Assembly: GCF_900187885.1 (NCBI RefSeq) | Contig: NZ_FYEK01000003.1 | Coordinates: forward strand, 253,977-317,976 | Length of the DNA stretch: 64,000 nucleotides | Reading direction: 5' to 3' | Source: Thermoflexus hugenholtzii JAD2 | Lineage (GTDB): Bacteria; Chloroflexota; Anaerolineae; Thermoflexales; Thermoflexaceae | In this document: positions 1 through 64,000 of the stretch, in pieces | Position numbering within the stretch: the stretch's first letter is position 1 | Layout of the letters: the number at the start of each line of letters is the position of its first letter | Position numbers and translations under genes: made by a program | The notes under the pieces: model-generated | What the model was told of the DNA's origin: nothing | What the model saw: the letters and a program-made list of their open reading frames with translations, nothing else | Database searches by the model: none

Positions 1-774
1 CTCGCCCGTGTGGAAGAGAATCAGCGTCGCCTGGAAGAGGCCCTCGCTCGCCTGGCCGAAGCCCAGGCCCGCACCGAAGAACGCGTGGCCCGCTTGGAGG
101 AGGGCCAGCGCCGCCTGGAGGAAGCCCTCGCCCGCCTAACCGAAGCCCAGGCCCGCACCGAAGAACGCGTGGCCCGCTTGGAGGAGGGCCAGCGCCGCCT
201 GGAGGAAGCCCTCGCCCGCCTAACCGAAGCCCAGGCCCAGGCGGAAGAACGCATCGCCCGACTGGAGCGGCTAATGGAACAGATGACTCGCCAGGTCGGG
301 GCCTTGAGCGATGTGATCGGCGGCGACCTCGAGGACGCCGCCTACATCGTCATCCACGACACGTTCACCCGGGAGCTGGGATGGAAGGTGGACGTCCTGG
401 AACGCACCTTCCTGCGCTGGGACGACCACGAGCTGGAAGTCGATATCATGGGCCGGGCCTATGACCCCGCCCGCCCCAAATACGAAATCTGGATCGTAGG
501 GGAGACCAAACACAACATCACCGTCGGGGAGGTGGAGCGGTTCGCTAAAAAGCTGCCCCTGATCTCGGAATATCTGACCCATCAGAGGGGAGAGAAGAAA
601 GAGCGTCTCATCGTCCCCGTATGCTTCTGCTATCGGGCCCGTCCCGAGGTGCGGGAACGGATCTACAATCTGGGCTTCCACCTGGTTTTCTCCTACGGAC
701 GGGTCATCTGGGGGAAAGGCGGTCCCCCCGTCTCCAGGCGAAAAAAGACAGCTTCCCGAAAGGGAGCGCGGTAA
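1..774 (+). CDS. Coiled-coil protein with C-terminal PD-(D/E)XK nuclease-like domain (5' end outside window)
   Basis: The frame is open from base 1, so the GTG at 10 is probably not the true start and the gene is cut by the window edge. Numbered from that GTG, residues 2-85 are three 28-residue repeats (84 nt each, four heptads), rich in Arg, Glu, Leu and Ala, and clearly a long coiled coil. The C-terminal part (about 105-240) has a nuclease-fold pattern: acidic ELEVD ending at D145 and a GETK motif (E165, K167). This resembles the DUF3782-type coiled-coil/restriction-endonuclease-like proteins common in Chloroflexi and cyanobacteria; their substrate is unknown. A relative lies at 55167-56051. 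The assignment to the nuclease superfamily is inference from the motif; the coiled coil is directly visible. Confidence 0.7.
   Translation, partial: LARVEENQRRLEEALARLAEAQARTEERVARLEEGQRRLEEALARLTEAQARTEERVARLEEGQRRLEEALARLTEAQAQAEERIARLERLMEQMTRQVGALSDVIGGDLEDAAYIVIHDTFTRELGWKVDVLERTFLRWDDHELEVDIMGRAYDPARPKYEIWIVGETKHNITVGEVERFAKKLPLISEYLTHQRGEKKERLIVPVCFCYRARPEVRERIYNLGFHLVFSYGRVIWGKGGPPVSRRKKTASRKGAR
13..264 (+). repeat. Three in-frame 84-nt tandem repeats inside the coiled-coil gene
   Basis: Units lie at 13-96, 97-180 and 181-264. Units 2 and 3 are almost identical for their first 57 nt, which indicates recent duplication or slippage. Each unit encodes 28 residues, exactly four heptads, so gain or loss of a unit changes coiled-coil length without breaking the frame. 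Confidence 0.9.
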
Positions 775-809
775 AGGTCAAGCCTCGCCCTCCCAAATGG
801 AGACCGTCC

Positions 810-866
810 CCCGGAGGGCGGTGCGCGGATATGGCCGGTCTCGCCCTCCGGGTTCTATCTTTTCCT
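810..866 (+). terminator. Putative intrinsic terminator or leader hairpin
   Basis: A perfect 11-bp inverted repeat (810-820 with 842-852, arms CCCGGAGGGCG and CGCCCTCCGGG) is followed by a T-rich run (TTCTATCTTTTCC). It lies between the nuclease-like gene and the start codon at 881, so it could end the upstream transcript or act as an attenuator in the aminotransferase leader. Confidence 0.5.
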
Positions 867-880
867 GAGGAGCGCCATCC

Positions 881-2041
881 ATGACGCCACGCACCCTGCT
901 CATGATCCCCGGTCCCGTCGAGGTGGACCCCGAGGTCCTGGCCGCGATGGCCCGCCCGCCTCTCAGCCACATGTCCTCCGCCTTCGCCGTCCTGATGCAG
1001 GAGTCCCTGGACGGCCTTCGGGAGGTCTTCGACGCCCCCGACGGCCAGCCCTTCCTGATCCCCGGGTCCGGAACCCTGGCGATGGAGATGGCCCTGGCCA
1101 ACCTGGTGGAGCCGGGGGATCGGGTGGTGGTCGTGGACACCGGCTACTTCGCCGCCCGGATGGCCGAGCTGGCCGAATGGCTGGACGCGCACGTTATCCG
1201 GGTGACGGCGGAGCCCGGCGCCCTGCCGGATGAGAGCCAAATCGAAGCGGCACTGCAGCAGGGGGCGAAGGTCCTCACCCTCACCCACGTCGACACCTCC
1301 ACTGGGGTCGTGGCCCCGGTGGAGCGCTGGGCTCCCCTGGCCCACCGCTACGGCGCCCTGGTGGTCGTCGACGGCGTGTGCGCCGTGGGCGGGCAACGCT
1401 TTCACCAGACCGCCTGGGAGGTCGATGTCGCCCTCACCGGGTCCCAGAAGGCGCTGGCCGTGCCGCCGGGGCTGGCCATCGTTGTCGCCCGCCCCTCCGC
1501 CCTGGAGGCCTATCGACGCCGGCGAACCCGGACGCGATCTTATTACGCCGATTGGGGGAAGTGGCTCCCGGTGATGGAGGCCTTCCAGGCCGGCCGCCCT
1601 GCCTATTTCGCCACCCCCGCCGTCAACCTGGTGGCCGCCATGGCCGTCTCCCTCCGCTGCATCCGCGCCGAGGGGATGGAGGCGCGATGGGCCCGCCACG
1701 AGCGGATCGCCCGCGCCTTCCGGGCCGGAATGCAGTCGATGGAGCTGGAGATGGTGCCCCGGGATCCCGCCTGGGCCGCCGTCACCCTGAGCGTGATCTA
1801 TTACCCCAATGGGATCGATGACCGCCTGATCCGGGAGATCGAAGCGGCCGGGGTGACGGTGGCCGGGGCCATCCACCCCGCCCTGCGCGGCCGCTCCTTC
1901 CGGGTCGGCCATATGGGGGAGATCGGCCTGCCGGCCCTCCTCCAGACCCTCAGCGCCATCGAGATCGCCCTGCGCCGCCTGGGGCACCCGGTCACCCCCG
2001 GGGCCGGCGTCGCCGCCGCCCAGGCCGAATGGACCCGCTGA
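881..2041 (+). CDS. Class V aminotransferase, alanine/serine-glyoxylate aminotransferase family
   Basis: PLP-dependent fold-type I enzyme of 386 residues, the normal family length. It opens with the family pattern LMIPGPVEVDP. An SGT motif near residue 67 contacts the cofactor phosphate, HVDTSTG lies near residue 133, DGVCAVGG holds the PLP-pairing Asp, and the Schiff-base lysine is K190 in TGSQKAL. An Arg in SFRVGHMGEIG near the C-terminus would bind the substrate carboxylate. Known members transfer amino groups from Ser or Ala to glyoxylate or pyruvate; the exact substrates cannot be read from sequence. GAGGAG lies 9 nt before the ATG. A second class V enzyme lies in the serine cluster at 16756, so this copy probably has a different role such as glyoxylate or photorespiration-like detoxification. 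Confidence 0.85.
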   Translation: MTPRTLLMIPGPVEVDPEVLAAMARPPLSHMSSAFAVLMQESLDGLREVFDAPDGQPFLIPGSGTLAMEMALANLVEPGDRVVVVDTGYFAARMAELAEWLDAHVIRVTAEPGALPDESQIEAALQQGAKVLTLTHVDTSTGVVAPVERWAPLAHRYGALVVVDGVCAVGGQRFHQTAWEVDVALTGSQKALAVPPGLAIVVARPSALEAYRRRRTRTRSYYADWGKWLPVMEAFQAGRPAYFATPAVNLVAAMAVSLRCIRAEGMEARWARHERIARAFRAGMQSMELEMVPRDPAWAAVTLSVIYYPNGIDDRLIREIEAAGVTVAGAIHPALRGRSFRVGHMGEIGLPALLQTLSAIEIALRRLGHPVTPGAGVAAAQAEWTR

Positions 2042-2058
2042 ACATCCCACCTCCGGGA

Positions 2059-2083
2059 GGGGGGCGGCTTCCTGCCGTCCCCC
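2059..2083 (+). terminator. Strong GC hairpin downstream of the aminotransferase
   Basis: A 10-bp stem with one mismatch (2059-2068 with 2074-2083) and a 5-nt loop lies 18 nt after the stop codon. It is followed by pyrimidine-rich sequence without a clear T run, so it is only a probable terminator. Confidence 0.45.
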
Positions 2084-2242
2084 TCTCACTCCCCCTGCCG
2101 ATCTTCACCTCTTCTCCCTGTTGGAACTCACTATCCTGGGGCTTCCCAAAGCGGGATACTAAAAACGGATCTCAGTGAAATCGCAACGCTGGATCCTGTA
2201 GACATCGCACGCGCATCGGGCTTGAGGATGGGGGAGGATCCC

Positions 2243-2509
2243 ATGAAGATTTACATTGATCGGGACTTGTGCACGGGCAGTCTCCCCTTCTGCGTTCGGT
2301 GCTTCGCTTTCCTGGCGGAACATCCGCTGGGTGTGGATCGCCCCTGCATCACTCAGATCCTTCTCAACAACGGGGAGACGGTCACCTTCGTGATCCGCAC
2401 GGAAGGGGAGACCGTGACCCTGACGCTGGATCCGGCCACCCGGGAGCGGGTGATCACCGAAGGCTGGGACGCGCTGGTTCCCTTCGTTCCCTCTTTCTTC
2501 CGCGCCTGA
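2243..2509 (+). CDS. Small protein of unknown function with four cysteines
   Basis: An 88-residue protein that I do not recognise. The ATG at 2243 is chosen over upstream TTG 2222 and ATG 2228 because GGGGAGGA lies just before it. The N-terminus MKIYIDRDLCTGSLPFCVRCF places three Cys within about 12 residues, with a fourth near residue 33. This resembles the opening of ferredoxin-like or metal-binding modules, but a full CxxCxxC set is absent. The rest is beta-rich and unremarkable. The gene stands alone and converges with the efflux operon. Confidence 0.5.
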   Translation: MKIYIDRDLCTGSLPFCVRCFAFLAEHPLGVDRPCITQILLNNGETVTFVIRTEGETVTLTLDPATRERVITEGWDALVPFVPSFFRA

Positions 2510-2532
2510 AGGCGGAACGCGCGGCTTCCCTG

Positions 2533-2559
2533 CCCTCGGGATCGTTCAGGGCCCGAGGG
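2533..2559. terminator. Hairpin between convergent genes
   Basis: An 8-bp stem (CCCTCGGG 2533-2540, CCCGAGGG 2552-2559) sits at the convergent junction, overlapping the last codons of the HlyD gene. No clear T run on either side, so the terminator call is weak. Confidence 0.3.
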
Positions 2560-3781
2560 AAAGCAGGACATCGGCGGGCATCCCGGCCTTCAGCCGTCCC
2601 TCCGGGTTGGGCACCCGCACGGTCACCGGGAAGACCAACGCCTGACGCTCCTCCCGGGTCTGGACGTTGCGGGGGGTGAAGGTCGCCTCCGGTGCGATGC
2701 GGGCGATCACACCGGGGAATGTTTCGCCGGGGAAGGCATCCACCTGAACCTTCACAGGCTGGCCCACACGCAGCCGCCCCACCTGCCCCACCGGCACATA
2801 AATCGTGATCTCCAAGGGATCCACCGTGCTGAGGCTGAGGACAGGTTGTCCGGCCCCCAGGGTTTCTCCGACACGGGCCAGATGCTCGGAAACCGTCGCG
2901 GTGAAGGGCGCGGTGAGGCGTAGCCGTTCGACCTGCAAGCGCAGCAGATCCCGTCGCGCCTCGGCCAGGGCCACGGCCGCCCGGGCCGCATCCCGCTCCC
3001 ATCGCGCAGGCCCGTTCCGGGCGCGATCCAGCCGGGCCTGGGCCGCCCGGACGGCGGCCTCCGCCGCCCGGGCCTGCGCCTCCGCCGCATGGACCTGGGC
3101 CTGTAACGCGAGGGGCTGCTGGCGGATCCGAAGGAGGCCCTCCAGTCGGGCCCGGGCGGCATCCCGCTCCGCCTCCGCCGCCCGCAACGCCGCTTCCGCC
3201 GCGGCCACCTGCCGGTCGGCGATCTCCCGCTGATCAAAGGGCAGACGATCCCGCTCCGCCCGCGCCTTCTCCAGATCGGCCCGGGCCCGTTCCACTCCCT
3301 GCTCCGCCGCCGCCAGCGCCGTCCGGGCCTCCAAGATCTGGCGCTCCAGATCCTGAGGCGTCTGCAGCTGACGCAGGGCCATCCGCCAGAGCCCTTCGGC
3401 CATGGCGCGTTCCGCCTCCGCCTGGCGGACCTGCGCGGCGAGGGCAGCGAGCTGCTCCGGTGAGGCCCCCGCCTCCAGCGCGGCGAGCTCCGCCCGGGCC
3501 GCCTCCACCGCCGCCTCCGCTTCCTGGAATTGTTGCCGGAGGACCGGATCCTCCAGCTCGGCGACGATCTCTCCCGCCTCCACCGTCGTCCCCTCATCCG
3601 CCAGCCAGCGCACCGTTCCCCCTACCTCTGTCGAAAGGCGAACGCTCCGACCCGTGAGGGTGCCGGAGAACCGCATCTCTATCCCCTCGGCGCTTCGAGG
3701 GGGCCGTAGAAGAGCCCATCCTCCGATCCCCCCGATGATCCCGAGCATCAGGAGCATCTGCATTGCAGCGAAGCGGCGCAT
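2546..3781 (-). CDS. HlyD/membrane-fusion-type periplasmic adaptor of an ABC exporter
   Basis: 411 residues. The start ATG at 3781 is preceded by AAGGAGGA at 6-nt spacing, better than the upstream GTG at 3808. An N-terminal membrane anchor (MRRFAAMQMLLMLGIIGGIGG) is followed by a first biotinyl-lipoyl-like half (GTVRWLADEGTTVEAGEIVAEL), a long Ala/Glu/Arg-rich coiled coil from about residue 95 to 290, and the second lipoyl half plus beta-barrel. This is the HlyD/YbhG adaptor plan. It lies 13 nt downstream of a second adaptor gene and is the last gene of the exporter operon. The two adaptors share architecture and near-identical motifs such as TFTPRNVQ, so they probably arose by duplication. 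Confidence 0.85.
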   Translation of the reverse strand: MRRFAAMQMLLMLGIIGGIGGWALLRPPRSAEGIEMRFSGTLTGRSVRLSTEVGGTVRWLADEGTTVEAGEIVAELEDPVLRQQFQEAEAAVEAARAELAALEAGASPEQLAALAAQVRQAEAERAMAEGLWRMALRQLQTPQDLERQILEARTALAAAEQGVERARADLEKARAERDRLPFDQREIADRQVAAAEAALRAAEAERDAARARLEGLLRIRQQPLALQAQVHAAEAQARAAEAAVRAAQARLDRARNGPARWERDAARAAVALAEARRDLLRLQVERLRLTAPFTATVSEHLARVGETLGAGQPVLSLSTVDPLEITIYVPVGQVGRLRVGQPVKVQVDAFPGETFPGVIARIAPEATFTPRNVQTREERQALVFPVTVRVPNPEGRLKAGMPADVLLSLGP

Positions 3782-3794
3782 TCGGGATCCTCCT

Positions 3795-5051
3795 TCAAGG
3801 GAGCTCAACGTCCACGGGCACTCCCGGCTTCAGACGACCGTCCGGGTTCTCCAGGCGGATGCGCACCGCGAAGGTCAGGCGCGCCCGCTCCTCCGGGCTC
3901 TGGACGTTGCGCGGGGTGAAGGAGGCCTCCTCCGCGATCTGAACGATCACCCCCTCAAACCGCTCGCCCGGGAACCCCTCCACGGTCACCGGGACCTTCA
4001 TCCCGGGTCGCACCCGACCCAGCGCGGCCTCCGGGATGTAGACGACCAGCTCCAGAGTCTGGAGATCCATCAGCTGCAGCACCCGGGTCCCAGGGGCCAC
4101 CCGCTCGCCGGGCTCCACCGCCCGCAACGCCACGATCCCTCCCTGTGGAGCGAGAAGCTGGAAGCGGGCGCGGCGGGCTTTCAGGGCCTCCAGGGCCGCC
4201 TCCGCTTGCCGCAAGCGTGCCCGCGCGGCTTCCCGCTGCTCCGGCGAGGCACCCGCCCGGAGGGCCGCCTGCTGCGCCCGGGCGGCCTCCAACGCGGCCT
4301 CCGCGGCCCGATACCGCCCCTCCGCCTCCACCACCTGCGCCCGCAACGCGATCGGATCCCGGATCACCGCATCCAAGTATTCCAGGAGGGCACGGCTTCC
4401 ATCGTAGGCGGCGCCGGCCCGGTTGACCTCCGCCCAGGCGGACCAGTAAGCATAGGCCGCGTCCCGCACCTCCGCAGGCAACGGCGGACGGAGAGGTGGG
4501 GGAAGCCGCTCCCACTCCCGCATCGCCGCCTCGGCCCGGCTCTTCAACCGCTCCGCGATGTCCTTCAGGGCCACCGCCTGCTCCAGCCGCGCCTGGGCCA
4601 CCCGGACCTGCGCGGCGGCCACCTCCCGCTGGAGCAGGAGTTCCTGAGGCTCCCGGAGCATCGCCTGCGCGTCCTGCCAGGCCTGATAGGCGCCGTCCCG
4701 CAAGGCCTGGGCCTGGTCCACCCGCGCGGCCGCCTCCCGCAGATCTTCCTCCCGGGGCCCCGCCTCCAGGGCTTCCAGCGCGGCCCGGGCCTGCGCCACC
4801 TGGGCCTCGGCCATTCGGATCTGGGCCTCCAGAAAAGCCGGGTCCAGATCCACGAGAGGCTGCCCGGGCCGGACGACATCCCCTTCCTCCACCCGAACTT
4901 GAAGCACCCGACCGCCCTCCACCGCGATCACGTCGACCGTCCGCGCCTCCAGATAACCGGAGACCACCAGCGGCCGAGCGGCCCCCGGCCGGCAGGCGCT
5001 GAGCAGGACGAGCAACCCCAGCCACCATCCGAGGTGTTTGCGTTCGTTCAT
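3795..5051 (-). CDS. HlyD-type adaptor, predicted lipoprotein
   Basis: 418 residues. The start ATG at 5051 overlaps the stop of the upstream ATPase gene by ATGA (5048-5051), implying translational coupling; the frame also runs further upstream but only as a shadow of that gene. The N-terminus has a short positive stretch, a hydrophobic core and a lipobox, LLSAC, near residue 20, so it is probably lipid-anchored rather than a transmembrane protein. Lipoyl halves flank a long Ala-rich coiled coil (about 95-290), followed by the barrel with ASFTPRNVQ. In a presumed monoderm-like Chloroflexota cell a lipoprotein adaptor would span the cell wall region. It works with the two ATPases and the permease. 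Confidence 0.85.
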   Translation of the reverse strand: MNERKHLGWWLGLLVLLSACRPGAARPLVVSGYLEARTVDVIAVEGGRVLQVRVEEGDVVRPGQPLVDLDPAFLEAQIRMAEAQVAQARAALEALEAGPREEDLREAAARVDQAQALRDGAYQAWQDAQAMLREPQELLLQREVAAAQVRVAQARLEQAVALKDIAERLKSRAEAAMREWERLPPPLRPPLPAEVRDAAYAYWSAWAEVNRAGAAYDGSRALLEYLDAVIRDPIALRAQVVEAEGRYRAAEAALEAARAQQAALRAGASPEQREAARARLRQAEAALEALKARRARFQLLAPQGGIVALRAVEPGERVAPGTRVLQLMDLQTLELVVYIPEAALGRVRPGMKVPVTVEGFPGERFEGVIVQIAEEASFTPRNVQSPEERARLTFAVRIRLENPDGRLKPGVPVDVELP

Positions 5052-6019
5052 CGAAGCGCACCTCCTGACCGCGAAGGGAGTTCCGCCTCCTGCGCCGCCT
5101 GATCCACCAGCCAGAGGAACACATCCTCCAGAGAAGGCCGGATCCACTCCACGGAGATCTCCTCCAGGCCTGCCTCCTCCAGACGGCGGCGGATCTCCTC
5201 GATGGAGAGCCCCGGATCCCGGGGATAGGCGTGGATCCGGGCACCGTGGAAGGCAACGTGCTGGAAGAAGGGCCAGTCCCGCAAGAGAAGGAAAGCCCGC
5301 TCCAGCGGCGTGGCGGAGATCGCGACGATCCCCTTTGGCCCCGCCCGCTCCTTGAGCTCGAAAGGGGTTCCCTGGGCCAGCAGGCGCCCGTTGTGGATGA
5401 GCGCCAGGCGGGAGCACTGCTCCGCCTCATCCATATAATGCGTGGTGACGAAGATCGTCACCCCCCGCTCGGCCAGCTGGTAAAGCAACGCCCAGATCTC
5501 CCGGCGGGCCAGGGGGTCCATCCCCGCGGTGGGCTCGTCGAGGAACATGATCTCCGGCTCGTGGAGCAGGGCCACCGCCAGGGCCATCCGTTGCCGCCAG
5601 CCTCCCGCCAGGTGACGGACCAGACGCCGGGACTGCCCGGCCAGATCCAGCCGCTCCAGCAACATCGGGATCCGCTCCCGGAGCCGTTGGGCGGGCAATC
5701 CATAAGCGGCCCCATAAAACCGCAGCGTCTCCTCCACGGAGAGATCCGGATACAGGCTGAACCGCTGGCTCACGTAACCGATGCGCGGGCGGATCCGCGC
5801 GGTCTCCCGGGTGGCATCATGCCCGAGCACCCACGCCCGGCCCTCCGTGGGCTCCAGCAGCCCCAGCAGCATGCGGATGGTGGTGGTCTTCCCCGCCCCG
5901 TTCGGCCCCAGGAAGCCGAAGATTTCCCCCCGCCGGACCTCAAAGGAGACGTGATCCACAGCGGTGAACGCGCCGAACCGCCGGGTTAAGCCCTCCGCTC
6001 GGACCACCACCTCAGCCAC
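5048..6019 (-). CDS. ABC transporter ATP-binding protein (second ATPase of exporter)
   Basis: 323 residues. Walker A GPNGAGKTT lies near residue 39, the signature reads HLAGGWRQR (variant of LSGGQ), and Walker B is IMFLDEPTAGMD with the H-loop His in TTHYMDEAE. The C-terminal 100 residues are the usual extension of the drug-exporter (CcmA/DrrA-like) class. It overlaps the preceding ATPase gene by 8 nt and the next adaptor by 4 nt, so all are one transcription unit. With the other ATPase it probably forms a heterodimer in the YbhF/YhhJ style, where two ATPases are often fused; here they are separate genes. Confidence 0.9.
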   Translation of the reverse strand: MAEVVVRAEGLTRRFGAFTAVDHVSFEVRRGEIFGFLGPNGAGKTTTIRMLLGLLEPTEGRAWVLGHDATRETARIRPRIGYVSQRFSLYPDLSVEETLRFYGAAYGLPAQRLRERIPMLLERLDLAGQSRRLVRHLAGGWRQRMALAVALLHEPEIMFLDEPTAGMDPLARREIWALLYQLAERGVTIFVTTHYMDEAEQCSRLALIHNGRLLAQGTPFELKERAGPKGIVAISATPLERAFLLLRDWPFFQHVAFHGARIHAYPRDPGLSIEEIRRRLEEAGLEEISVEWIRPSLEDVFLWLVDQAAQEAELPSRSGGALR

Positions 6020-6941
6020 GGCCTCCCTCCCGACGCATCAGGTAGGCGAACACCTCCTCCAGACGCGGAGGGACCCAGCGGGCCTCCTGAACCTCGATCC
6101 CCGGAAGCGCCCGCAGCGCTGCGACGAGCTCGGAAAGGGCCACTCCGTCCTCCCGGACCACCGCCCGCACCCGATCCCCCAGGACCACAGCCTCCAGAAC
6201 CGCCGGATGGGCCGCCAGGGCCGCCTGGGCCCGCAGGACCGGCTGAGCGAGGATCTCGATCACCGGATGGCGGAACGAAGATCGCAGCCTCCCTGGCATG
6301 TCCACCGCCAGCATCCGCCCCTGGTGCATCAGGGCGACCCGGGTGCAGCGCTCCGCCTCATCGAGATACGGCGTGGTGACGACGATGGTCACCCCCCGCA
6401 TATGGAACTCGCTGAGCAGATCCCAGAGCTCCCGCCGCGACAGCGGGTCCACCCCCGTGGTGGGCTCGTCCAGGAGCAGCAAGCGGGGCCGGTGGACCAT
6501 CGCCCCGATCAGGGCCAGCTTCTTCTGCATGCCCCCGGAGAGCTGCGCCGCCCGGCGATCCAGGAACGGCTCCAGGCGGGCGAAGCCCAGCATCCGCCGG
6601 ATCCATTCGGGGTCCCGCGATCCATACATCGTCGCAAAGAAAGATAGGTTCTCGCGGACCGTGAGATCTCCATAGAGGCTGAAGCTCTGGGGCATGTAAC
6701 CCAGGGATCGACGGATCCGCTCGGGCTCGCGCAGCAGATCCCGCCCTAGCACCCGGATCGTCCCCGCGTCCGGCCGCAGGACCCCGGCGAGGAGACGCAG
6801 CAGCGTGGTCTTCCCCGCCCCGTCCGGCCCAATGATCCCGAAGATCTCTCCGTCCTCCACCACGAACGAGAGATCCCGGAGGGCATGCACCGCCCCGAAT
6901 CGTTTCTCCAGATGTTCGACCCACACCGCTTCGCCAGCCAT
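6012..6941 (-). CDS. ABC transporter ATP-binding protein (first ATPase of exporter)
   Basis: 309 residues. Walker A is GPDGAGKTT (Asp replaces the common Asn), signature LSGGMQKK, Walker B LLLLDEPTTGVD, and the switch region VVTTPYLDEAERC has Pro-Tyr where the second ATPase has the H-loop His-Tyr. The missing H-loop His suggests this half-site is degenerate and that ATP hydrolysis may depend on the partner ATPase. Gene order and overlaps put it in the exporter operon downstream of the permease gene at 7040. Confidence 0.9.
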   Translation of the reverse strand: MAGEAVWVEHLEKRFGAVHALRDLSFVVEDGEIFGIIGPDGAGKTTLLRLLAGVLRPDAGTIRVLGRDLLREPERIRRSLGYMPQSFSLYGDLTVRENLSFFATMYGSRDPEWIRRMLGFARLEPFLDRRAAQLSGGMQKKLALIGAMVHRPRLLLLDEPTTGVDPLSRRELWDLLSEFHMRGVTIVVTTPYLDEAERCTRVALMHQGRMLAVDMPGRLRSSFRHPVIEILAQPVLRAQAALAAHPAVLEAVVLGDRVRAVVREDGVALSELVAALRALPGIEVQEARWVPPRLEEVFAYLMRREGGRG

Positions 6942-6970
6942 AACCTGCTGAAGCCGCGATATTGATCTTC

Positions 6971-7043
6971 CTGTGAGAGGGGCTTTCGCCCCGAACCCTT
7001 CGTCTCCGATGACGCAGGGGGTCGCGGCGGAAGCCGCTCCTAC
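6971..7043. repeat. Paired inverted REP-like palindromes (BIME-like)
   Basis: A unit in plus orientation (6971-6997, hairpin GGGG-CTTTCG-CCCC) faces a unit in minus orientation (7016-7043, hairpin GCGGC-GGAA-GCCGC). The shared consensus is roughly TAGGAG, GC-rich palindrome, then GAACC or GACCC. The minus unit starts at the stop codon of the permease gene. Similar units occur at 14149-14219, 16561-16729 and 50998-51063. Confidence 0.7.
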
Positions 7044-8173
7044 TCCAGCCGCTTCCGGAAGCGGCGGGCCGCCAGGCCCATGGCCGCTACCCCGAACAGG
7101 AGGAGCGCAACAGTCTCATCCCACAACGGCTCGATGCCTACCCCTTTCACGATGATGCTGCGCAGGATCACCAGCATGTAGCGGAGAGGGATCAGATAAC
7201 TGATCCACTGAAGGACCTGAGGCATCGCTTGAATGGGAAAGAGAAGGCCGGCCAGGAAAATGGAAGGCAGGAGGAGGAAATAGGTCAGCAACATCGCCTC
7301 CCGCTGCGTGGAGGCCACCGTGGAGATCAGCAGCCCCAGCCCCAGGGAGGAAAGCAAGAACAACCCGGAGAGGGCCAGGAGCAGGCCCAGGTTCCCCCGG
7401 AAGGGCACCCGGAACCAGAGGGCCCCCAGGGTCAGGATGATGGCGAAATCGATGTAGGCGATCAGGACGTAAGGGGCCACCTTCCCCACCACCAGCTCGA
7501 CCGGCCGGATGGGCGTGACGATGAGCTGCTCCATCGTCCCCTGCTCCCGTTCCCGGACGATGGCCTGGGCCGTGAGGAGCATGGTGAGGAACTGAAGGAT
7601 GGCACCGATCAGGCCCGGGATCATATAGTTGGCGCTGCGCATCTCCGGGTTATACCAGACCCGGGGACGTGGATCCAGGCCGGGCATCCGCCGGGGATCC
7701 AGGTTCAGCGTCCGCCGGAGGATCTGCGTGGAGTGGTTCTGGGCGATGGAGAGGGCCGCCGCGTAGGCATTGCTGGCCACCGCGGGGTCGCTGCCGTCGA
7801 TGATCAGCCCCACCGTGGCCAGGCGGCCGGCCAGGACATCCGCCCCGTATCCCTTCGGGATCAGCAGGGCCGCCTGGGCGATCCCTGCATCCAGCAGCCG
7901 CGCCAGATCCTCCTGTCGCTCCACATAGCCGATGATGCGAAAGACATCCACCGCCCGATAGGTGTCCACCAGCTCCTGGCTCTGGGGAGTGCGATCCCAG
8001 TCCAGGACCACCATGGGCACGTGCTTCACATCGGTGGTCGCCGCATAGCCCAGCAGGAAGAGCTGGACCACGGGGATCATGAACATCACCGCCAGGGTGC
8101 GGGGATCCCGCACGATGTGCAACACTTCTTTGTAGATCACCGCCCCGATGCGCTGGAACATCCCAGCCTTCAT
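7040..8173 (-). CDS. ABC-2 type exporter permease
   Basis: About 377 residues with the ABC-2 membrane plan: one N-terminal transmembrane helix (MFMIPVVQLFLLGYAA), a roughly 150-residue extracytoplasmic domain, then five helices at the C-terminus. The sequence REREQGTMEQLIVTP just after TM2 is the family hallmark. It resembles YhhJ/YbhS/YbhR permeases that export drugs, cations or lipids. The start is uncertain: ATG 8173, ATG 8161 (AAGG upstream) and GTG 8191 are possible. Only one permease gene is present although the related systems often have two, so it probably acts as a homodimer. A REP pair separates it from the ATPases. Confidence 0.85.
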   Translation of the reverse strand: MKAGMFQRIGAVIYKEVLHIVRDPRTLAVMFMIPVVQLFLLGYAATTDVKHVPMVVLDWDRTPQSQELVDTYRAVDVFRIIGYVERQEDLARLLDAGIAQAALLIPKGYGADVLAGRLATVGLIIDGSDPAVASNAYAAALSIAQNHSTQILRRTLNLDPRRMPGLDPRPRVWYNPEMRSANYMIPGLIGAILQFLTMLLTAQAIVREREQGTMEQLIVTPIRPVELVVGKVAPYVLIAYIDFAIILTLGALWFRVPFRGNLGLLLALSGLFLLSSLGLGLLISTVASTQREAMLLTYFLLLPSIFLAGLLFPIQAMPQVLQWISYLIPLRYMLVILRSIIVKGVGIEPLWDETVALLLFGVAAMGLAARRFRKRLE

Positions 8174-8231
8174 CTCCCGAAGGAGGATCACACCCAGCAG
8201 AGGCGTAGCGGCGCGGCACCCATGCTGTTGG

Positions 8232-8927
8232 TCAAGTTGGGGGCGAAAAATTTTTCGCCTCTCCTCCCGCCGAGCCTTCCCCGGCCTCTGGGTTCAGGAT
8301 CCCATGCAGATACACCTCCAGGGCCTCCATGAACAGCTGGCGGGCCGGCACCGGGGATCGGAGACGCAGCAAATGGCTCAGGAGAGCCTGCGAGAGGAAA
8401 AGGCCCATGAAGAGACGGGCGCTGATCCGCGGGTCCAGCGGACGCACCCTCCCTTTGGCCTGCTGCGCGGTCAAATAAGCCGTGATGGCCTCCAGGCCCG
8501 GGCGGATCGCCCGATTGACGAAGATCCGTCGGATCCGGCCGTTGCGGATCGCCTCGGGCAACAACAACCGCAGCGCCGCCATCCTCGCTGGATCCTCATA
8601 CAGGGAGAGCCCGATCCGCATCACCTCGGCGAGGAACTCCCGAGGCGGGGCCCCCCGCATCTCCCGGGCCATGCGCCGCAGGGGGAGGATGAAAGACTTG
8701 GCCTCCACCACCGCCTGGAAAAGATCCTCCTTGTTCCGGAAATACCAGTAGATCAGGCCCGGTGAGATCCCGGCCTCCCGGGCGATCTCCCGGTTCGAGG
8801 TCCCCCGGAAGCCCTTGCGAAGGAAAACCCGGAAGGCAGCCTCGATGATCCGCTGACGCATGGCCTCCCGGTCTCGGCTCCGGCGACGATCAGATCCCTG
8901 ACCCATCCCCTCCCCCGTTGAATTCAT
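8232..8927 (-). CDS. TetR-family transcriptional regulator of the efflux operon
   Basis: About 231 residues from ATG 8927; ATG 8906, which has GGGGGAGGGG directly before it, is an equally good start (224 residues). The HTH is visible as RIIEAAFRVFLRKGF, then REIAREAGISPGLIYWYFRNKEDLF, close to the TetR consensus. The C-terminal domain is alpha-helical and ligand-binding. The gene is immediately upstream of and codirectional with the permease gene, and a perfect 22-bp palindrome lies just before it. Autoregulation and control of the exporter in response to a toxic ligand are inferred. Confidence 0.85.
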   Translation of the reverse strand: MNSTGEGMGQGSDRRRSRDREAMRQRIIEAAFRVFLRKGFRGTSNREIAREAGISPGLIYWYFRNKEDLFQAVVEAKSFILPLRRMAREMRGAPPREFLAEVMRIGLSLYEDPARMAALRLLLPEAIRNGRIRRIFVNRAIRPGLEAITAYLTAQQAKGRVRPLDPRISARLFMGLFLSQALLSHLLRLRSPVPARQLFMEALEVYLHGILNPEAGEGSAGGEAKNFSPPT

Positions 8928-8985
8928 GAGTGAGCTCAGGCCGGAGACAGCTCGTGGGCCCTCCAGGCTCCTCAGGATGTTCAAA

Positions 8986-9007
8986 ATTGATTGATCGATC
9001 AATCAAT
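8986..9007. promoter_or_regulatory. Perfect 22-bp palindrome, putative TetR operator
   Basis: The sequence is ATTGATTGATC followed by its exact reverse complement, with no spacer. It lies about 60-80 nt upstream of the TetR start, in an AT-rich island within GC-rich surroundings. Size and position fit a TetR-family operator. It also contains tandem TTGA/TCAA steps, so nested half-sites may allow two dimers to bind. Confidence 0.75.
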
Positions 9008-9064
9008 ATAGTAACCCATATCGAGCCTTGGGTCAAGAAGCCCCCCAGGTATGGGAAAAGGAAG

Positions 9065-9098
9065 GGGCCGGGAGGGCATCCGGGGTTCCTCCCGGCCC
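9065..9098 (-). terminator. Intrinsic terminator of the sigma/anti-sigma operon
   Basis: A perfect 11-bp stem (GGGCCGGGAGG 9065-9075, CCTCCCGGCCC 9088-9098) is followed on the minus strand by CTTCCTTTTCCC. It lies 25 nt after the end of the anti-sigma gene. Confidence 0.7.
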
Positions 9099-9122
9099 TC
9101 GAACGAAGGCCTTGCCTCGAGG

Positions 9123-9638
9123 TCAGCAATCTCCGCCGGGCTTCCCCCACCGCCCCAGGATGTCCAGAACCGGACGGGCCTCGTCGGATCCGGACGGCGT
9201 ATAGGAGGAAAGCCCGGCGAGCCCGATGAGAACCATCATCCCCCAGCGGGCCGCTGGGAGGCGGCTTAGCCCCTGAAGCAACCCGCCCGCTTCAAGGAAG
9301 AGGGGATATAGCTTATGGACCCATACCGGGATGGCCAGAAGGAACTCCCTCCATGCCAGCGCGAGCCCCAAGCCGATCAGGAGGAAGAGCAAGAAAGCCC
9401 CCCGGCTTTCCCATGCGGCGACCCGCCGGATCCGTCGCATCACCCGCAGGGAGAGGTCAGGAGGAGGAGGCGCTGGGGGAGCCGCTCGAAGCCAGGCGTC
9501 GGCCATGCGGGCAGCCTCCCACAGGGTCTGACAGGCCGGGCAGAGCATCCGATGAGCCTCCCACTCCCGGGCCTCAGAGCCCGTGAGCCCACCCTCCAAG
9601 AGATCGATCATCCGCTCGCGAAACCGGTCACAGGTCAT
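9123..9638 (-). CDS. Zinc-finger anti-sigma factor, membrane-anchored
   Basis: 171 residues. The N-terminal motif has Cys3 and HRMLCPAC, i.e. the H-x3-C-x2-C arrangement of ZAS anti-sigma domains, which bind zinc and clamp the cognate ECF sigma. Hydrophobic segments follow (FLLFLLIGLGLALAW and MMVLIGLAGLSSY), so the protein is probably anchored in the membrane with a short outer tail. It overlaps the sigma gene by 11 nt, the usual coupling for these pairs. The signal that releases sigma is unknown. Confidence 0.85.
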   Translation of the reverse strand: MTCDRFRERMIDLLEGGLTGSEAREWEAHRMLCPACQTLWEAARMADAWLRAAPPAPPPPDLSLRVMRRIRRVAAWESRGAFLLFLLIGLGLALAWREFLLAIPVWVHKLYPLFLEAGGLLQGLSRLPAARWGMMVLIGLAGLSSYTPSGSDEARPVLDILGRWGKPGGDC

Positions 9639-10242
9639 GGCCTCCTCCGGATGCAGACGGATCCCTTCCGTTCAGAGCACCGGCGAGGAGATGGGGTTTG
9701 AGCAGCTCGGCCAAGCGGAGGCGGGCCCGATGGAGACGAACGCGGACGGTCCCCGGCTGCAGGCCCAGGATGGAAGCGATCTCCTCGCACGAGCGCTCAT
9801 GCCAGTAATACAGGATCAGGACGGCGCGTTCCTCCGGTTTCAGCTGGCCCAGGGCCTCCCGCAGGCATGCCTCCTGCTCCTGACGTTCCACCAGCGCGTC
9901 CGGTCGGGCTTCCTCTGGCGTCTGGGGCTCCGGGTGCACGTCCTCGAGAGGGAGAACGGGACGCCGGGCGCGAATCCGGTCGATGCAGTAGTGGGCCGCG
10001 ATCGACAGGATCCAGGAGGCAGGCCGGTGCGCCGGATCATACGCATGGAGCCGGCGATAAATCCGGAGGAAGACCTCCTGGGTGGCATCCTCGGCTTCGT
10101 GGGGATCCCCCAGCATGCGATAGCACAGGTTGTAGATGGGGCGGGTGTAGGCGGCCACCAGCCGCTCAAAGGCGTTCAGATCCCCATTGCGAGCAGCCAG
10201 GATCCAGTCTCGTTCGCCCTCCGACGAGCCCTGGACGCCCAT
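9628..10242 (-). CDS. ECF-type RNA polymerase sigma factor
   Basis: 204 residues with region 2 (AFERLVAAYTRPIYNLCYRM, then EDATQEVFLRIYRRL) and region 4 (LKPEERAVLILYYWHERSCEEIASILGLQPGTVRVRLHRAR). The last forms the HTH that reads the -35 element. No region 3 is present, so it belongs to the extracytoplasmic-function group (RpoE/SigW-like). Start ATG 10242 has GGGGGAGGG immediately upstream. It is co-transcribed with the anti-sigma gene. Confidence 0.9.
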   Translation of the reverse strand: MGVQGSSEGERDWILAARNGDLNAFERLVAAYTRPIYNLCYRMLGDPHEAEDATQEVFLRIYRRLHAYDPAHRPASWILSIAAHYCIDRIRARRPVLPLEDVHPEPQTPEEARPDALVERQEQEACLREALGQLKPEERAVLILYYWHERSCEEIASILGLQPGTVRVRLHRARLRLAELLKPHLLAGALNGRDPSASGGGHDL

Positions 10243-10322
10243 CCCTCCCCCTCGCTTTGGCTTTCGACCCCATCTTCCTCTACGAGGAAGAGCGTTCTCC
10301 AGTTACAGGTCGCGCCGGACGA

Positions 10323-10348
10323 TGTAGGGCAACTGCTCGCAGTTGCCC
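10323..10348. repeat. 26-nt palindromic element, copy 1
   Basis: TGTA followed by GGGCAACTGC-TC-GCAGTTGCCC. The same element, differing at the centre (GC for TC), is found at 21611-21636. Both are intergenic, which suggests a dispersed repeat family. Confidence 0.65.
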
Positions 10349-10368
10349 CGGAAGGGAAGAGCCCAGGG

Positions 10369-10854
10369 CTAATCGAAGAGCAAGTGGGCGATCCACCCGG
10401 CCAGAAGGGGCATGAACAGGGTGGAGATCAGACGTGCCATCATCAGGCGCGGGCCCAGGAGGGCGAACTCCAGTGGCAGCCGGGTGAGGGACCAGAGGGA
10501 CCAGGCGGTGACGAAGGCGACCACCGCGCCGATGCCGGCTCCGGCCCGATAGAGCATCGCGACCAGGGGGAAGGAGACGAAGGGCCCGCCGGGGATCAGC
10601 ATCCCCACCCCACTGGCGATCAGGATCCCTCGCCAGCCCGAGCTGGGCCCCAGCCACCGCGCGATCGCTTCACGGGGGATCAGGACCTCTGAGAAGCCGA
10701 TGACGATGAAGATCCCGAGGAAGAGCGGGAGGAAGTCGCGCACGGCCCGCCCCACCCCCCGCCATCCGGCCGCCGCCACCTCCCCGCCCCGCGCATAGGC
10801 CACCCCCACCATCCCCACCGCGAGGATCAGCACCACAGCGGTCCCGACATCCAT
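10369..10854 (-). CDS. Small integral membrane permease (UPF0718/YraQ half-like)
   Basis: 161 residues from ATG 10854, chosen for AAGGGGG six nt upstream; ATG 10875 and a start at 10914 are also in frame. Four to five hydrophobic segments are present. The stretch LIPGGPFVSFPLVAMLYRAG has the Gly/Pro-rich loop typical of permeases of the UPF0718 (DUF318) class, which in other bacteria are linked to metal or organoarsenical export. The protein is about half the length of full YraQ proteins, so it may dimerise. Substrate unknown. It is codirectional with carB (gap 52 nt), possibly as a tail gene of an upstream transcript. Confidence 0.6.
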   Translation of the reverse strand: MDVGTAVVLILAVGMVGVAYARGGEVAAAGWRGVGRAVRDFLPLFLGIFIVIGFSEVLIPREAIARWLGPSSGWRGILIASGVGMLIPGGPFVSFPLVAMLYRAGAGIGAVVAFVTAWSLWSLTRLPLEFALLGPRLMMARLISTLFMPLLAGWIAHLLFD

Positions 10855-10906
10855 AGGGATCCCCCTTTTCTTCATATGCGATCTGGCTCCCTCAGGGCGG
10901 AATTCC

Positions 10907-13900
10907 TCACGCACTGCGCTTCCGGGCGTAGTGCTCTTGCAGGCTCATCACCGTGAAGTCCCGCTCGCGAATGGCCCGGATGGCCTGGACGGCGGCGGCG
11001 GCGGCGGAGAGGGTGGTGAGCAACGGCACCCCGTAGCGCACAGCCGCCTGGCGGATCCGCATGCCGTCGGTGTAGGCCCGCGGCCCCAGGGGGGTGTTCA
11101 GGATCAGCTGCACCCGCCCCTCCCGGATGGCGTCCACCACGTGGGGGGAGCCCTCGCTCACCTTATTCACCACCTCCACCGGCAATCCCACCCGTCGCAG
11201 GGCCTCCGCCGTGCCCCGCGTGGCCATCAGTCGGAAGCCCAGGCGATAGAAATCCCGGGCGATCTTCAACACGTTCCCTTTGTCGAAATCGTTCACCGAG
11301 AGCAGCACCGTGCCACCGAGGGGTAAAGCATCCCCAGCCGCCATCTCCGCCTTGGCGAAGGCGTGGCCGAAGGTCTCCGCCCAGCCCATCACCTCGCCGG
11401 TGGATTTCATCTCAGGGCCCAGGATGGCGTCCGCACCCGGCAGCTTGCGGAACGGAAGGACCGCCTCCTTGACGAAGAACGCCCGAACCTCCGGCGAACG
11501 GGTGAAGCCGATCTCCTCTAAGGACTGCCCCAGCATCACCCGGGTGGCGATGCGGGCCAGGGGAACCCCGGTGGCTTTGCTGATGAAGGGTACGGTGCGG
11601 GAGGCCCGCGGGTTGGCCTCCAGGACGTAGACGATGTCGTCCTTGATGGCGAACTGGATGTTGATCAGCCCCCGCACCCCCAGGGCCAGGGCGATCCGCT
11701 CGGTGTATTCCTCGATGATCTGGAGGTGATAGCGGGAGATCTTGTAGGGCGGCAGCACGCAGGCGGAATCTCCGGAGTGCACCCCGGCTTCCTCGATGTG
11801 CTGGAGGATGCCCCCGATGACCACGTGCTTCCCATCCGCCACCGCGTCCACCTCGGCCTCGTAGGCATCTTCCAGGAAGCGATCGATCAGCACCGGTCGC
11901 TCCGGAGAGACCCACACCGCTTCGGCCATATAGGCCTTCAAGGTCTCCTCATCGTAACAGATGGCCATGGCCCGCCCGCCCAGGACATAGCTGGGCCGGA
12001 CCAGAACCGGGTAGCCGATGCGCCGGGCGACCTCAAGGGCCTCCTCGACGGACGTCGCCGTCCCATGCTCCGGCTGAGGGATGTCCAGGTCCCGCAACAG
12101 GGCGCTGAACCGCCCTCGATCCTCCGCCAGGTCGATGGCGTCGGGGGAAGTGCCCAGGATGGGCACCCCGGCGCGGTGCAGGGGCATGGTGAGGTTGAGG
12201 GCCGTCTGCCCCCCGAACTGCACGATGACGCCGAGGGGCCGCTCCCGCTCAACGATGTTCAGCACATCCTCCAGGGTCAACGGCTCAAAATACAGGCGAT
12301 CCGAGGTGTCGTAGTCCGTGCTCACCGTCTCCGGGTTGGAGTTCACCATGATCGATTCGATCCCCAGCTCCCGTAGGGCGAAGGCGGCCTGGCAACAGCT
12401 GTAATCGAACTCGATCCCCTGCCCGATGCGGTTGGGGCCGCTGCCGACGATCACCACCTTGGGGCGATCCGTCGGCGGAGCCTCATCGCTCTCCTCGTAG
12501 GTGCTGTAAAGATAGGGCGTGTAAGCCTCGAACTCCGCCGCGCAGGTGTCCACCTGGGCGTAGCGCGGGCGGATGCCCAGGGCTTCCCGGCGGCGGCGGA
12601 CCGCCTCCTCCGTGCAGCCGAAGAAGGCCGCCAGCTGGGCGTCCGAGAACCCCTCCCGCTTGGCCTGGCGCAACAGGCTTGCCGGGACTGTGGCCAGGGT
12701 GTAGCGGCGCAGCTCCCGTTGCCGCTCGACCAGCTCGGCCATCTGAACGACGAACCAGGGGTCGTATCCGGTGAGGGCGGCGACCTCCTCGACCGGCATT
12801 CCAGCCATCAGGGCGTCGTGGACGGCCCGCAGACGATCCGGGTTCGGGCAGGCCAGGGCGGCCCGCAGATCGGAGGGCCGCCGCTCCGGCGGGAATCCCT
12901 CAAAGCCCTTCGCCCCGATCTCCAACCCCCGCATCGCCTTCTGGAGCGCCTCCTTGAAAGTCCGCCCGATAGCCATCACCTCCCCCACGGATTTCATCTG
13001 GGGGCCGAGGGTCGGATCGGCGCCGGGGAACTTCTCGAAGGCCCACCGGGGGATCTTCACCACCACGTAATCGATGGCCGGCTCGAAAGCGGCCACCGTG
13101 CGCCGCGTGATCTCGTTGCGGAGCTCGTCCAGGGTGTAGCCCACTGCGAGGAGTGCGGCGATCTTGGCGATGGGAAAGCCCGTGGCCTTGGAGGCCAGGG
13201 CGGAGGAGCGGGAGACCCGCGGGTTCATCTCGATGACCCGCATCCGGCCATCGCGGGGATTCACGGCGAACTGGACGTTGGAGCCGCCGGTCTCTACCCC
13301 CACCGCGTGCATCACCGCCCGGGCCCAGTCCCGCATGCGCTGATACTCCTTATCCGTGAGGGTCTGGGCCGGGGCCAGGGTGATGGAGTCCCCGGTGTGT
13401 ATGCCCATGGGGTCCAGGTTCTCGATGGAGCACACCACCACGAAGTTGTCGTGGCGATCCCGCATCACCTCCAGCTCGAACTCCTTCCAGCCCAGAAGGG
13501 ACTCCTCGATGAGGGCCGAGCCGACGGGGCTGAGGCGCAGCGCCAGATCCACGCGATCGATCAGCTCCTCCCGGGAACGGGCGACGCCGGCCCCGGTGCC
13601 GCCCAGGGTGAAGGAAGGGCGGATGAGCACCGGGTAGCCCACCTGCTCGGCGAAGGCCAGCGCCTCCTCCACGGAGCGGGCCAGGACACTGCGGGGGACC
13701 TCCAGGCCGGCTTTCTCCATCGCCTCTTTGAAGGCGAGGCGGTCCTCCGCGATGCGGATCGCCTGAGGGGAGGCGCCGATGAGCTCCACCCCGTAGCGCG
13801 CCAGGACCCCCTGTTCGTGCAGCGCCATAGCCAGGTTCAGGGCGGTCTGGCCGCCCAGGGTGGGGAGCAACGCGTCCGGGCGCTCCCGGGCGATGATCCG

Positions 13901-14125
13901 CTCGAGGATCTCCGGGACCAGGGGCTCGATGTAGGTGGCATCAGCCATCTCGGGGTCGGTCATGATAGTGGCCGGGTTGGAGTTGACCAGGATCACCCGA
14001 TAGCCTTCCCGCCGCAGGACCTTGAGGGCCTGGGTCCCCGAATAGTCGAACTCGGCCGCCTGGCCGATCACAATCGGCCCGGAGCCGATGACCAGGATGG
14101 AGCGGATGTCGGTGCGCCGCGGCAT
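10907..14125 (-). CDS. carB: Carbamoyl-phosphate synthase large subunit
   Basis: 1072 residues from ATG 14125 (GAGGTG 9 nt upstream), the normal length. It contains two ATP-grasp synthetase halves, each opening with GSGP-(I/N)-x-IGQ (near residues 15 and 565), a central oligomerisation segment, and a C-terminal MGS-like allosteric domain (about 940-1072). It uses ammonia channelled from CarA, bicarbonate and two ATP to make carbamoyl phosphate for pyrimidine and arginine synthesis. carA lies upstream on the same strand after a 195-nt gap that holds palindromic repeats, so the two may share a transcript with processing sites in between. Confidence 0.97.
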
Positions 14126-14148
14126 CCGGATTCCCACCTCGCTTCACA

Positions 14149-14219
14149 AATGGGCGGGCGTTTCCCAAAGCCCGCCCCTGTATAGACAAAAGAGTTCGGG
14201 GCTAAAGCCCCTCCTACAG
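14149..14219. repeat. Two palindromic REP-like units between carA and carB
   Basis: The first is a hairpin with arms GGGCGGGC (14152-14159) and GCCCGCCC (14170-14177). The second (14194-14219) is a minus-orientation copy of the TAGGAGGGGC type with arms GGGGC and GCCCC. They lie in the carA-carB gap and could stabilise or process the mRNA. Confidence 0.6.
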
Positions 14220-14320
14220 AAAGAAAATGCAGCGAGATAACTTCCTGTATTTTCCTGTAGCGCTGTAACGGAAGCCTTCATGTCGAAAGCGAAAGTGCTG
14301 GGTTTGGAAGGATACCGACG

Positions 14321-15439
14321 TTAGCGTCCTAACTTCTCCACCCATTGATCGAAGATGGGGTCTGCGTCGTGGGGGCCGGGGTTGGCCTCCGGATGGTATT
14401 GCACGGAGAACACCGGTCGATCCCGCAGCGCCAGCCCCTCCACCGTCCCGTCGTTCAGATTGAGATGGGTGATCACCACCTGATCCGGGTTCAGGGTGTC
14501 GGGGTCCACAGCGTAATTGTGGTTCTGGGCGGTGATCTGGACCCGACCGGTGGTCCGGTCCAGGACCGGGTGGTTGCTCCCGTGGTGGCCGAAGGGGAGC
14601 TTGTAGGTGCGGGCGCCGATGGCCCGGGCGATCAGCTGATGGCCCAGGCAGATGCCGAAGAGCGGGATCTCCGCCTCGAGGAGCTGGCGCACGATCCCCA
14701 CGATTTCCGGCAGCCCCGCCGGATCCCCCGGTCCGTTGGAGAGGACGATCCCATCGGGCCGCAGGCGGAGGGCCTCCGCCGCGGGCGTGTAGGCGGGCAC
14801 GACCGTGACCCGGCATCCTCGATCGACCAGCCGCCGGAGGATGGAGCGCTTGACGCCGAAGTCATACACCACCACGTGGCGCCGTCGCTCGGGATCCGGC
14901 TGGAAGCCATGGGGCTGCCAGCGGCCGGACCCCTGTATCCATTCGTAGGGAGCGGCGCAGGTCACCTCGCGGACCGTATCCCGGCCCTCCAGCCCTTCCC
15001 AGGCCCGCGCCATCTCCACCAGCGTCTCGGGGTCCACCCCCTCTGTGGAGAGGGCCGCCTTCATCGCTCCTTTCTCCCGGATCCGCCGGGTCAGGGCGCG
15101 GGTGTCGACCTCGCACAGGCCGGGCACGCCATGGCGGGCGAGATACTCCTCCAGGCTCTCCTTCGCCCGCCAGTTGGAGACCACCGGGCTTAAGGCGCGG
15201 ACGATGAAGGCGGCGACCTGGGGGCGATCGCTTTCCACGTCTTCATCGTTCACCCCCACGTTGCCAATGTGGGGACACGTCATCACCACCATTTGGCCCC
15301 GATAAGAAGGATCGGTGAGGATCTCCTGATAGCCGGTCATCGCGGTGTTGAAAACCACCTCCCCCACCACGGTGGCCCGCGCCCCGAAGGCCCGCCCGAT
15401 CAAGACTGTCCCATCCTCCAGTGCCAGAACTCCCTGCAT
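14321..15439 (-). CDS. carA: Carbamoyl-phosphate synthase small (glutaminase) subunit
   Basis: 372 residues. The N-terminal CPSase_sm domain ([16 protein letters not shown], then [13 protein letters not shown]) is followed by a class I glutamine amidotransferase. The catalytic Cys is in FGICLGHQL (about residue 264) and the His/Glu pair in YHPEANPGP. It releases ammonia from Gln and passes it to CarB. GGGGAG lies 6 nt before the ATG. The gene is divergent from the serine cluster across a 264-bp intergenic region. Confidence 0.97.
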
Positions 15440-15482
15440 CCGGATCTCCCCTTCCGTTCTCCGATGCCATATCCGGTCTTGT

Positions 15483-15494
15483 GCTCCATGGAGC
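15483..15494. promoter_or_regulatory. 12-bp perfect palindrome upstream of carA
   Basis: GCTCCATGGAGC lies 44 nt before the carA start in the divergent carA/serB-like intergenic region. A role as operator is speculative; it is the only perfect dyad I see there. Confidence 0.3.
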
Positions 15495-15665
15495 GATTTG
15501 AGGGAATATCTTAACCATGGGCCGGATCCCCGTCAAGACGCCCTGGGGAAGTCGTCCACTATACGAGTGAGGGCACGAACCCACGCATGGGGTATGCCCG
15601 AGGCTCCGGAGGTCGGAGTCGTGCCTTCATCTTTCAGATTCGGGGACGGCCCCTCTTGCGATCCG

Positions 15666-15674
15666 TGGTATAAT
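15666..15674 (+). promoter_or_regulatory. Extended -10 promoter element for the serine cluster
   Basis: TGGTATAAT gives TG-N-TATAAT, a consensus extended -10. It lies 30 nt before the start of the HAD phosphatase gene. No good -35 hexamer is seen at 16-18 bp, as expected for extended -10 promoters. Confidence 0.55.
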
Positions 15675-15703
15675 CTTGCGAAATCCTTCACGGAGTGGGC
15701 GGG

Positions 15704-16534
15704 ATGGAGGCCGGACCGGTCCGCTGGGTCTCGTTCACCCATGTGTTTTTGGACTGTGACGGGACGCTGGTGGATGTGGAGGGGATCGTGGAGCTGGCCC
15801 GGCGACGGGGCCAGGCGACAGCGGTGGCCGCCCTCACGGAGGCCGCGATGTCCGGCCATCTCCCCCTGGAGGCGATCTACGAGCAACGCCTTGCGCTGAT
15901 CCGCCCGACCCGCGCGGAGATCCGGGAGCTGATCCGCATCTACCGGGATCATCTCCTTCCTGACGTCCCGCTGGTGATCCACGCGCTTCACGCCTGTGGG
16001 ATCTCCGTGCATCTGGTCAGCGGCGGCCTGGAGGACGCGGTGCGGGGGCTGGGGCGTTTCCTGGGCATCCCCGCCCAGCGCATCCACGCCGTCCGCCCGC
16101 GCTACGATCCTTTCGCCGGCGCGTGGTGGCGGGGGGAGGAAGGGCCGGCGGTCGGCGTGGATCCTTCCCCCCTGATCGCCCAGGGCGGGAAGGCTCGCCT
16201 GCTTCAGGGATTTCGGGCGCCGGGGCGGCGCCTGATGCTGGTGGGGGATGGGATCACCGATCTGGCCGCCCAGGAGGCGGTGCATCTCTTCGTGGGGTTC
16301 GGTGGGGTGTTCCCCCGGGCCGTCGTCGCGGAAGGGGCCGACGTCTACATCCGGTGCCCGCGTCTGGCGCCCATCCTCCCCCTGGCGCTCTCCCCCGAAC
16401 GCGCCCGGGCCCTGCAGGGAACCCCGGCGGAGGAAACCCTGCGGGAAGGCCTGCGGGCTTTCCAGAACGGCGAGGCCCGCTTTCGAGATCCTGTCCGTCA
16501 TGAACGGTTCCTTCAGGCGTGGCACGCGCTGTAA
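15704..16534 (+). CDS. HAD-family phosphoserine phosphatase-like enzyme
   Basis: 276 residues from ATG 15704 (GGAG 8 nt upstream; GTG 15695 is also in frame). HAD motifs in order: LDCDGTLVD (nucleophile D17 and D19), SGG in HLVSGGLED, a conserved Lys in GGKARLL, and GDGITD. SGG and GDG-x-(N/T)D are characteristic of SerB-type phosphatases. Together with the class V aminotransferase and SerA downstream it would complete conversion of 3-phosphoglycerate to serine. Substrate assignment rests on motifs plus context. Length is somewhat greater than compact SerB (about 210), so another HAD substrate remains possible. Confidence 0.75.
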   Translation: MEAGPVRWVSFTHVFLDCDGTLVDVEGIVELARRRGQATAVAALTEAAMSGHLPLEAIYEQRLALIRPTRAEIRELIRIYRDHLLPDVPLVIHALHACGISVHLVSGGLEDAVRGLGRFLGIPAQRIHAVRPRYDPFAGAWWRGEEGPAVGVDPSPLIAQGGKARLLQGFRAPGRRLMLVGDGITDLAAQEAVHLFVGFGGVFPRAVVAEGADVYIRCPRLAPILPLALSPERARALQGTPAEETLREGLRAFQNGEARFRDPVRHERFLQAWHAL

Positions 16535-16552
16535 GCCGAAATTCATTTCGGC
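16535..16552 (+). terminator. Hairpin directly after the phosphatase stop codon
   Basis: GCCGAAAT-TC-ATTTCGGC, an 8-bp perfect stem with a 2-nt loop, begins at the base after TAA. No T run follows. It may be a processing or 3'-end structure. Confidence 0.35.
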
Positions 16553-16560
16553 ATCCCGAG

Positions 16561-16729
16561 TTGTAGGAGCGGCTTTCGCCGCGACCCATCATGGGATCGA
16601 AAGCCGAGGTTCGGGGTAATCACCTAACCCTGGCATGGCGAGGTAGCTTGAGCCTTGGTGTAAGAGCGGCTTCCGCCGCGAACCCCGGTATCATCGAAGA
16701 CAAAGGGGTCGGGGCGAAAGCCCCCCTAC
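16561..16729. repeat. Cluster of three REP-like palindromes
   Basis: Plus-orientation units at 16561-16587 and 16659-16686 and a minus-orientation unit at 16705-16729. The last two form a facing pair like that at 6971-7043. This fills most of the 221-bp gap between the phosphatase and aminotransferase genes. Confidence 0.7.
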
Positions 16730-16755
16730 CGGAGGCATAAGGAGGTGGATCCCGT

Positions 16756-17835
16756 ATGGAAGAGGCGCCGATGCTCTTCATCCCCGGCCCGACGTATGTC
16801 CCGGAGGAGGTCGCCCGGGCGCAGGCCCGGCCGATGATCGGCCACCGCAGCCGAGAGTTCACCGCTTTGTTCGAGCGGCTGATCCCGCGCCTGCAGGCGA
16901 TCTTCCGCACGCGCGGGCGGGTGTTCTTCGTCGCCGCCTCCGGCACCGGCCTGTGGGAGGCCGCGATCCGCAACCTGGTGCGCCGGAAGGTCCTCTGCCT
17001 GATCAACGGCGCCTTCGGGGAGCGCTGGCATCAGGTGGCGCTGGCCAACGGGAAAGAAGCAGTCGCCCTCTCCGTGGCCTGGGGGCAGGCCATCCGGCCT
17101 GAGCAGGTTGTGGAGGCCCTCTCCGCTCACCCCGACGCCGAGGCCATCACCGTCGTGCACAACGAGACCTCTACGGGGGTGATGAACCCCCTGGCGGAGA
17201 TCGCCACGGCGGTGCGCCAGGCCTTCCCGGACGTGCTGATCCTGGTGGACGCGGTCTCCTCCCTGGGCGGGGCGCCCCTGGAGACCGATGCCTGGGGCCT
17301 GGATTTCGTCCTCACCTCCTCTCAGAAATGCCTGGCCCTGCCCCCGGGGCTGGCCTTCTGCGCCGTGTCGGAGCGGGCGATGGAGAAGGCGAAGGAGGTG
17401 CCCCATCGGGGCTACTATTTCGACCTGCTCACCATGGCGCGTTACGCGGACCGGGGGGAGACGCCGGCCACGCCCGCCATCTCCCTGCTCTTCGCCGCCG
17501 ACCGGCAGTTTGACCATATCCTAAAGGAAGGGCTGGAGGCCCGCTGGGAGCGCCACCGCCGCATGGCGGAACGGGTGCAGGCCTGGGCCTCAGAGCGGTT
17601 CGCCCTGTTCGCCGAGGACGGCCACCGCTCCTGGACGCTGACCTGCGTGTCCAACACCCGGGGGATCGACATCAGCGCCCTGAACGAATTCCTGCGCCGG
17701 CGGGGCAAGGTGATCTCCTCCGGCTACGGCCCGTTGAAGGGGAAGACCTTCCGCATCGCCCACATGGGGGAGATCCAGCTCCACCACATCGAGGCGCTGC
17801 TAACGGATATCGATGAATGGCTCGCTGCGAAGTGA
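16756..17835 (+). CDS. Class V aminotransferase, probable phosphoserine aminotransferase
   Basis: 359 residues, fold-type I PLP enzyme: FIPGPTYVPEEV at the N-terminus, ASGTG for the cofactor phosphate, HNETSTGV, VDAVSSLGG with the PLP Asp, and Schiff-base lysine K191 in TSSQKCLALPPG. Such enzymes adjoin serA in several deep-branching bacteria (for example Thermotoga) in place of classical SerC. Here it ends 14 nt before SerA. Inferred reaction: 3-phosphohydroxypyruvate plus an amino donor to phosphoserine. A serine/alanine-glyoxylate aminotransferase role is the alternative. Confidence 0.8.
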   Translation: MEEAPMLFIPGPTYVPEEVARAQARPMIGHRSREFTALFERLIPRLQAIFRTRGRVFFVAASGTGLWEAAIRNLVRRKVLCLINGAFGERWHQVALANGKEAVALSVAWGQAIRPEQVVEALSAHPDAEAITVVHNETSTGVMNPLAEIATAVRQAFPDVLILVDAVSSLGGAPLETDAWGLDFVLTSSQKCLALPPGLAFCAVSERAMEKAKEVPHRGYYFDLLTMARYADRGETPATPAISLLFAADRQFDHILKEGLEARWERHRRMAERVQAWASERFALFAEDGHRSWTLTCVSNTRGIDISALNEFLRRRGKVISSGYGPLKGKTFRIAHMGEIQLHHIEALLTDIDEWLAAK

Positions 17836-17849
17836 GGAGGGACCCGCAG

Positions 17850-19466
17850 ATGTGGCGCATCGCGTTGACGGACCCGCTGGACGATGAAGGGCTGGCGCTG
17901 CTGCGCGCGGACCCCGAGGTGGAGGTGCTGGAGGCCCGACGGCCCTCGCCGGAGACGCTGCGGGAGCTGGTCCGGACCTGCGACGCGCTGATCGTGCGCA
18001 GCGGGGTCCGGCTGGACGCGAAGGTGCTGGAGGCGGCGGAGCGGCTCCGGGTGATCGCCCGGGCGGGCATCGGCGTGGACAACATCGACCTGGAGGCGGC
18101 CACGCAAAGGGGGATCCTGGTGATGAACACGCCCGCGGCCAGCACGGTGGCCGTGGCGGAACACACCTTCGCGCTGCTGCTGGCCCTCCTTCGCAAGATC
18201 CCCCCGGCCTGGCTCTCCCTGCGGGAGGGCCGCTGGGAGCGGGAGCGCTTCCTCGGGGTCCAGCTGGCGGGCAAGACGATGGGGTTGCTGGGGTTGGGGC
18301 GGATCGGGACGGAGGTGGCCCGCCGGGCCCGCGCCTTCGAGATGCACGTGATCGCCTTTGATCCCTACATCCCTGAGGAGCGGGCCGCGGCCTTGCAGAT
18401 CGAGCTGGTGCCCGATCTCGACGAGCTCTACGCCCGGTCTGACATCCTGAGCCTTCACGTTCCGCTCACCCGGGAAACCCACCGCATGCTCAACCGGGCG
18501 GCCTTTGAGAAGATGAAGCCCGGGATCTACGTGGTGAACACCGCTCGAGGCGCCGTGATCGATGAGGAGGCGCTCTTAGAGGCCTTGAACGCCGGTCGTG
18601 TCGCCGGGGCGGCCTTGGATACCTTCAGTGAGGAGCCGCCGCGCTCGCCGATCCTGCAGGCCCTGATCGCTCACGAACGGGTGCTGGCGGTGCCCCACCT
18701 GGGGGGCAGCACCCGGGAGGCCCAGCGCCTGATCAGCCGGCAGATCGCCCAGCAGGTGCTGGACGCCCTGCGGGGACGGGATTTCCGCAACGTGGTGAAC
18801 CTCCCCTTCCCGGAGGGAGCCGACTATCGCGCCCTGGCTCCCTATATGCGCCTGGCGGAGGTGCTGGGAAGCCTGCAGATGCAGCTCGTGCGGGGGCGCA
18901 TCCATCAAGTGGAGATCGATGTGCGGGGGGAGGAGCTGCGCTCGGTGATCCGGCCGCTGGGGGTGGCGTTGCTGAAAGGGCTGCTCACCCCTATCCTGGG
19001 GGACACGGTGACCTTCGTGAACGCCCCCGTGCGGGCCCAGGAGCACGGCATCCGCATCGTGGAGGCCCCCCAGCCAATCCTGGGGGCCTACGCCCAGGCC
19101 ATCGCCTGCCGGGTTCTCTCCACCAAAGAGGCGCGGCTGATCGTCGGTGCCCTGTTCGCCGGGGAGCCTCGCATCGTCCAGGTGGATGCCTTCCCGATGG
19201 AGGCGCTGCCCCGCGGGGCCCTGCTGGTCATGCGCAGCCGCGACGTGCCCGGGGTGATCGGCCGGGTGGGGACGCTCCTGGGTCAGCACGGGATCAACAT
19301 CGCCGAGTGGCGCCTGGGGCGAGACCGACCGGGTGGGACGGCCCTGTCGTTCATTAATCTGGACAGCCCGGCCCCGGAGGCCGTCTTAGAGGCCCTGCGC
19401 CGGATGCCGGAGATCGAAGACGTGCGCCAGGCCTTCCTGCCGGAGAGCATGGTAATCCGGGGATGA
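17850..19466 (+). CDS. serA: D-3-phosphoglycerate dehydrogenase
   Basis: 538 residues from ATG 17850 (GAGGAGG 8-9 nt upstream); GTG/ATG codons from 17817 overlap the previous gene and are less likely. The NAD-binding Rossmann motif is GLLGLGRIGTEVARRA (about residue 145). Catalytic Arg lies in VNTARGAVID, Glu in DTFSEEPP, and His in VPHLGGST. The C-terminus carries the ASB (allosteric substrate-binding) domain and an ACT domain (LVMRSRDVPGVIGRVGTLLG). This is the long SerA form, able to respond to serine. It catalyses the first step of serine synthesis; the operon gives the three-step pathway. Confidence 0.95.
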   Translation: MWRIALTDPLDDEGLALLRADPEVEVLEARRPSPETLRELVRTCDALIVRSGVRLDAKVLEAAERLRVIARAGIGVDNIDLEAATQRGILVMNTPAASTVAVAEHTFALLLALLRKIPPAWLSLREGRWERERFLGVQLAGKTMGLLGLGRIGTEVARRARAFEMHVIAFDPYIPEERAAALQIELVPDLDELYARSDILSLHVPLTRETHRMLNRAAFEKMKPGIYVVNTARGAVIDEEALLEALNAGRVAGAALDTFSEEPPRSPILQALIAHERVLAVPHLGGSTREAQRLISRQIAQQVLDALRGRDFRNVVNLPFPEGADYRALAPYMRLAEVLGSLQMQLVRGRIHQVEIDVRGEELRSVIRPLGVALLKGLLTPILGDTVTFVNAPVRAQEHGIRIVEAPQPILGAYAQAIACRVLSTKEARLIVGALFAGEPRIVQVDAFPMEALPRGALLVMRSRDVPGVIGRVGTLLGQHGINIAEWRLGRDRPGGTALSFINLDSPAPEAVLEALRRMPEIEDVRQAFLPESMVIRG

Positions 19467-19498
19467 TCCCAGGCGATCCTTCGCGCGAGGGAACCCAG

Positions 19499-20857
19499 AT
19501 GCTGCGCCCGGAAGATCGCATCCTGGTCACGGATCTGTATGAGCTGACCATGGCCCAGGCCTACTGGGCCCATGGAGTCACTGGCCAGGCCACCTTCAGC
19601 CTGTTCGTGCGGGATCTCCCGCCGGAGCGAGGCTTTCTGGTGGCAGCCGGCCTGGAGGATGTGCTCCGCTTCCTGGAAGATTTCCGCTTCCCCCCGGAAG
19701 CCCTGGCGTATCTGGAGTCCACCGGGATCTTCGCCCGCCCCTTCCTGGATTACCTCGCCGAGCTGCGTTTCACCGGGGACGTGTGGGCGGTCCCGGAGGG
19801 GACGCTGGTGTTCGCCCAGGAGCCGATCCTGGAGATCACGGCGCCCATCATCCAGGCCCAGATCGCGGAGACCTATGTGATCAACCAGGTGCACCTGCAG
19901 ACGATGATCGCCACCAAGGCCGCTCGCTGCGTCGCGGCCGCCCGGGGGCGAGGGGTGGTGGATTTCGCCCTGCGGCGGACGCACGGGGTGGACGCCGGGC
20001 TGAAGGTCGCCCGCTGCTCGTATCTAGTGGGCTTCCAGGCCACCAGCAACGTCCTGGCGGGCAAGGTCTACGGGATCCCCATCACGGGGACCATGGCCCA
20101 CTCGTTCATTATGGCCTTTCCGGAAGAAGAGGAAGCCTTCCGGGCCTTCGCGGAGACCTTCCCGGAGCGGGCGATCTTCCTCATCGACACGTATGACACG
20201 CTGGAGGGGGCCCGTCGGGCCGCCCGGGTGGGCCGGGAGCTGCGGGAGCGAGGGCGTCGCCTGCTCGGGGTGCGCCTGGACAGCGGGGATCTGCTTGCCC
20301 TCAGCCGGGAGGTGCGCCGCATCCTGGACGAGGCGGGCCTTCCCGAGGTGCGGATCCTGGCCAGCGGGGGGCTGGATGAATACCGCATCGAGGCGCTGGT
20401 GGGGGCCGGTGCGCCCATCGACGCCTTCGGGGTGGGGACCCGGATGGGGGTTTCGGAGGACTGGCCGTGGCTGGACATGGCCTACAAGCTGGTGGCCTAT
20501 GAGGGCCGTCCGGCCCGCAAATTGAGCCCGGGCAAGGCGTCCCTTCCCGGCCCGAAGCAGGTTTTCCGGTTTTACGATGGGGAGGGGAAGATGAAGGAGG
20601 ATATCCTGGCGCTGCGGGAGGAGCGGATCGAAGGGGGGACGCCGTTGCTGGAGAAGGTTATGGAGGGCGGGCGTCTGCTCCGCCCCCATCCGGCCCTGGC
20701 CGAGCTGCGGGAACGGTTTCGGGAGGCGTTCGGGCGGCTGCCGGAGCCCTACAAGGCCTTGCGGGAGGCCCCTCGCTATCCGGTGCGCCTCAGCCCCGGC
20801 TTGGAGGCCCTGGCGAACACGTTGACTGCTCCGAGGGAGGCGTTAGGAGAGAGCTGA
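19499..20857 (+). CDS. pncB: Nicotinate phosphoribosyltransferase
   Basis: 452 residues from ATG 19499 (GCGAGGGA 6 nt upstream). An in-frame ATG at 19463 would overlap serA by ATGA and is the alternative. The N-terminus LVTDLYELTMAQAYW is diagnostic. Later motifs include FALRRTHG, TGTMAHSFI (the active-site His follows TGTMA), and RLDSGDL and SGGLDEY for phosphoribosyl binding. It makes nicotinate mononucleotide from nicotinate and PRPP in NAD salvage. Placement after the NAD-dependent SerA may be coincidental or may link NAD supply with serine synthesis. Confidence 0.95.
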   Translation: MLRPEDRILVTDLYELTMAQAYWAHGVTGQATFSLFVRDLPPERGFLVAAGLEDVLRFLEDFRFPPEALAYLESTGIFARPFLDYLAELRFTGDVWAVPEGTLVFAQEPILEITAPIIQAQIAETYVINQVHLQTMIATKAARCVAAARGRGVVDFALRRTHGVDAGLKVARCSYLVGFQATSNVLAGKVYGIPITGTMAHSFIMAFPEEEEAFRAFAETFPERAIFLIDTYDTLEGARRAARVGRELRERGRRLLGVRLDSGDLLALSREVRRILDEAGLPEVRILASGGLDEYRIEALVGAGAPIDAFGVGTRMGVSEDWPWLDMAYKLVAYEGRPARKLSPGKASLPGPKQVFRFYDGEGKMKEDILALREERIEGGTPLLEKVMEGGRLLRPHPALAELRERFREAFGRLPEPYKALREAPRYPVRLSPGLEALANTLTAPREALGES

Positions 20858-20867
20858 ACGGCCTTTT

Positions 20868-21149
20868 CACGCCGATTGAAAATCGGCCTCTCCAGGCACT
20901 CCGCGCCCGGCGTCGGCCTCCGCCGACGCAGCAAATGCCTCTTCGGTCGGCGTAGGCCGACCATCGGCCGAAGGCCTCTCAAGGTCGAATTCACTCGACG
21001 CACAGGCCAACCGCCAGCCGAAGCCTCACGCCGATTGAAATCGGCCTCCCCAGGCGCTCCGCGCCCAGCGTCGGCCTCCGCCGACGCAAAAGAACACACT
21101 CCCGGTCGGCGCAGGCCGACCGTCGACCGAAGGCCTCTCAAGGTCGAAT

Positions 21150-21160
<11 letters not shown>
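20868..21160. repeat. Tandem pair of a multi-hairpin repeat (period about 159 bp)
   Basis: Copy 1 begins at 20868 and copy 2 at 21027, ending near 21160. Each holds the same ordered set of hairpins. In copy 1: GCCGATT/AATCGGC (20871-20887), GCGTCGGC-CTCC-GCCGACGC (20910-20929), GGTCGGC-GTAG-GCCGACC (20945-20962) and GTCGA-ATTCAC-TCGAC (20984-20999). Differences between copies are often compensatory or in loops (for example GTAG to GCAG). The block follows pncB and overlaps the end of the small gene at 21150. Confidence 0.8.
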
Positions 21161-21483
<323 letters not shown>

Positions 21484-21610
21484 TCACGCCTCCTTTCCGG
21501 CGTGGGAGCCGCGCGGCCACCAGCCTTCCGAAAGGCGCATGAGTTTCTACGATACCAATGATATCATCTTGTGAGGATGGCTGAGTGCCTAACCGAGAGC
21601 CTGCAGGACC

Positions 21611-21636
21611 TGTAGGGCAACTGCGCGCAGTTGCCC
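21611..21636. repeat. 26-nt palindromic element, copy 2
   Basis: TGTA followed by GGGCAACTGCG and its exact reverse complement (22-bp perfect palindrome 21615-21636). It matches the element at 10323-10348. Its 3' end (TTGCCC 21631-21636) is positioned as a possible -35 for the promoter at 21655. Confidence 0.65.
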
Positions 21637-21660
21637 AGGCGGATGCCCCTTTGCTATACT
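21631..21660 (+). promoter_or_regulatory. Promoter for the small membrane protein gene
   Basis: TTGCCC at 21631 and TATACT at 21655-21660 are separated by 18 bp, and TG lies one base before the -10 (TGCTATACT). The start codon is at 21722. Confidence 0.45.
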
Positions 21661-21721
21661 CCTGCTGTCACCGAGGTCACGATCTCAGGCAGATCGATCA
21701 GACTTTTGCGGAGGCTCTCCG

Positions 21722-22093
21722 ATGTCCACCGAACCGATGTCCGGCGCGCCCTCCCCGGCGCCCCTCTCCCAGAGAGATCAGCTCCTGGCCATCCTGCCCT
21801 GGTGGATCTGGTTCGTGGGGCTGGCGGCGTTCTTCGTCCAGGACCTCCATCCGCTGGCCCGACGGCACGCCCTCTGGGGGATGGGCTACAACCTGGCCCT
21901 CAGCGTGGTGTTCGGATGCTGCCCGTTGCTGTTCATAACGATCGCCGGGGTTTCCAGGAGCGAAGCGCTCCAGTCCCTCTCGGTCCTGGGAGGCCTCGCG
22001 GCCGCCTGCTTGGTGTCCCTCCTGTGGGCGGGAGTTGCCCTCCTGAACACCTACGCCGTGCTCCAGAACAAAGGGCCGTGGCTGCAGGGATAA
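21722..22093 (+). CDS. Small membrane protein of unknown function
   Basis: 123 residues; GGAGG lies 7 nt before the ATG. After a short Pro/Ser-rich N-terminus come hydrophobic segments at about 22-40 (LAILPWWIWFVGLAAFFVQ), 55-75 and 88-112. The central GMGYNLALSVVFGCC and C-terminal LLNTYAVLQNKGP recall small DUF4870-like membrane proteins, but I cannot assign a family. It has its own promoter and ends at a strong bidirectional terminator, so it is monocistronic. Confidence 0.6.
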   Translation: MSTEPMSGAPSPAPLSQRDQLLAILPWWIWFVGLAAFFVQDLHPLARRHALWGMGYNLALSVVFGCCPLLFITIAGVSRSEALQSLSVLGGLAAACLVSLLWAGVALLNTYAVLQNKGPWLQG

Positions 22094-22121
22094 GGAACCC
22101 GGCGCGCGATGCCCCAAAACG

Positions 22122-22152
22122 CAATGGGGAGGTCTGCGCGACCTCCCCATTG
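22122..22152. terminator. Bidirectional intrinsic terminator
   Basis: A perfect 13-bp stem (CAATGGGGAGGTC 22122-22134, GACCTCCCCATTG 22140-22152) with a 5-nt loop sits between the convergent membrane-protein and mrp genes. On the minus strand CGTTTTGG follows the stem. Confidence 0.8.
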
Positions 22153-22174
22153 TCCAGTCTTCCGCGGGATCCTC

Positions 22175-23248
22175 TCAACGCGCAGGGGGGGCTCCGGAGG
22201 GCGCCGGCTCGCTGAGGTTGAGGACGCTGATGCGGGCGGCGATCTGACGGGCGATGTCCCGCATGGCCTGGGCGGCCGGGCTGTCGGGGTGGGCGATCAC
22301 GAGGGGCCGCCCCGCATCCCCACCCTCCCGCACCCGTGGGTCCAGCGGGATGCGCCCTAAGAAAGGCACTCCCATCCGCTCCGCCAGCTGGCGGCCGCCG
22401 TCCTCCCCGAAGATGGCCGTCTCCCGGCCGCAGTGGGGGCAGACGAATCCGCTCATGTTCTCCACCACCCCCAGCACGGGCACCTCCAGCCGTCGGAACA
22501 TCTCCACCGCCCGTCCCACGTCGCTCAGCGAGACCGCCTGGGGCGTGGTCACCACCACCGCTCCGGTCAGGGGCACCAGCTGGGCCAGGGAGATGGCCAC
22601 ATCCCCGGTCCCCGGCGGCAGATCTACCACCAGGTAATCCAGCATCCCCCAGTCCACATCGGTCAAAAACTGCCGCACCGCGCTGTGGAGCATCGGGCCG
22701 CGCCAGATCACCGGCTGATCCGGAGGAAGCAGGAAGCCCATGGACATCACCCGCACTCCATAGGCTACGGCGGGGATGATCTTGTTGTCCCGCGGAGCGG
22801 GGATGCGCCGCACGCCCATCATTTCCGGGATGTTAGGGCCATACACGTCGGCGTCCATCAGCCCGACCACCGCCCCCATCCCGGCCAGGGCCACCGCCAG
22901 GTTGACCGCCACCGTGCTCTTGCCCACCCCGCCCTTGCCGCTGCCCACCGCCAGGATGTTCTTGAAGGCCAGGCCTTCGATCCCCTGCAGCCGGGCGTGG
23001 GCCGGCACCTGGGCCGACATCCGCAGATCCACCTCCCGCACCCCGGGGAGGGCCTGGAGGGCGGCGCGCACCTCCGCCTCGATGCGCTCCGTCAGGGGAC
23101 AGGCCGGGGTGGTCAGCACCACCGTCAGCGAGACCCGATCGCCCTCCACCCGAACGTCCCGGACCATCCCCAGCGAGACGATATCCCGCCCCAGCTCCGG
23201 GTCGATCACCCGGCGCAGCGCCTGCATCACCTGTTCCGTTGTCGCCAT
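22175..23248 (-). CDS. mrp: Mrp/ApbC-type Fe-S cluster carrier ATPase
   Basis: 357 residues. The N-terminal MIP18/DUF59 domain (about 1-85, VMQALRRVIDPELGRDIVSLG) is followed by a deviant Walker A ATPase, GSGKGGVGKSTVAVNLA (about 103), and a CPHCG pair near residue 260 that would hold a bridging [4Fe-4S] cluster. The family (Mrp, ApbC, Nbp35, mitochondrial Ind1) delivers clusters to target proteins, and Ind1 is needed for complex I. Here it ends the operon that begins with iscX and nuoB, CD, I. GGGAGG lies 5 nt before ATG 23248. Confidence 0.92.
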   Translation of the reverse strand: MATTEQVMQALRRVIDPELGRDIVSLGMVRDVRVEGDRVSLTVVLTTPACPLTERIEAEVRAALQALPGVREVDLRMSAQVPAHARLQGIEGLAFKNILAVGSGKGGVGKSTVAVNLAVALAGMGAVVGLMDADVYGPNIPEMMGVRRIPAPRDNKIIPAVAYGVRVMSMGFLLPPDQPVIWRGPMLHSAVRQFLTDVDWGMLDYLVVDLPPGTGDVAISLAQLVPLTGAVVVTTPQAVSLSDVGRAVEMFRRLEVPVLGVVENMSGFVCPHCGRETAIFGEDGGRQLAERMGVPFLGRIPLDPRVREGGDAGRPLVIAHPDSPAAQAMRDIARQIAARISVLNLSEPAPSGAPPAR

Positions 23249-23280
23249 TCATGCCTCCCGTTTCATTCCTTCCCAGCTTC

Positions 23281-23972
23281 TCACCGGGGGAGCAGACGCT
23301 CGATGAAACGCTGGACCTCCTCCTTCCACAAGCGAAAAGCCTCCGCGGCCTGCTCCGAGGGATACTCTCCTTCATACCAGAATTGGATATGAAGGTGACG
23401 GATCAGGCGGCGGAAGGGTTCCGCGAGCTCGGGGGGAAGCGCACACTGAAGGCGCCCCCCGCGTCCTCGTCCGTGCTTAGGTAAATCATCACCGCCAAGC
23501 GGGCGGCCTCGAACAAGGTGTTGAAAGCCGTTCGATAATGGCGATCCCGCCGCAGGGGAGAGACCGCCTCCTGGGCCAGGCGGGCGTAATCCTCTGCAGC
23601 CGCCAGGGTCTGCCAGACCTCTTCCGGGGATGGGACCGGCATGCCGGATAACGCCTCCTCGAGGATCTGCGGATCGCCCCAGATCAGACGGCCTGCGCGA
23701 ATGGCCGGGGCCAGCCGGCCCAAGGGCTCCCCGACCCGTCGGATCACCAGATCTACCGGTAGCGGAAGATCCGCCAGGAGATCATGAAGGGCGGATCCCT
23801 CCGGCCAACCTTCTGTGAGGATCAGCAGATCCAGATCGCGGGCCACCTCCCCGGCCCAGGCCGCCGACCCGAACAGGATCACCGCCCGCAGCCCCGGGTC
23901 CGCCCGCCGCAGCCGGGCCACCGCCTCTTCCAGCACCGCCGCCATTTCGATGGCTTCCGCTTTCGCACGCAC
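23281..23972 (-). pseudogene. Frameshifted MNT-HEPN fusion protein
   Basis: The N-terminal half is a minimal nucleotidyltransferase: LFGSAAWAGEVARDLDLLIL shows the GS-x10-DxD pattern. The C-terminal half is a HEPN-like helical domain (RDRHYRTAFNTLFEAARLAV). The intact frame stops at 23403. At the G6 run 23431-23436 (C6 on the coding strand) one extra base would restore a coherent end: PPELAEPFRRLIRHLHIQFW, then EGEYPSEQAAEAFRLWKEE and a stop at 23281. So roughly 35 C-terminal residues are lost by a one-base deletion in a homopolymer. It sits 24 nt downstream of nuoI and 32 nt upstream of mrp, inside the complex I operon. GTG 23972 and ATG 23945 are possible starts. Confidence 0.8.
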
Positions 23973-23996
23973 AGCCGGTCCTTTCCACGAACGCGC

Positions 23997-24620
23997 TCAG
24001 GAGGAAGCGCGGGCCGGCGCCTTCTCCGCCTTCTCCCCCTTCTTCGCCTTTTCCGCCTCCTTCTCCGCCAGCTCCCGGGCCCAATCCGAGGGGTGGATCT
24101 GGGCGTGGTAGGTGTCCGGCTTCAGCAGGCGCGGCAGGTCGAAGAGCAGGGATTCGTAGCGTTCATAGGCGGAGAGCTCGTAGTCGTGGTCCATCTTGAT
24201 GGCGTCGAACGGACAGAACTCCGCGCAGAAGCCGCAGGACATGCAAATCGTAGCGTCGATGTAGAAGGCCTCGGGCTCCGGACGGGGACGGCCGGTCTGG
24301 GGGTCCGTGCCCCGCACGATCCAGATGCACTGGGGCGGGCAGACCTTGGCGCAGATCCCGCAGGAGGTGCACTTGATCTTGTCCTCCTGGGTGTCGTAGA
24401 CCAGGAAGGGGATGTAGCGGAAGTTCTCGGGCAGCGGCAGCTTCTCCTTCGGATACTGCACGGTGAACACGCCGCGGGCCCGCGGGCCCTGGCGGGCCGG
24501 GAGATGGCGCGGCTGATAACGCCCGCCCTCGAAGAGATAGCGGACGTCCTCAAGATAGGAGTAAATAAAATGCTTCAGCGTGACGCCGAGGCCCTTGAGG
24601 ATGCCGAGACCGTAGATCAT
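23997..24620 (-). CDS. nuoI: NADH-quinone oxidoreductase subunit I (2 x [4Fe-4S])
   Basis: 207 residues. Two ferredoxin motifs, CTSCGICAKVCPPQC (about 84-98) and CMSCGFCAEFCPFD (about 125), ligate clusters N6a and N6b that pass electrons towards N2 in NuoB. The N-terminal amphipathic segment docks on the membrane arm. The C-terminus ends in a Lys/Glu/Ala-rich tail (about 180-207) not needed for the fold. It follows nuoCD by 24 nt in the same operon. Confidence 0.95.
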   Translation of the reverse strand: MIYGLGILKGLGVTLKHFIYSYLEDVRYLFEGGRYQPRHLPARQGPRARGVFTVQYPKEKLPLPENFRYIPFLVYDTQEDKIKCTSCGICAKVCPPQCIWIVRGTDPQTGRPRPEPEAFYIDATICMSCGFCAEFCPFDAIKMDHDYELSAYERYESLLFDLPRLLKPDTYHAQIHPSDWARELAEKEAEKAKKGEKAEKAPARASS

Positions 24621-24644
24621 CGCGCGTCGCCTCCCGCTTGCAGG

Positions 24645-26423
24645 CTAACGGTCGACCTCGCCCAGCACGATGTCGATGCTGCCCAGGATGACCACCACGT
24701 CGGCCACCTTGTGGCCCTTGCACATCTCGTTTAAGGCAGTGAGATTGATGAAGGAAGGCGCCCGGATGTGATAGCGATAGGGGTTGGGGCTGCCGTCGCT
24801 GACGATGTAGAAGCCCAGCTCCCCCTTCGGGTTCTCCACGCGTCCATAGGCCTGACCCGCCGGCACGCGGATCATATATTGCTTCTTGCCTGCCTGGATC
24901 TCCCCCTTGGGGATCTGATCCAGGGCCTGGCGGAGGATGCGCAGGGATTGCCACATCTCATCGATGCGGATCAAGTAGCGATCGTAAACGTCCCCGTTGT
25001 AGCGGACCGCCACGTCGAAGTCGAAGCGATCGTAGATGCTGTAAGGCTCCGCCCGGCGCACGTCGTAGGGGATGCCCGAGGCGCGCAGCACCGGCCCCGC
25101 CGTGCTGTAGGCCACCGCGAGGTCCGGCGGGAGCACCCCTACCCCCTGACAGCGCGCCTTGATCAGCTCGTTGTGGGTGAGGTAACGATCCAGCTCCTCG
25201 ATGGCCCGGGGGAGGCGGTTATAAACCAGCTCCTTCGCCCGGGCGATCCAGTCGTCGGAGACGTCGTGGGCCACGCCGCCGAAGCGCATGTAATTGCACA
25301 TCATCCGGGATCCCGAAGCCTCCTCGAAGAGGTCCAGGATCAGCTCCCGTTCCTCGATCGCGTAAAGGGCAGGGGTGAAGAAGGCTCCCAGATCGTTGAG
25401 AAGGAACCCGATAGCCCACAGGTGGTTCACGATCCGGGTGAACTCCGCCATGATCACCCGCAGATACTCCGCCCGCTCCGGGGGCTTGATCCCCAGCAGC
25501 TTCTCCACGGCGATGGCGTATCCCAGGTTGTTGCTCATCGAACAGATGTAGTCGAGCCGATCCGTGTAGGGCATGTTCTGGAGATACATATTGCGCTCGC
25601 CGATCTTCTCGTGGTTGCGGTGGAGGTAACCCATGACCGGCTCCAGGCGCACGATGGTCTCCCCATCCAGGGTGACCACCATGCGGAAGACCCCGTGAGT
25701 GCTGGGGTGCTGGGGGCCCATGTTGACCACCAGCCGCTCGGTGCGCAGGGTCTTCGGCTCCACCACCTCCCCCGTGTCCGCCCGGGCGAACTGCCCCATG
25801 CCGATGTAAAGCAGCTCGTCGGAGGTGTCCTCGACCTGGTCGGGATCCCAGTCCAGGGGATACTGGACGTTGTCGCGCCAGAAGACCCGATCCTCTGCCC
25901 GCACGTGATGACCGGAAGGCCATCGGCTGCTGAAGGGCTTGTGCTCCTCCTCGTAGTAAGGCTCCTTCCAGTCCTTGCGCAGGGGATGTCCGTGGAATCC
26001 CTCCCACAGCAGGATCCGCTTCAGGTTCGGGTGGCCGACGAAACGGATTCCCATCAGATCCCAGGCCTCTCGCTCCTGGAAATCCGCTCCCGGCCACACT
26101 GAGACCAGGGAGGGCACGGTGGCCCCATCCCGGGGGGTCCGGGCTTTGAACACCAGGGGGCCGCCGCCCTCGAGGCGGTAGGCGTGGTAGACCACCTCGA
26201 AATAGCCCTGCTCGATATAGTCGACCGCGGTCACGCTGGAGAGATAGCGGTAGCCCAGCTCATCCCGGATGAAGCGGGCGGCCTCCACCAGAACGTCGTT
26301 GGCGATCACCACGCCCTCGTATTCCGCGGGCTGGACGGCGTCGCCGAAGCGCTCCTTCAGGGTTGCCAGATCGCCTTTCAGCTCCGCCAGCGGAGCCGCC
26401 TTCGTCTTCGTCGGCGCACTCAT
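24645..26423 (-). CDS. nuoCD: NADH-quinone oxidoreductase fused subunits C and D
   Basis: 592 residues from ATG 26423 (GGGGAGG 5 nt upstream). Residues to about 190 are the 30-kDa subunit C ([21 protein letters not shown]). The rest is the 49-kDa subunit D ([22 protein letters not shown], with the His and Asp/Tyr residues of the quinone pocket, and the C-terminal [17 protein letters not shown]). The C-D fusion is known from E. coli and some other bacteria. It lies between nuoB and nuoI. It forms the quinone-reduction site with NuoB. Confidence 0.96.
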
Positions 26424-26502
26424 CCCCACCTCCCCTGGAGGGCATGATCAGGCGAAAGGGATCCCATGGACATTGCGCACGCGCAACGTTTCCCGAGGCT
26501 CA

Positions 26503-27183
26503 TCACGCGCCCTTCTCGGATCCCGCGGAAGCCTCCGGGGATCCTCCCTGCTGCGCGCGCAGCTCGGCCAACCGGGCGCGGATCTCCGGCAGACGTCGGG
26601 GGTCGATCAGATCCGGCCCCAGGATCGGCACCGGGATGGCTTCGGATTCCCCTTTCTGATACCAAGGAACCTCCCGCACGGACTGGCGCTCGATCTTGGC
26701 ATAGAGCTTGAGCAGCCCGTGCAACAGGGCCTCCGGCCGCGGCGGACAACCCGGCACATACACGTCCACCGGGATGAACTTGTCAATGCCGGAGACCACG
26801 TTGTAGCCCTCTTTGAAGGGGCCGCCGCCCGTGGCGCAGGCGCCCATGGAGATCACGTATTTGGGCTCCGGCATCTGGTTGTAGAGGCGAACGATCTGGG
26901 GAACCATCTTCTTGGTCACAGTGCCGGAGACGATCATGAGGTCCGCCTGCCGGGGGCTGGGGCGCATCAGCTCGGATCCGAAGCGGGCGATGTCGAAGCG
27001 GCTGGCCGCCGCGCAGATCATCTCGATGGCGCAGCAGGCGAGGCCGAACATCATCGGCCAGACCGATCGCTTGCGCCCCCAGTTATAGATGTAGCTCACG
27101 AAGCGGTCGATGGTGGTAACGAAAACGTTGTGGCGGAGCTCGGAGGGGACCGGCATGGTGTTCAGGTCGCGCAGCTCATCCAT
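26503..27183 (-). CDS. nuoB: NADH-quinone oxidoreductase subunit B (cluster N2)
   Basis: 226 residues. Cluster N2 ligands are visible as the tandem pair in GLACCAIEM, the Cys in [10 protein letters not shown] and the Cys in [24 protein letters not shown] and [17 protein letters not shown] are conserved family segments. The C-terminal 60 residues are a low-complexity extension (Ala/Glu/Arg). It overlaps iscX by 8 nt at its 5' end. An ATG at about 27156 ([12 protein letters not shown]) is an alternative start. It passes electrons to quinone with NuoD. Confidence 0.95.
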
Positions 27184-27388
27184 GGGCGAGCACCTCCTCT
27201 AACCATTCCCGCTGGATCTCCTCCAGCCGCGCCGGATCCTTCAGGCGCGGATCATCCGCGAAACCCGGCAGGGCGACCACCCACCGGTGCAGCGTGTCCC
27301 AGTCCACCGAAAGGGGATCCACGCCCGGATGGGCCGCCCGCAACGCCTGCGCAATCGGATACGCGTCATCCCAATAGAAACGCATCAT
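27176..27388 (-). CDS. iscX: IscX-like Fe-S assembly protein
   Basis: 70 residues, the full length of IscX/YfhJ. The pattern [22 protein letters not shown], then [16 protein letters not shown] and [11 protein letters not shown], matches the family plan (W-D..I...L...P..DP, L..W...L..F.DDP, LE.I...W). IscX binds iron and tunes the cysteine desulfurase IscS. Normally it closes the isc operon; here it opens the nuoB operon and overlaps nuoB by 8 nt. Assignment is by motif recall and is fairly strong. Confidence 0.85.
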
Positions 27389-27395
27389 GTGAATC

Positions 27396-27413
27396 TTAGC
27401 ACAATTTTGCTAA
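27396..27413. promoter_or_regulatory. Dyad TTAGCA-N6-TGCTAA upstream of iscX-nuo operon
   Basis: A 6+6 inverted repeat with AT-rich spacer starts 8 nt before the iscX start codon. It overlaps a possible -10 (TAAGAT on the minus strand). Its placement at the operon head would suit a repressor, possibly an Fe or Fe-S sensor, but the protein is unknown. Transcription starting here would give an almost leaderless mRNA. Confidence 0.5.
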
Positions 27414-27538
27414 ACCATGCGAACTTTACTTGCCAGGGGTGCGCAGGCCAGCTGTGAGCCGTTGTCCATATCCGGCCAGGCCTCCGACGATTTTGGGACA
27501 CATTCCCTGTGCGGCCTGCGATGCTGTCACTTCGGAGA

Positions 27539-27570
27539 GCGGGGCGGGCCGGATGCTCGGTCCGCCCCGC
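27539..27570 (-). terminator. Hairpin after the aldehyde dehydrogenase gene
   Basis: 9-bp GC-only stem (GCGGGGCGG 27539-27547, CCGCCCCGC 27562-27570) lies 22 nt after the stop codon at 27592. No T run follows, so it may be a weak or Rho-assisted terminator. Confidence 0.45.
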
Positions 27571-27591
27571 GCGCCATAAACCGGATGGATG

Positions 27592-29088
27592 TCACTGGAC
27601 AGGCACCTGCCCGAAGGCAGTGGTGTCGATCTGGGCCCGCTGGAGCCGGCCGCTGTAGTCGACGTAAACCGCCTTCCATTCGGTGAAGAACTCGATGGCC
27701 GTCAGCCCGGCCTCTCGATGCCCGTTGCCCGTCCCCCGGGTGCCGCCGAAGGGGAACTGGATCTCTGCCCCGGTGGTGCCGTGGTTGATGTAGACGATGC
27801 CGGTGGTGATGTCCCGGATGGCCTGGAAGGCCTTGTTGACGTCCTGGGTGAAGAGGCTGCTGGAGAGGCCATAGTTCACCGAGTTGTTGATGCGGATGGC
27901 TTCTTCCAAGCTTTCCGCCTCGATGATGGAGAGCACGGGGCCGAAGATCTCCTCCTGGGCGATCCGCATGTCCGGCCGCACTTGATCGAAGATCGTGGGC
28001 TCGTAGAAGAAACCCTTGCCGTTGACCTTGACCGGGTTGCCGCCGCACAGCAGCCGGGCTCCCTCCGCCTTCCCGATCTCCACATAGGAGTGGACTTTCC
28101 GCACCGCCGCCTCGTTGATCAGCGGCCCCACATCGGTGGTCGGCTCCAGGCCGTTCCCCAGCCGCAGCTGCTTCGCCCGCTCCACCAGCATCTCTGTGAA
28201 CTTCCCCTTGATGGGCTTGTGGAGGATCAGCCGGGAGCACGCCGTGCAGCGCTGCCCGGTGGTCCCGAAGGCCGCCCACAGGGTAGCCTCCAGGGCCAGC
28301 TCCAGGTTGGCGTCCTCCATCACGATGATGGCGTTCTTGCCGCCCATCTCCAGGGAGACCCGCTTGAGATGCCGGGCGGCCCGGGCGTAAAGATCCCGAC
28401 CGACCTCCGTGGAGCCGGTGAAGGAGATGGCCTTCACGGTGGGATGCTCGACCAAGGCGTTGCCGACCGTGGGGCCAGGGCCGATGACGAGGTTGAGGAC
28501 GCCCGGCGGAAGCCCTGCCTCCTCGAAGATCCGCACGAACTCGGCGGCGGTGGCCGGGGTGTCGGTGGCGGGCTTGAAGATCACGGTGTTGCCGGCGACC
28601 AGGGCGGGGAAGATCTTCCAGGAGGGGATGGCGATGGGGAAGTTCCAGGGGGTGATGCAGGCGACGACCCCGATGGGGTCGCGGATGGCCATCCCGAACT
28701 TGTTGGGCAGCTCCACCGGGGCAGTGTAGCCCAGGAGCCGGCGGCCCTCCCCGCCGATGTAGAAGGCCATGTCGATGGCCTCCTGCACATCTCCGCGGGC
28801 CTCGGGGAGGATCTTCCCCATCTCCTGGGTGAGCAGGCGGGCCAGCTGCTCCTTGCGCTCTACCAGCAAATGTCCGGCTCGATACAGGATCTCCGCTCGC
28901 TTGGGCGCCGGGACCTTCCGCCACTTCTCGAAGGCGACCTCAGCGGCCTCCACCGCGGCGGCCACGTCCCGCTCATCGGATTTCACCACCTCGGCCACGG
29001 GCTCCTCGGTGGCCGGGTTGAGGTCCACATACCACTCCTCCGACCGCGCCTCCACCCATTTACCGTTGATGTAATTCCGGACCTGCAT
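27592..29088 (-). CDS. NAD(P)-dependent aldehyde dehydrogenase
   Basis: 498 residues from ATG 29088; GTG 29106 is in frame upstream. ALDH motifs: [10 protein letters not shown] (cofactor pocket), [11 protein letters not shown] (Rossmann), general-base Glu in LEMGGKNA, nucleophilic Cys in GQRCTACSR (about residue 290), and EEIFGPVLS. It oxidises an aldehyde to the acid. Overall resemblance is to the broad succinate-semialdehyde, 2,5-dioxovalerate and lactaldehyde group; the substrate is not evident. It is flanked by iscX and icd and appears monocistronic. Confidence 0.93.
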
Positions 29089-29197
29089 GGGGAGCCCCCC
29101 GTGCACAGGGTTGCGTGGGGATTATAGGCCCGGCCGGGATCCTATGTCAACCATCCCTCACGCCCTTCAGCGGATTTCCCTCTTCCTGCCCCTCCGG

Positions 29198-29203
29198 TAT
29201 AAT
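29198..29203 (+). promoter_or_regulatory. -10 element of icd
   Basis: Perfect TATAAT lies 34 nt before the icd start; TTTCCC 17 bp upstream (29175) is a poor -35. Confidence 0.45.
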
Positions 29204-29236
29204 CCCCCGTGAAAAGATTCACACGAGGGTTTCGCC

Positions 29237-30466
29237 ATGTTCACCCATGTGCGCGTACCGGAGGACGGCAAGAAGATCGAGGTGCGGAACGGGCGGCTGG
29301 TGGTCCCGGACCATCCGATCATTGGCTATATCGTGGGCGATGGGACGGGACGGGACATCATGCCGGCGGCGATGAAGGTGTGGGACGCAGCCGTGCAGAA
29401 GGTTTACGGCGGCCAGCGGAAGATCGCCTGGGTGCGCCTCTATGCCGGCGAGGATGCGGAGGAGCTCTACGGCGAGCGCCTCCCGGAGGAGACGTTGCGC
29501 GCCATCCGCGAGTTCGTGGTGGCCATTAAAGGCCCCCTCACTACCCCGGTGGGCTACGGCTGGCGTAGCATCAACGTGCAGCTCCGGCAGAAACTGGACC
29601 TCTACGCCTGCATCCGGCCGGTCAAATGGTATCCGGGGGTCCCATCCCCGCTCAAAGAACCCCACAAGGTCAACATGGTGGTGTTCCGGGAGAACACGGA
29701 GGATGTCTACGCCGGGATCGAGTGGGAAGCAGGCTCGCCGGAGGCCAAGCGGGTGGCGGCGTATCTGAAGCGGACCTTCAAGATCACCCTGCCGCCCAAC
29801 ACCGGCATCGGGGTTAAACCCATCAGCGAGGGGGCCACCAAGCGGCTGGTGCGCAAGGCCATCCGCTACGCCCTGGAGAACGGCCGGCGCAGCGTCACCC
29901 TGGTCGGCAAGGGCAACATCATGAAATACACGGAGGGCGCCTTCATCCGCTGGGGCTACGAGGTGGCCAAAGAAGAGTTCGGCGATGTGACCATCACCGA
30001 AGCAGAGGTGGCCGAGGGCAAGCCTGCGGATGGAAAGATCATCATCAAGGATCGCATCGCCGACGCGATGTTCCAGCAGGTCCTGCTCCGCCCCGAGGAA
30101 TACGACGTGATCGCCACCCCCAACCTCAACGGCGATTACCTCTCCGAGGCCCTGGCGGCTATGGTGGGCGGGGTGGGCATCGCCCCCGGCGCCAACATCG
30201 GGGACACGCTGGCCGTCTTCGAGGCCACCCACGGCTCAGCTCCCAAATACGCCGGGCTGGACAAGGTGAACCCGGGCTCGCTGCTGCTCTCCGGGGTGAT
30301 GATGTTCCGTTACATCGGGTGGAATGAGGTTGCCGACGCCATCGAGGCCGCCTTCACCCGCACCATCCAGCAGAAGATCGTGACCTACGACCTGGCGCGC
30401 CTGATGGAAGGCGCCCGGGAGGTCCGCACCAGCGAGTTCGCTGAGGCCATCGTGGCCAACCTCTGA
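29237..30466 (+). CDS. icd: Isocitrate dehydrogenase (NADP-type)
   Basis: 409 residues, dimeric prokaryotic type I. Conserved parts: [16 protein letters not shown] near the N-terminus, [20 protein letters not shown] (about 108-127; contains the Ser and Arg residues that bind isocitrate and, in enteric bacteria, the phosphorylated Ser), [13 protein letters not shown], and the cofactor loop [11 protein letters not shown]. The Lys/Tyr pattern of that loop suggests NADP rather than NAD, but the call is not certain. It makes 2-oxoglutarate in the TCA cycle. sucC/sucD lie in the same window. Confidence 0.95.
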
Positions 30467-30482
30467 TCCCTCGTCCGCAGGG

Positions 30483-30510
30483 GGCTGGAGGGCCATCAGG
30501 TCCTCCAGCC
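30483..30510 (+). terminator. Hairpin after icd
   Basis: 9-bp stem GGCTGGAGG (30483-30491) and CCTCCAGCC (30502-30510), 17 nt after the icd stop, followed by TCATCTCGG. Likely terminator or attenuator between icd and the MOSC gene. Confidence 0.5.
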
Positions 30511-30568
30511 TCATCTCGGGGAACCTTCGAGCCGCGTGCCTGGAGATCTGCGCCAAGGAGCAAGCTCC

Positions 30569-31030
30569 ATGGACCAACCCGTGGTGGTAGCGCTGTTCCG
30601 ATGCCCGGGCCATCGAATGCCCATGGAGGCGGTCCCGGCCCTCCGGGTGGAGGCCGGCTACGGCATTGTGGGCGACTCCCACGCTCGGGAAGGATCCTCC
30701 CGTCAGGTCCTGCTCATGGATCTCGAGACCCTGGAAGCCCTGGATCTCCGGCCAGGGGCCGTGCGGGAGAACATCACCGTGCGAGGGCTCTCCCTTCACG
30801 CCCTTCAGCCCGGTGACCGCCTGCGGATCGGCGAGGCCCTGCTGGAGATCACCAAGCCCTGCACCCCTTGCGCGCGCATGGATGAGATCCGCCCTGGACT
30901 TCAGGAAGCCCTGCGGGGCCGCCGCGGCATGCTCGCCCGGGTGCTGGAAAGCGGATGGATCCTTCCCGGCGCTCCCATCCGGGTGGAGACCCCCCCGACG
31001 GTCCGCACCCCCTCTCCGGAGATGCTCTAA
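30569..31030 (+). CDS. MOSC-domain protein
   Basis: 153 residues from ATG 30569 (AAGGAG 8 nt upstream). Recognised by GIVGDSHAREGSSRQVLLMD, ENITVRG and the conserved Cys in KPCTPCARMDEI, all typical of the MOSC (molybdenum cofactor sulfurase C-terminal) fold. Small stand-alone MOSC proteins are thought to bind Mo-cofactor or carry sulfur on the conserved Cys (YiiM/MoaC-associated class). It lies between icd and rex in the same orientation; partner enzyme unknown. Confidence 0.85.
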   Translation: MDQPVVVALFRCPGHRMPMEAVPALRVEAGYGIVGDSHAREGSSRQVLLMDLETLEALDLRPGAVRENITVRGLSLHALQPGDRLRIGEALLEITKPCTPCARMDEIRPGLQEALRGRRGMLARVLESGWILPGAPIRVETPPTVRTPSPEML

Positions 31031-31040
31031 ATCCCCCTTT

Positions 31041-31054
31041 TCACAAATTTGTGA
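31041..31054. promoter_or_regulatory. 14-bp perfect palindrome in the rex promoter
   Basis: TCACAAATTTGTGA lies directly before a TATATA at 31055-31060 that has TG one base upstream, so the palindrome overlaps the promoter. The half-sites are those of the Rex operator (TTGTGA / TCACAA) but in everted order compared with the classical TTGTGA-N6-TCACAA. Autoregulation of rex is likely. Confidence 0.6.
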
Positions 31055-31102
31055 TATATAGGAATCGGCGATTCCAACGCATTTCGGAGACGGAGGGTGG
31101 GT

Positions 31103-31735
31103 ATGGCGGCCGTGCAAAAAGTGCCGGACATTGTGGTGGGGCGGTTGCCGGTGTATCTGCGGGCGCTCCAGGTGATGGCCGCCGAAGGTCGGGAGATCAC
31201 TTCCTCTCAAGAGCTGGGGGAGCGCCTAGGGATCAGCTCCGCCCAGATCCGGAAGGATCTCTCTTACTTCGGAACCTTCGGCAAGCAGGGGACCGGGTAT
31301 CGCATCCCGGATCTGATCGAGCATTTGAGGCGCATCCTGAAGGTGGATCGGACGTGGGACATGATTCTGATCGGGGCCGGCAACCTGGGGCACGCCCTGG
31401 CTCAGTATCAGGGCTTCACCCCGCGGGGCTTCCGGCTGGTGGCCATCTTCGACAACGATCCGGAGAAGATCGGCCGGCCCATCGGGCCCCACGTGATCCA
31501 GGATGTCCAAGAACTTCCGGAGTTCGTCCGGGCCCACCGGGTCCAGATCGCGATGATCGCCGTGCCGGCCTCCGCCGCCCAGCAGGTGGCGGACCTCTGC
31601 GTCGAAGCCGGCATCCGCGCCATCCTGAACTACGCCCCCATTCATCTCAAGGTCCCCAAGAGGATCCTAGTGCAATATATCGACCCAGCGATCCACCTTC
31701 AACAGATGACGTATTACCTGGGGAACGAGGGATAA
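31103..31735 (+). CDS. rex: Redox-sensing transcriptional repressor Rex
   Basis: 210 residues from ATG 31103 (GGAGGG 5 nt upstream; GTG 31097 also in frame). The N-terminal winged helix contains [26 protein letters not shown], nearly the family signature. The C-terminal Rossmann domain has [14 protein letters not shown] (about 91) and the domain-swapped helix at the end ([10 protein letters not shown]). Rex represses respiratory and fermentative genes when NADH/NAD is low and releases DNA when NADH binds. Targets in this window could include the nuo, icd or atp operons, but I see no classical Rex site upstream of them. Confidence 0.95.
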
Positions 31736-31748
31736 AGCAGGACTGCGA

Positions 31749-32201
31749 ATGGCGCATCCTCCGCACATTTCCCAGGAAGAGATCCAGCGAGCGTTGTGGG
31801 CTCTCGCCCGGGCCTATGCGGAGGCGCTGCGGCAAAGCCGGGGAGAGCGACTGGTTGCCGTCGCCCTGTTCGGATCGGTGGCGCGGAGAGAAGCGGGCTC
31901 CTCCTCGGATGTGGATCTCCTGGTGATCGCCGAGGGCCTGCCGGCCCGCCGGCTGGAGCGCTACTGTTGGCTGGAGGAGGCGGATCGAGCGGTGGAGCCC
32001 CAGCTGAAGGCCCTGTGGGGGCGCGGGATCACGGCGGAGAACGCTTACATCCTTTATGAGCGGGACCCGTTCCTTTCATCGATCCTGGAGCGCTTGCGGG
32101 AGCGGCTGAAGGCCCTGGGAGCCCAACGGAAGCGTCAGGGCGCTGTCCGCTACTGGGACCTGAAGCCGGACTTCCGGCTGGGGGAGGTGATCGAGCTGTG
32201 A
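31749..32201 (+). CDS. MNT-type nucleotidyltransferase (HEPN partner)
   Basis: 150 residues. The GS-x10-DxD motif is clear in ALFGSVARREAGSSSDVDLLVIA. A helical C-terminal extension (about 90-150) carries several basic residues. It starts 13 nt after the rex stop and overlaps the following HEPN gene by 4 nt, the standard two-gene module. In characterised systems the MNT protein AMPylates or otherwise neutralises the HEPN RNase. Because the HEPN partner is frameshifted, this may be an orphaned antitoxin. Confidence 0.85.
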   Translation: MAHPPHISQEEIQRALWALARAYAEALRQSRGERLVAVALFGSVARREAGSSSDVDLLVIAEGLPARRLERYCWLEEADRAVEPQLKALWGRGITAENAYILYERDPFLSSILERLRERLKALGAQRKRQGAVRYWDLKPDFRLGEVIEL

Positions 32202-32631
32202 CCAACGAGGAGATGGCTCGCGCCTATCTTTCTCAGGCGGAGGAGATCCTCCGTGAAGTCGAACGCCTCTACCAGCGTCAGGCCTGGAACCTGGTCGTTC
32301 GCCGATCTCAGGAAGTCGTGGAACTGGCCTTGAAAGGCCTCCTGCGGGGCGCAGGGGTGGAGGTGCCTCGCACCCACGACGTCGGCGTACGGCTGAAGAG
32401 CTACCGGGATCGCTTCCCGGCTTCCTTGCCAATAGGAGATCGACCGTCTCGCTTCGATATCGCGCCGCCTCCGCCTGGAACGGGAGCTCAGCTTCTGTGG
32501 CGATGAAGATCTCGGTGCGCCGCCGCAAAATGTATACAGAGACAGAGGAGGACGCGAAGAACGCCTTGCAAGAAGCCCGGTGGGTTCTTGAGCGCTGCCT
32601 AGAGGCCTGGTCGGAGATGCAGGATCCGTAA
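32198..32631 (+). pseudogene. HEPN-domain gene with two frameshifts
   Basis: The first frame (from ATG 32198, overlapping the MNT stop) reads a typical HEPN start: AYLSQAEEILREVERLYQRQ, then VVRRSQEVVELALKGLLRGA and VPRTHDVG. Near 32431-32436 the coherent protein moves to the next frame (EIDRLASISRRLRLEREL, then SFCGDEDLGAPPQNVY). Near the A4 run at about 32528-32531 it shifts again to the frame reading MYTETEEDAKNALQEARWVL, ending at 32631. The two joins restore a normal ~145-residue HEPN protein. The frame as read stops at 32506 with a scrambled tail, so the toxin is probably inactive. Confidence 0.8.
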
Positions 32632-32747
32632 GGCTACATGTGAAAAAGCGGAACGTACAGGATCACTGGTACCCAACGAAGGACGATGCCTGAAACGAGA
32701 CCGTATAGGCGCTCGGCGTGATGCGGACGGTTTCCAGCATAACGCGC

Positions 32748-33167
32748 TCACTCCCCAGCCAGGCGAAGCACTTCCGCTTGCTGCATGGCTTCCAGAAGAG
32801 GTTTCACCGATGGAATGAGACCGGCCTGCTTGGCCCGGATCAACACTCCCGCCGTGCCGATGATACGGATCCCGAGCCGCTTTGCCCACGAGCGGGCCTT
32901 CCGGTCATCCACAATCCGCTGCCATCCCTTCTCCAGAGCCAAAGCGATGGCCTCCGCTTCACCGTCATCGACGACGAGGCGCAACACGCGAATCAGCCTC
33001 AGATCGGAGGGTGCCTGCACAATGAGCCAATCGACAGCCCGGCCGAACTCCTCCTGAACACTGGGCGGGATCACCAGGGGCTCGAAGAGCCCGTGCAGCA
33101 GTTCGAGGCGTCTGATCCGCTCCAGCACAATCAAGCATGTGCTGTCCGCAACGGCAGGCTCTTTCAC
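32748..33167 (-). CDS. PIN-domain toxin (DUF3368-type)
   Basis: 139 residues. The acidic PIN residues are visible: Asp in VADSTCLIVL, Glu in VQEEFG, Asp/Glu in VVDDGEAEAIALAL and Asp in VDDRKARSWAKRLG. The last two motifs are typical of DUF3368 PIN proteins, predicted metal-dependent RNases. Its start overlaps the upstream UPF0175 gene by ATGA (33164-33167), giving a standard antitoxin-toxin pair. A second pair of the same type lies at 62193-63015. Confidence 0.85.
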   Translation of the reverse strand: MKEPAVADSTCLIVLERIRRLELLHGLFEPLVIPPSVQEEFGRAVDWLIVQAPSDLRLIRVLRLVVDDGEAEAIALALEKGWQRIVDDRKARSWAKRLGIRIIGTAGVLIRAKQAGLIPSVKPLLEAMQQAEVLRLAGE

Positions 33168-33391
33168 CCCTCGATCTCCTCTTGCAGCTCTTCAGGAGGA
33201 TAGGCGATGACCGGGACGCCATATCGGCCCAGCAGCTCCATGAAGGCACGCTTGGAATAACCCGCCAGTCGGGCTGCCTGGCCCAGGCTCAGACGCCCTA
33301 GTTCGTAGAGTTTGAAGGCCAGCAGGAGCCGGGCTTCGCCCTCTGAGATCTCCGGCGGCAGCTCGATCTGCAATTTGCCCATCGCTGTCAT
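33164..33391 (-). CDS. UPF0175-family antitoxin
   Basis: 75 residues from ATG 33391; ATG 33382 (MGKLQIELP), with GAGGGG 9 nt upstream, is also good. The longer frame back to 33520 has no support. The core LLLAFKLYELGRLSLGQAAR, LAGYSKRAFMELLGRYGVP is a UPF0175 HTH-like domain found beside DUF3368 PIN proteins. It probably neutralises the PIN RNase and represses the operon. It is downstream of mreB on the same strand. Confidence 0.8.
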   Translation of the reverse strand: MTAMGKLQIELPPEISEGEARLLLAFKLYELGRLSLGQAARLAGYSKRAFMELLGRYGVPVIAYPPEELQEEIEG

Positions 33392-33523
33392 CCCCTCAAG
33401 GAGGCGGCCCATCCGGATCAGGCCGTTACCGATTCGCTGGAGGATAGGGGGCGGAATCCTGCCATGCTTCGGTCGTTCTTCCGCCACCCACGTCGACATT
33501 ATGACTTTTTCAACATGCATTCA

Positions 33524-34546
33524 CTAAAAAGAGGACCAAATCGTGGTGAGCGTGCGCTGGAAAAGGTGGATGTTCTCCAGGGCCTTTCCGGCCCCGATGG
33601 CGACGCAGGCCATGGGGGCGTCCGCGACGTAAGCCGGGACGCCGGTTTGCTGGGTCAGGAACTCGTCGATCCGCCGCAGCAGCGCCCCGCCCCCCACCAT
33701 GGCCATCCCGCGATCGATGATGTCCGCAGCCAGCTCGGGGGGCGTGCGCTCCAGGACCGCCCGGACCACTCCCACTACCGCCTGAAGGGGCTCCTGGATG
33801 GCTTCCAGCACCTCATCGGAGCTCAGGGTGATCGTGCGCGGCAACCCGGTGACCAGATCGCGGCCCTGCACCTCCATGGTCAGGGGCGGATCCAGGGGCA
33901 GGGCCGTCCCGATCTGGATCTTCACCTGTTCCGCCGTCGGTTCCCCGATGGCCAGGTTGTATTTCCGACGCACGTATCCGATGATGGCCTCATCCATCCG
34001 GATGCCGCCCACCCGCACAGAGTGGGCGGTCACGATCCCCAGCATGGAGATCACCGCCGCTTCGGTGGTGCCACCCCCCAGGTCCACAACCATGTTCCCG
34101 GTGGGGGTGTCCACCGGCAGGCCCGCCCCCAGGGCCGCGGCCAAGGGCTCGGGGATCAGATAGACGTGTCCGGGGTGGGCGCCGGCCGCTACCGCAGCCT
34201 CATGCACCGCCCGGCTCTCCACGCTGGTCACCCCATAGGGGACCGAGATCATCACGTGAGGCCGGAAGAGGCGAAGGGGGCCACAGACCTTGTTGATGAA
34301 ATACCGGAGCATCCGCTCGGTGACGTAGTAATCGGCGATCACGCCGTCCCGGAGGGGTCGGATGACCTCAATGATCTCCGGGGTGCGGCCATACATCGCT
34401 CGCGCTTCCTCTCCCACCGCCAGGATCTCATCCCCATCCACAGGCATGGCCACCACGGAGGGCTCTTGAAGGACGATGCCGCGCCCCACTTCGTAAACCA
34501 GCACGTTGGCGGTTCCCAGATCAATGCCCAAACGTTTAGTGAGCAT
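33524..34546 (-). CDS. mreB: Rod shape-determining protein MreB
   Basis: 340 residues from ATG 34546; ATG 34570 is less likely. Actin-fold signatures: [13 protein letters not shown] (phosphate 1), [31 protein letters not shown] (phosphate 2) and [15 protein letters not shown] (adenosine). MreB filaments guide cell-wall or envelope synthesis and suggest rod or filament shape. No mreC or mreD follows; instead a PIN toxin pair does. It lies 102 nt downstream of atpC, so readthrough from the ATP synthase operon is possible. Confidence 0.95.
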
Positions 34547-34648
34547 CCCCGATGTGCTCCTCCATTGCATATTCCGTGGTCGGGCCCATCATGGCTCATC
34601 CCGTCCGGATCCGGCGCTTCTTTGGGATCCTGGCGGCTGAAAGAGGTT

Positions 34649-35076
34649 TTATGGTCCGGACGAGCTCTCCCGACGGATCCGGCGACGGCGGGCGACCTCC
34701 AGGCGGACCCGCGAGCGGCGCAGGGCGGCCAGAGCGGCGTTGAGATCCACGCCGGCCGGCCGCTCTTTGAGGAGCTGCTCCGCGCGCTGACGGGCCTCCT
34801 CGGCCCGGGCGATGTCGATCTCCTCCGCCCGCTCGGCGACGTCCGCCAGCACGATCACCTTCTCCGGGGTGACCTCCATAAAGCCCCCGTGGATGGCAAA
34901 CCAGAGCTCCTCGCTCCCCCGGCGGGCCAGCAGCGGCCCGATCCCCAGGGCAGTGAGCAACGGTGCATGTCCGGGGAGGATTCCCAGCTCCCCTTCCACA
35001 CCGGGGGCCACGACCATATCCACATCCCCGCTGAACAAAGCGCGTTCCTGGGTGACGATCTCCAGACGCAGAGGGC

Positions 35077-35080
<4 letters not shown>
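34649..35080 (-). CDS. atpC: ATP synthase F1 subunit epsilon
   Basis: 143 residues. ATG 35080 overlaps the stop of the nucleotidyltransferase gene by ATGA. The N-terminal beta-sandwich (LRLEIVTQERALFSGDVDMV, GELGILPGHAPLLTAL) and the C-terminal helical hairpin (about 90-130) are recognisable, with an Arg-rich tail. Epsilon couples the c-ring to gamma and inhibits ATP hydrolysis. Last gene of the F1 operon. Confidence 0.93.
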
Positions 35081-37259
<2,179 letters not shown>

Positions 37260-37328
37260 TCAGAGCAGGATGTCGAAACGTCCCTTCCGAGACGTTTTCC
37301 ACGCACCGAATCCACGGAACAGGCCGCT

Positions 37329-38279
37329 TCAGCGGCCTGCGGGGGTGCGGACCCGCGCTTGGATCTGGGCGCGGGCAGCCTGGCGCATCGCCTCGGCGCC
37401 TCCTGCGATGTCCAGCATCTCGCTGGTGATGGACTGCTGGCGAGCTTTGTTGTAGCTCAAGGTCAGGGTGTAAATCAGGTTCTCCGCGTTCTCAGTCGCG
37501 TTGCGCATGGCTACCATGCGCGCGGAATGCTCGCTGGCCAAGCTTTCCAGAACCGCTTGATAGAGCTGGAGTTCCACAAAACGAGGCAAGATCACCTCTA
37601 ACAACTGAGCCGGGTCCGGTTCGTAGATAAACGTCTTGTTGGCCACCGCCCGGGTGTCCAGCCGCTCCACGGCCTCCGGGACCGCCGGCTCATAAGCACC
37701 GGTGAGGCGGAGAGGGAGCAGCCGGCGGACGCGGGGGCGCTGGACCATGGTGTTGATGAAATCCGTATAGGCGACATAGACCTCATCGACGCTTCCCTTC
37801 AGAAACTCCTCCATCGCCAGGCGGGCGATGGGCCGCACGTCCGCAAAACGTGGCCAACGGGGCATGGGGGAGAAATCCGCGATCAAGGCCCCCCGCACCC
37901 GCGCCACGGCGTCCCGCCCCTTGCGGCCCACGGTCAGGAAGGCCACCGGGGCGCGGCTCACGGCAGCGAACCGGAAGGCCAGGCGGATGATGTTGTCGTT
38001 GTAAGCGCCGCACAGCCCGCGATCCGCGGTGATCAGAACCAACAGCACCCGATGGACCGGCCGGACCTCCAGCAGGGGATGCAGAAGAGCGCTGGCCTCC
38101 GCCTGATGGGCGAGATGGACCAGGACCTCCCAGGCCTTCTGGGAATAGGGGCGAGAGGCCAGCGTCATCTCCTGGGCCCGCCGCATCTTGGAGGCCGATA
38201 CCGCCTCCATCGCCCGGGTGATCTGGGAGATGCTCCGCACGGTTCGAATGCGACGCCGCAATTCCCGAAGGGTAGGCAC
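37329..38279 (-). CDS. atpG: ATP synthase F1 subunit gamma
   Basis: 316 residues from GTG 38279, chosen because AGGAGGT lies 7 nt upstream and the protein then opens PTLRELRRRIRTVRSISQIT, as in other gamma subunits; the frame upstream to 38432 is a shadow of the Uma2 gene. ITADRGLCGAYNDNIIR is a gamma signature and the C-terminus has NATENAENLI. It forms the rotor shaft. Two Uma2 genes separate it from atpA. Confidence 0.95.
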   Translation of the reverse strand: MPTLRELRRRIRTVRSISQITRAMEAVSASKMRRAQEMTLASRPYSQKAWEVLVHLAHQAEASALLHPLLEVRPVHRVLLVLITADRGLCGAYNDNIIRLAFRFAAVSRAPVAFLTVGRKGRDAVARVRGALIADFSPMPRWPRFADVRPIARLAMEEFLKGSVDEVYVAYTDFINTMVQRPRVRRLLPLRLTGAYEPAVPEAVERLDTRAVANKTFIYEPDPAQLLEVILPRFVELQLYQAVLESLASEHSARMVAMRNATENAENLIYTLTLSYNKARQQSITSEMLDIAGGAEAMRQAARAQIQARVRTPAGR

Positions 38280-38295
38280 GACCGCAACCTCCTGT

Positions 38296-38919
38296 TCAGC
38301 CTGCGGATGAAAGCGCCTGCCAGCATTCAAGGATGGAAGGGAGGGGTTCCTGCCACAGCCACTCCGCCCGGATCCGGAACCCCGGCACCGCCTCCGAAAC
38401 CACCCAGCCCTCGTGGATCTCCTCCGATTCATACCCCCTCCCCCGCCGCTCCACGATCACCACCTGCCCCTCCACATCCACCAGCCACAGCTCCCCCACC
38501 CCCGCCTCCCGATACAGCCGCCGCTTCTCCCCCAAATCATAGTCCCGCGTGGACTCCGAAAGCACCTCCACCACGAGGAGCGGGATCCCCTCCGCCCGCT
38601 GGCGGACGATCGGCACATGCCGGGGCAGGACCATCACATCCGGCGCGAACTGCCGGCGGCCAACCCGGAAGAGAGCGTTCCCTCCGACCACGCGCCCGAT
38701 CCCGTGGGTCTCCGCGTAGAGACGGAGCAAGGCGAGCAAGAAAGCCTGGCGATCCTCATGGGAGAAACCCGCCGGCGAATGCACGATCATCACCCCGTCG
38801 AGGTATTCCGCCTTGAGATCCTCGTCGGCCAGGGCCTCGAACTCCGCCTCGCTCACCCCATACAGGCGAAGCAGGTAGGGATGATCGCTTCGCACTTCAA
38901 GCGAACGCAGGGCCTGCAT
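38296..38919 (-). CDS. Uma2-family PD-(D/E)XK endonuclease-like protein (copy A)
   Basis: 207 residues. Family blocks: AEYLDGVMIVHSPA, FAPDVMVL (acidic Asp), LLVVEVLSESTRDYDLGEKR (catalytic Glu and following Lys) and LYREAGVGELWLVDV. These DUF820/Uma2 proteins have a restriction-endonuclease fold and are highly amplified in cyanobacteria and Chloroflexi; the biological role is unknown. The gene overlaps copy B by 23 nt and ends 16 nt before atpG, so it is part of the atp transcript. Confidence 0.85.
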   Translation of the reverse strand: MQALRSLEVRSDHPYLLRLYGVSEAEFEALADEDLKAEYLDGVMIVHSPAGFSHEDRQAFLLALLRLYAETHGIGRVVGGNALFRVGRRQFAPDVMVLPRHVPIVRQRAEGIPLLVVEVLSESTRDYDLGEKRRLYREAGVGELWLVDVEGQVVIVERRGRGYESEEIHEGWVVSEAVPGFRIRAEWLWQEPLPSILECWQALSSAG

Positions 38920-39553
38920 CGCCGCTCCCCCGCATCAGCGCCCAGCATTCGAGGACGGAGGGGAGGGGTTCCTGCCACAGCCACTCCGCCCGGATCCGGA
39001 ACCCCGGCACCGCCTCCGAAATCACCCAACCCTCGTGGATCTCCTCCGATTCATACCCCCGCCCCCGCCGCTCCACGACCACCACCTGCCCCTCCACATC
39101 CACCAGCCACAGCTCCCCCACCCCCGCCTCCCGATACAACCGCCGCTTCTCCCCCAAATCATAGTCCCGCGTCGACTCCGAAAGCACCTCCACCACGAGG
39201 TCCGGAGGCCCTTCCACTTCCTTCGGGCCGATCCGTTGTTCGTCTCGCACCACCATCACATCGGGGGCGAGCCGTCGCTCCCTCCACCGGAACACCGCGT
39301 TGCCTCCCAGCACCCGGCCCATCCGGTGGGCATCCGCATGGAGCTTCAAGAGGGTGGCAAGGAAGAGCTGGCGTTCCTCATGTCGAACGCTCGCCGGCGA
39401 ATGCACGATCATCACCCCGTCGAGGTATTCCGCCTTGAGATCCTCGTCGGCCAGAGCCTCGAACTCTGCCTCGCTCACCCCATACAGGCGAAGCAGGTAG
39501 GGGTGGAAGGGCTGAATATCTACCCGGATGCGGGTGGGAATGGCGACGGCCAT
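38897..39553 (-). CDS. Uma2-family PD-(D/E)XK endonuclease-like protein (copy B)
   Basis: 218 residues; GGGGAGG lies 8 nt before ATG 39553. Same domain plan as copy A (LAPDVMVVRD, DLVVEVLSESTRDYDL, LYREAGVGELWLVDV). The N- and C-terminal thirds are almost identical to copy A also at DNA level, while the middle differs. It starts 15 nt after the atpA stop. The duplication is tandem and recent in the outer parts. Confidence 0.85.
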   Translation of the reverse strand: MAVAIPTRIRVDIQPFHPYLLRLYGVSEAEFEALADEDLKAEYLDGVMIVHSPASVRHEERQLFLATLLKLHADAHRMGRVLGGNAVFRWRERRLAPDVMVVRDEQRIGPKEVEGPPDLVVEVLSESTRDYDLGEKRRLYREAGVGELWLVDVEGQVVVVERRGRGYESEEIHEGWVISEAVPGFRIRAEWLWQEPLPSVLECWALMRGSGDAGPAFA

Positions 39554-39568
39554 TGCGGGAGCCTCCCC

Positions 39569-41260
39569 TCACCCTGCCAGCCAGCCGCGGTTGAACTCCT
39601 CGATGGCGCGCCGCAGCTTCTCCTCGGTCTCCTTGGTGATCTCCTTACGTTCCGCGATATCACGGCCGACCTCGGGATAATTGGTGGCCATGAAACGCAA
39701 GAACTCCTTCTCCCACTGACGCACCCTCTCCACCGGGATGGCGTCCAGGTAGCCGTTGGTTCCGGCGAAGATGACCATCACCTGCTCCTCCAGGGGCATC
39801 GGCTCATACTGGGGTTGCTTGAGGATCTCCGTCAGCCGCTTGCCCCGCTCGATGATCGCCAGGGTGGTCTTATCGAGATCCGATCCGAACTGAACGAAGG
39901 CGGCCAGCTCCCGGAACTGGGCCATCTCCAGGCGCAGGCGCCCGGCCACCTGCTTCATGGCCTTCGTCTGGGCTGCGCCCCCCACCCGAGAGACCGAGAT
40001 CCCCACGTTGATGGCCGGACGGATGCCGGCGTTGAAGAGGTCGGTCTCCAGATAGATCTGGCCGTCGGTGATGGAGATCACGTTGGTGGGGATGTAGGCC
40101 GAGACGTCTCCCAGTTGAGTCTCCACGATGGGCAGCGCCGTGAGGCTCCCGCCGGAGCCCTTCACTTTGAGGATTTTGAGGTTCTCCTTATCGGGACGGG
40201 CCTCCAGGGCCTTCAGGGCCTCCTTGTAGCCCAGAGGGCCGGTGTAGACCTTCCCGTCGACGCCCTCCCGAGCATCCTCGGGAGCATCCTTCGGCACGAT
40301 GATGTATTTGTTGGCCAGCCGGGCGGCGCGCTCGAGAAGCCGGGAGTGGAGGTAGAAGATGTCGCCCGGGTAGGCCTCTCGGCCGGGCGGGCGCCGGAGC
40401 AGCAGGGAGACCTGACGGTAGGCCCAGGCGTGCTTGGTGAGATCGTCGTAGACGATGAGGGCGTCGTTGACCAGCTGGCCATCGACGATCACCCCGTTCT
40501 CCATCACCTCCTCCCCCATGGCGCATCCCGCGTAGGGGGCGATGTATTGCAGGGCGGCGGGGTCGGAGGCGGTGGCCGCCACCACGATGGTGTAATCCAT
40601 CGCGCCGTAGCGCTCGAGGATATCGACCAGACGGGCCACCTGGGCGCGCTTCTGACCGATGGCCACGTAGATGCAGACCATCCCCTTGCCCTTCTGGTTG
40701 ATGATGGTATCCACAGCGATGGCGGTCTTCCCCGTCTGGCGGTCGCCGATGATCAGCTCCCGCTGGCCGCGCCCGATGGGGATCATCGCGTCGATGGCCT
40801 TGATGCCTGTCTGCACCGGGGTGTCCACGTCCTGGCGCTTGGTCACACCGGGGGCGATGCGCTCGATGGGGCGGTAGCGATCCGTGACGATAGGCCCTTT
40901 CCCGTCCAGGGGTCGGCCCAGGGGGTCCACCACGCGACCCAGGAGGGCCTGGCCGACCGGCACCGAGGCGATGCGGCCGGTGCCCCGGACCTTCATCCCC
41001 TGGCGGATGCCGCTGAAATCTCCCAGGATGATGACGCCGACGTTATCGCGTTCCAGGTTGAAGGCGATGCCCATCACGCCGTTCTCGAACTCCACCAGCT
41101 CGCTGGCCATCACGTTGCGGAGGCCCGAGCACCGGGCGATGCCATCCCCGGCCTCGAGGACCTCGCCGATCTCAGCGACCTCCACCTCCGGGGTGTATGT
41201 CTCAATGCGCTGCTGTAAAGAGGCGATCAGCTCCTGCCAGGCGTCCGTCCGATCCGCCAT
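39569..41260 (-). CDS. atpA: ATP synthase F1 subunit alpha
   Basis: 563 residues from ATG 41260 (GAGGTG 5 nt upstream); the frame to 41323 is probably not translated. P-loop GDRQTGKTA (about 178), the Arg-finger region [15 protein letters not shown], and [14 protein letters not shown] are clear. Slightly longer than the usual 500-510 residues because of a C-terminal extension of about 50 residues ([19 protein letters not shown] and onward). The delta and b functions are encoded far away at 56186. First gene of the F1 operon, with its own promoter. Confidence 0.97.
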
Positions 41261-41330
41261 CGTCCACCTCACGTCCAGTGGGATATCGGAACCCCGCTTC
41301 GACTCCGTTGTGAAAGGCGTCACGGAGATA

Positions 41331-41336
41331 ATTATA
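41331..41336 (-). promoter_or_regulatory. -10 element for the atpA operon
   Basis: TATAAT on the minus strand, 71 nt before the atpA start, in the AT-rich gap after the M42 peptidase gene. The upstream hexamer at 17 bp (TCATGA) is weak. Confidence 0.45.
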
Positions 41337-41353
41337 ACTCAGACAGCTTCCCT

Positions 41354-42421
41354 TCATGACCTCAGACGGGCCACCGTCTCCGCGTCCAGGCGTTGCACCA
41401 GGGCTGTGACCAGCGCGATGGCTTGTTCGACATCGTCCCGATGGACAATGCCCCCATGGCTATGGATATGCCGAGCGGGGACGCCGAGGACCAGCGTGGG
41501 CACCCCTCCTTTATGCAGATGAATGACGCCGCCGTCCGTGGCGCCTCCCTCGATCACCGAGAACTGAATGGGAATCCCCAGGACGCGGGCGGTTTCCACC
41601 GCCAGATCCCGTAGGCGGAGGTTCGGGATCATGCGAGCATCGTAGACGACGATGGTGGGGCCACCGCCCAGCTTCACCGTAGACTCCTCGGGCTTGATGC
41701 CCGGAACATCCCCAGCGATGTCCGATTCCAGGATCAAGGCCACCTCGGGGCTCACCTTCTCCACACTCGTGGCCGCCCCCCGCAGGCCCACTTCCTCCTG
41801 GACCGTCGCCACAGCGTAGACGGTGTTGGGGTGCCCCTCTTGAGCCAGGCGGCGCATGACCTCCACCAGCACCGCGCAGCCCACCCGGTCATCGAAGGCC
41901 TTGGCGAGGTATGTCTTGCCGCCGGCCAGCACCTGGAACGGCGCCAGGGGCACGATGGGGTCGCCGATACGCACCCCGGCCTCCTCCACCTCTTTCGCCG
42001 AGGTGGCACCGATGTCGATATACATATCCTTTTTCTCGACCACCTTCTTGCGCTCATCCGGTGGAAGCAAATGAGGTGGCTTAGCGCCGATCACGCCGAT
42101 CACATCTCCTTTATGTGTCTTGATGACAACACGCTGCCCCAGTAGCACCTGATCGAACCATCCACCCAGGGGGGTGAAGCGGATGAAGCCTTCGGGGGTG
42201 ATGTGCTTGACCATGAAGCCGATCTCGTCCATGTGGGCTGCCAGCATCACTCGAGGCCCGCCTTCGCCGCGCCGGCAGATCAGGCTGCCGATGTTGTCCT
42301 GCTCGATCTCCCCCAGGCCTTCCAGGAGACGACGCATCACCTCGCGGACCTCGGCCTCATAACCCGGAACGCCGTGGGCCTCGGTTAAGACCTTCAGCAA
42401 CCCCGCCAGGTCATCGCTCAT
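41354..42421 (-). CDS. M42-family aminopeptidase (glutamyl aminopeptidase/TET-like)
   Basis: 355 residues. Metal ligands are visible: His/Asp in LAAHMDEIGFMV, Asp in AFDDRVGC, Glu pair in VQEEVGLRGA (the first Glu is catalytic), Asp in LESDIAGD and His in HSHGGIVHRDD. M42 enzymes form large dodecamers that trim peptides from the proteasome or other proteases and are common in thermophiles; annotations such as cellulase or endoglucanase are historical. It lies upstream of atpA on the same strand. Confidence 0.93.
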   Translation of the reverse strand: MSDDLAGLLKVLTEAHGVPGYEAEVREVMRRLLEGLGEIEQDNIGSLICRRGEGGPRVMLAAHMDEIGFMVKHITPEGFIRFTPLGGWFDQVLLGQRVVIKTHKGDVIGVIGAKPPHLLPPDERKKVVEKKDMYIDIGATSAKEVEEAGVRIGDPIVPLAPFQVLAGGKTYLAKAFDDRVGCAVLVEVMRRLAQEGHPNTVYAVATVQEEVGLRGAATSVEKVSPEVALILESDIAGDVPGIKPEESTVKLGGGPTIVVYDARMIPNLRLRDLAVETARVLGIPIQFSVIEGGATDGGVIHLHKGGVPTLVLGVPARHIHSHGGIVHRDDVEQAIALVTALVQRLDAETVARLRS

Positions 42422-42466
42422 CGTCCGCCTCCTGATTCATCGAAATGTAACGCAAGGAACAAGCGC

Positions 42467-43729
42467 TTACAGGACGGAAAGGCTCTGTGGGACCGAGAGC
42501 CGCTCGTGATCCCAGCGGCCGCCCATGGTCATCAGGCCATAGCGCTCCGGATGCCGGCCGCGCACCACCCGGAAGACATAAGCTCGATCGTGATAATCGA
42601 AGATCTCGCTGTCCCGCTCATCTGTGGCAGCCACCGAGATCAAATAGGTGCCCTCCAGGAGCGGAAGAGTGGGGATCGTATAGATGATCTCCCCCTCTCC
42701 CTCTACCCAAGGGATCTCGAAACCGGAGAAGGCTGTGTTGGGGCCGCAGATGTGAACCCCATCCTGTCGATGGATGGCCAGGCCGAAGATCGGTCGCTCG
42801 ATCCGTTTCTCCGCGCGATAACGCAGATGGATGCGCATGGTCTCCCCAGTCTCGAAGTGATAACGCTCCCGGCCCTCGCCATCGGTCAGGTAGACCCGCT
42901 GGATCCGCACGCGCCCGCTCCCCCTGCGCGCGGGCCCTTCCTGCCGATTGTGATCCCGAAGAGCCTGGTCCTCCCGCTCGCGGACCTGATCCAGATAGGC
43001 CTGGACCACACTGGATGGCATCCCCTCCATCCGGATCCGACCGTGATCGAACCAGAGGGCGCGGTGACACAGCCGCTGCACCGCTTCCAGATCGTGGGAG
43101 ACCAGCAGGATGGTCACTCCGGCCTGCTGGAGGGCCATCAGATGATCCACGCATTTGCGCTGGAAAGCCGCGTCGCCCACCGCCAGCACCTCGTCCACCA
43201 GCAGGATCTCCGGATCCAGGTAGACGGAGACGGCGAAAGCCAGACGGACATACATCCCGGAGGAGTAGTGCTTGACGGGGACATCGATGTAGTCCTCCAG
43301 CTCGGCGAAGGCGACGATGGCCTCCAGGCGGCGGGCCATCTCCCGGCGGGGGATGCCCAGGAAGGCGCCGTTCAGGAAGACATTCTCCCGGCCCGTGAGC
43401 TCCGGGTGGAAACCCACCCCCAGTTCCAACAGGGCGGCTACCCGTCCCCACACCTCCACCCGGCCGGACGTGGGCTTCAGGACCCGAGCAACCAGCTTGA
43501 GCACGGTGCTCTTGCCCGCCCCGTTGGGCCCGATCAGTCCCACGGTCTCACCGGGCTTCACCTCGAAGGAGACATCCCGCAGTGCCCAGAAAACCTCCGC
43601 CGGAGGTCGCCGCCAGAGCCGCCACCCTTCGACGAACAGCTCATGAAAGGAGCGAGGGCGCTGGCGATGGGCATGGAACCGTTTGGAGACCCGGTCGAAA
43701 CGGATCATCGCGCCATCCATACGCTTCAC
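42467..43729 (-). CDS. Polysaccharide-export ABC ATPase with C-terminal carbohydrate-binding domain (Wzt-like)
   Basis: Up to 420 residues from GTG 43729, which overlaps the sucD stop; ATG 43720 and 43708 are also in frame. The N-terminal ATPase has [17 protein letters not shown], signature [16 protein letters not shown] and Walker [13 protein letters not shown], typical of the O-antigen/teichoic-acid exporter class (Wzt, TagH). The C-terminal 160 residues (about 265-420) are a beta-sandwich like the Wzt glycan-binding domain. No Wzm permease is adjacent; it is coupled to sucD instead, so its membrane partner must lie elsewhere. Confidence 0.88.
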
Positions 43730-44604
43730 GCGCGGACACCGAGCCGGCTGGCCACGATCTCCGCGATCTCCTCCGGATGGCGGGCGACGGGGATGCCCAC
43801 GCTCTCCAGCTTGGCGATCTTTTCTGCGGCAGAGCCGGTTCCCCCTTCGATGATCGCTCCCGCGTGGCCCATGCGCTTGCCCGGAGGCGCCGTGCGCCCG
43901 GCGATGAAGGCCGTCACCGGCTTGCTCATCTTCGTGGCGATGAAATCCGCCGCCCGTTCCTCCTCCGTGCCGCCGATCTCGCCGATCAGCACAACATGCT
44001 CCGTTTGCGGATCTTCCTCAAACATCGCCAGGACTTCCACGAAATTGGTTCCGGGGATGGGATCGCCGCCGATCCCCACACAGGTGCTCTGGCCGATGCC
44101 CAGCTGGCTCAGGGCCGCGATCACCTCATAGGTCAGGGTCCCCGAGCGCGAGACGATGCCCACCGGGCCCGGGCGGGTGATGTGGCCGGGGATGATCCCC
44201 ACCTTGCATTCCCCCGGGGTGATCAGACCCGGTCCGTTGGGCCCGATCAGCCGCACGCCCTTACGATCCAGGTAAGCCCGGACCCGAATCATGTCCTGAA
44301 CGGGGATCCCCTCCGTAATGCAGACGATCAGGGGAACTCCCGCGTCGGCCGCTTCCAAGATGGCGTCGGGGGCGAAGCGGGCAGGGACGAAGATCACCGA
44401 GCAGTTGGCCCCAGTGGCCTCTACGGCCTCCTTCACGGTGTCGAACACCGGCACCCCCAGGATCCACTGCCCGCCCTTGCCCGGGGTGACCCCGGCCACC
44501 ACCTGCGTGCCGTATTCCAGCATCTGCTGGGTGTGGAACTGGCCTTCACGGCCCGTGATCCCCTGCACCACCACACGGGTATTGCGATGGACCAGGATGC
44601 TCAT
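43726..44604 (-). CDS. sucD: Succinyl-CoA synthetase subunit alpha
   Basis: 292 residues from ATG 44604 (GAGGAGGAGA upstream). CoA-binding motif [16 protein letters not shown] at the N-terminus; the phosphorylated His lies in [11 protein letters not shown]. With SucC it converts succinyl-CoA to succinate with formation of ATP or GTP. In this genome sucC and sucD are separated by a HEPN/MNT pair yet remain on the same strand in one apparent operon. The 3' end is coupled to the Wzt-like gene. Confidence 0.97.
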
Positions 44605-44643
44605 CACCGATCTCCTCCTCGAGGGAATGACCGCCATCCGCTC

Positions 44644-45012
44644 TTATTCGCCGGATCCCGGGTCTTCTTCCCGCCGCCAGAGGCACTGGCCCTCCCGGAA
44701 GGCGATCCAGACCAAAGAGCCGGGCTGTCCGGATAGGGCGCGTGCCTCTTCCTCTGTGTAGACGAATATCTCGAGAGGCAAATCTGAGCGCAGAGGGATA
44801 TACCGTAGCGCACGATCCTCGAAACGCCCCTCTGCCTCACGCACGATCAACAACAGATCCACATCGCTTCCCGGCCACTCCTCCCCTCGCGCGTAGGATC
44901 CAAACAGCCAGACCTCGCGGACCTCCCGCGCCGGCTCAATGATCTCCTTCAACCAGCGCGCCAGGCCGCTCTGAATCCTCTGGCGATCAGCCTTCCAGAT
45001 TCGCACGGACAT
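44644..45012 (-). CDS. MNT-type nucleotidyltransferase between sucC and sucD
   Basis: 122 residues. The active-site pattern is in VWLFGSYARGEEWPGSDVDL (GS-x10-DxD), followed by LIVREAEG and a short acidic C-terminus. It is paired with the HEPN gene just upstream, in the order HEPN then MNT. If the HEPN frameshift is repaired, the HEPN end would overlap this start by 26 nt, so the ATG at 45012 might not be the original start. It ends 39 nt before sucD. Confidence 0.82.
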   Translation of the reverse strand: MSVRIWKADRQRIQSGLARWLKEIIEPAREVREVWLFGSYARGEEWPGSDVDLLLIVREAEGRFEDRALRYIPLRSDLPLEIFVYTEEEARALSGQPGSLVWIAFREGQCLWRREEDPGSGE

Positions 45013-45369
45013 AGCTCAGGATCTCCTCGGCGAGTGAAGGGCCTCCAGCGCCTCACGGCGAGTATAGAGTTCAAAGGGTGCCCCGGCCGGATGGGCGTTC
45101 GGATATCGGGGGCCGATGTAATATTTATCCAGAATGCGCGCCGCCTCGAGCAGGCTTTCAGGGATCTCCTCGCCGAGCTGCCCTAACAACAACCGCACGG
45201 AATGTCCCCAGGCGATCTGGTTTCGTTTCATATAAAGGGCTTTCAAGGCTTTCTCCGCAGCCTGCTGGGCTGCGAAGCAGGCCCAAGCATAATCCTCTAG
45301 CCGCAGGCTCTCTCGAGCATGCTGAAGATCCGCCTGAGCCTGTCGCCACCAGTCCCGCCATCGGTTCAT
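44987..45369 (-). pseudogene. HEPN-domain gene with C-terminal frameshift, between sucC and sucD
   Basis: ATG 45369 overlaps the sucC stop by ATGA. The domain is well preserved: WWRQAQADLQHARESL, CFAAQQAAEKALKALYM, and GPRYPNAHPAG containing an R-x4-H arrangement like that of HEPN RNases. The actual frame ends at 45016 with SPRRS. One added base near 45030 gives the normal final helix AEEILSYVRANLEG and a stop at 44987. Loss of about 14 residues affects only the last helix, so residual activity is possible. Scored as pseudogene because the family tail is clearly present out of frame. Confidence 0.8.
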
Positions 45370-46550
45370 TGCCGTTGCTCCGGCCCGGAGATCGCGGAGG
45401 ATCCATGCCCATCGCCGGCCAGGCGCACGGCTTGCTGGGCGGCCTCCACGAGAGTGGTGGCGGTATACAAGGCGACCCCCTGGGCCTGTTGCAGGATCGC
45501 CCGGCCTTCGGCCTCGTTGGTGCCCACCAGCCGGACGACCACGGGCACACGAGGACGGACCATCTCGAAGGCGGCCAGCATCCCCCGGGCGACCTCATCG
45601 CAACGGGTGATGCCACCGAAGATGTTGATCAGCACCGCCTTCACGTTGGGGTCCGAGAGGATCAGGCGCATGGCCGCCGCCACCCGCTCCGCGCTCGCCC
45701 CGCCCCCGATGTCCAGGAAGTTCGCCGGGCGCCCTCCATAGAGCTGGATGATGTCCATGGTCGCCATCGCCAGGCCGGCCCCGTTGACCATGCACCCGAT
45801 GTTGCCATCCAGCTGCACGTAGCTGATCCCGTATTTGCGGGCCTCCCGCTCCGTCGGCGTCTCCTCGTCCTCATCGCGCATGGCCGCCAGATCCGGATGA
45901 CGGAACAGGGCGTTGTCGTCGATGATCACCTTCCCGTCCAGGGCCAACAGCGCCGGGCCGGGCACCACAGCCAGGGGATTGATCTCCGCCAGGGTCGCAT
46001 CGTTCTCCTCGAAACAGCGATACAGGCCAAGGGCGATCTGGGTGAAGGAAGCCCAGAGGGAACGATCCAGCCCGATCCCTGCCGCCAGGGTCCGGGCCTG
46101 ATATTCCCGCAGGCCGAGCTCCGGCTCAATGATCACCCGAACGATTTTCTCCGGCGTGGTCCGGGCGACCTCCTCGATGTCCACACCGCCTGCCGAGGAG
46201 GCCATGGCCACGACCCGCCGGCGCGCCCGGTCGATGGTGAGCCCCAGGTAGAGCTCCGCCTGGATCTCCGCCGCCTCATCCACCAGGACCCGGCGCACAG
46301 GCAGGCCTTTGAGGGTCATGCTGAGGATTTGCTCGGCGATCTGCTCCGCCTCCTCCGGGGTACGCGCCAGGCGAATCCCCCCCGCCTTGCCGCGCCCGCC
46401 CACCAGGACCTGGGCCTTGACGACCACCGGCTTCCCCAGCTCCTTGGCGATGGCCCGGGCTTCCTCCGGGCTGGTCGCCACCTTCCCCCGGGGGATCGGG
46501 ATCCCATACCGCGCGAAGAGCTGTTTGGACTGGAACTCATGTAGCTTCAT
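45366..46550 (-). CDS. sucC: Succinyl-CoA synthetase subunit beta
   Basis: 394 residues. ATP-grasp opening [34 protein letters not shown], and the C-terminal ligase domain with [12 protein letters not shown] and [13 protein letters not shown]. It binds nucleotide and succinate and pairs with SucD. Both ends overlap HEPN genes by ATGA (46547-46550 upstream and 45366-45369 downstream). The C-terminal dozen residues ([11 protein letters not shown]) are non-conserved. Confidence 0.97.
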
Positions 46551-47056
46551 TGTTCCTCCCTCTGCGTTGAACTGGAGATCTCTGGGTGCAGACGCTCCAA
46601 GAACCCCCGAAACGCCTGAAGGTCGTGGGAGACATCTTCAAAGCACTTCGGGAGACCGCGCGCCAGCTCCCTCAGGCGGGCTCGATCGAACACAAAGACA
46701 TAGACGTTTCGAACCACATGGCGGAACCGACGGTATTCATCGAGACAATCCCGCGTGCTACGCCGGAGCACTGCCGGTCGGAGGGTGGGGATCTCCACGC
46801 TTGCCTGACGCAAGAGCTCCTCATGCCCGTGGGGACCCTCCGGCACTGCCTGATCCACCACCCGGGCGATCTCATAGAGGATACGTTCCACGCCGGAATA
46901 GAACCCATGGAGATTGAGGGCAATGGCATCCCAATAGGCCTCTTCCTCCGAGCGAAGCGCCTGCTCCAGGAAGCGGGTCGCGCGTTCCACCACCCGCCGC
47001 AGATCCTCCAGATCCCCTTCGATTCGACCGATCAGCAACCGCACCTCAGGCCTCAC
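46547..47056 (-). CDS. HEPN/HepT-like RNase toxin, intact
   Basis: 169 residues from GTG 47056, which overlaps the MNT stop by GTGA; the upstream frame to 47239 is a shadow. It is all-helical: [39 protein letters not shown], and [18 protein letters not shown] with the Arg/His/Tyr cluster of HepT-type RNases. It is the only one of the four HEPN proteins in the window without a frameshift. Its stop overlaps the sucC start by ATGA. Confidence 0.75.
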
Positions 47057-47439
47057 AGGTCCACCCCCTCTTCTTCGATGCGGCGGAGCAGCCGGGGCGC
47101 GTCCCGAAGCGCTTCCAGAGGAACGAGATCCACGCGGAAATCCGGGGCCAACTCCGCCAGGGCGGCCTCCGCTTCGCCCAGACGCTCGGGGGGAACACCC
47201 TCCACCGCCAGATCGATATCGGAGCGCTCCCGGAACCACGGGGTGAGGAGCGAGCCGAAGGCCCGCACCCGACGGGCACCGAAGTGTTCCTTTAATAATC
47301 GGGCGGCGGCGCGGGCCACCGCCCAGGCCCGCTCCTGACGCCGGGCCCGCCGGGCTTCCTCCTCCGCCCAGCGCCGTCGCCAGGCCTCACGATACGCCTC
47401 CAGCTCCTCTGGGGTGAGATCCGCCGCCGTCTTCGGCAT
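47053..47439 (-). CDS. MNT-type nucleotidyltransferase antitoxin upstream of sucC
   Basis: 128 residues. An Arg/Glu-rich helical N-terminus (about 1-50) precedes the nucleotidyltransferase core VRAFGSLLTPWFRERSDIDL, showing GS-x10-DxD, then AVEGVPPE and VDLVPLEAL. It overlaps the following HEPN gene by 4 nt. It is the first gene of the suc operon, transcribed from the extended -10 promoter at 47472. Confidence 0.85.
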   Translation of the reverse strand: MPKTAADLTPEELEAYREAWRRRWAEEEARRARRQERAWAVARAAARLLKEHFGARRVRAFGSLLTPWFRERSDIDLAVEGVPPERLGEAEAALAELAPDFRVDLVPLEALRDAPRLLRRIEEEGVDL

Positions 47440-47471
47440 CCCCTACGCTCTGGAAAAGAGATCCGAACCCG

Positions 47472-47480
47472 ATTATAGCA
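47472..47480 (-). promoter_or_regulatory. Extended -10 promoter for the MNT-HEPN-suc operon
   Basis: On the minus strand TGCTATAAT, 33 nt before the MNT start. No good -35. It implies that sucC/sucD expression starts from a toxin-antitoxin-type promoter. Confidence 0.55.
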
Positions 47481-47514
47481 CGTGCCTTCCTTCACGAAAG
47501 GTATGGGCGCAACT

Positions 47515-50500
47515 TTACGGGACCTGGAAGGCCATCACCCGGTGGCCTCCGGAGTCCACCACCCACACGTGCCCGTCGGGCCCGATGGCGATCCCCTGCG
47601 GGAGAAGGAACGAAGCGGCGTCGTCCCCATACTGGCCGAAGGCGAGAAGGGGCTGCCCCTGGGCATCGAAGACCAGGACCCGAAAGCCGGTGGGGTCGGT
47701 GATGAAGATCCGACCGCGGGCGTCCACCGCGACATCGGGCTTGGTGGTGGGGGACTGATCCAGCCACCCCATGATTTCCCATGACCGGACGGGCTTTCCT
47801 TCCGGTGTCAGGATCTGGATCCTCCGGTTCCACGTGTCGGCGATCACCAGATTGCCGTCCGGCAGGATGGCGATGCCCACCGGCTCGTCCAGCCGCCCGG
47901 GCTCGACGCCGGGCCCACCCCAGGCTGTTAGGAAGCGCCCCTCACGGTCGAAAACCTGGACGCGCTTGTTGCCGGTGTCTGTGACGTAGAGGCGATCGCC
48001 ATAGACCTGAAGGCCCCGGGGCCCGAAGAAGGTGCCGGGCTGGTCCTGCGGATCCTCCACCCGAGCGAAGCCGCCCCATGCGCGGAGGAAGCGGCCGTCG
48101 GCGGTGAACTGCTGGACCCGATGGTTCCACAGGTCCGCCACATAAACCGTGCCATCGGGCCCCACGGCGATCCCCCAGGGCTCGTTGAACTGCCCGGCGC
48201 CCAGCGGCATCGGCCCCGGGCCGTCGGGATCGATACACCCCGGGGCCCCACTCTCATAAAGGGCGCAGAAGGAACCCCATGTCCGCAGGAGCCGGCCGTC
48301 CGGGGAGAAGACCTGCACCCGGTGGTTGCGTCCATCGGTCACATAAAGGGTCCCGTCCGGCCCAACGGCGATGCCGTGGGGCTCCTGAAAGCGCCCGGGC
48401 TCACTTCCGGGGCCTCCAAGGATCTGAACGGCGGTCAGGCTCCGGCTCACAGGGGCGTAAGGATCCGGTGGCGGCGTGGGCGCGGCGAGCGCCTGCTGGG
48501 GGCGCAGGGGCCAGGCCTTCGCCGCCACATCCTTCCGGATGAAGAGCTTGAAATCGTGGGCCAGCGGCCAGGCCTCGAGGGTGTGGATTTTCCCGGTGAT
48601 CTGATCGTAGCGGGTGTAGTCCCGGCTCCAGAAGATGTCCCAGAGAGCCGCCCGCCGCGCCGGATCCAAAAGCCAGCGCTGGAGGCGCTCCCAGGTCAGC
48701 TCCCGGTAATCCTCCATCGGCCACCAGATCAGATGATATTGATAAGACTCGTGGGTGTTGCGGAGGGCGTTCTCCACCTTATACCAGTTGGCGCTGCCCA
48801 CCAGGATCACCGGGGCCTCCAGGTCCTCGCGCCGCGGGTTCTCTCCGAAATAGCGCTGCTTCCAGTCCCGCAGATACCAAGTGAAGGGCCAGGAGCTGTC
48901 GTTGTCGTAAGCCACCGTCACGGCGTCCCGCCCGAGGGCACGAGCGATCTCCTCGATCCGGCGCATGGCGATCTTCACGCCAGGGGCGCCGTGGGCGTAG
49001 ACCCCGTGCTCCAGGGCCAGGTCGTAGGTGATGAAGTTGAAGCGCCAGGCCACGTGAAGGGTGGCGAAGAGGAGAACGGCCAGGATCGCAAGGGTGAAGG
49101 ATTGGAAGAGCCCGACGAGGCCGAGACGCGGGCCCAGGTAAACCCAGATCCCCACAACGGCTCCTATGCTGATCAGGGCTGCGATGACCTGGTTGGCTGC
49201 CCGGAGAGATTCCAGGGTCGGGGCCTGCATGGCCAGGCGGGCTTGAGGCCAGGCCGTCAGAAGACCCAGGAGGGCCGCCCCGAAGGGGAAGACCAGCAGG
49301 GCCGCGATGGCCCCACCACTCCGCCACCAACGCCTCCAGTCCAGAGCCCCTAGGATGTCGTTCAGGAAAGTTGCCGAGAGCAGGATCATCGGGACCGCGA
49401 GATGGACCGTGAGCCATGGCATCTTCTCCCCGGCCAGCGTGTAAGCAACCCATGAGAGGACCGTCCACGCCATTAGGAACCCGCGAAAAGCGCTGCCCAG
49501 GCGATCGGTGAGAGGCACATCGGCGATCCACCGCCCGAGGTAATAGCCGAGGGCCAGCAACGAGAGCAGGATCGGCATGAACTCATACATCGGGGCGATG
49601 ACGAAGTAATAAAAGAGCGGCTGGCTTCCCCGCTGGACGCACTGTTGCGCCATCCAATAGCCCAGGGAGCCGATGTAGCCGGTGGCGATCCCGGCGCCGT
49701 TGGTAAAGAAAGTCGTGAACAGCGGGAGAGTGATCCCGAAGAAGATCCCCATGAGGATCGGCCAGCGCCCCGGATCCCAGGCCATCCCGAGGGCGGTGCT
49801 CAGGACCCCGAAGAGCAAGAAGAGGACAAGGACTCGAATCATCTCCCCGGTGATCCCGCTGAAAGAGCCGCTTTCGAAGATCGACACGGGGACGAAGACG
49901 CGGTCGAAGAGGAGCTGCGAAACAGGGTTCAGCCAGATCAGAGCGGCAGGGGAGAGCATCCACAGGCTCAGACCCCCGATGACGATCATCAGATTGAAGG
50001 TCGGCTGCTCTTGCAGGCGGGCGCGTCCCCATTCCGCCAGCCGCCACCCCAGGACCCCTATCCCGGCTAGAGCGGTCAACCCGCCAGCCAGAGCCAGCCG
50101 CTGGCCCCATTCGGAGATGGACTCCGGCTGACAGAGGAAGGCCATGGGGATCTTCGTCACGTTTTGCTCCAGCCCCCACAGCGCCAGCCCACCCCCGAGG
50201 AGAAGCAGCGCAGTCCCCCCTCCCAGTATCAGGCGGTCCTCCCCGGACCAGCGGGGATCCCGGAGGACAGCCGTGGTCCAGGCGAGGAAGAGCAGCAGGC
50301 CGAAGATGGCCAGGTAAATGAAGGCCGCCTCCATGGTGGTGTAGAAGAGGGCGATGATCGCCGCCAGGCCGTAGAGCCAGCGGTCCTGTCGGGTTTCCAC
50401 ATAAGCGAAGATCATCCAGACGGTGAGGACCGCCCACAGGGCCATCAGGCCCTCGTCGCGGATGTAGCGGCTGTGATACATCACCATGGGGGAGATCAGA

Positions 50501-50892
50501 AAGAAGAGGGAGGCGGCGAGGCTGCCCCAGCGGCCCAGCCAGCGGCGCATGAAGAGGGGCAGCATCACCAGGACGATCCCGGCCAGGGCCACGGGAAGGC
50601 GTCCGGTGAAATCGTCCGCCCCGAACAGAAGATAAGCGAGGGCGTCGAGATGGAACTTGAGGGGACCGTGCATAAGGGGAGTATGTTGAAAACCTTTGCC
50701 TTTAAAGAGCTCATAGGCGTAGTAGACGTGGAGGCTTTCGTCGTGGCTCATCACCCGCTCCCCCAGGCGCCAGAGGCGGGTGAAGACGGCGGCGGCCAGC
50801 AGCATCGCCCAGGCGAAGCGCTCCGCCGGTGTCAGATCCTCCCAGAGGGCCTGCCATCGGGATCGTGCAGGAACCCGGATCGTTGCCTCCAT
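47515..50892 (-). CDS. GT-C membrane glycosyltransferase-like protein with C-terminal NHL propeller (Agl23-like)
   Basis: 1125 residues. The N-terminal ~600 residues carry about 12-13 transmembrane segments; after TM1 the loop VMSHDESLHVYYAYELFKG has the acidic pair typical of GT-C enzymes, followed by HTPLMHGPLKFHL. This matches the TIGR03663-type (Agl23-like) family of Chloroflexi and archaea. A periplasmic domain follows (about 600-770), then six NHL repeats (about 780-1125; GIAVGPDGTLYVTDGRNHRV and similar) forming a beta-propeller. It probably acts with lipid-linked glycans at the outer face. Own promoter at 50924. Confidence 0.85.
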   Translation of the reverse strand: MEATIRVPARSRWQALWEDLTPAERFAWAMLLAAAVFTRLWRLGERVMSHDESLHVYYAYELFKGKGFQHTPLMHGPLKFHLDALAYLLFGADDFTGRLPVALAGIVLVMLPLFMRRWLGRWGSLAASLFFLISPMVMYHSRYIRDEGLMALWAVLTVWMIFAYVETRQDRWLYGLAAIIALFYTTMEAAFIYLAIFGLLLFLAWTTAVLRDPRWSGEDRLILGGGTALLLLGGGLALWGLEQNVTKIPMAFLCQPESISEWGQRLALAGGLTALAGIGVLGWRLAEWGRARLQEQPTFNLMIVIGGLSLWMLSPAALIWLNPVSQLLFDRVFVPVSIFESGSFSGITGEMIRVLVLFLLFGVLSTALGMAWDPGRWPILMGIFFGITLPLFTTFFTNGAGIATGYIGSLGYWMAQQCVQRGSQPLFYYFVIAPMYEFMPILLSLLALGYYLGRWIADVPLTDRLGSAFRGFLMAWTVLSWVAYTLAGEKMPWLTVHLAVPMILLSATFLNDILGALDWRRWWRSGGAIAALLVFPFGAALLGLLTAWPQARLAMQAPTLESLRAANQVIAALISIGAVVGIWVYLGPRLGLVGLFQSFTLAILAVLLFATLHVAWRFNFITYDLALEHGVYAHGAPGVKIAMRRIEEIARALGRDAVTVAYDNDSSWPFTWYLRDWKQRYFGENPRREDLEAPVILVGSANWYKVENALRNTHESYQYHLIWWPMEDYRELTWERLQRWLLDPARRAALWDIFWSRDYTRYDQITGKIHTLEAWPLAHDFKLFIRKDVAAKAWPLRPQQALAAPTPPPDPYAPVSRSLTAVQILGGPGSEPGRFQEPHGIAVGPDGTLYVTDGRNHRVQVFSPDGRLLRTWGSFCALYESGAPGCIDPDGPGPMPLGAGQFNEPWGIAVGPDGTVYVADLWNHRVQQFTADGRFLRAWGGFARVEDPQDQPGTFFGPRGLQVYGDRLYVTDTGNKRVQVFDREGRFLTAWGGPGVEPGRLDEPVGIAILPDGNLVIADTWNRRIQILTPEGKPVRSWEIMGWLDQSPTTKPDVAVDARGRIFITDPTGFRVLVFDAQGQPLLAFGQYGDDAASFLLPQGIAIGPDGHVWVVDSGGHRVMAFQVP

Positions 50893-50923
50893 CGCTCCGC
50901 TCCGGCGAAGATGCCGGAGGCGG

Positions 50924-50932
50924 ATTATAGCA
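50924..50932 (-). promoter_or_regulatory. Extended -10 promoter of the GT-C/NHL gene
   Basis: TGCTATAAT on the minus strand, about 32 nt before the start, preceded by GTG. Same sequence as the suc operon promoter. Confidence 0.55.
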
Positions 50933-50997
50933 CACGCAAGGGCTTTTCGCGCCGGGCGCTGTATGGGCTGCCGCTTGAGAATCGGCCGCTATAAACC

Positions 50998-51063
50998 GAA
51001 GTCGAGGCTCAAGCCCCTCCTATGAGAGGTGACAGCCTGCGGAAGCGGCTTCAGCCGCGACTT
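50998..51063. repeat. Paired REP-like palindromes after the GT-C gene
   Basis: Minus-orientation unit at 50998-51023 (GAGGCTCAAGCCCC) and plus-orientation unit at 51038-51063 (GCGGC-TTCA-GCCGC). The plus unit abuts the stop codon of the 51064 gene. Another imperfect palindromic stretch lies at 50950-50995. Confidence 0.6.
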
Positions 51064-52677
51064 CTACTGCGCCCGCGCCCAGAGGATCCAATACCGCGTG
51101 ATCAGGCCCTCCGCTCCGCGGAGATCCATCACCGCCGGGAAGACGCGCCCCACCCAGCGCACCGGATCCAGACCCGGAGCCATCCCCTCCGGAGCGATCC
51201 AGAAATCCGCTTCGTCAGGATCCCGAAGGGTTTCCACCCAATGCAGGCGGAACTCCCGCAACGTCCACTCCCAGAAAGGCGCTTCCTCATCCGGGGCCAC
51301 GATCCCCACTCGCAGCGCACCGTGCCCCCCGGGGCGCCATCGGGCCTCCTCCCGCAGTGTCTCCACCAAATCCCGCAAGGCCGGGGCGGCCATCTCCGCT
51401 TCGGACAGACCGGGTACCGGATCAGCACGACGGATCAGCGCAGCGCTCGTCGCCAGCTGGGCCAGGCCCGCTGTGAGGAGAACCGCTCCCAGGATCCCAA
51501 CCCAGGCCGGGCTCCACAACTGAGCCCTCCCCCGCGGGCTTTCTTCCTCGGGATGCATCAGGCCCTCGACCAGGAAGAGGGCGAGGATCAGGACCCCGAT
51601 CACGCCTCCTATGCTGAGCCAACGCATCCATGGATCCGGGGCCTCGACGTGCAGCACCATCCAAACCGTTCCGATCGCGATCCCCCCGATCCCGAAGCCG
51701 ACGCTGGACACATCCGCCCGCAGGGCCGGCGCGAGGGCCTCCCATCCCCGCTGAACCGCCAGCCCGGCCAGCAACGTCCATGGCAGGAGCACCACGGCGT
51801 GCTCCGTGAAAGGAGCGCTGAACCGAGCAAGGCGCACCGCCGTCGCCAGCGCCGCGCTGACCCCCACCGCGATCCCCCGCCGATCCCCCATCCGTATGCT
51901 GAAAAAGGCGCCCGCCAGCCCAAGGAGCAGGAGGGGCGCTTCCAGGCGGACCAGGGCGGCCAGGGAGGCCCACCAGAGGGCGAGGCCCTCCGGGGAGAAG
52001 CCCCTCCACCAGGCCGGGAGCATCTCGATGGCCTCTCGGACACCGCTCCCCCGAATCCCTCCCCAAGTCCCAACAAAAAGAACGGTGGTGCCCAAAAGCC
52101 CCAAGGCCTTCCAGCGGGGAAAAGCGGGATCCGGAGGTTCCAGGGCGAGCGCGGGGAGAAGGGTTAGCACGCCGGTCCAGAAGGCCGGCCCTGCCGTCAT
52201 CCCGATTCCCAGAGCCACGGCCGGACCGATCCAGCGGGCTGAACGGGAGATCCCCCCGAAGGCCAGGGCGGCGGCCAGCGTCGCAGCGGCGATGGCGTTG
52301 CCATCCGGGAAGCGAGCGGCCATCACGGCGGTGGGGGAAACGGCCCAAAGGATCGCCGCCCCGATCGCCGCTGCGCGTCCGACAGGGTATAGAAGGCCCC
52401 ACAGGGCCAGGACCGTGAGGGCGCCGGCCAGGGCGCTCCCGGCGCGCATCCAGCCTTCATCGGGTCCAAAGAGGGCGAAGACCATTGTGTTCCATCCGGC
52501 GAGCAACGGACTGCCTCCAGAGGGCAACTCCCCGCCTCGCCAGGCCGCCCACGCTTGCGCTGCTTCCCTGGGCGACGCCGGCCGCGCCCCCAGGTCCCAG
52601 GCCCGCAGGGCCAGGGCCAGCCCGAAAAGCCCGAGGAGGATCCACCGGTCCTCGCTACGGCGCAACGGGTCCTTCAT
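51064..52677 (-). CDS. Polytopic membrane protein, probable GT-C glycosyltransferase
   Basis: 537 residues with about 10-11 transmembrane segments. TM1 (WILLGLFGLALALRAWDLG) followed by a luminal loop with PASPREAAQAWAAW has the layout of GT39/ArnT-like enzymes, although the acidic catalytic pair is reduced to one Glu. The C-terminal 120 residues are soluble. It overlaps the preceding DUF2298 gene by 4 nt. Such proteins cluster with DUF2298 and Agl23-like genes in Chloroflexi and presumably share a surface glycan pathway. Catalytic competence uncertain. Confidence 0.7.
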   Translation of the reverse strand: MKDPLRRSEDRWILLGLFGLALALRAWDLGARPASPREAAQAWAAWRGGELPSGGSPLLAGWNTMVFALFGPDEGWMRAGSALAGALTVLALWGLLYPVGRAAAIGAAILWAVSPTAVMAARFPDGNAIAAATLAAALAFGGISRSARWIGPAVALGIGMTAGPAFWTGVLTLLPALALEPPDPAFPRWKALGLLGTTVLFVGTWGGIRGSGVREAIEMLPAWWRGFSPEGLALWWASLAALVRLEAPLLLLGLAGAFFSIRMGDRRGIAVGVSAALATAVRLARFSAPFTEHAVVLLPWTLLAGLAVQRGWEALAPALRADVSSVGFGIGGIAIGTVWMVLHVEAPDPWMRWLSIGGVIGVLILALFLVEGLMHPEEESPRGRAQLWSPAWVGILGAVLLTAGLAQLATSAALIRRADPVPGLSEAEMAAPALRDLVETLREEARWRPGGHGALRVGIVAPDEEAPFWEWTLREFRLHWVETLRDPDEADFWIAPEGMAPGLDPVRWVGRVFPAVMDLRGAEGLITRYWILWARAQ

Positions 52678-55166
52678 TCCCGCCTCCGGTAGATCACCGT
52701 CTCCCCATGGCGGAAAACCGGGTCCATCAGCAACTCGAACTTCCGCAAGACAGAAGGCGAAAACAACCTGCGCTCCGTCTGACCGACGATCACGTAGACG
52801 ACGCGATATTTCTCCAGGAGCGCTCGGGTCTCTTCAAGGTCCGGGGATCGCCAGAGGATCCGGAGATCGGGCTCTCGACGGGCGATCTCGGCGTAGGATC
52901 CTCGCCACTGATGCTCGTGGCCACCCCAGCCCAGCACGGTGGGCAACCCGGTGTGCGCGGCGAAGCGCCCGATCTCCGGCTGGAACGAGATCCCTTCCCA
53001 GCCCGGCGCCTCCAGGATCACCGGCGTGCCCGGCACGTGGGCGTTCAGCCACTCGATCGCCGCCAGGTCATCCGGGGCCGATTGCGCGAGGTGAGCATAG
53101 CCGTCCAGCGTCGGCGGTCGGGAGAAGAACTCCGCTTTGACCGGGATCATCAGGATCGGATAGAGGGCGGCCAGGGCGATCATGCTGGCGAACCCGATCG
53201 CGAGGGCCGGGCCTGCGCGACCCCCTCGCTCCCAGAGCGCTCCCATCACCCAGGCCAGGGCCAGGCTCCACAGAACCCACACCTGATAGTAGAGCTTGAA
53301 CACCGTGTTCATCCGGGTTCCGAAGAAATCCCGGATGTAAACGAACTCCACCGCCCAGGCCAGGGCGGCCCCAAAGACGATCAGCAGGGGGATGAAATCC
53401 TCGCCCTCCCGGTTCGCCCGCCGCCAGAGTTGTGCCGCCCCGATCGCCATCCCGGCCAAGAGCATCGGGACCCATGGCCCGCTCCCCGGCAACGATCGGC
53501 CGTCCACCGTCACCGTCCCATCCCACAAGCGCCCCCAGACCCACGGCTCCAGAGCGCTCAGGTCCACAGGAAGCGGAAGGTTCTGACGGGCCACGATCTC
53601 GCGCAACACGAAATACAGGCCGACCCACAGCGCCACCGGGATCCCTCCGAGGCCCAGCGCGCCGCTCAGCACGCCGGCGGCCCAGCGCCGAAGGCTTCCC
53701 TGCCTTTCCCGGGCTGCGCGCCACGCCTGCGCGAGCAGCCCGGCCACGATCCCAACGACCTGGAAGCCGAACATAACCATAAACTGAGGCAGCCGCGTGC
53801 CGTTATGGAAGTTGGGAAGCAAACCGCCCGCCTGGGATCGAAAGCCGAGGTAGAAAGGGAAATAGAAAGCCCATCCCAGCACGAGGATCCCGATCCCCAG
53901 GCCCGCGATCTCCCGAAGCCAAGCAAAGGGGGATCGCCCAGCGCGCCACGCCCCGAGCCCCCACGCCGCAAGCCCCAGCCCAGTGTAGATCGGGAAATCC
54001 CAGGTGTTCAGGAAGGCCAGCCCGCCGAACGCCACCGGCAGGATCCAGAAAGGCGGCCCGTGGGTCTCCAGAAAGCGAAGCAAGGGCTTGACCGGCCGGT
54101 CCGGCTGGAAGCCGGGGAACCTTTCCCCAGCCCGGAAAAGGGCCAGGGCAAGGGCAACGGCCATGAGGTTGAAGGGCAACGCCAGCACATGGGGATGGAG
54201 ATCCCCAAGCAGGAAGCTGAACTGCGGGAATTCGTCGATGACCTCCTGGTGCTCGCCCTCCGGCGTGTAATCCCGCACCACCCGGGAGGCCCGCCACCAG
54301 ACCCAGGGCCGCTCCAGGGGGGGCCAGCACGCCGGCCATGGACGAGCAGGAGGTGACGTGTTCAGCTCCGGGATGTCCAGCCAGGCCCAGAACCCGGGGT
54401 CCCGGATCCAGCCGCACGAATGGGCCAGATCCAGGATCGCCTCCCCGTTCCCCGCCAGGCCCACCCAGAAGGCCGCGAGGAGGGCAACCGCCCCCGCCAT
54501 CCGCGGTCGGCCCGGCCGATAGAGTGCCCACAAGTTCCACCCCACGCCGGCGGCCGCCAGCAGCGTCAGGGCGAACCAGGAGGAGACCCCGAGGTTGAAC
54601 GCGATGCGGGCCGGCAGGCCGGAGAGCTCGGTGAGAAGCCCCAGAAGGATGTAGCCGAAGTAGTAATAGCTGATGGCGAAGCCTGAGAGCCAGGGATCAT
54701 GAGGAGGGAAACGCTCTGCCCGCACCACAGCGTTGAGAAAGGCTAGCTCCATCGGCTTCTCAGTGTAGGTGATCTCGGGATTGTAAGCCCGGAAGAGGGT
54801 CCAGCCGGCGAAGGCGAGGGCGAAAAGGAGTTCATAGAAGAGAACCTGACCCAGGCGCGTGCGAAGCCATCCCCACGGGGATTCTCCGGCGCGCCCGGCC
54901 AGCCAGAGGCCCAGGGCGAGGATCAGCCCCCCGACAGTCAGAGCGCCTCCAGCGGAGGGCGGCAGCAGCCCCAAGCTGCCGCCCCACCACCAGAGGAAGC
55001 CCATCAGCAGCAACCCCAGAGGCCGCGCGAAAGCCAGCCCGCGGTCCGGCAAGGGACGGAAAACAAGGAACGTGAGCGGCCAAGCCGCGAGGGCGATCAG
55101 GGTGAGCAGGAACCACCAGAGGAGCGCGGAGAACATAGCACGCGCCGGATCGGGCCCAGCCCGCAC
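52674..55166 (-). CDS. DUF2298 membrane protein (Chlor_Arch_YYY type)
   Basis: 830 residues with about 14-16 transmembrane helices. The hallmark segment ITYTEKPMELAFLNAV, then PPHDPWLSGFAISYYYFGY, is directly recognisable as the DUF2298 family, which is largely limited to Chloroflexota and archaea. The C-terminus is a globular outer domain (about 700-830). Predicted GT-C superfamily member acting on lipid-linked sugars; function not shown experimentally to my knowledge. ATG 55136 (MFSALLWW) is a possible start. First gene of the two-gene unit with 51064. Confidence 0.88.
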   Translation of the reverse strand: MRAGPDPARAMFSALLWWFLLTLIALAAWPLTFLVFRPLPDRGLAFARPLGLLLMGFLWWWGGSLGLLPPSAGGALTVGGLILALGLWLAGRAGESPWGWLRTRLGQVLFYELLFALAFAGWTLFRAYNPEITYTEKPMELAFLNAVVRAERFPPHDPWLSGFAISYYYFGYILLGLLTELSGLPARIAFNLGVSSWFALTLLAAAGVGWNLWALYRPGRPRMAGAVALLAAFWVGLAGNGEAILDLAHSCGWIRDPGFWAWLDIPELNTSPPARPWPACWPPLERPWVWWRASRVVRDYTPEGEHQEVIDEFPQFSFLLGDLHPHVLALPFNLMAVALALALFRAGERFPGFQPDRPVKPLLRFLETHGPPFWILPVAFGGLAFLNTWDFPIYTGLGLAAWGLGAWRAGRSPFAWLREIAGLGIGILVLGWAFYFPFYLGFRSQAGGLLPNFHNGTRLPQFMVMFGFQVVGIVAGLLAQAWRAARERQGSLRRWAAGVLSGALGLGGIPVALWVGLYFVLREIVARQNLPLPVDLSALEPWVWGRLWDGTVTVDGRSLPGSGPWVPMLLAGMAIGAAQLWRRANREGEDFIPLLIVFGAALAWAVEFVYIRDFFGTRMNTVFKLYYQVWVLWSLALAWVMGALWERGGRAGPALAIGFASMIALAALYPILMIPVKAEFFSRPPTLDGYAHLAQSAPDDLAAIEWLNAHVPGTPVILEAPGWEGISFQPEIGRFAAHTGLPTVLGWGGHEHQWRGSYAEIARREPDLRILWRSPDLEETRALLEKYRVVYVIVGQTERRLFSPSVLRKFELLMDPVFRHGETVIYRRRE

Positions 55167-56051
55167 TCAACCCCCAGCGGGAGGCTCCGGGGGAACGTCT
55201 TCCGGATAGGTGTAGATCTCCATCCCCATCTGCCGGGCCAGATCGCGGGCCCGCGGATCCACCATAGGGGAGATAAGGATGCGCCGGGCGACCGGCAGGC
55301 CGGTGCGGCGGGCGTAGAACTCGGTTTTCCGCTGGAAGGCCGCCACATCACCCCGGCTGACCGAGGAGCGGATCTCAATCAGGATAGCCTTCCCGTCCCG
55401 GATCACCACATCGATCTCCACCTGGTCGGGGCGTCCGAAGACGTAGCCCTCCGGATCCATGGCGAGAAAGCGATCCACCTGCCAGCCCGCCTCCTGCAAC
55501 AACGCGGCCATCCCATCTCGGAAGGCGGCCTCGCTGTGGAGGCCCCAACGAGCCCCGATGGCCCCAATCGTCGCTCCCAAGCGGCGGATCTCCTGGGAAT
55601 GCCGATCCACAGCCGCCAGAAGCCGTTCAATCACCTGGGCATGGCGCTCCACCTTTTCCATCAGCTGTCGAATGACCTGCGAATGCTCCTCCAAACGCCG
55701 CGAATGCTCCTCCACCCGCTCCATCAGCTGTCGGATGATCTGCGAGTGCTCCTCTAAACGCCGCGAATGCTCCTCCGAACGAGCCACCAACACCCGGATC
55801 GCGTCCGAGTTCGCTCGGCTGGTCTCGATCAACTGCTGGACCGCTTGCGTCAGCCCAGTCAACATCTGTCGATCGGTCTCTCGTTGCTTTTCTGCCTCTT
55901 GACGGAAGCCCCGGAGCTCTGATAGCACCTCTTCCCACGGTCGCAGGACCTCGATGAGCGCCTCCCGGAGGACCTGACGGATCTCCGGGTCCTCCCGCAG
56001 CCACTGCGGCAAGGCCTGCCGCACCGCCTCCTTCAGGTTCTCCACGGCCAT
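55167..56051 (-). CDS. Coiled-coil protein with PD-(D/E)XK-like domain (DUF3782-type)
   Basis: 294 residues. A basic/amphipathic N-terminus (NLKEAVRQALPQWLREDPEI) leads to a coiled coil (about 40-160) containing two 21-residue repeats (93-113 and 114-134). The C-terminal nuclease-like domain has VEIDVVIRDGKAILIEIRSS: D214 and E226 match the active site, but the ExK lysine is Arg (R228). It is a relative of the gene at 1-774, which has ETK. It stops one base after the start of the DUF2298 gene. Function unknown. Confidence 0.75.
   Translation of the reverse strand: MAVENLKEAVRQALPQWLREDPEIRQVLREALIEVLRPWEEVLSELRGFRQEAEKQRETDRQMLTGLTQAVQQLIETSRANSDAIRVLVARSEEHSRRLEEHSQIIRQLMERVEEHSRRLEEHSQVIRQLMEKVERHAQVIERLLAAVDRHSQEIRRLGATIGAIGARWGLHSEAAFRDGMAALLQEAGWQVDRFLAMDPEGYVFGRPDQVEIDVVIRDGKAILIEIRSSVSRGDVAAFQRKTEFYARRTGLPVARRILISPMVDPRARDLARQMGMEIYTYPEDVPPEPPAGG
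55650..55775 (-). repeat. Two 63-nt tandem repeats in the coiled-coil gene
   Basis: Each encodes 21 residues (three heptads) of the pattern EEHSRRLEEHSQ(I/V)IRQLME(R/K)V. A partial third unit (ERHAQVIERLL) follows. Parallel to the 84-nt repeats in the gene at 1-774. Confidence 0.85.
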
Positions 56052-56133
56052 CCGCTCTCCCTCCCAGATGGAGGACTCCCTCGCCTATTCTACATCGGAG
56101 TTCGAAGGGACGTGTTAAGCGAAAAGACGAAGA

Positions 56134-56159
56134 AGCCGGGACCACGCGTGGTCCCGGCT
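56134..56159 (-). terminator. Intrinsic terminator of the F0 operon
   Basis: Perfect 26-nt palindrome (AGCCGGGACCACG and its reverse complement), 27 nt after the end of atpFH. On the minus strand it is followed by TCTTCGTCTTTTCGCTTAA. Confidence 0.85.
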
Positions 56160-56185
56160 CCATCCGGATCGCGCGAAGCGGATCC

Positions 56186-56920
56186 TCAGCCGATGAGCGC
56201 CGCCCGCAGCCCTTCCATTCGGGCTCGCACGCTGCCGTCCACCACTCGATCGCCCACCCGAAGGATCAAGCCCCCCAGGATGGTGGGATCCACGCGGAAG
56301 ACGATCTCTCCGAGGGAATCCAGGCGGGCGGCGAGCTCCTGACGGATACGCGCCTTCTCTTCCTCCTGGAGGGGGAGAGCGCTGATCACTTCCACCCGCT
56401 CCCCCTTCAGACCCCGGAGCTCGTCTAAGGCTTTAGGGGGGATCGCGGTAAAGAACTCCTGGATCAGGCGTCGGTGTCGGGATTCATCCAAAGCGTCCCC
56501 CACCACGCGATGGGCCGCCGCCAGGGCCAGGGCGGCGATCTGGTTGCGCAGCTCCCCCAGAACGCGCTCCCGCTCCCGTTCGGCCTCCTCCCGGGCCACT
56601 TCAAGGATGCGCTGAGCTTCCACTCGCGCTTCGGAGAGGATCTGGGCGCGCTGCTGCTCCGCCTGACGCACGGCCTCGGCGACGATCCGCTGGCGCTCGG
56701 CCAGGGCCTCCTCCAGGATGCGCTGGCGCTCGGCCTGCATGCTCGCCCGCAGCTGCTCCGCCGCCTTAGCATCCTCCAGTCCCTTCTCGATCAGCGCCCG
56801 TCGCTCCTCCAGGGCCTTGAGCACCCGGGGGAAGACAAAACGGGATAGCAGAAACCAGATCACCAGGAAGTTGAGGATCTGGGCGATCAGATAGATCGGG
56901 TTGATCCCAAGGGCCTCCAA
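56186..56920 (-). CDS. atpFH: ATP synthase fused subunits b and delta
   Basis: 244 residues. One transmembrane helix (about 8-28, YLIAQILNFLVIWFLLSRF), a long charged helix (about 30-140, RQRILEEALAERQRIVAEAV), then a delta-like C-terminal domain (about 150-244) ending IGEIVFRVDPTILGGLILRV-type sequence, which matches the end of OSCP/delta. The delta part lacks most of the N-terminal helical bundle that normally binds alpha, so the fusion is compact compared with mycobacterial delta-b. No separate atpH or atpF is found in the window. It forms the stator. Confidence 0.85.
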   Translation of the reverse strand: MEALGINPIYLIAQILNFLVIWFLLSRFVFPRVLKALEERRALIEKGLEDAKAAEQLRASMQAERQRILEEALAERQRIVAEAVRQAEQQRAQILSEARVEAQRILEVAREEAERERERVLGELRNQIAALALAAAHRVVGDALDESRHRRLIQEFFTAIPPKALDELRGLKGERVEVISALPLQEEEKARIRQELAARLDSLGEIVFRVDPTILGGLILRVGDRVVDGSVRARMEGLRAALIG

Positions 56921-56956
56921 CGCCAGCCTCCCGGATCTCGAGGTTCAGGTGCTCGA

Positions 56957-57229
<273 letters not shown>

Positions 57230-57306
57230 TTATAAGAGATTTTTGGATTGCGACAATCCGGCACGCGCCGGCACCGAACAGGCCGGCTCCGGATCCTTCG
57301 CTTCGC

Positions 57307-58626
57307 TCAGTGATGACTCTCCGAATGCTCCTCCCCATGCCCGGCTGTCGCCAGGGCGATAAAGACCAGGGTGAGCATCATGAAGATGAAGGCCTGGATC
57401 AACCCCACGAAGATCTCCAGGCCGTAGAAGACCGCCGGGATCAGAAGGGGGAGCAGGAAGATCATGATCCCCAGCAACACATGGCCGGCGAAGATGTTCC
57501 CAAACAATCGGAAGGAGAAGGAGACAATCTTGGCCACCTCGCTGATCAGCTCCAGAAGACTCACGAAGAACTCGATGATCCCCATGAAGCCACGGCGGAG
57601 TGCCTTCACGTTGAAGAACTTCCAGAAATAGCCCGGTCCCAGGGCCCGCACTCCCCACACCTGCACCATGAAGACCGCCACCAGGGCAAGCCCGATGGTG
57701 AAGTTCAGATCGGTGCTCAAGGCCCGGAGATAGGGAACCAGGACGAAGCCGGCCCCGTGGGCTTCCCCGGCTTTCGCGCTTCCCTCCCCGTGCCCTTCAC
57801 CCTCCCCATGCGCACCCGCCTTCGGACCGGAGGCTTCCGCAGGAGCCGCCGCCGGCTCCGCTGTCAGCAAGGTGATCGGACCCCAATGGAGAACTGCATA
57901 GCCTGGCTCCGGGCCGTGGGCAGGCTCCACCTTCCCGATGGAATCGAAGCCGGGGATTAAGCCCAGCCAGTTCGCCGCCAGCACCATCAGGAAGATCGAA
58001 GCCACCAGGGGGAAGACATGGCGCGCCCGAGGGCCCAGGACCACCTTGGCCAGGTTCTCATACAGGGCCTCCACGAGGAACTCGAAGAGGTTGACCAGGA
58101 TCCCCAGGCCGCGCACCGGTGGCGGGAGCGGACCTGCCCGCCGGGCTGCCAGGAAACCCAGCCCCAGGACCACCAGGTCCACCAGAACCATGGCCACCAT
58201 GGTGTTGGTGAGCGGGGCGCCGAAGAACAGAGGGCCAGTCAGCGGCTCCGGCTTCACCAGGATCACCGGGAGCACGGTCTTGATCGGCTTGCCCGCCACG
58301 GAGAGCCCCTGCCCCAGGGTGCCGAAAAACAACGAGGTCCCCAGCACGAAGCCCAGGATCAGGGGGACCACCACCAGCCTCTGGAAATAACGGATCACCC
58401 GGGTATCCCGCAGCCCCCACAGGGCCAGGGCGATCACAAAAGCATCCACCACCAGAAACCCGATCAGCCCGCCCGCCGAGGGGAAGGAGATCGCGCCCAG
58501 CCCGCCGATGAGCGCCCGCAGGCTTCCCAACAACCAGAAGGAAGCCTGTCCTCCCACCCCGCACGAGAGCAAGGCGATCAGCCCCAGCAACGCATAAGGA
58601 CCCATCCGTCGGATCAACTTCCCCAT
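57307..58626 (-). CDS. atpB: ATP synthase F0 subunit a, extended form
   Basis: 439 residues, against about 240-270 for most bacterial a subunits. The essential Arg is R373 in FSFRLFGNIFAGH, and PFFEFLVEALYENL-like and ANWLGLIPGF segments mark the core. Two additions: an N-terminal region of about 130 residues with several membrane helices (FWLLGSLRALIGGLGAISF, VIALALWGL), and a His/Glu/Gly/Ala-rich insertion at about 253-292 (HGEGEGHGEGSAK) in a loop predicted to face outside. The C-terminus is also His-rich (GHGEEHSESHH). It forms the proton half-channels with the c ring. Confidence 0.93.
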   Translation of the reverse strand: MGKLIRRMGPYALLGLIALLSCGVGGQASFWLLGSLRALIGGLGAISFPSAGGLIGFLVVDAFVIALALWGLRDTRVIRYFQRLVVVPLILGFVLGTSLFFGTLGQGLSVAGKPIKTVLPVILVKPEPLTGPLFFGAPLTNTMVAMVLVDLVVLGLGFLAARRAGPLPPPVRGLGILVNLFEFLVEALYENLAKVVLGPRARHVFPLVASIFLMVLAANWLGLIPGFDSIGKVEPAHGPEPGYAVLHWGPITLLTAEPAAAPAEASGPKAGAHGEGEGHGEGSAKAGEAHGAGFVLVPYLRALSTDLNFTIGLALVAVFMVQVWGVRALGPGYFWKFFNVKALRRGFMGIIEFFVSLLELISEVAKIVSFSFRLFGNIFAGHVLLGIMIFLLPLLIPAVFYGLEIFVGLIQAFIFMMLTLVFIALATAGHGEEHSESHH

Positions 58627-58687
58627 TGCGGCGCCTCACCCTCCCGGATTGGTTGATCGATTCATCGGCCTGGAGCCTCGCCGGGCT

Positions 58688-59071
58688 TTATCCAGCCGCC
58701 TTCCCAGGATCGTCCGGCTCATCTTCCTGCCGGAGCCCGGCGGGGCCGGGGCCTCGCCTCCCGGGTTGCATTCCCTCCATCCGGAATCGGGAGGCTGCGG
58801 TCATCGCCGTGCGGACCATCACCACCAAGCCCAGAGTCGCGCCGGCGATCATGCAAGCCGCCGTCAGCACCGGCCGGGTCCCCAGCCGCAGATCCAGCCA
58901 CAGCCCACACAGCATCGCCCCCACCACAAACACCACGGGGATGAACCCGATCTGGGAGAGCGCCCCCGCCAGCGCTAAGTTCCAGGCCCGGATCCACCAT
59001 CGTCCAGGGGATTTCATCGAAACTGCTTGTCTGAAGGTTTCTCGGCTCCGGCTTCGCGCCTGTTGAGCCAC
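58688..59071 (-). CDS. AtpI/AtpZ-like ATP synthase accessory protein
   Basis: About 127 residues from GTG 59071; ATG 59017 (MKSPGRWW) is the other candidate. Two transmembrane helices (AGALSQIGFIPVVFVVGAML, and LTAACMIAGATLGLVVMV) separated by LWLDLRLGTRP match the AtpZ/AtpI type, small proteins that precede atpB in many operons and help c-ring assembly or Mg2+ uptake. The C-terminus is a Gly/Pro-rich tail. First gene of the F0 operon. Confidence 0.75.
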   Translation of the reverse strand: MAQQARSRSRETFRQAVSMKSPGRWWIRAWNLALAGALSQIGFIPVVFVVGAMLCGLWLDLRLGTRPVLTAACMIAGATLGLVVMVRTAMTAASRFRMEGMQPGRRGPGPAGLRQEDEPDDPGKAAG

Positions 59072-59080
59072 ACGACCATA

Positions 59081-59109
59081 ATGATACCGGTCTGCCCGTA
59101 TGTCGACAA
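59081..59109 (-). promoter_or_regulatory. Promoter of the F0 operon
   Basis: On the minus strand TTGTCG (59109-59104), 17-bp spacer, TATCAT (59086-59081). The start at GTG 59071 would leave almost no leader, which favours the internal ATG 59017 or a leaderless message. Confidence 0.5.
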
Positions 59110-59155
59110 GGCCCCTCCCCGAAAATTCGCACTCACCGGCCGGTTTTAATCCGGC

Positions 59156-60610
59156 TCAGAGGGCTTGGGCGGCCATTTGCGCCAGCTGGTAAAGCGGGTA
59201 GACCAGCACCGTGAGCAACAGCACTCCTGCCACAGTGAACCACAAAGTGAAACGGGCCGGGCGGGAGATCCAAACGGGTTTCCCTTCCTCGGGCGATCGG
59301 TCCACATACATCGCTCGAGCCACCATGATGTAGTAATAAAACGCCACCATGGCGTTCAGCACCCCGGCGATGGCCAGCCAGAGCAATCCGCTCTCGATGG
59401 CCGCGGCGAACACGAACAGCTTAGCGAAGAAGCCAACCAGCGGAGGGATTCCCCCCAGGGAGAGGAGGGCAGCCAGCATCGCCAGGGCCAGGCCGGGGGA
59501 ACGTCGGGACAGCCCCGCCAGGTCCCGGATCTCCTCGCTTCCCGTCACGTTGGTCATGATCACCGCAACGGCGAAGGCAGCGATGTTGGTCAGGGTATAG
59601 ATCCCCAGGTAGAAGATCGAGGCGGCGATCCCCAGGGGGCTGGCCGCTGCCACCCCGATCAGGATGTAACCGGCCTGGGCGATGCTCGAGTAGGCCAGCA
59701 ACCGCTTGAGGTTGCGCTGGGGGATCGCCAGGAGGTTCCCCACGGTCATGGTGACGAAGGCCAAGGCCGAGATCAGGGCGACCCAATTCCCCTGCACCGT
59801 GGGGAAGGCCTCGATCATCGCCCGGATGAGCACGGCGAACCCGGCCGCCTTGGAAGCCACCGAGATGAAGGCGGTGATCGGGGTCGGCGCCCCCTCATAG
59901 ACATCCGGGGTCCAGAAATGGAAGGGCACGGCGGAGACCTTGAAGCCGAATCCTACCAGCACCAGCAGGAGGGCCGCCATCACCGCCGGAGAAGGCAGCG
60001 CGCCCAGGGCCTGGGCGATGCGGGCGTAGGCGATCTCCCCGGTGAAGCCATACAGAAGGGCCAGGCCATACAGCATGATCGTGGAGCTGAAGACCCCGAA
60101 CAGGAAATACTTCAGCCCCGCCTCCGCGGAACGCGGGGTGTCCCGCAGATATCCCGCCAGCAGATACAGGGCGATCCCCACCGTCTCCAGGGCCAGATAC
60201 AACGTCACCAAGTTGACCGCTGCCCCCATCAGGCCCATCCCCAGGATCGAGAGGAGCAGGAGGGTGTAATACTCGCCGCTCTGGCGCAGGGGGCGGAAAT
60301 CCATAGAGATCGCCACCGTGAGGATCCCTGCGAGCAGGAAGATCAGGCGGAACAACATCGCCGCAAGATCCGCTCGCACGGATCCACCGAACGCTTCATA
60401 GGGGGCCGCCATCCCTCCGGCCAGCTGCGCCGCCTGGACCGCTGTCACCCCCAGGGCCACGGCCAGCCCCCCGATGGCCCAGTAGCCCAGCTCCCGCTTG
60501 CGTCCCTCTGGCAACCAGGCGTCCGCGGCCATGGTCACGACCGCCGCGACCACCAGCACGATCTCCGGCAGGACCGACCAGAGATGCGCCCACCAGGACA
60601 GCTCGCTCAT
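59156..60610 (-). CDS. nuoN: NADH-quinone oxidoreductase subunit N
   Basis: 484 residues from ATG 60610 (GGAGG 5 nt upstream); an in-frame start at 60640 would overlap the nuoM stop. About 14 transmembrane helices. Proton-channel residues are conserved: Glu in LALETVGIALYLLAGYL (TM5) and Lys in FGFKVSAVPFHFWTPDVYEGAP (TM7), then SVASKAAGFAV. Antiporter-like membrane subunit of complex I. Last gene of the membrane-arm operon, ending close to the F0 operon promoter. Confidence 0.95.
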   Translation of the reverse strand: MSELSWWAHLWSVLPEIVLVVAAVVTMAADAWLPEGRKRELGYWAIGGLAVALGVTAVQAAQLAGGMAAPYEAFGGSVRADLAAMLFRLIFLLAGILTVAISMDFRPLRQSGEYYTLLLLSILGMGLMGAAVNLVTLYLALETVGIALYLLAGYLRDTPRSAEAGLKYFLFGVFSSTIMLYGLALLYGFTGEIAYARIAQALGALPSPAVMAALLLVLVGFGFKVSAVPFHFWTPDVYEGAPTPITAFISVASKAAGFAVLIRAMIEAFPTVQGNWVALISALAFVTMTVGNLLAIPQRNLKRLLAYSSIAQAGYILIGVAAASPLGIAASIFYLGIYTLTNIAAFAVAVIMTNVTGSEEIRDLAGLSRRSPGLALAMLAALLSLGGIPPLVGFFAKLFVFAAAIESGLLWLAIAGVLNAMVAFYYYIMVARAMYVDRSPEEGKPVWISRPARFTLWFTVAGVLLLTVLVYPLYQLAQMAAQAL

Positions 60611-60636
60611 CCACGCCTCCTCTGGATCAGTGGATC

Positions 60637-62196
60637 TCAACGAAGGGAGGCCAGCATCGCCCCGTGCAGCAGCGCCGCGATCGGCTCCACGCCCATCTGG
60701 ATCAGGTCGGTCATCACCCGCGGGAACACCCCGATCAGGACGAACCAGACCGCCAGCGTGACGATGGCCACCTTATCCAGGACGGTCACGTCCCCCACAT
60801 GGGGGTAGCGCTCCCGGTTCAACTCCCCAAAGAACGTGGCCTGGAGCGCCCGCAGGATATAGGCCGCCGAGAGGGCAATGCTGGGCGCGGCGAGGATCGC
60901 CACCCAAGGATACCACCAGGCGGTGTCCCGGGCCGCCCAGATCCCTGCGAAGACCTGAAACTCCGCGATGAACCCAGAGAAGCCCGGCATCCCCATCGCC
61001 ACCAGGCCGCCCAGGACGAAGCCGAGGGTCGCCATCGGCATCGCCCGGGCGAACCCACCCAAGTGGGCCAGATAACGCGTGTGCGCCCGATCGTAAACCA
61101 TCCCCACCACGGCGAAGAGGATGGCGGCCATCACCCCGTGGGAGAACATCTGCAGCACCGCCCCTGTCAGCCCGGTGACGTTCATCGCCGCGAACCCGAT
61201 GGTCACAAAGGCCATATGCCCGATGCTGGAGAAGGCAATCACATATTTGAGATCCTCCTGCACCAGGGAGATAGCCGCCGAATAGAGGGCGGCGACCACC
61301 GCCAGGAAGACCACAACCGGCAGCCAGTAGACCGCCCCGCCCGGCAGCAACTCGATCCCCACCCGCAGGGCGCTGTAGGCCCCCACCTTCATCACCACCC
61401 CGGCCAGGAACATCGAGCCCGCCGTAGGGGCCGCCGAGTGTCCATCCGGCACCCAGTTATGGAACGGCCACAGGCCGGCAGTGACTGCGAAGCCCAGGAA
61501 GACGGGGAGGAACCAGAGGTAATCAAAGCGCACCGTCTGGCCGAAGACCTCCACCGGCCGCGCGAAGGCCCCTCGAGCCGCCAGCTCGCGCAACACATCC
61601 ATATCGAACGTGCGCACCGGGGACACAAAATACAGGGCCAGGGCGCCCACCAGGGCGATAATGGACCCCACCAGCGTGTAAAGCACCAGCTTCATCGCCG
61701 CGTATTCCTTGCGGGTGGAGCCCCAGATGGCAATCAGGAAGTATTTGGGGAAGATGGCGATCTCATAGAAGAAGAACAGCAACACCAAGTTGCGGGCCAC
61801 GAAGACCCCCATGATGCCGCTGGCCAGAAGCAACATAAAGGCGAACAGCTCGTGGGGGCGGTCCTCGATGTTCCACGAGACCAGCACGCCGGTGAAGAGG
61901 ACCAGGGCGGAGAGCAACACCAGCGGCAGACTGACGCCATCCACCCCTACATAGTAATGAATCCCCAGCTGAGGCAACCAGGAGATCCGCTCCACGAACT
62001 GATAGCCGCCGGCCGAGCGGTCATAGGCGACGAAGGCCCACAGGGCCAGCAGCAACGTGAAGCCGGAGACCGTGGCCGCAAAGACCCGCGCCGCCTCCTT
62101 CTGATGGCGCGGGATGAGCAATAGGAGGAGCGCCCCCACCAGGGGCGTGAAGACAATGAAGCTGAGAATAGGAAGCGTCACCGCCGGGATCGTCAT
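60637..62196 (-). CDS. nuoM: NADH-quinone oxidoreductase subunit M (variant lacking TM7 lysine)
   Basis: 519 residues with about 14 transmembrane helices. TM5 Glu is present (FFFYEIAIFPKYFLIAIWG). In TM7 the usual FAIKVP is FAVTAG, so the canonical lysine (K234 in E. coli) is Thr239; the following WPFHNWVPDGHSAAPTAGS is intact, and the TM8 Lys in LAGVVMKVGAYSALR is kept. It is the second of two NuoM-type genes here; the other (63028-64000) is canonical. Its ATG overlaps the PIN toxin stop by ATGA. Confidence 0.93.
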   Translation of the reverse strand: MTIPAVTLPILSFIVFTPLVGALLLLLIPRHQKEAARVFAATVSGFTLLLALWAFVAYDRSAGGYQFVERISWLPQLGIHYYVGVDGVSLPLVLLSALVLFTGVLVSWNIEDRPHELFAFMLLLASGIMGVFVARNLVLLFFFYEIAIFPKYFLIAIWGSTRKEYAAMKLVLYTLVGSIIALVGALALYFVSPVRTFDMDVLRELAARGAFARPVEVFGQTVRFDYLWFLPVFLGFAVTAGLWPFHNWVPDGHSAAPTAGSMFLAGVVMKVGAYSALRVGIELLPGGAVYWLPVVVFLAVVAALYSAAISLVQEDLKYVIAFSSIGHMAFVTIGFAAMNVTGLTGAVLQMFSHGVMAAILFAVVGMVYDRAHTRYLAHLGGFARAMPMATLGFVLGGLVAMGMPGFSGFIAEFQVFAGIWAARDTAWWYPWVAILAAPSIALSAAYILRALQATFFGELNRERYPHVGDVTVLDKVAIVTLAVWFVLIGVFPRVMTDLIQMGVEPIAALLHGAMLASLR

Positions 62197-62720
62197 CCTT
62201 CACGCTCCATGAACGAGAGTAAATCATTTAAATCCGCAAAAGGAGTTCGGTAACGAGCGCAAACAACCATACAACGTAGAATATCATTTGCCTCAGATAC
62301 GGACAGAAACCCTCGACGGACAAGACTTGCTAAGATCCCCAAGGTTCCTGATATTTGCACTTTCATCTGTGTAGCATGGAGTCTCGCAGCTCGATCATCT
62401 GTTAACAACATCCACCCCCTTACAGCCGCAATCGCGATAGATACTGCTTCCCCGAAATGCGGCTTGTTGGGAAGTTTTGCGAGCAGTTCGACCTCTCTGG
62501 GATCTTCTAAAAAGACAATTTTAAGCCAGCCATCTGGATGAAGCGGATAAGTGACCTTTTCGACGGATCTCAGAAATTCATAACCGTCTTCCACGCCCTT
62601 TCGGATTTCTTCGAAAACTGGATATGCGATATATATCTCATTCCACAATAACGGGAGAAGGTCCAGACGCTGCGCGGCGGCGAAATTTGATAAGACTGTT
62701 GTATCAACTATTGCCGACAT
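62193..62720 (-). CDS. PIN-domain toxin inside the nuo operon
   Basis: 175 residues. Acidic PIN motifs: Asp in AIVDTTVLSNFAAA, Glu in PVFEEIRKGV, Glu/Asp in HFGEAVSIAIA and Asp in LLTDDRAARLHA. DUF3368-like order. The gene is clearly richer in A+T than its neighbours (for example TAAATCATTTAAATC near its 3' end), which points to recent acquisition. It overlaps its antitoxin gene by 17 nt and nuoM by 4 nt. Confidence 0.85.
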   Translation of the reverse strand: MSAIVDTTVLSNFAAAQRLDLLPLLWNEIYIAYPVFEEIRKGVEDGYEFLRSVEKVTYPLHPDGWLKIVFLEDPREVELLAKLPNKPHFGEAVSIAIAAVRGWMLLTDDRAARLHATQMKVQISGTLGILASLVRRGFLSVSEANDILRCMVVCARYRTPFADLNDLLSFMEREG

Positions 62721-63015
62721 TCAGGAAGTCCTCCAACGCTCGGATCTCGGCCAAAGCTTCCGTGCGATCTGCAGGTCCTAAGCGCAGGGGTACACCGTAG
62801 CGCTCTAGGATTTCCTTCATGCTCTCCACGCTTACCCTGGCGATCGCAGCCGCTTGAGCCAAGGTCAGCTCGGGATCCGTTCGATAGCGATGCACCGCCA
62901 AGGCCACTCGTAGGTGTGGGCGATCCTGAAGCAGAAGGCGCAACGCCTCCTCCATCACCTCCTCTTCGCTCTTATATAGGCCTGCTTCTACCAAGTCACG
63001 GATCCGGATCTCCAT
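62704..63015 (-). CDS. Antitoxin of the PIN toxin (UPF0175/RHH-like)
   Basis: 103 residues. N-terminal ribbon-helix-helix-like segment (IRDLVEAGLYKSEEEVMEEALRLL) resembles antitoxins of the CopG/ParD type, and the C-terminal part (ELTLAQAAAIARVSVESMKE, ILERYGVPLRL) matches the UPF0175 HTH seen at 33164. It starts 12 nt after the upstream nuoM-type gene ends and overlaps the toxin gene by 17 nt, so the pair is transcribed with the nuo genes. Confidence 0.8.
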   Translation of the reverse strand: MEIRIRDLVEAGLYKSEEEVMEEALRLLLQDRPHLRVALAVHRYRTDPELTLAQAAAIARVSVESMKEILERYGVPLRLGPADRTEALAEIRALEDFLNVGNS

Positions 63016-63027
63016 AAAGCGCCTCCT

Positions 63028-64000
63028 TCATCCGAACAGCCCACGCAGGGCTGCGTCCAGGGTGGGCACGATCCAGGCCGGCCACAGGCCGGTGAGCAAC
63101 ATGAAGGCCATCAGCGGCGCCACGGCGAGCAGTTCCCGCCCGCCCATGTCCGGCAACCGGGCCCACTGAGGGTTCAGCGGTCCATGCAACACCTTCTGAA
63201 TGGCCTTCGTAATGAACGCGCCTGTGATGAGTAACCCAAGCATGGAGATGGCCGTGAGGGCGGTGAACACTGGCCAGGCCCCCTGCACCACCATATACTC
63301 CGCCACGAAGCCCGCCAGGCCCGGCAGCCCCACCGAGGCCATTGCGCAGTAGATCAGCACCCCACCGTAGCGGGGCATCCGCGCCCATAGCCCGCCATAA
63401 GCCTCCAGATCCCGGGTGTGCGTGCGATCGTACACCACTCCCACCAGGGCGAACATCGCCGCTGAGGAGAGGCCGTGGGCGAACAGCTGCAGCGCCGCCC
63501 CGTTCACCGCCATCAACGCATGATCCCGCACCGCCGGGTTGCCCAGGGCATAGCCGGCCACGGCGATCCCCAGCACCACGAAGCCCATGTGGTTCACCGA
63601 AGAATACGCCACCAGCCGCTTAAAGTCCCGCTGGCCCAGCGCCGCGTAAGAGCCCAGGACGATGGCCGCGGTGGCCAGGAGGGCCAGGGCAACGGCGAAC
63701 CGGGCGGATTCGGCTGGAAACAACGGGAAGACGATGCGCAGGAAGCCATAGGCCCCCAGCTTCAGAAGGATCCCCGCCAGGATCATCGAGCCCGCCGTGG
63801 GCGCCTCGGTATGGGCGTCCGGCAACCAGGTGTGGAAGGGCCAGACCGGCACCTTAATGGCGAAAGCGATCACGAAGGCCCAGAACACAATGGCCTTCAC
63901 CACCTCCATCGGAACCCCTGCCAGGGTCCCCTGGAGGGCCGGCCAGTGCCGGCTGATCTCCAGCAAATCGAAAGTCCCACCCTGCGTTCCCCCCAGGGCC
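63028..64000 (-). CDS. nuoM: NADH-quinone oxidoreductase subunit M, canonical, 5' part outside window
   Basis: The frame is open to base 64000 (ALGGTQGGTFDLLE precedes the first in-frame TTG), so the N-terminus lies upstream. The visible 324 residues include TM7 Lys in FAIKVPVWPFHTWLPDAHTE, TM8 Lys in LAGILLKLGAYGFLR and LVAYSSVNHMGFVVLG, all as in typical NuoM. It is followed by the toxin pair and the second nuoM. Confidence 0.93.
   Translation of the reverse strand, partial: ALGGTQGGTFDLLEISRHWPALQGTLAGVPMEVVKAIVFWAFVIAFAIKVPVWPFHTWLPDAHTEAPTAGSMILAGILLKLGAYGFLRIVFPLFPAESARFAVALALLATAAIVLGSYAALGQRDFKRLVAYSSVNHMGFVVLGIAVAGYALGNPAVRDHALMAVNGAALQLFAHGLSSAAMFALVGVVYDRTHTRDLEAYGGLWARMPRYGGVLIYCAMASVGLPGLAGFVAEYMVVQGAWPVFTALTAISMLGLLITGAFITKAIQKVLHGPLNPQWARLPDMGGRELLAVAPLMAFMLLTGLWPAWIVPTLDAALRGLFG

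Follow-up and report, generated by a model that had tools for sequence, protein, structure and literature searches.

The window, as we term the whole 64-kb stretch of DNA analyzed here, carries a six-gene ABC-exporter operon whose first gene is a tetR gene, and about 80 bp upstream of that gene lies a 22-bp perfect palindrome (Table 1). The likely start of tetR is the ATG at 8906, which yields protein P0001; a similar MG stands at the aligned place in five Thermoflexus relatives (G004, G006, G001, G005 and G008). P0001 matches the TetR_N helix-turn-helix profile (PF00440, 70.1 bits against a cut-off of 24), and its C-terminal part, all-helical in the structure model, matches the ligand-binding domain TetR_C_7 (49.6 bits against 22). 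The model has a mean pLDDT of 81.8, with residues 209-224 below 50, and the 50 PDB matches listed for it read as TetR-family or unnamed regulators. Directly upstream of the tetR promoter, at 9123-10242, are genes for an ECF sigma factor and a weakly zinc-finger-like candidate anti-sigma factor; among the nine genomes of the genus, close homologs of the sigma factor (64-71%) were found in G001, G005 and G008 only.

Table 1. Features of the tetR-exporter locus, in window coordinates.
Feature	Position	Strand	Basis
-35 box TTGACC of the tetR-operon promoter	9031..9036	-	sigma-70-like promoter search
-10 box TACTAT, 17-bp spacer to the -35 box	9008..9013	-	sigma-70-like promoter search
22-bp perfect palindrome (the reported feature)	8986..9007	none	self-complementarity, single copy
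Conserved 20-bp operator core TTGATTGATCGATCAATCAA, form TGA-N-TGA-N4-TCA-N-TCA	8987..9006	none	ortholog comparison
Offset dyad 1, TTGA-N8-TCAA, centre 8994.5	8987..9002	none	candidate one-dimer site, putative assignment
Offset dyad 2, TTGA-N8-TCAA, centre 8998.5	8991..9006	none	candidate second-dimer site, putative assignment
TetR/AcrR-family repressor, 224 aa (TetR_N + TetR_C_7), most likely autorepressor	8232..8906	-	domain profiles, orthologs
ABC-2 type exporter permease	7040..8191	-	domain profiles, conserved order
ABC exporter ATPase 1	6012..6941	-	domain profiles, conserved order
ABC exporter ATPase 2	5048..6019	-	domain profiles, conserved order
HlyD-family adaptor 1; start set by orthologs, listed ORF extends to 5417	3795..5051	-	
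HlyD-like adaptor 2; the L095 stretch is matched by both adaptors 1 and 2	2546..3808	-	

The palindrome, ATTGATTGATCGATCAATCAAT, is its own reverse complement with no spacer between the arms, as the first-pass annotation had described it. The internal TTGA periodicity, the nested symmetric sites and the AT-rich patch noted at the same time are also present. The 20-bp core matches itself at 14 of 16 positions under a 4-bp shift, additional dyads centred at 8994.5 and 8998.5 (8 of 9 pairs each) flank the exact dyad at 8996.5, and the GC content of 30-bp intervals starting between 8971 and 9001 is 23-37%, against 66% overall. Allowing up to 3 mismatches, the palindrome is the sole match in the window (none in 100 shuffles) and is single-copy in the whole assembly of 3,216,964 bases, which is 97.7% complete. 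The genome-wide search that had been proposed thus returns one place only, beside the repressor gene, and neither here nor in the phylum scan described below did we find many copies unconnected with regulators.

The palindrome is beyond chance expectation. A Markov model of the window gave a mean of 0.043 perfect palindromes of at least 22 bp per 64 kb in 300 simulations, and none of these simulations held one with at least 16 A or T. The AT-rich patch lifts the local odds somewhat, yet when the local 60 bp were shuffled base by base 200,000 times, just 2 shuffles held a perfect palindrome of at least 22 bp. On the strength of the shuffles, the simulations, the single copy and the conservation we reject a chance palindrome. 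The wider reading that the sequence is either a chance palindrome or the end of a mobile element has a negligible probability, given its single copy, its fixed place at the promoter in the genus and its position upstream of regulators or exporters elsewhere in the phylum. Of the earlier description as "unusually perfect", the exactness stands, but the length is shared with two other perfect palindromes of at least 22 bp in the window, both GC-rich (21615-21636 and 56134-56159), and the perfect symmetry is not kept in the orthologs.

A search of positions 8700-9300 found a single sigma-70-like promoter, TTGACC-17-TACTAT, where 0.1 would be expected from shuffles. The operator core begins 1 bp downstream of its -10 box on the minus strand, and from that box the transcription start is predicted at about 9001, so the core covers the predicted start point. 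In an alignment of nine promoters, columns without variation were confined to the -35 box, at its TTGA, and to the operator, which contributes twelve. A self-complementary sequence at the start of a transcript might also act as an RNA hairpin or terminator; a 9-bp stem can form (-7.5 kcal/mol, z -2.4), and 5 of 200 shuffles were as good. This role is nevertheless highly improbable, as the stem is AT-rich, its pairing is broken in divergent orthologs, and no terminator-like site was found in 8700-9300. Because the site straddles the predicted start, such a hairpin would not be wholly transcribed.

Repressor, site and operon occur in the same order in eight of the nine genomes of the genus, namely our own and seven relatives; in the comparison of operon order, L061 and L032 belong to one contig of G001, and L033 is a contig of G006. 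The TetR orthologs of the seven relatives are 57-82% identical to P0001, with 79-98% identity in the helix-turn-helix and 53-79% in the rest of the protein. The pattern TTGATTGNNNNATCAATCAA is found beside tetR without mismatch in our genome, G005, G001 and G008, with one mismatch in G006 and G007, and with two in G003 and G004. The G004 site carries the same change on both arms (TTAATTGATC/GATCAATTAA). A site also precedes a 48%-identical repressor gene on a contig labelled Bacillota (L034). Among 18 half-sites compared, positions 1, 2, 4 and 7 are invariant. In the nine sites compared, the number of paired positions ranges from 6 to 10 out of 10; exact symmetry is therefore not the conserved property.

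The ninth genome, G002, has no tetR ortholog (best E value 4e-4) and no site beside one, but the absence is weak evidence because that assembly is 87% complete and lies in 580 contigs. Its best match to the degenerate pattern has 2 mismatches, and the same word occurs in G005 on a contig other than that of tetR. In the G005 assembly about 420 bp separate the aligned tetR start from the upstream site, and 168 consecutive N stand in this interval. The tetR frame of G007 is interrupted (C142, L065, 580-1218; 117 aa to the first stop), and is either a pseudogene or an assembly error.

Comparison with G004 shows that the tetR region is set off from its surroundings. The tetR genes share 83.6% DNA identity, against 97.4% for the neighboring permease, 96.5% for ABC1 and 94.8% for orf10369, and a block from about 8190 to 10364 has about 82-85% identity in a background of roughly 96%. 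The low-identity stretch between about 8.2 kb and the site covers tetR and the operator and borders the sigma/anti-sigma pair. That pair is absent from the same place in G004 and G006, and in G008 is located after carB and orf10369. It is possible that tetR and its operator were replaced together by recombination in one lineage, in either direction. However, tetR also falls below its neighbors in the other two pairings (84.1% against 89-91% between our genome and G006, and 83.0% against 90-93% between G004 and G006), so rapid change of tetR itself accounts for at least some of the divergence.

We searched 400 genomes of the phylum for the core TTGATTGRYYRATCAATCAA, which was found at 12 places in 10 genomes, whereas a reversed control gave none. 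Outside our own genome, each of the 11 places is followed downstream by either a tetR relative or a gene for an exporter. Six of these (L087-L092) adjoin a TetR relative, 33-39% identical. In L087-L089 the tetR gene is followed by a gene with an exporter-like start; that of L089 has a weak match to MacB_PCD, below the curated cut-off, and a Pfam scan of that of L087 gave no match. In L092 an MFS gene lies upstream of tetR on the same strand. Four further places (L084, L085, L086 and L093) precede a gene for an FtsX-type permease. The Pfam FtsX domain was confirmed for L084 and L086, and the gene of L085 and L093 was assigned by its near-identical start; these two sites share the gene and stand about 560 and 150 bp, respectively, upstream of the start listed for it. 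The remaining place, L094, precedes a gene for an ABC-2 permease 55% identical to our own, in an operon that includes HlyD and two ABC genes (L095).

At five of the 11 places no tblastn match to P0001 was found within the 2.4-3.0 kb fetched, and regulation there would therefore have to be in trans. For L094 such control is suggested by the genome in which it occurs, G401, where another contig carries a relative of the repressor together with a site of its own (L090, L096). Within our own genome, the looser form TGA-N-TGA-N4-TCA-N-TCA at two mismatches was found at 9 places compared to 6 in the control, which is hardly above background. A TGAGTGA-type site of the same layout, with 1 mismatch, occurs at G000:C27:276957-276974 (L069), about 30 bp upstream of the gene for a paralogous TetR (G000:C27:276345-276926).

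The same layout recurs upstream of other Chloroflexota TetR genes of the same class. Our census covered the 22 of 30 fetched loci that lie outside the genus (L010-L031), the other eight being our own and its seven relatives. Ten of the 22 upstream regions carry TGA-N-TGA-N4-TCA-N-TCA with at most 2 mismatches, nine of them exactly, whereas the form turned up in 0.8% of regions after shuffling and in 1 of 107 further intervals of the same loci; in the remaining 12 the site was not found at this threshold. A sigma-70-like promoter is close by in nine of the ten. Eight of the ten have TGAATGA-, TGAGTGA- or similar letters and go with a different recognition helix.

This agreement between operator letters and recognition helix centers on the position of residue 51, a leucine within the motif LIYxYF. 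Leucine occupies it in all 17 repressors examined beside TTGATTG-type sites, or 8 of 8 (L087-L092, L011 and L014) when the genus and L034 are excluded. The 8 repressors next to TGAATGA/TGAGTGA-like sites and the 12 with no site all lack it. For the comparison of 8 against 8 the Fisher p value is 1.6e-4, although six of the loci were found by pattern and chosen by tblastn match to P0001, so the comparison favors similar helices. L087 and L088 are near duplicates from one genus, and omission of L088 (7 against 8) leaves the same p. L087-L092 carry a single additional residue in the turn that leads into the recognition helix, gapped out in the tblastn alignment; L035-L037, which match P0001 over the helix-turn-helix only, were left out.

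We consider it an even chance that these observations reflect a Chloroflexota-wide lineage of exporter repressors, with an LIYxYF helix and, in the three members scanned, TetR_C_7. Such repressors would recognize the shared word TTGATTG-N6-CAATCAA with two dimers offset by 4 bp and govern ABC-2, FtsX/MacB-like and perhaps MFS exporters both in cis and in trans, and leucine as opposed to threonine, serine or alanine at one helix position would track the letter that separates the two TGA elements of the operator. If so, this would amount to a simple specificity code that keeps co-resident TetR repressors apart. The agreement lends itself to a direct test of how paralogous TetR repressors are kept from acting on one another's operators.

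The first-pass annotation had read the palindrome as the likely master operator of the efflux operon. The proposal gains support from the position at the promoter, the conservation in eight of nine genus genomes, the double change in G004, the surroundings of all 11 phylum places and the agreement with the helix. The palindromic site stands at the repressor gene's own promoter and almost certainly serves as operator for the TetR-type repressor whose gene follows immediately downstream. The predicted repressor would bind the core and cover the predicted start just after the -10 box, and would thereby block RNA polymerase at the promoter that precedes tetR and the ABC exporter genes. With the start covered, both its own gene and the pump would be switched off, until a substrate or stress ligand in the C-terminal domain released the repressor. 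We estimate a probability of roughly 0.94 for this explanation as a whole, autorepression and pump control at this site, in which binding, repression and ligand release are inferred from the family. That a different regulator, either another TetR paralog or an unrelated factor, reads the operator and controls the operon is improbable. The genome does encode three further TetR relatives of P0001 (four matches including P0001 itself), one of them near the TGAGTGA-type site at G000:C27:276957, but the single TTGATTG palindrome of the assembly adjoins the gene for P0001, the site accompanies that repressor across the genus, and the recognition helix fits the operator type.

Several characterized systems resemble this one in part. 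In Escherichia coli, a TetR-family gene, cecR (ybiH), heads the ABC exporter operon ybhGFSR with an HlyD-type adaptor, two ATPase domains and two membrane subunits, as described in an excerpt of PMC7190983. The gene order differs, however, and the operon here has two adaptors and two separate ATPases. A putative near-palindrome read from the sequence upstream of E. coli cecR, CTTAATCAA-ATGA-TTGATTAAG, has its elements arranged differently. P0001 is not CecR itself, as it scores 19.8 bits against NCBIfam NF008587, for which the cut-off is 365. QacR, CprB, DarR and the FadR of Sulfolobus acidocaldarius bind symmetric or semi-symmetric sites as two dimers, and for DarR and S. acidocaldarius FadR these sites are also at the regulator's own promoter, according to excerpts of PMC4150764, PMC10636190 and PMC6449355. 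Their operators are unlike the core here in sequence, and DarR differs further in that its two dimers are in mutual contact and the second of its sites is only half-matched.

The TetR-type FadR of Bacillus is a fold relative of P0001 (3whb_A at rank 3 and 5gpc_A at rank 29 of the structural matches). Its operator, TGAATGAATANTCATTCA, has the layout TGA-N-TGA-N4-TCA-N-TCA, as does the core here. P0001 nevertheless scores below the NCBIfam model for Bacillus FadR (NF053878, 42.5 bits against a cut-off of 200), and the genes downstream of the repressor here are pump genes rather than fatty-acid genes.

The nested symmetry raises the question of how many dimers the operator would hold. The core contains four TTGA/TCAA elements, which could seat two dimers on overlapping TTGA-N8-TCAA sites with centers 4 bp apart, and it has two overlapping dyads within one operator, as in the QacR and CprB type. 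Only about 0.1% of random perfect palindromes (113 of 100,000) have at least 7 of 8 pairs at a +2 offset. The earlier suggestion that nested symmetry accommodates two dimers is plausible, and the sequence comparisons lend it mixed support. On balance we lean towards two dimers on the offset dyads; that a single dimer occupies the exact dyad at 8996.5, with the TTGA repeat merely widening the contact surface, seems the less probable arrangement but a serious one. In keeping with a single dimer, pairing at the central dyad equals or exceeds that of both offset dyads in five of eight genus and L034 sites (those of our genome, G004, G006, G001 and G008), and it is the best in all seven TGAATGA/TGAGTGA-type sites compared; this comparison left out G005, whose core is the same as our own, and L022. 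Against it, the three most divergent sites (G003, G007 and L034) favor an offset dyad, with 7, 7 and 6 of 8 pairs against 4, 6 and 5.

Spacing also bears on the choice. At 3.4 A per bp, the elements of the offset dyads are 12 bp (about 41 A) apart, and those of the central pairs 8 or 16 bp (27 or 54 A). The recognition helices are 37 and 38.2 A apart in QacR and CprB, which bind as dimers of dimers, and 31-32 A apart in TetR and SimR, as given in an excerpt of PMC4150764. The former values come nearer to the 12-bp spacing of the offset dyads than to either central spacing, which argues for two dimers, and the latter fall between the 8- and 12-bp spacings.

An exact-letter literature search, in which few subscription journals are covered, found neither the 20-mer core nor six related palindromes. 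Among the matches listed, titles on TetR with TGAATGA and TCATTCA, or with TTGATTGA, look unrelated; those on the TetR family or FadR operators do not contain the word TGAATGAATA; and none for Thermoflexus and TetR is about this site or a pump regulator. The kind of system is well known, a well-conserved TetR operator with an ordinary type of switch; what is modestly new is the operator word, its phylum-wide use and the agreement with the helix. The locus pairs a pump regulator of Thermoflexus, a hot-spring bacterium, with its probable operator confidently enough to be tested directly, and the word allows its regulon to be traced across the Chloroflexota.

The window also holds the two GC-rich palindromes mentioned above. 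The one at 56134-56159, AGCCGGGACCACGCGTGGTCCCGGCT, is perfect over 26 bp and is perhaps a terminator stem. The other has the form GGGCAACTGC-NN-GCAGTTGCCC and occurs twice in the window, at 10327-10348 as well as 21615-21636, with TGTA preceding both copies. With at most 2 mismatches it is found at 20 places in the genome, compared to none for the reversed control, and several copies carry matching changes on both arms (GGACAACTGC..GCAGTTGTCC). This dispersed palindrome looks like a REP- or MITE-like repeat.

Follow-up and report, generated by a model that had tools for sequence, protein, structure and literature searches.

A two-unit tandem array of a six-hairpin repeat lies at positions 20871-21162 of the window, a 64,000-nucleotide stretch of DNA from the hot-spring bacterium Thermoflexus hugenholtzii JAD2, with a unit of ~130 bp and a period of ~160 bp (Table 1). 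The array probably consists of REP/BIME-like, non-autonomous elements that were spread via single-stranded DNA by a Y1 transposase and then tandemly amplified. The initial annotation had described a duplicated element of four hairpins; the duplication stands, as two tandem units, but the hairpin coordinates give six hairpins in each of them.

Table 1. Features of the array and its borders. The R1 repeat model was built from its own hits, which biases weak matches toward it and makes E-values rough.
Feature	Position (hairpins: in unit 1)	Hairpin position in unit 2	Strand	Basis or remark
Nicotinate phosphoribosyltransferase gene, H1 side of array	19463-20857		+	Pfam NAPRTase N and C domains; stop 20855-20857
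Repeat unit 1 (H1 to H6)	20871-21003		+	R1 model 126.1 bits, E 9e-38
Inter-unit linker, GGCCAACCGCCAGCCGAAGC motif and CCTCAC lead	21004-21029		+	Unit alignment
Repeat unit 2 (H1 to H6), final unit of array	21030-21162		+	R1 model 134.3 bits, E 3e-40
H1	20871-20887	21030-21045	+ (unit 1)	Loop TGAAA here, TGAA family-wide
H2	20895-20907	21053-21065
H3	20910-20929	21068-21087
H4	20945-20962	21104-21121
H5	20966-20976	21125-21135
H6	20983-20999	21142-21158	+ (unit 1)
H6 of unit 2 with TGA stop of truncated ORF		21142-21158	-	Stop at 21150-21152 (TCA on the plus strand)
TPR-protein gene remnant, truncated 3' end	21150-21343		-	21164-21343 matches TPR gene 3' ends

The two window units are spaced 159 bp start to start, with a linker of ~26 bp, share 93-94% identity over their long blocks, and fold on both strands far beyond shuffled sequences (z values of -6.3 and -8.4). 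Each unit is an inverted dyad in which H1-H2-H3 mirror H6-H5-H4, forming two opposed three-hairpin modules. H1 (GCCGATTGAAATCGGC) and the reverse complement of H6 (GCCGAATGAATTCGGC) are one hairpin type, so that the minus strand of H6 carries the TGAA loop of the family; H2 is mirrored by H5 and H3 by H4. As the unit is an imperfect inverted repeat, the R1 model matches both strands at one place. The loops are constrained and alternate strand within the unit: the minus-strand loop of H2 is GNA, or GNNA if one base longer, in 102 of 120 strict matches, a GNAG loop is found on the minus strand of H3 and on the plus strand of H4, and the H5 loop is mainly GAA. The cGNAg, cGNNAg and cGNABg types rank with the most stable loops of DNA mini-hairpins, which offers a lead. 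The repeat borders show TTTCAC or a similar sequence ahead of H1, and GTAG is absent from them. A candidate seventh hairpin in the linker (H7, GGCCGACCGTCGGCC) was discarded for its poor pairing, 30-63% at three of its pairs.

Conservation of pairing was assessed in a genus-level set of 155 distinct units, mostly from Thermoflexus, and in a wide set that draws 26 units from 12 genomes and extends to other families of the class. In the genus-level set, mismatches fall below the number predicted from column composition in H1 (19 versus 35), H3 (53 versus 79), H4 (32 versus 77) and H6 (29 versus 96), but not in H2 and H5. In the wide set 95.4% of cells are paired; loss of pairing in relatives, which the initial annotation had named as an outcome that would speak against selection on structure, is thus not observed. 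Both-sided changes occur there in 15 of 36 pairs, and the 44 cells concerned compare with 9.3 in shuffles, none of 500 shuffles attaining these values or that degree of pairing and slid controls lying far lower. The compensated changes that had been reported between the two window copies are a property of the family only: between unit 1 and unit 2 the changes are one-sided or fall in loops and linkers, mainly at single positions, and no true compensatory double change is present. Units from other families of the class have entire stems replaced, for example that of H1 (TCCGAG-TGAA-CTCGGA), and retain the TGAA and GNAG loops.

The genome-wide search for further copies that had been suggested finds ~66 units in the window's genome, in 43 arrays of 1-4 units each. 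The complete genome of a congener, G004, holds 150 units or more, its arrays reaching ~9 units, with periods of ~160, ~110 and ~92 bp, the shorter ones corresponding to the 160-bp unit without its last part. The motif GGCCGACCGTCGGCCGAAGGC is present in two copies per 160-bp unit; recombination between these copies would therefore yield the 110-bp form. Among named records, exact H1-H2 matches are almost all from Thermoflexus (Ca. T. tengchongensis, Ca. T. japonica and Thermoflexus sp. 629H.11, plus one other Chloroflexota bacterium); G001, G006 and G008 are listed under the genus of the window's genome. Across the class the repeat has a patchy distribution, in 86 of 298 genomes. Many array positions are common to the window's genome and G004, from which it follows that much of the spread is old, and many orthologous genes in congeners are without an array. 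No target duplication is visible at the repeat borders, and a common target motif or an exact empty site was not definable from borders and empty sites, the intergenic DNA being too diverged. GC skew, taken as a guide to replication-strand bias, is weak and noisy in the complete G004 genome (20 samples), and replication forks could not be placed from it. Among the papers retrieved by a literature search on repeats in Thermoflexus and on REP transposases with Chloroflexi, none describes this repeat family.

Other palindromes occur in the vicinity of these arrays. The window contains at 21612-21636 a palindrome led by GTAG (GTAGGGCAACTGCGCGCAGTTGCCC); G004 has palindromes like it (GCAACTGC..GCAGTTGC) in the corresponding intergenic region (L076), and they also occur at an array border of locus L065. 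They may represent another REP family of the genus, of the canonical GTAG type. A further REP-like palindrome (TAGGAGCGGCTTTAGCCGCGACC and GGGGCTAAAGCCCCTCCTAC) adjoins the six-hairpin array of L059 (G000:C29, ~785-920) in the window's genome, and is also found at the left-hand border of the L072 array (G004).

The window array starts a few bases past the stop codon of the nicotinate phosphoribosyltransferase gene. At this locus an array with an identical left border is present in G004, and no array is present in G001, G002, G003, G005, G006 or G007. On its other side, the minus-strand ORF at 21150-21392 is a truncated piece of a TPR-protein gene, 180 bp of which match the 3' end of a TPR gene that abuts the repeat elsewhere (84-88% identity with the TPR 3' ends that adjoin arrays in G000:C29, G004 and G006). 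The earlier proposal that the second copy supplies the C-terminal codons of this broken gene is borne out, its stop lying within H6 of unit 2. In G000:C29 and G004 a longer TPR gene lies next to the array at the orthologous position, the array measuring ~1.3 units in the one and ~9 in the other.

Supply of stop codons extends beyond the window. With genes flanking arrays called by a simple hexamer scorer, a gene 3' end facing the H6 end of an array has its stop inside H6 in ~18 of 43 cases, usually as TGA, a count that includes orthologous pairs and corresponds to about a dozen independent loci. The resulting proteins end in AE or VE, and orthologues of these genes in array-less congeners end in other codons. 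The repeats thus reshape gene ends, several proteins of the window's genome taking their last codons, AE or VE plus stop, from the repeat. In L108 (G006), which holds the orthologue of the right-hand gene of L024, the H6 TGA has become CGA and the frame stays open for a few more codons until a new stop; a repeat-supplied stop is thus replaceable.

The repeat is associated with one family of transposases. Genes for Y1 (IS200-like) transposases lie between repeat copies in G003, G004, G008 and G051, which, together with the dispersed copies and tandem arrays, supports the reading as a mobile non-autonomous element that had been offered among other possibilities. When the G003 protein was searched against the 298 genomes of the class and the best 30 loci were taken, repeat matches were found within ~150 bp of the transposase gene at 25 of them (on both sides at 22, at five not at all), although some of those beside divergent genes score low (15-40 bits) and repeats may partly insert near the gene rather than be acted on by it. 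These loci were picked by likeness to a single flanked gene, and those without flanking repeats rank among the most distant of the set; the association thus fades with distance. With a single exception, the repeat-flanked genes cluster in one part of the transposase tree, and when dispersed units were compared with the units beside transposase genes, the best match came from the same genome or a near lineage in most of ten cases.

Both the G003 and the G008 protein score above the cut-off of the NCBI IS200/IS605 model and far below that of the REP-tyrosine model (transposase scores of 65 against a cut-off of 55, and of 26 bits against a cut-off of 80 for NF047646); the G051 protein falls below both cut-offs. 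Their nearest solved structures are IS200/IS605 transposases. The sequences carry DHxH, WQ and YxxxQKxHH motifs: among the 30, YxxxQxxHH is found in 28, the xHxH form of the HuH motif in 29 (mostly DHxH, with I or V not always present) and WQ in 25. These motifs match those of TnpA-Y1 subclass 1.2 (DH[IV]H, WQ and Y---Q--HH; Quentin et al. 2018, PMC6006769), an assignment made by motif comparison. Genomes hold 1-4 tnpA matches. No Y1 transposase is detectable in the window's genome, whose units, the window array at 20871-21162 included, are therefore probably orphans and, with so many positions common to G004, look settled. The repeat-rich genomes G001 and G006 likewise give weak Y1 matches only, none to the repeat-flanked subfamily. 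The transposases at L151 (G125) and L152 (G266) are 84-86% identical to that of L150 (G003) although different families of the class carry them, a pattern suggestive of recent horizontal transfer of the gene.

Under the mechanism that we propose, the transposase would recognise hairpins, chiefly through their loops, in folded single-stranded DNA, cleave there and move or copy units in trans into intergenic DNA. Insertion at gene ends would be tolerated because the outer hairpin brings a TGA in frame. Arrays could then grow and shrink through unequal recombination of near-identical units or slippage between them during replication, and the units of the window would now change by recombination and decay, without a transposase.

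The preceding proposal has to be weighed against a role in RNA, in which the arrays would be 3' UTR terminators or stabilisers, or small RNAs, with pairing selected in the transcript. The very stable folds would fit such a role, as would the array end that often abuts or supplies a stop codon and an antisense orientation of the array in 32 of 43 co-directional gene pairs (32 to 11, among 67 arrays and over all genomes). In the window's genome alone, however, this bias is weak (18 of 26, or 18 to 8, p 0.08), and arrays occupy divergent, co-directional and convergent gaps alike. The constrained loops change strand within a unit, many orthologous genes of congeners manage without an array, and an Rfam covariance-model search of the window returned nothing at the gathering threshold. 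G-T and A-C mismatches are equally frequent in the 155 units (81 versus 88, H7 left out), so that there is no sign of one selected RNA strand; this lack of strand preference argues, at the level of sequence, for hairpins of DNA rather than RNA. A structured RNA is thus unlikely, and the small RNA or processing element of the initial annotation finds no backing. The same absence of strand preference would be expected if mutation bias alone were at work, with correction of quasi-palindromes and homogenisation of arrays perfecting the stems in the absence of selection, and template switching or gene conversion can indeed yield both-sided changes and array-specific unit types. Such processes leave unexplained why the loop bases (TGAA, GNA, GNAG) stay constant amid swapped stems and why the repeat is tied to one transposase family, which makes them an improbable sole cause.

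Structural sites in DNA, serving the nucleoid, gyrase or replication, near which a transposase inserts or by which it has been captured, would account for the positions kept between the window's genome and G004, and such roles are known for E. coli BIMEs in the literature. The patchy occurrence in the class, the same loci being empty in most congeners, and the lack of anything pointing to a host factor render this account quite improbable. It is very improbable that the repeat is an ordinary MITE of a DDE insertion sequence, comparable to the imperfect palindrome of ERIC: its form, a non-coding, intergenic, imperfect inverted repeat of ~130 bp, agrees with that of a MITE, but its borders show no visible target duplication, its ends are multi-hairpin with conserved loops, the enzyme found between copies is a Y1 HUH protein and, among the loci examined, no DDE transposase gene is bounded by these ends.

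Spread by a Y1 transposase thus being the preferred reading, the association suggests a pairing of mobile repeat and enzyme that had not been linked before. It would provide a candidate substrate and a mobile role for subclass 1.2, described in 2018 as being without REPs and IS features, and the natural series of units with changing stems and constant loops would offer a direct test of loop recognition by HUH enzymes.

Among known systems, REP, BIME and REPIN elements and their REPtrons (RAYT, TnpA-REP) share with the repeat dispersed intergenic palindromes, inverted pairs and tandem arrays, a Y1 HUH gene with cognate copies on its flanks (in relatives, not in the window's own genome) and termini that give stop codons (PMC3733652, PMC8266576), the last being known for GTAG REPs (PMC3733652). 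The repeat differs from REPs in having three hairpins, not one, in each half unit, six hairpins per unit instead of a palindrome of 20-50 nt, and no GTAG or CGTC tag; the tyrosine motif of its transposase is YxxxQKxHH, unlike the YxxxNP of the class 2 RAYT/TnpA-REP proteins, and its NF047646 score is below the cut-off. IS200/IS605 elements (subclass 1.1; IS608, ISDra2) resemble the system in the solved structures of their transposases, in hairpin ends and in the lack of an observed target duplication. They are near-identical, multi-copy elements with tnpA, often tnpB, and a single hairpin per end, whereas complete inverted dyads of ~110-130 bp, frequently tandem, flank the gene here, and gene copies per genome are few. 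PATEs of Haloquadratum are likewise non-autonomous partners of IS605-type transposases, with palindromes near their ends and no target duplication; theirs are near-terminal palindromes, and long tandem arrays are not described for them in the available portions of the source (PMC3119063). In TIRtrons (TIRYT), too, long repeats with partial self-complementarity flank Y1 genes and occur dispersed as well (PMC3733652), but most TIRYT fall in subclass 2.1, and a GGGGWSAS motif is common to many of the repeats (PMC6006769). The transposase agrees with subclass 1.2 in its motifs and short protein. That subclass is recorded without REPs and generally without IS200-type ends, mainly in Cyanobacteria and Bacteroidetes (PMC6006769), unlike the Chloroflexota hosts and the multi-hairpin R1 repeats flanking the gene here. 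We consider it an even chance that subclass 1.2 forms a distinct REPtron class in Chloroflexota, whose substrate would be a six-hairpin inverted dyad, its fixed GNA, GNNA or GNAG loops similar to those of highly stable DNA mini-hairpins, that amplifies into long tandem arrays and writes stop codons onto neighbouring genes.
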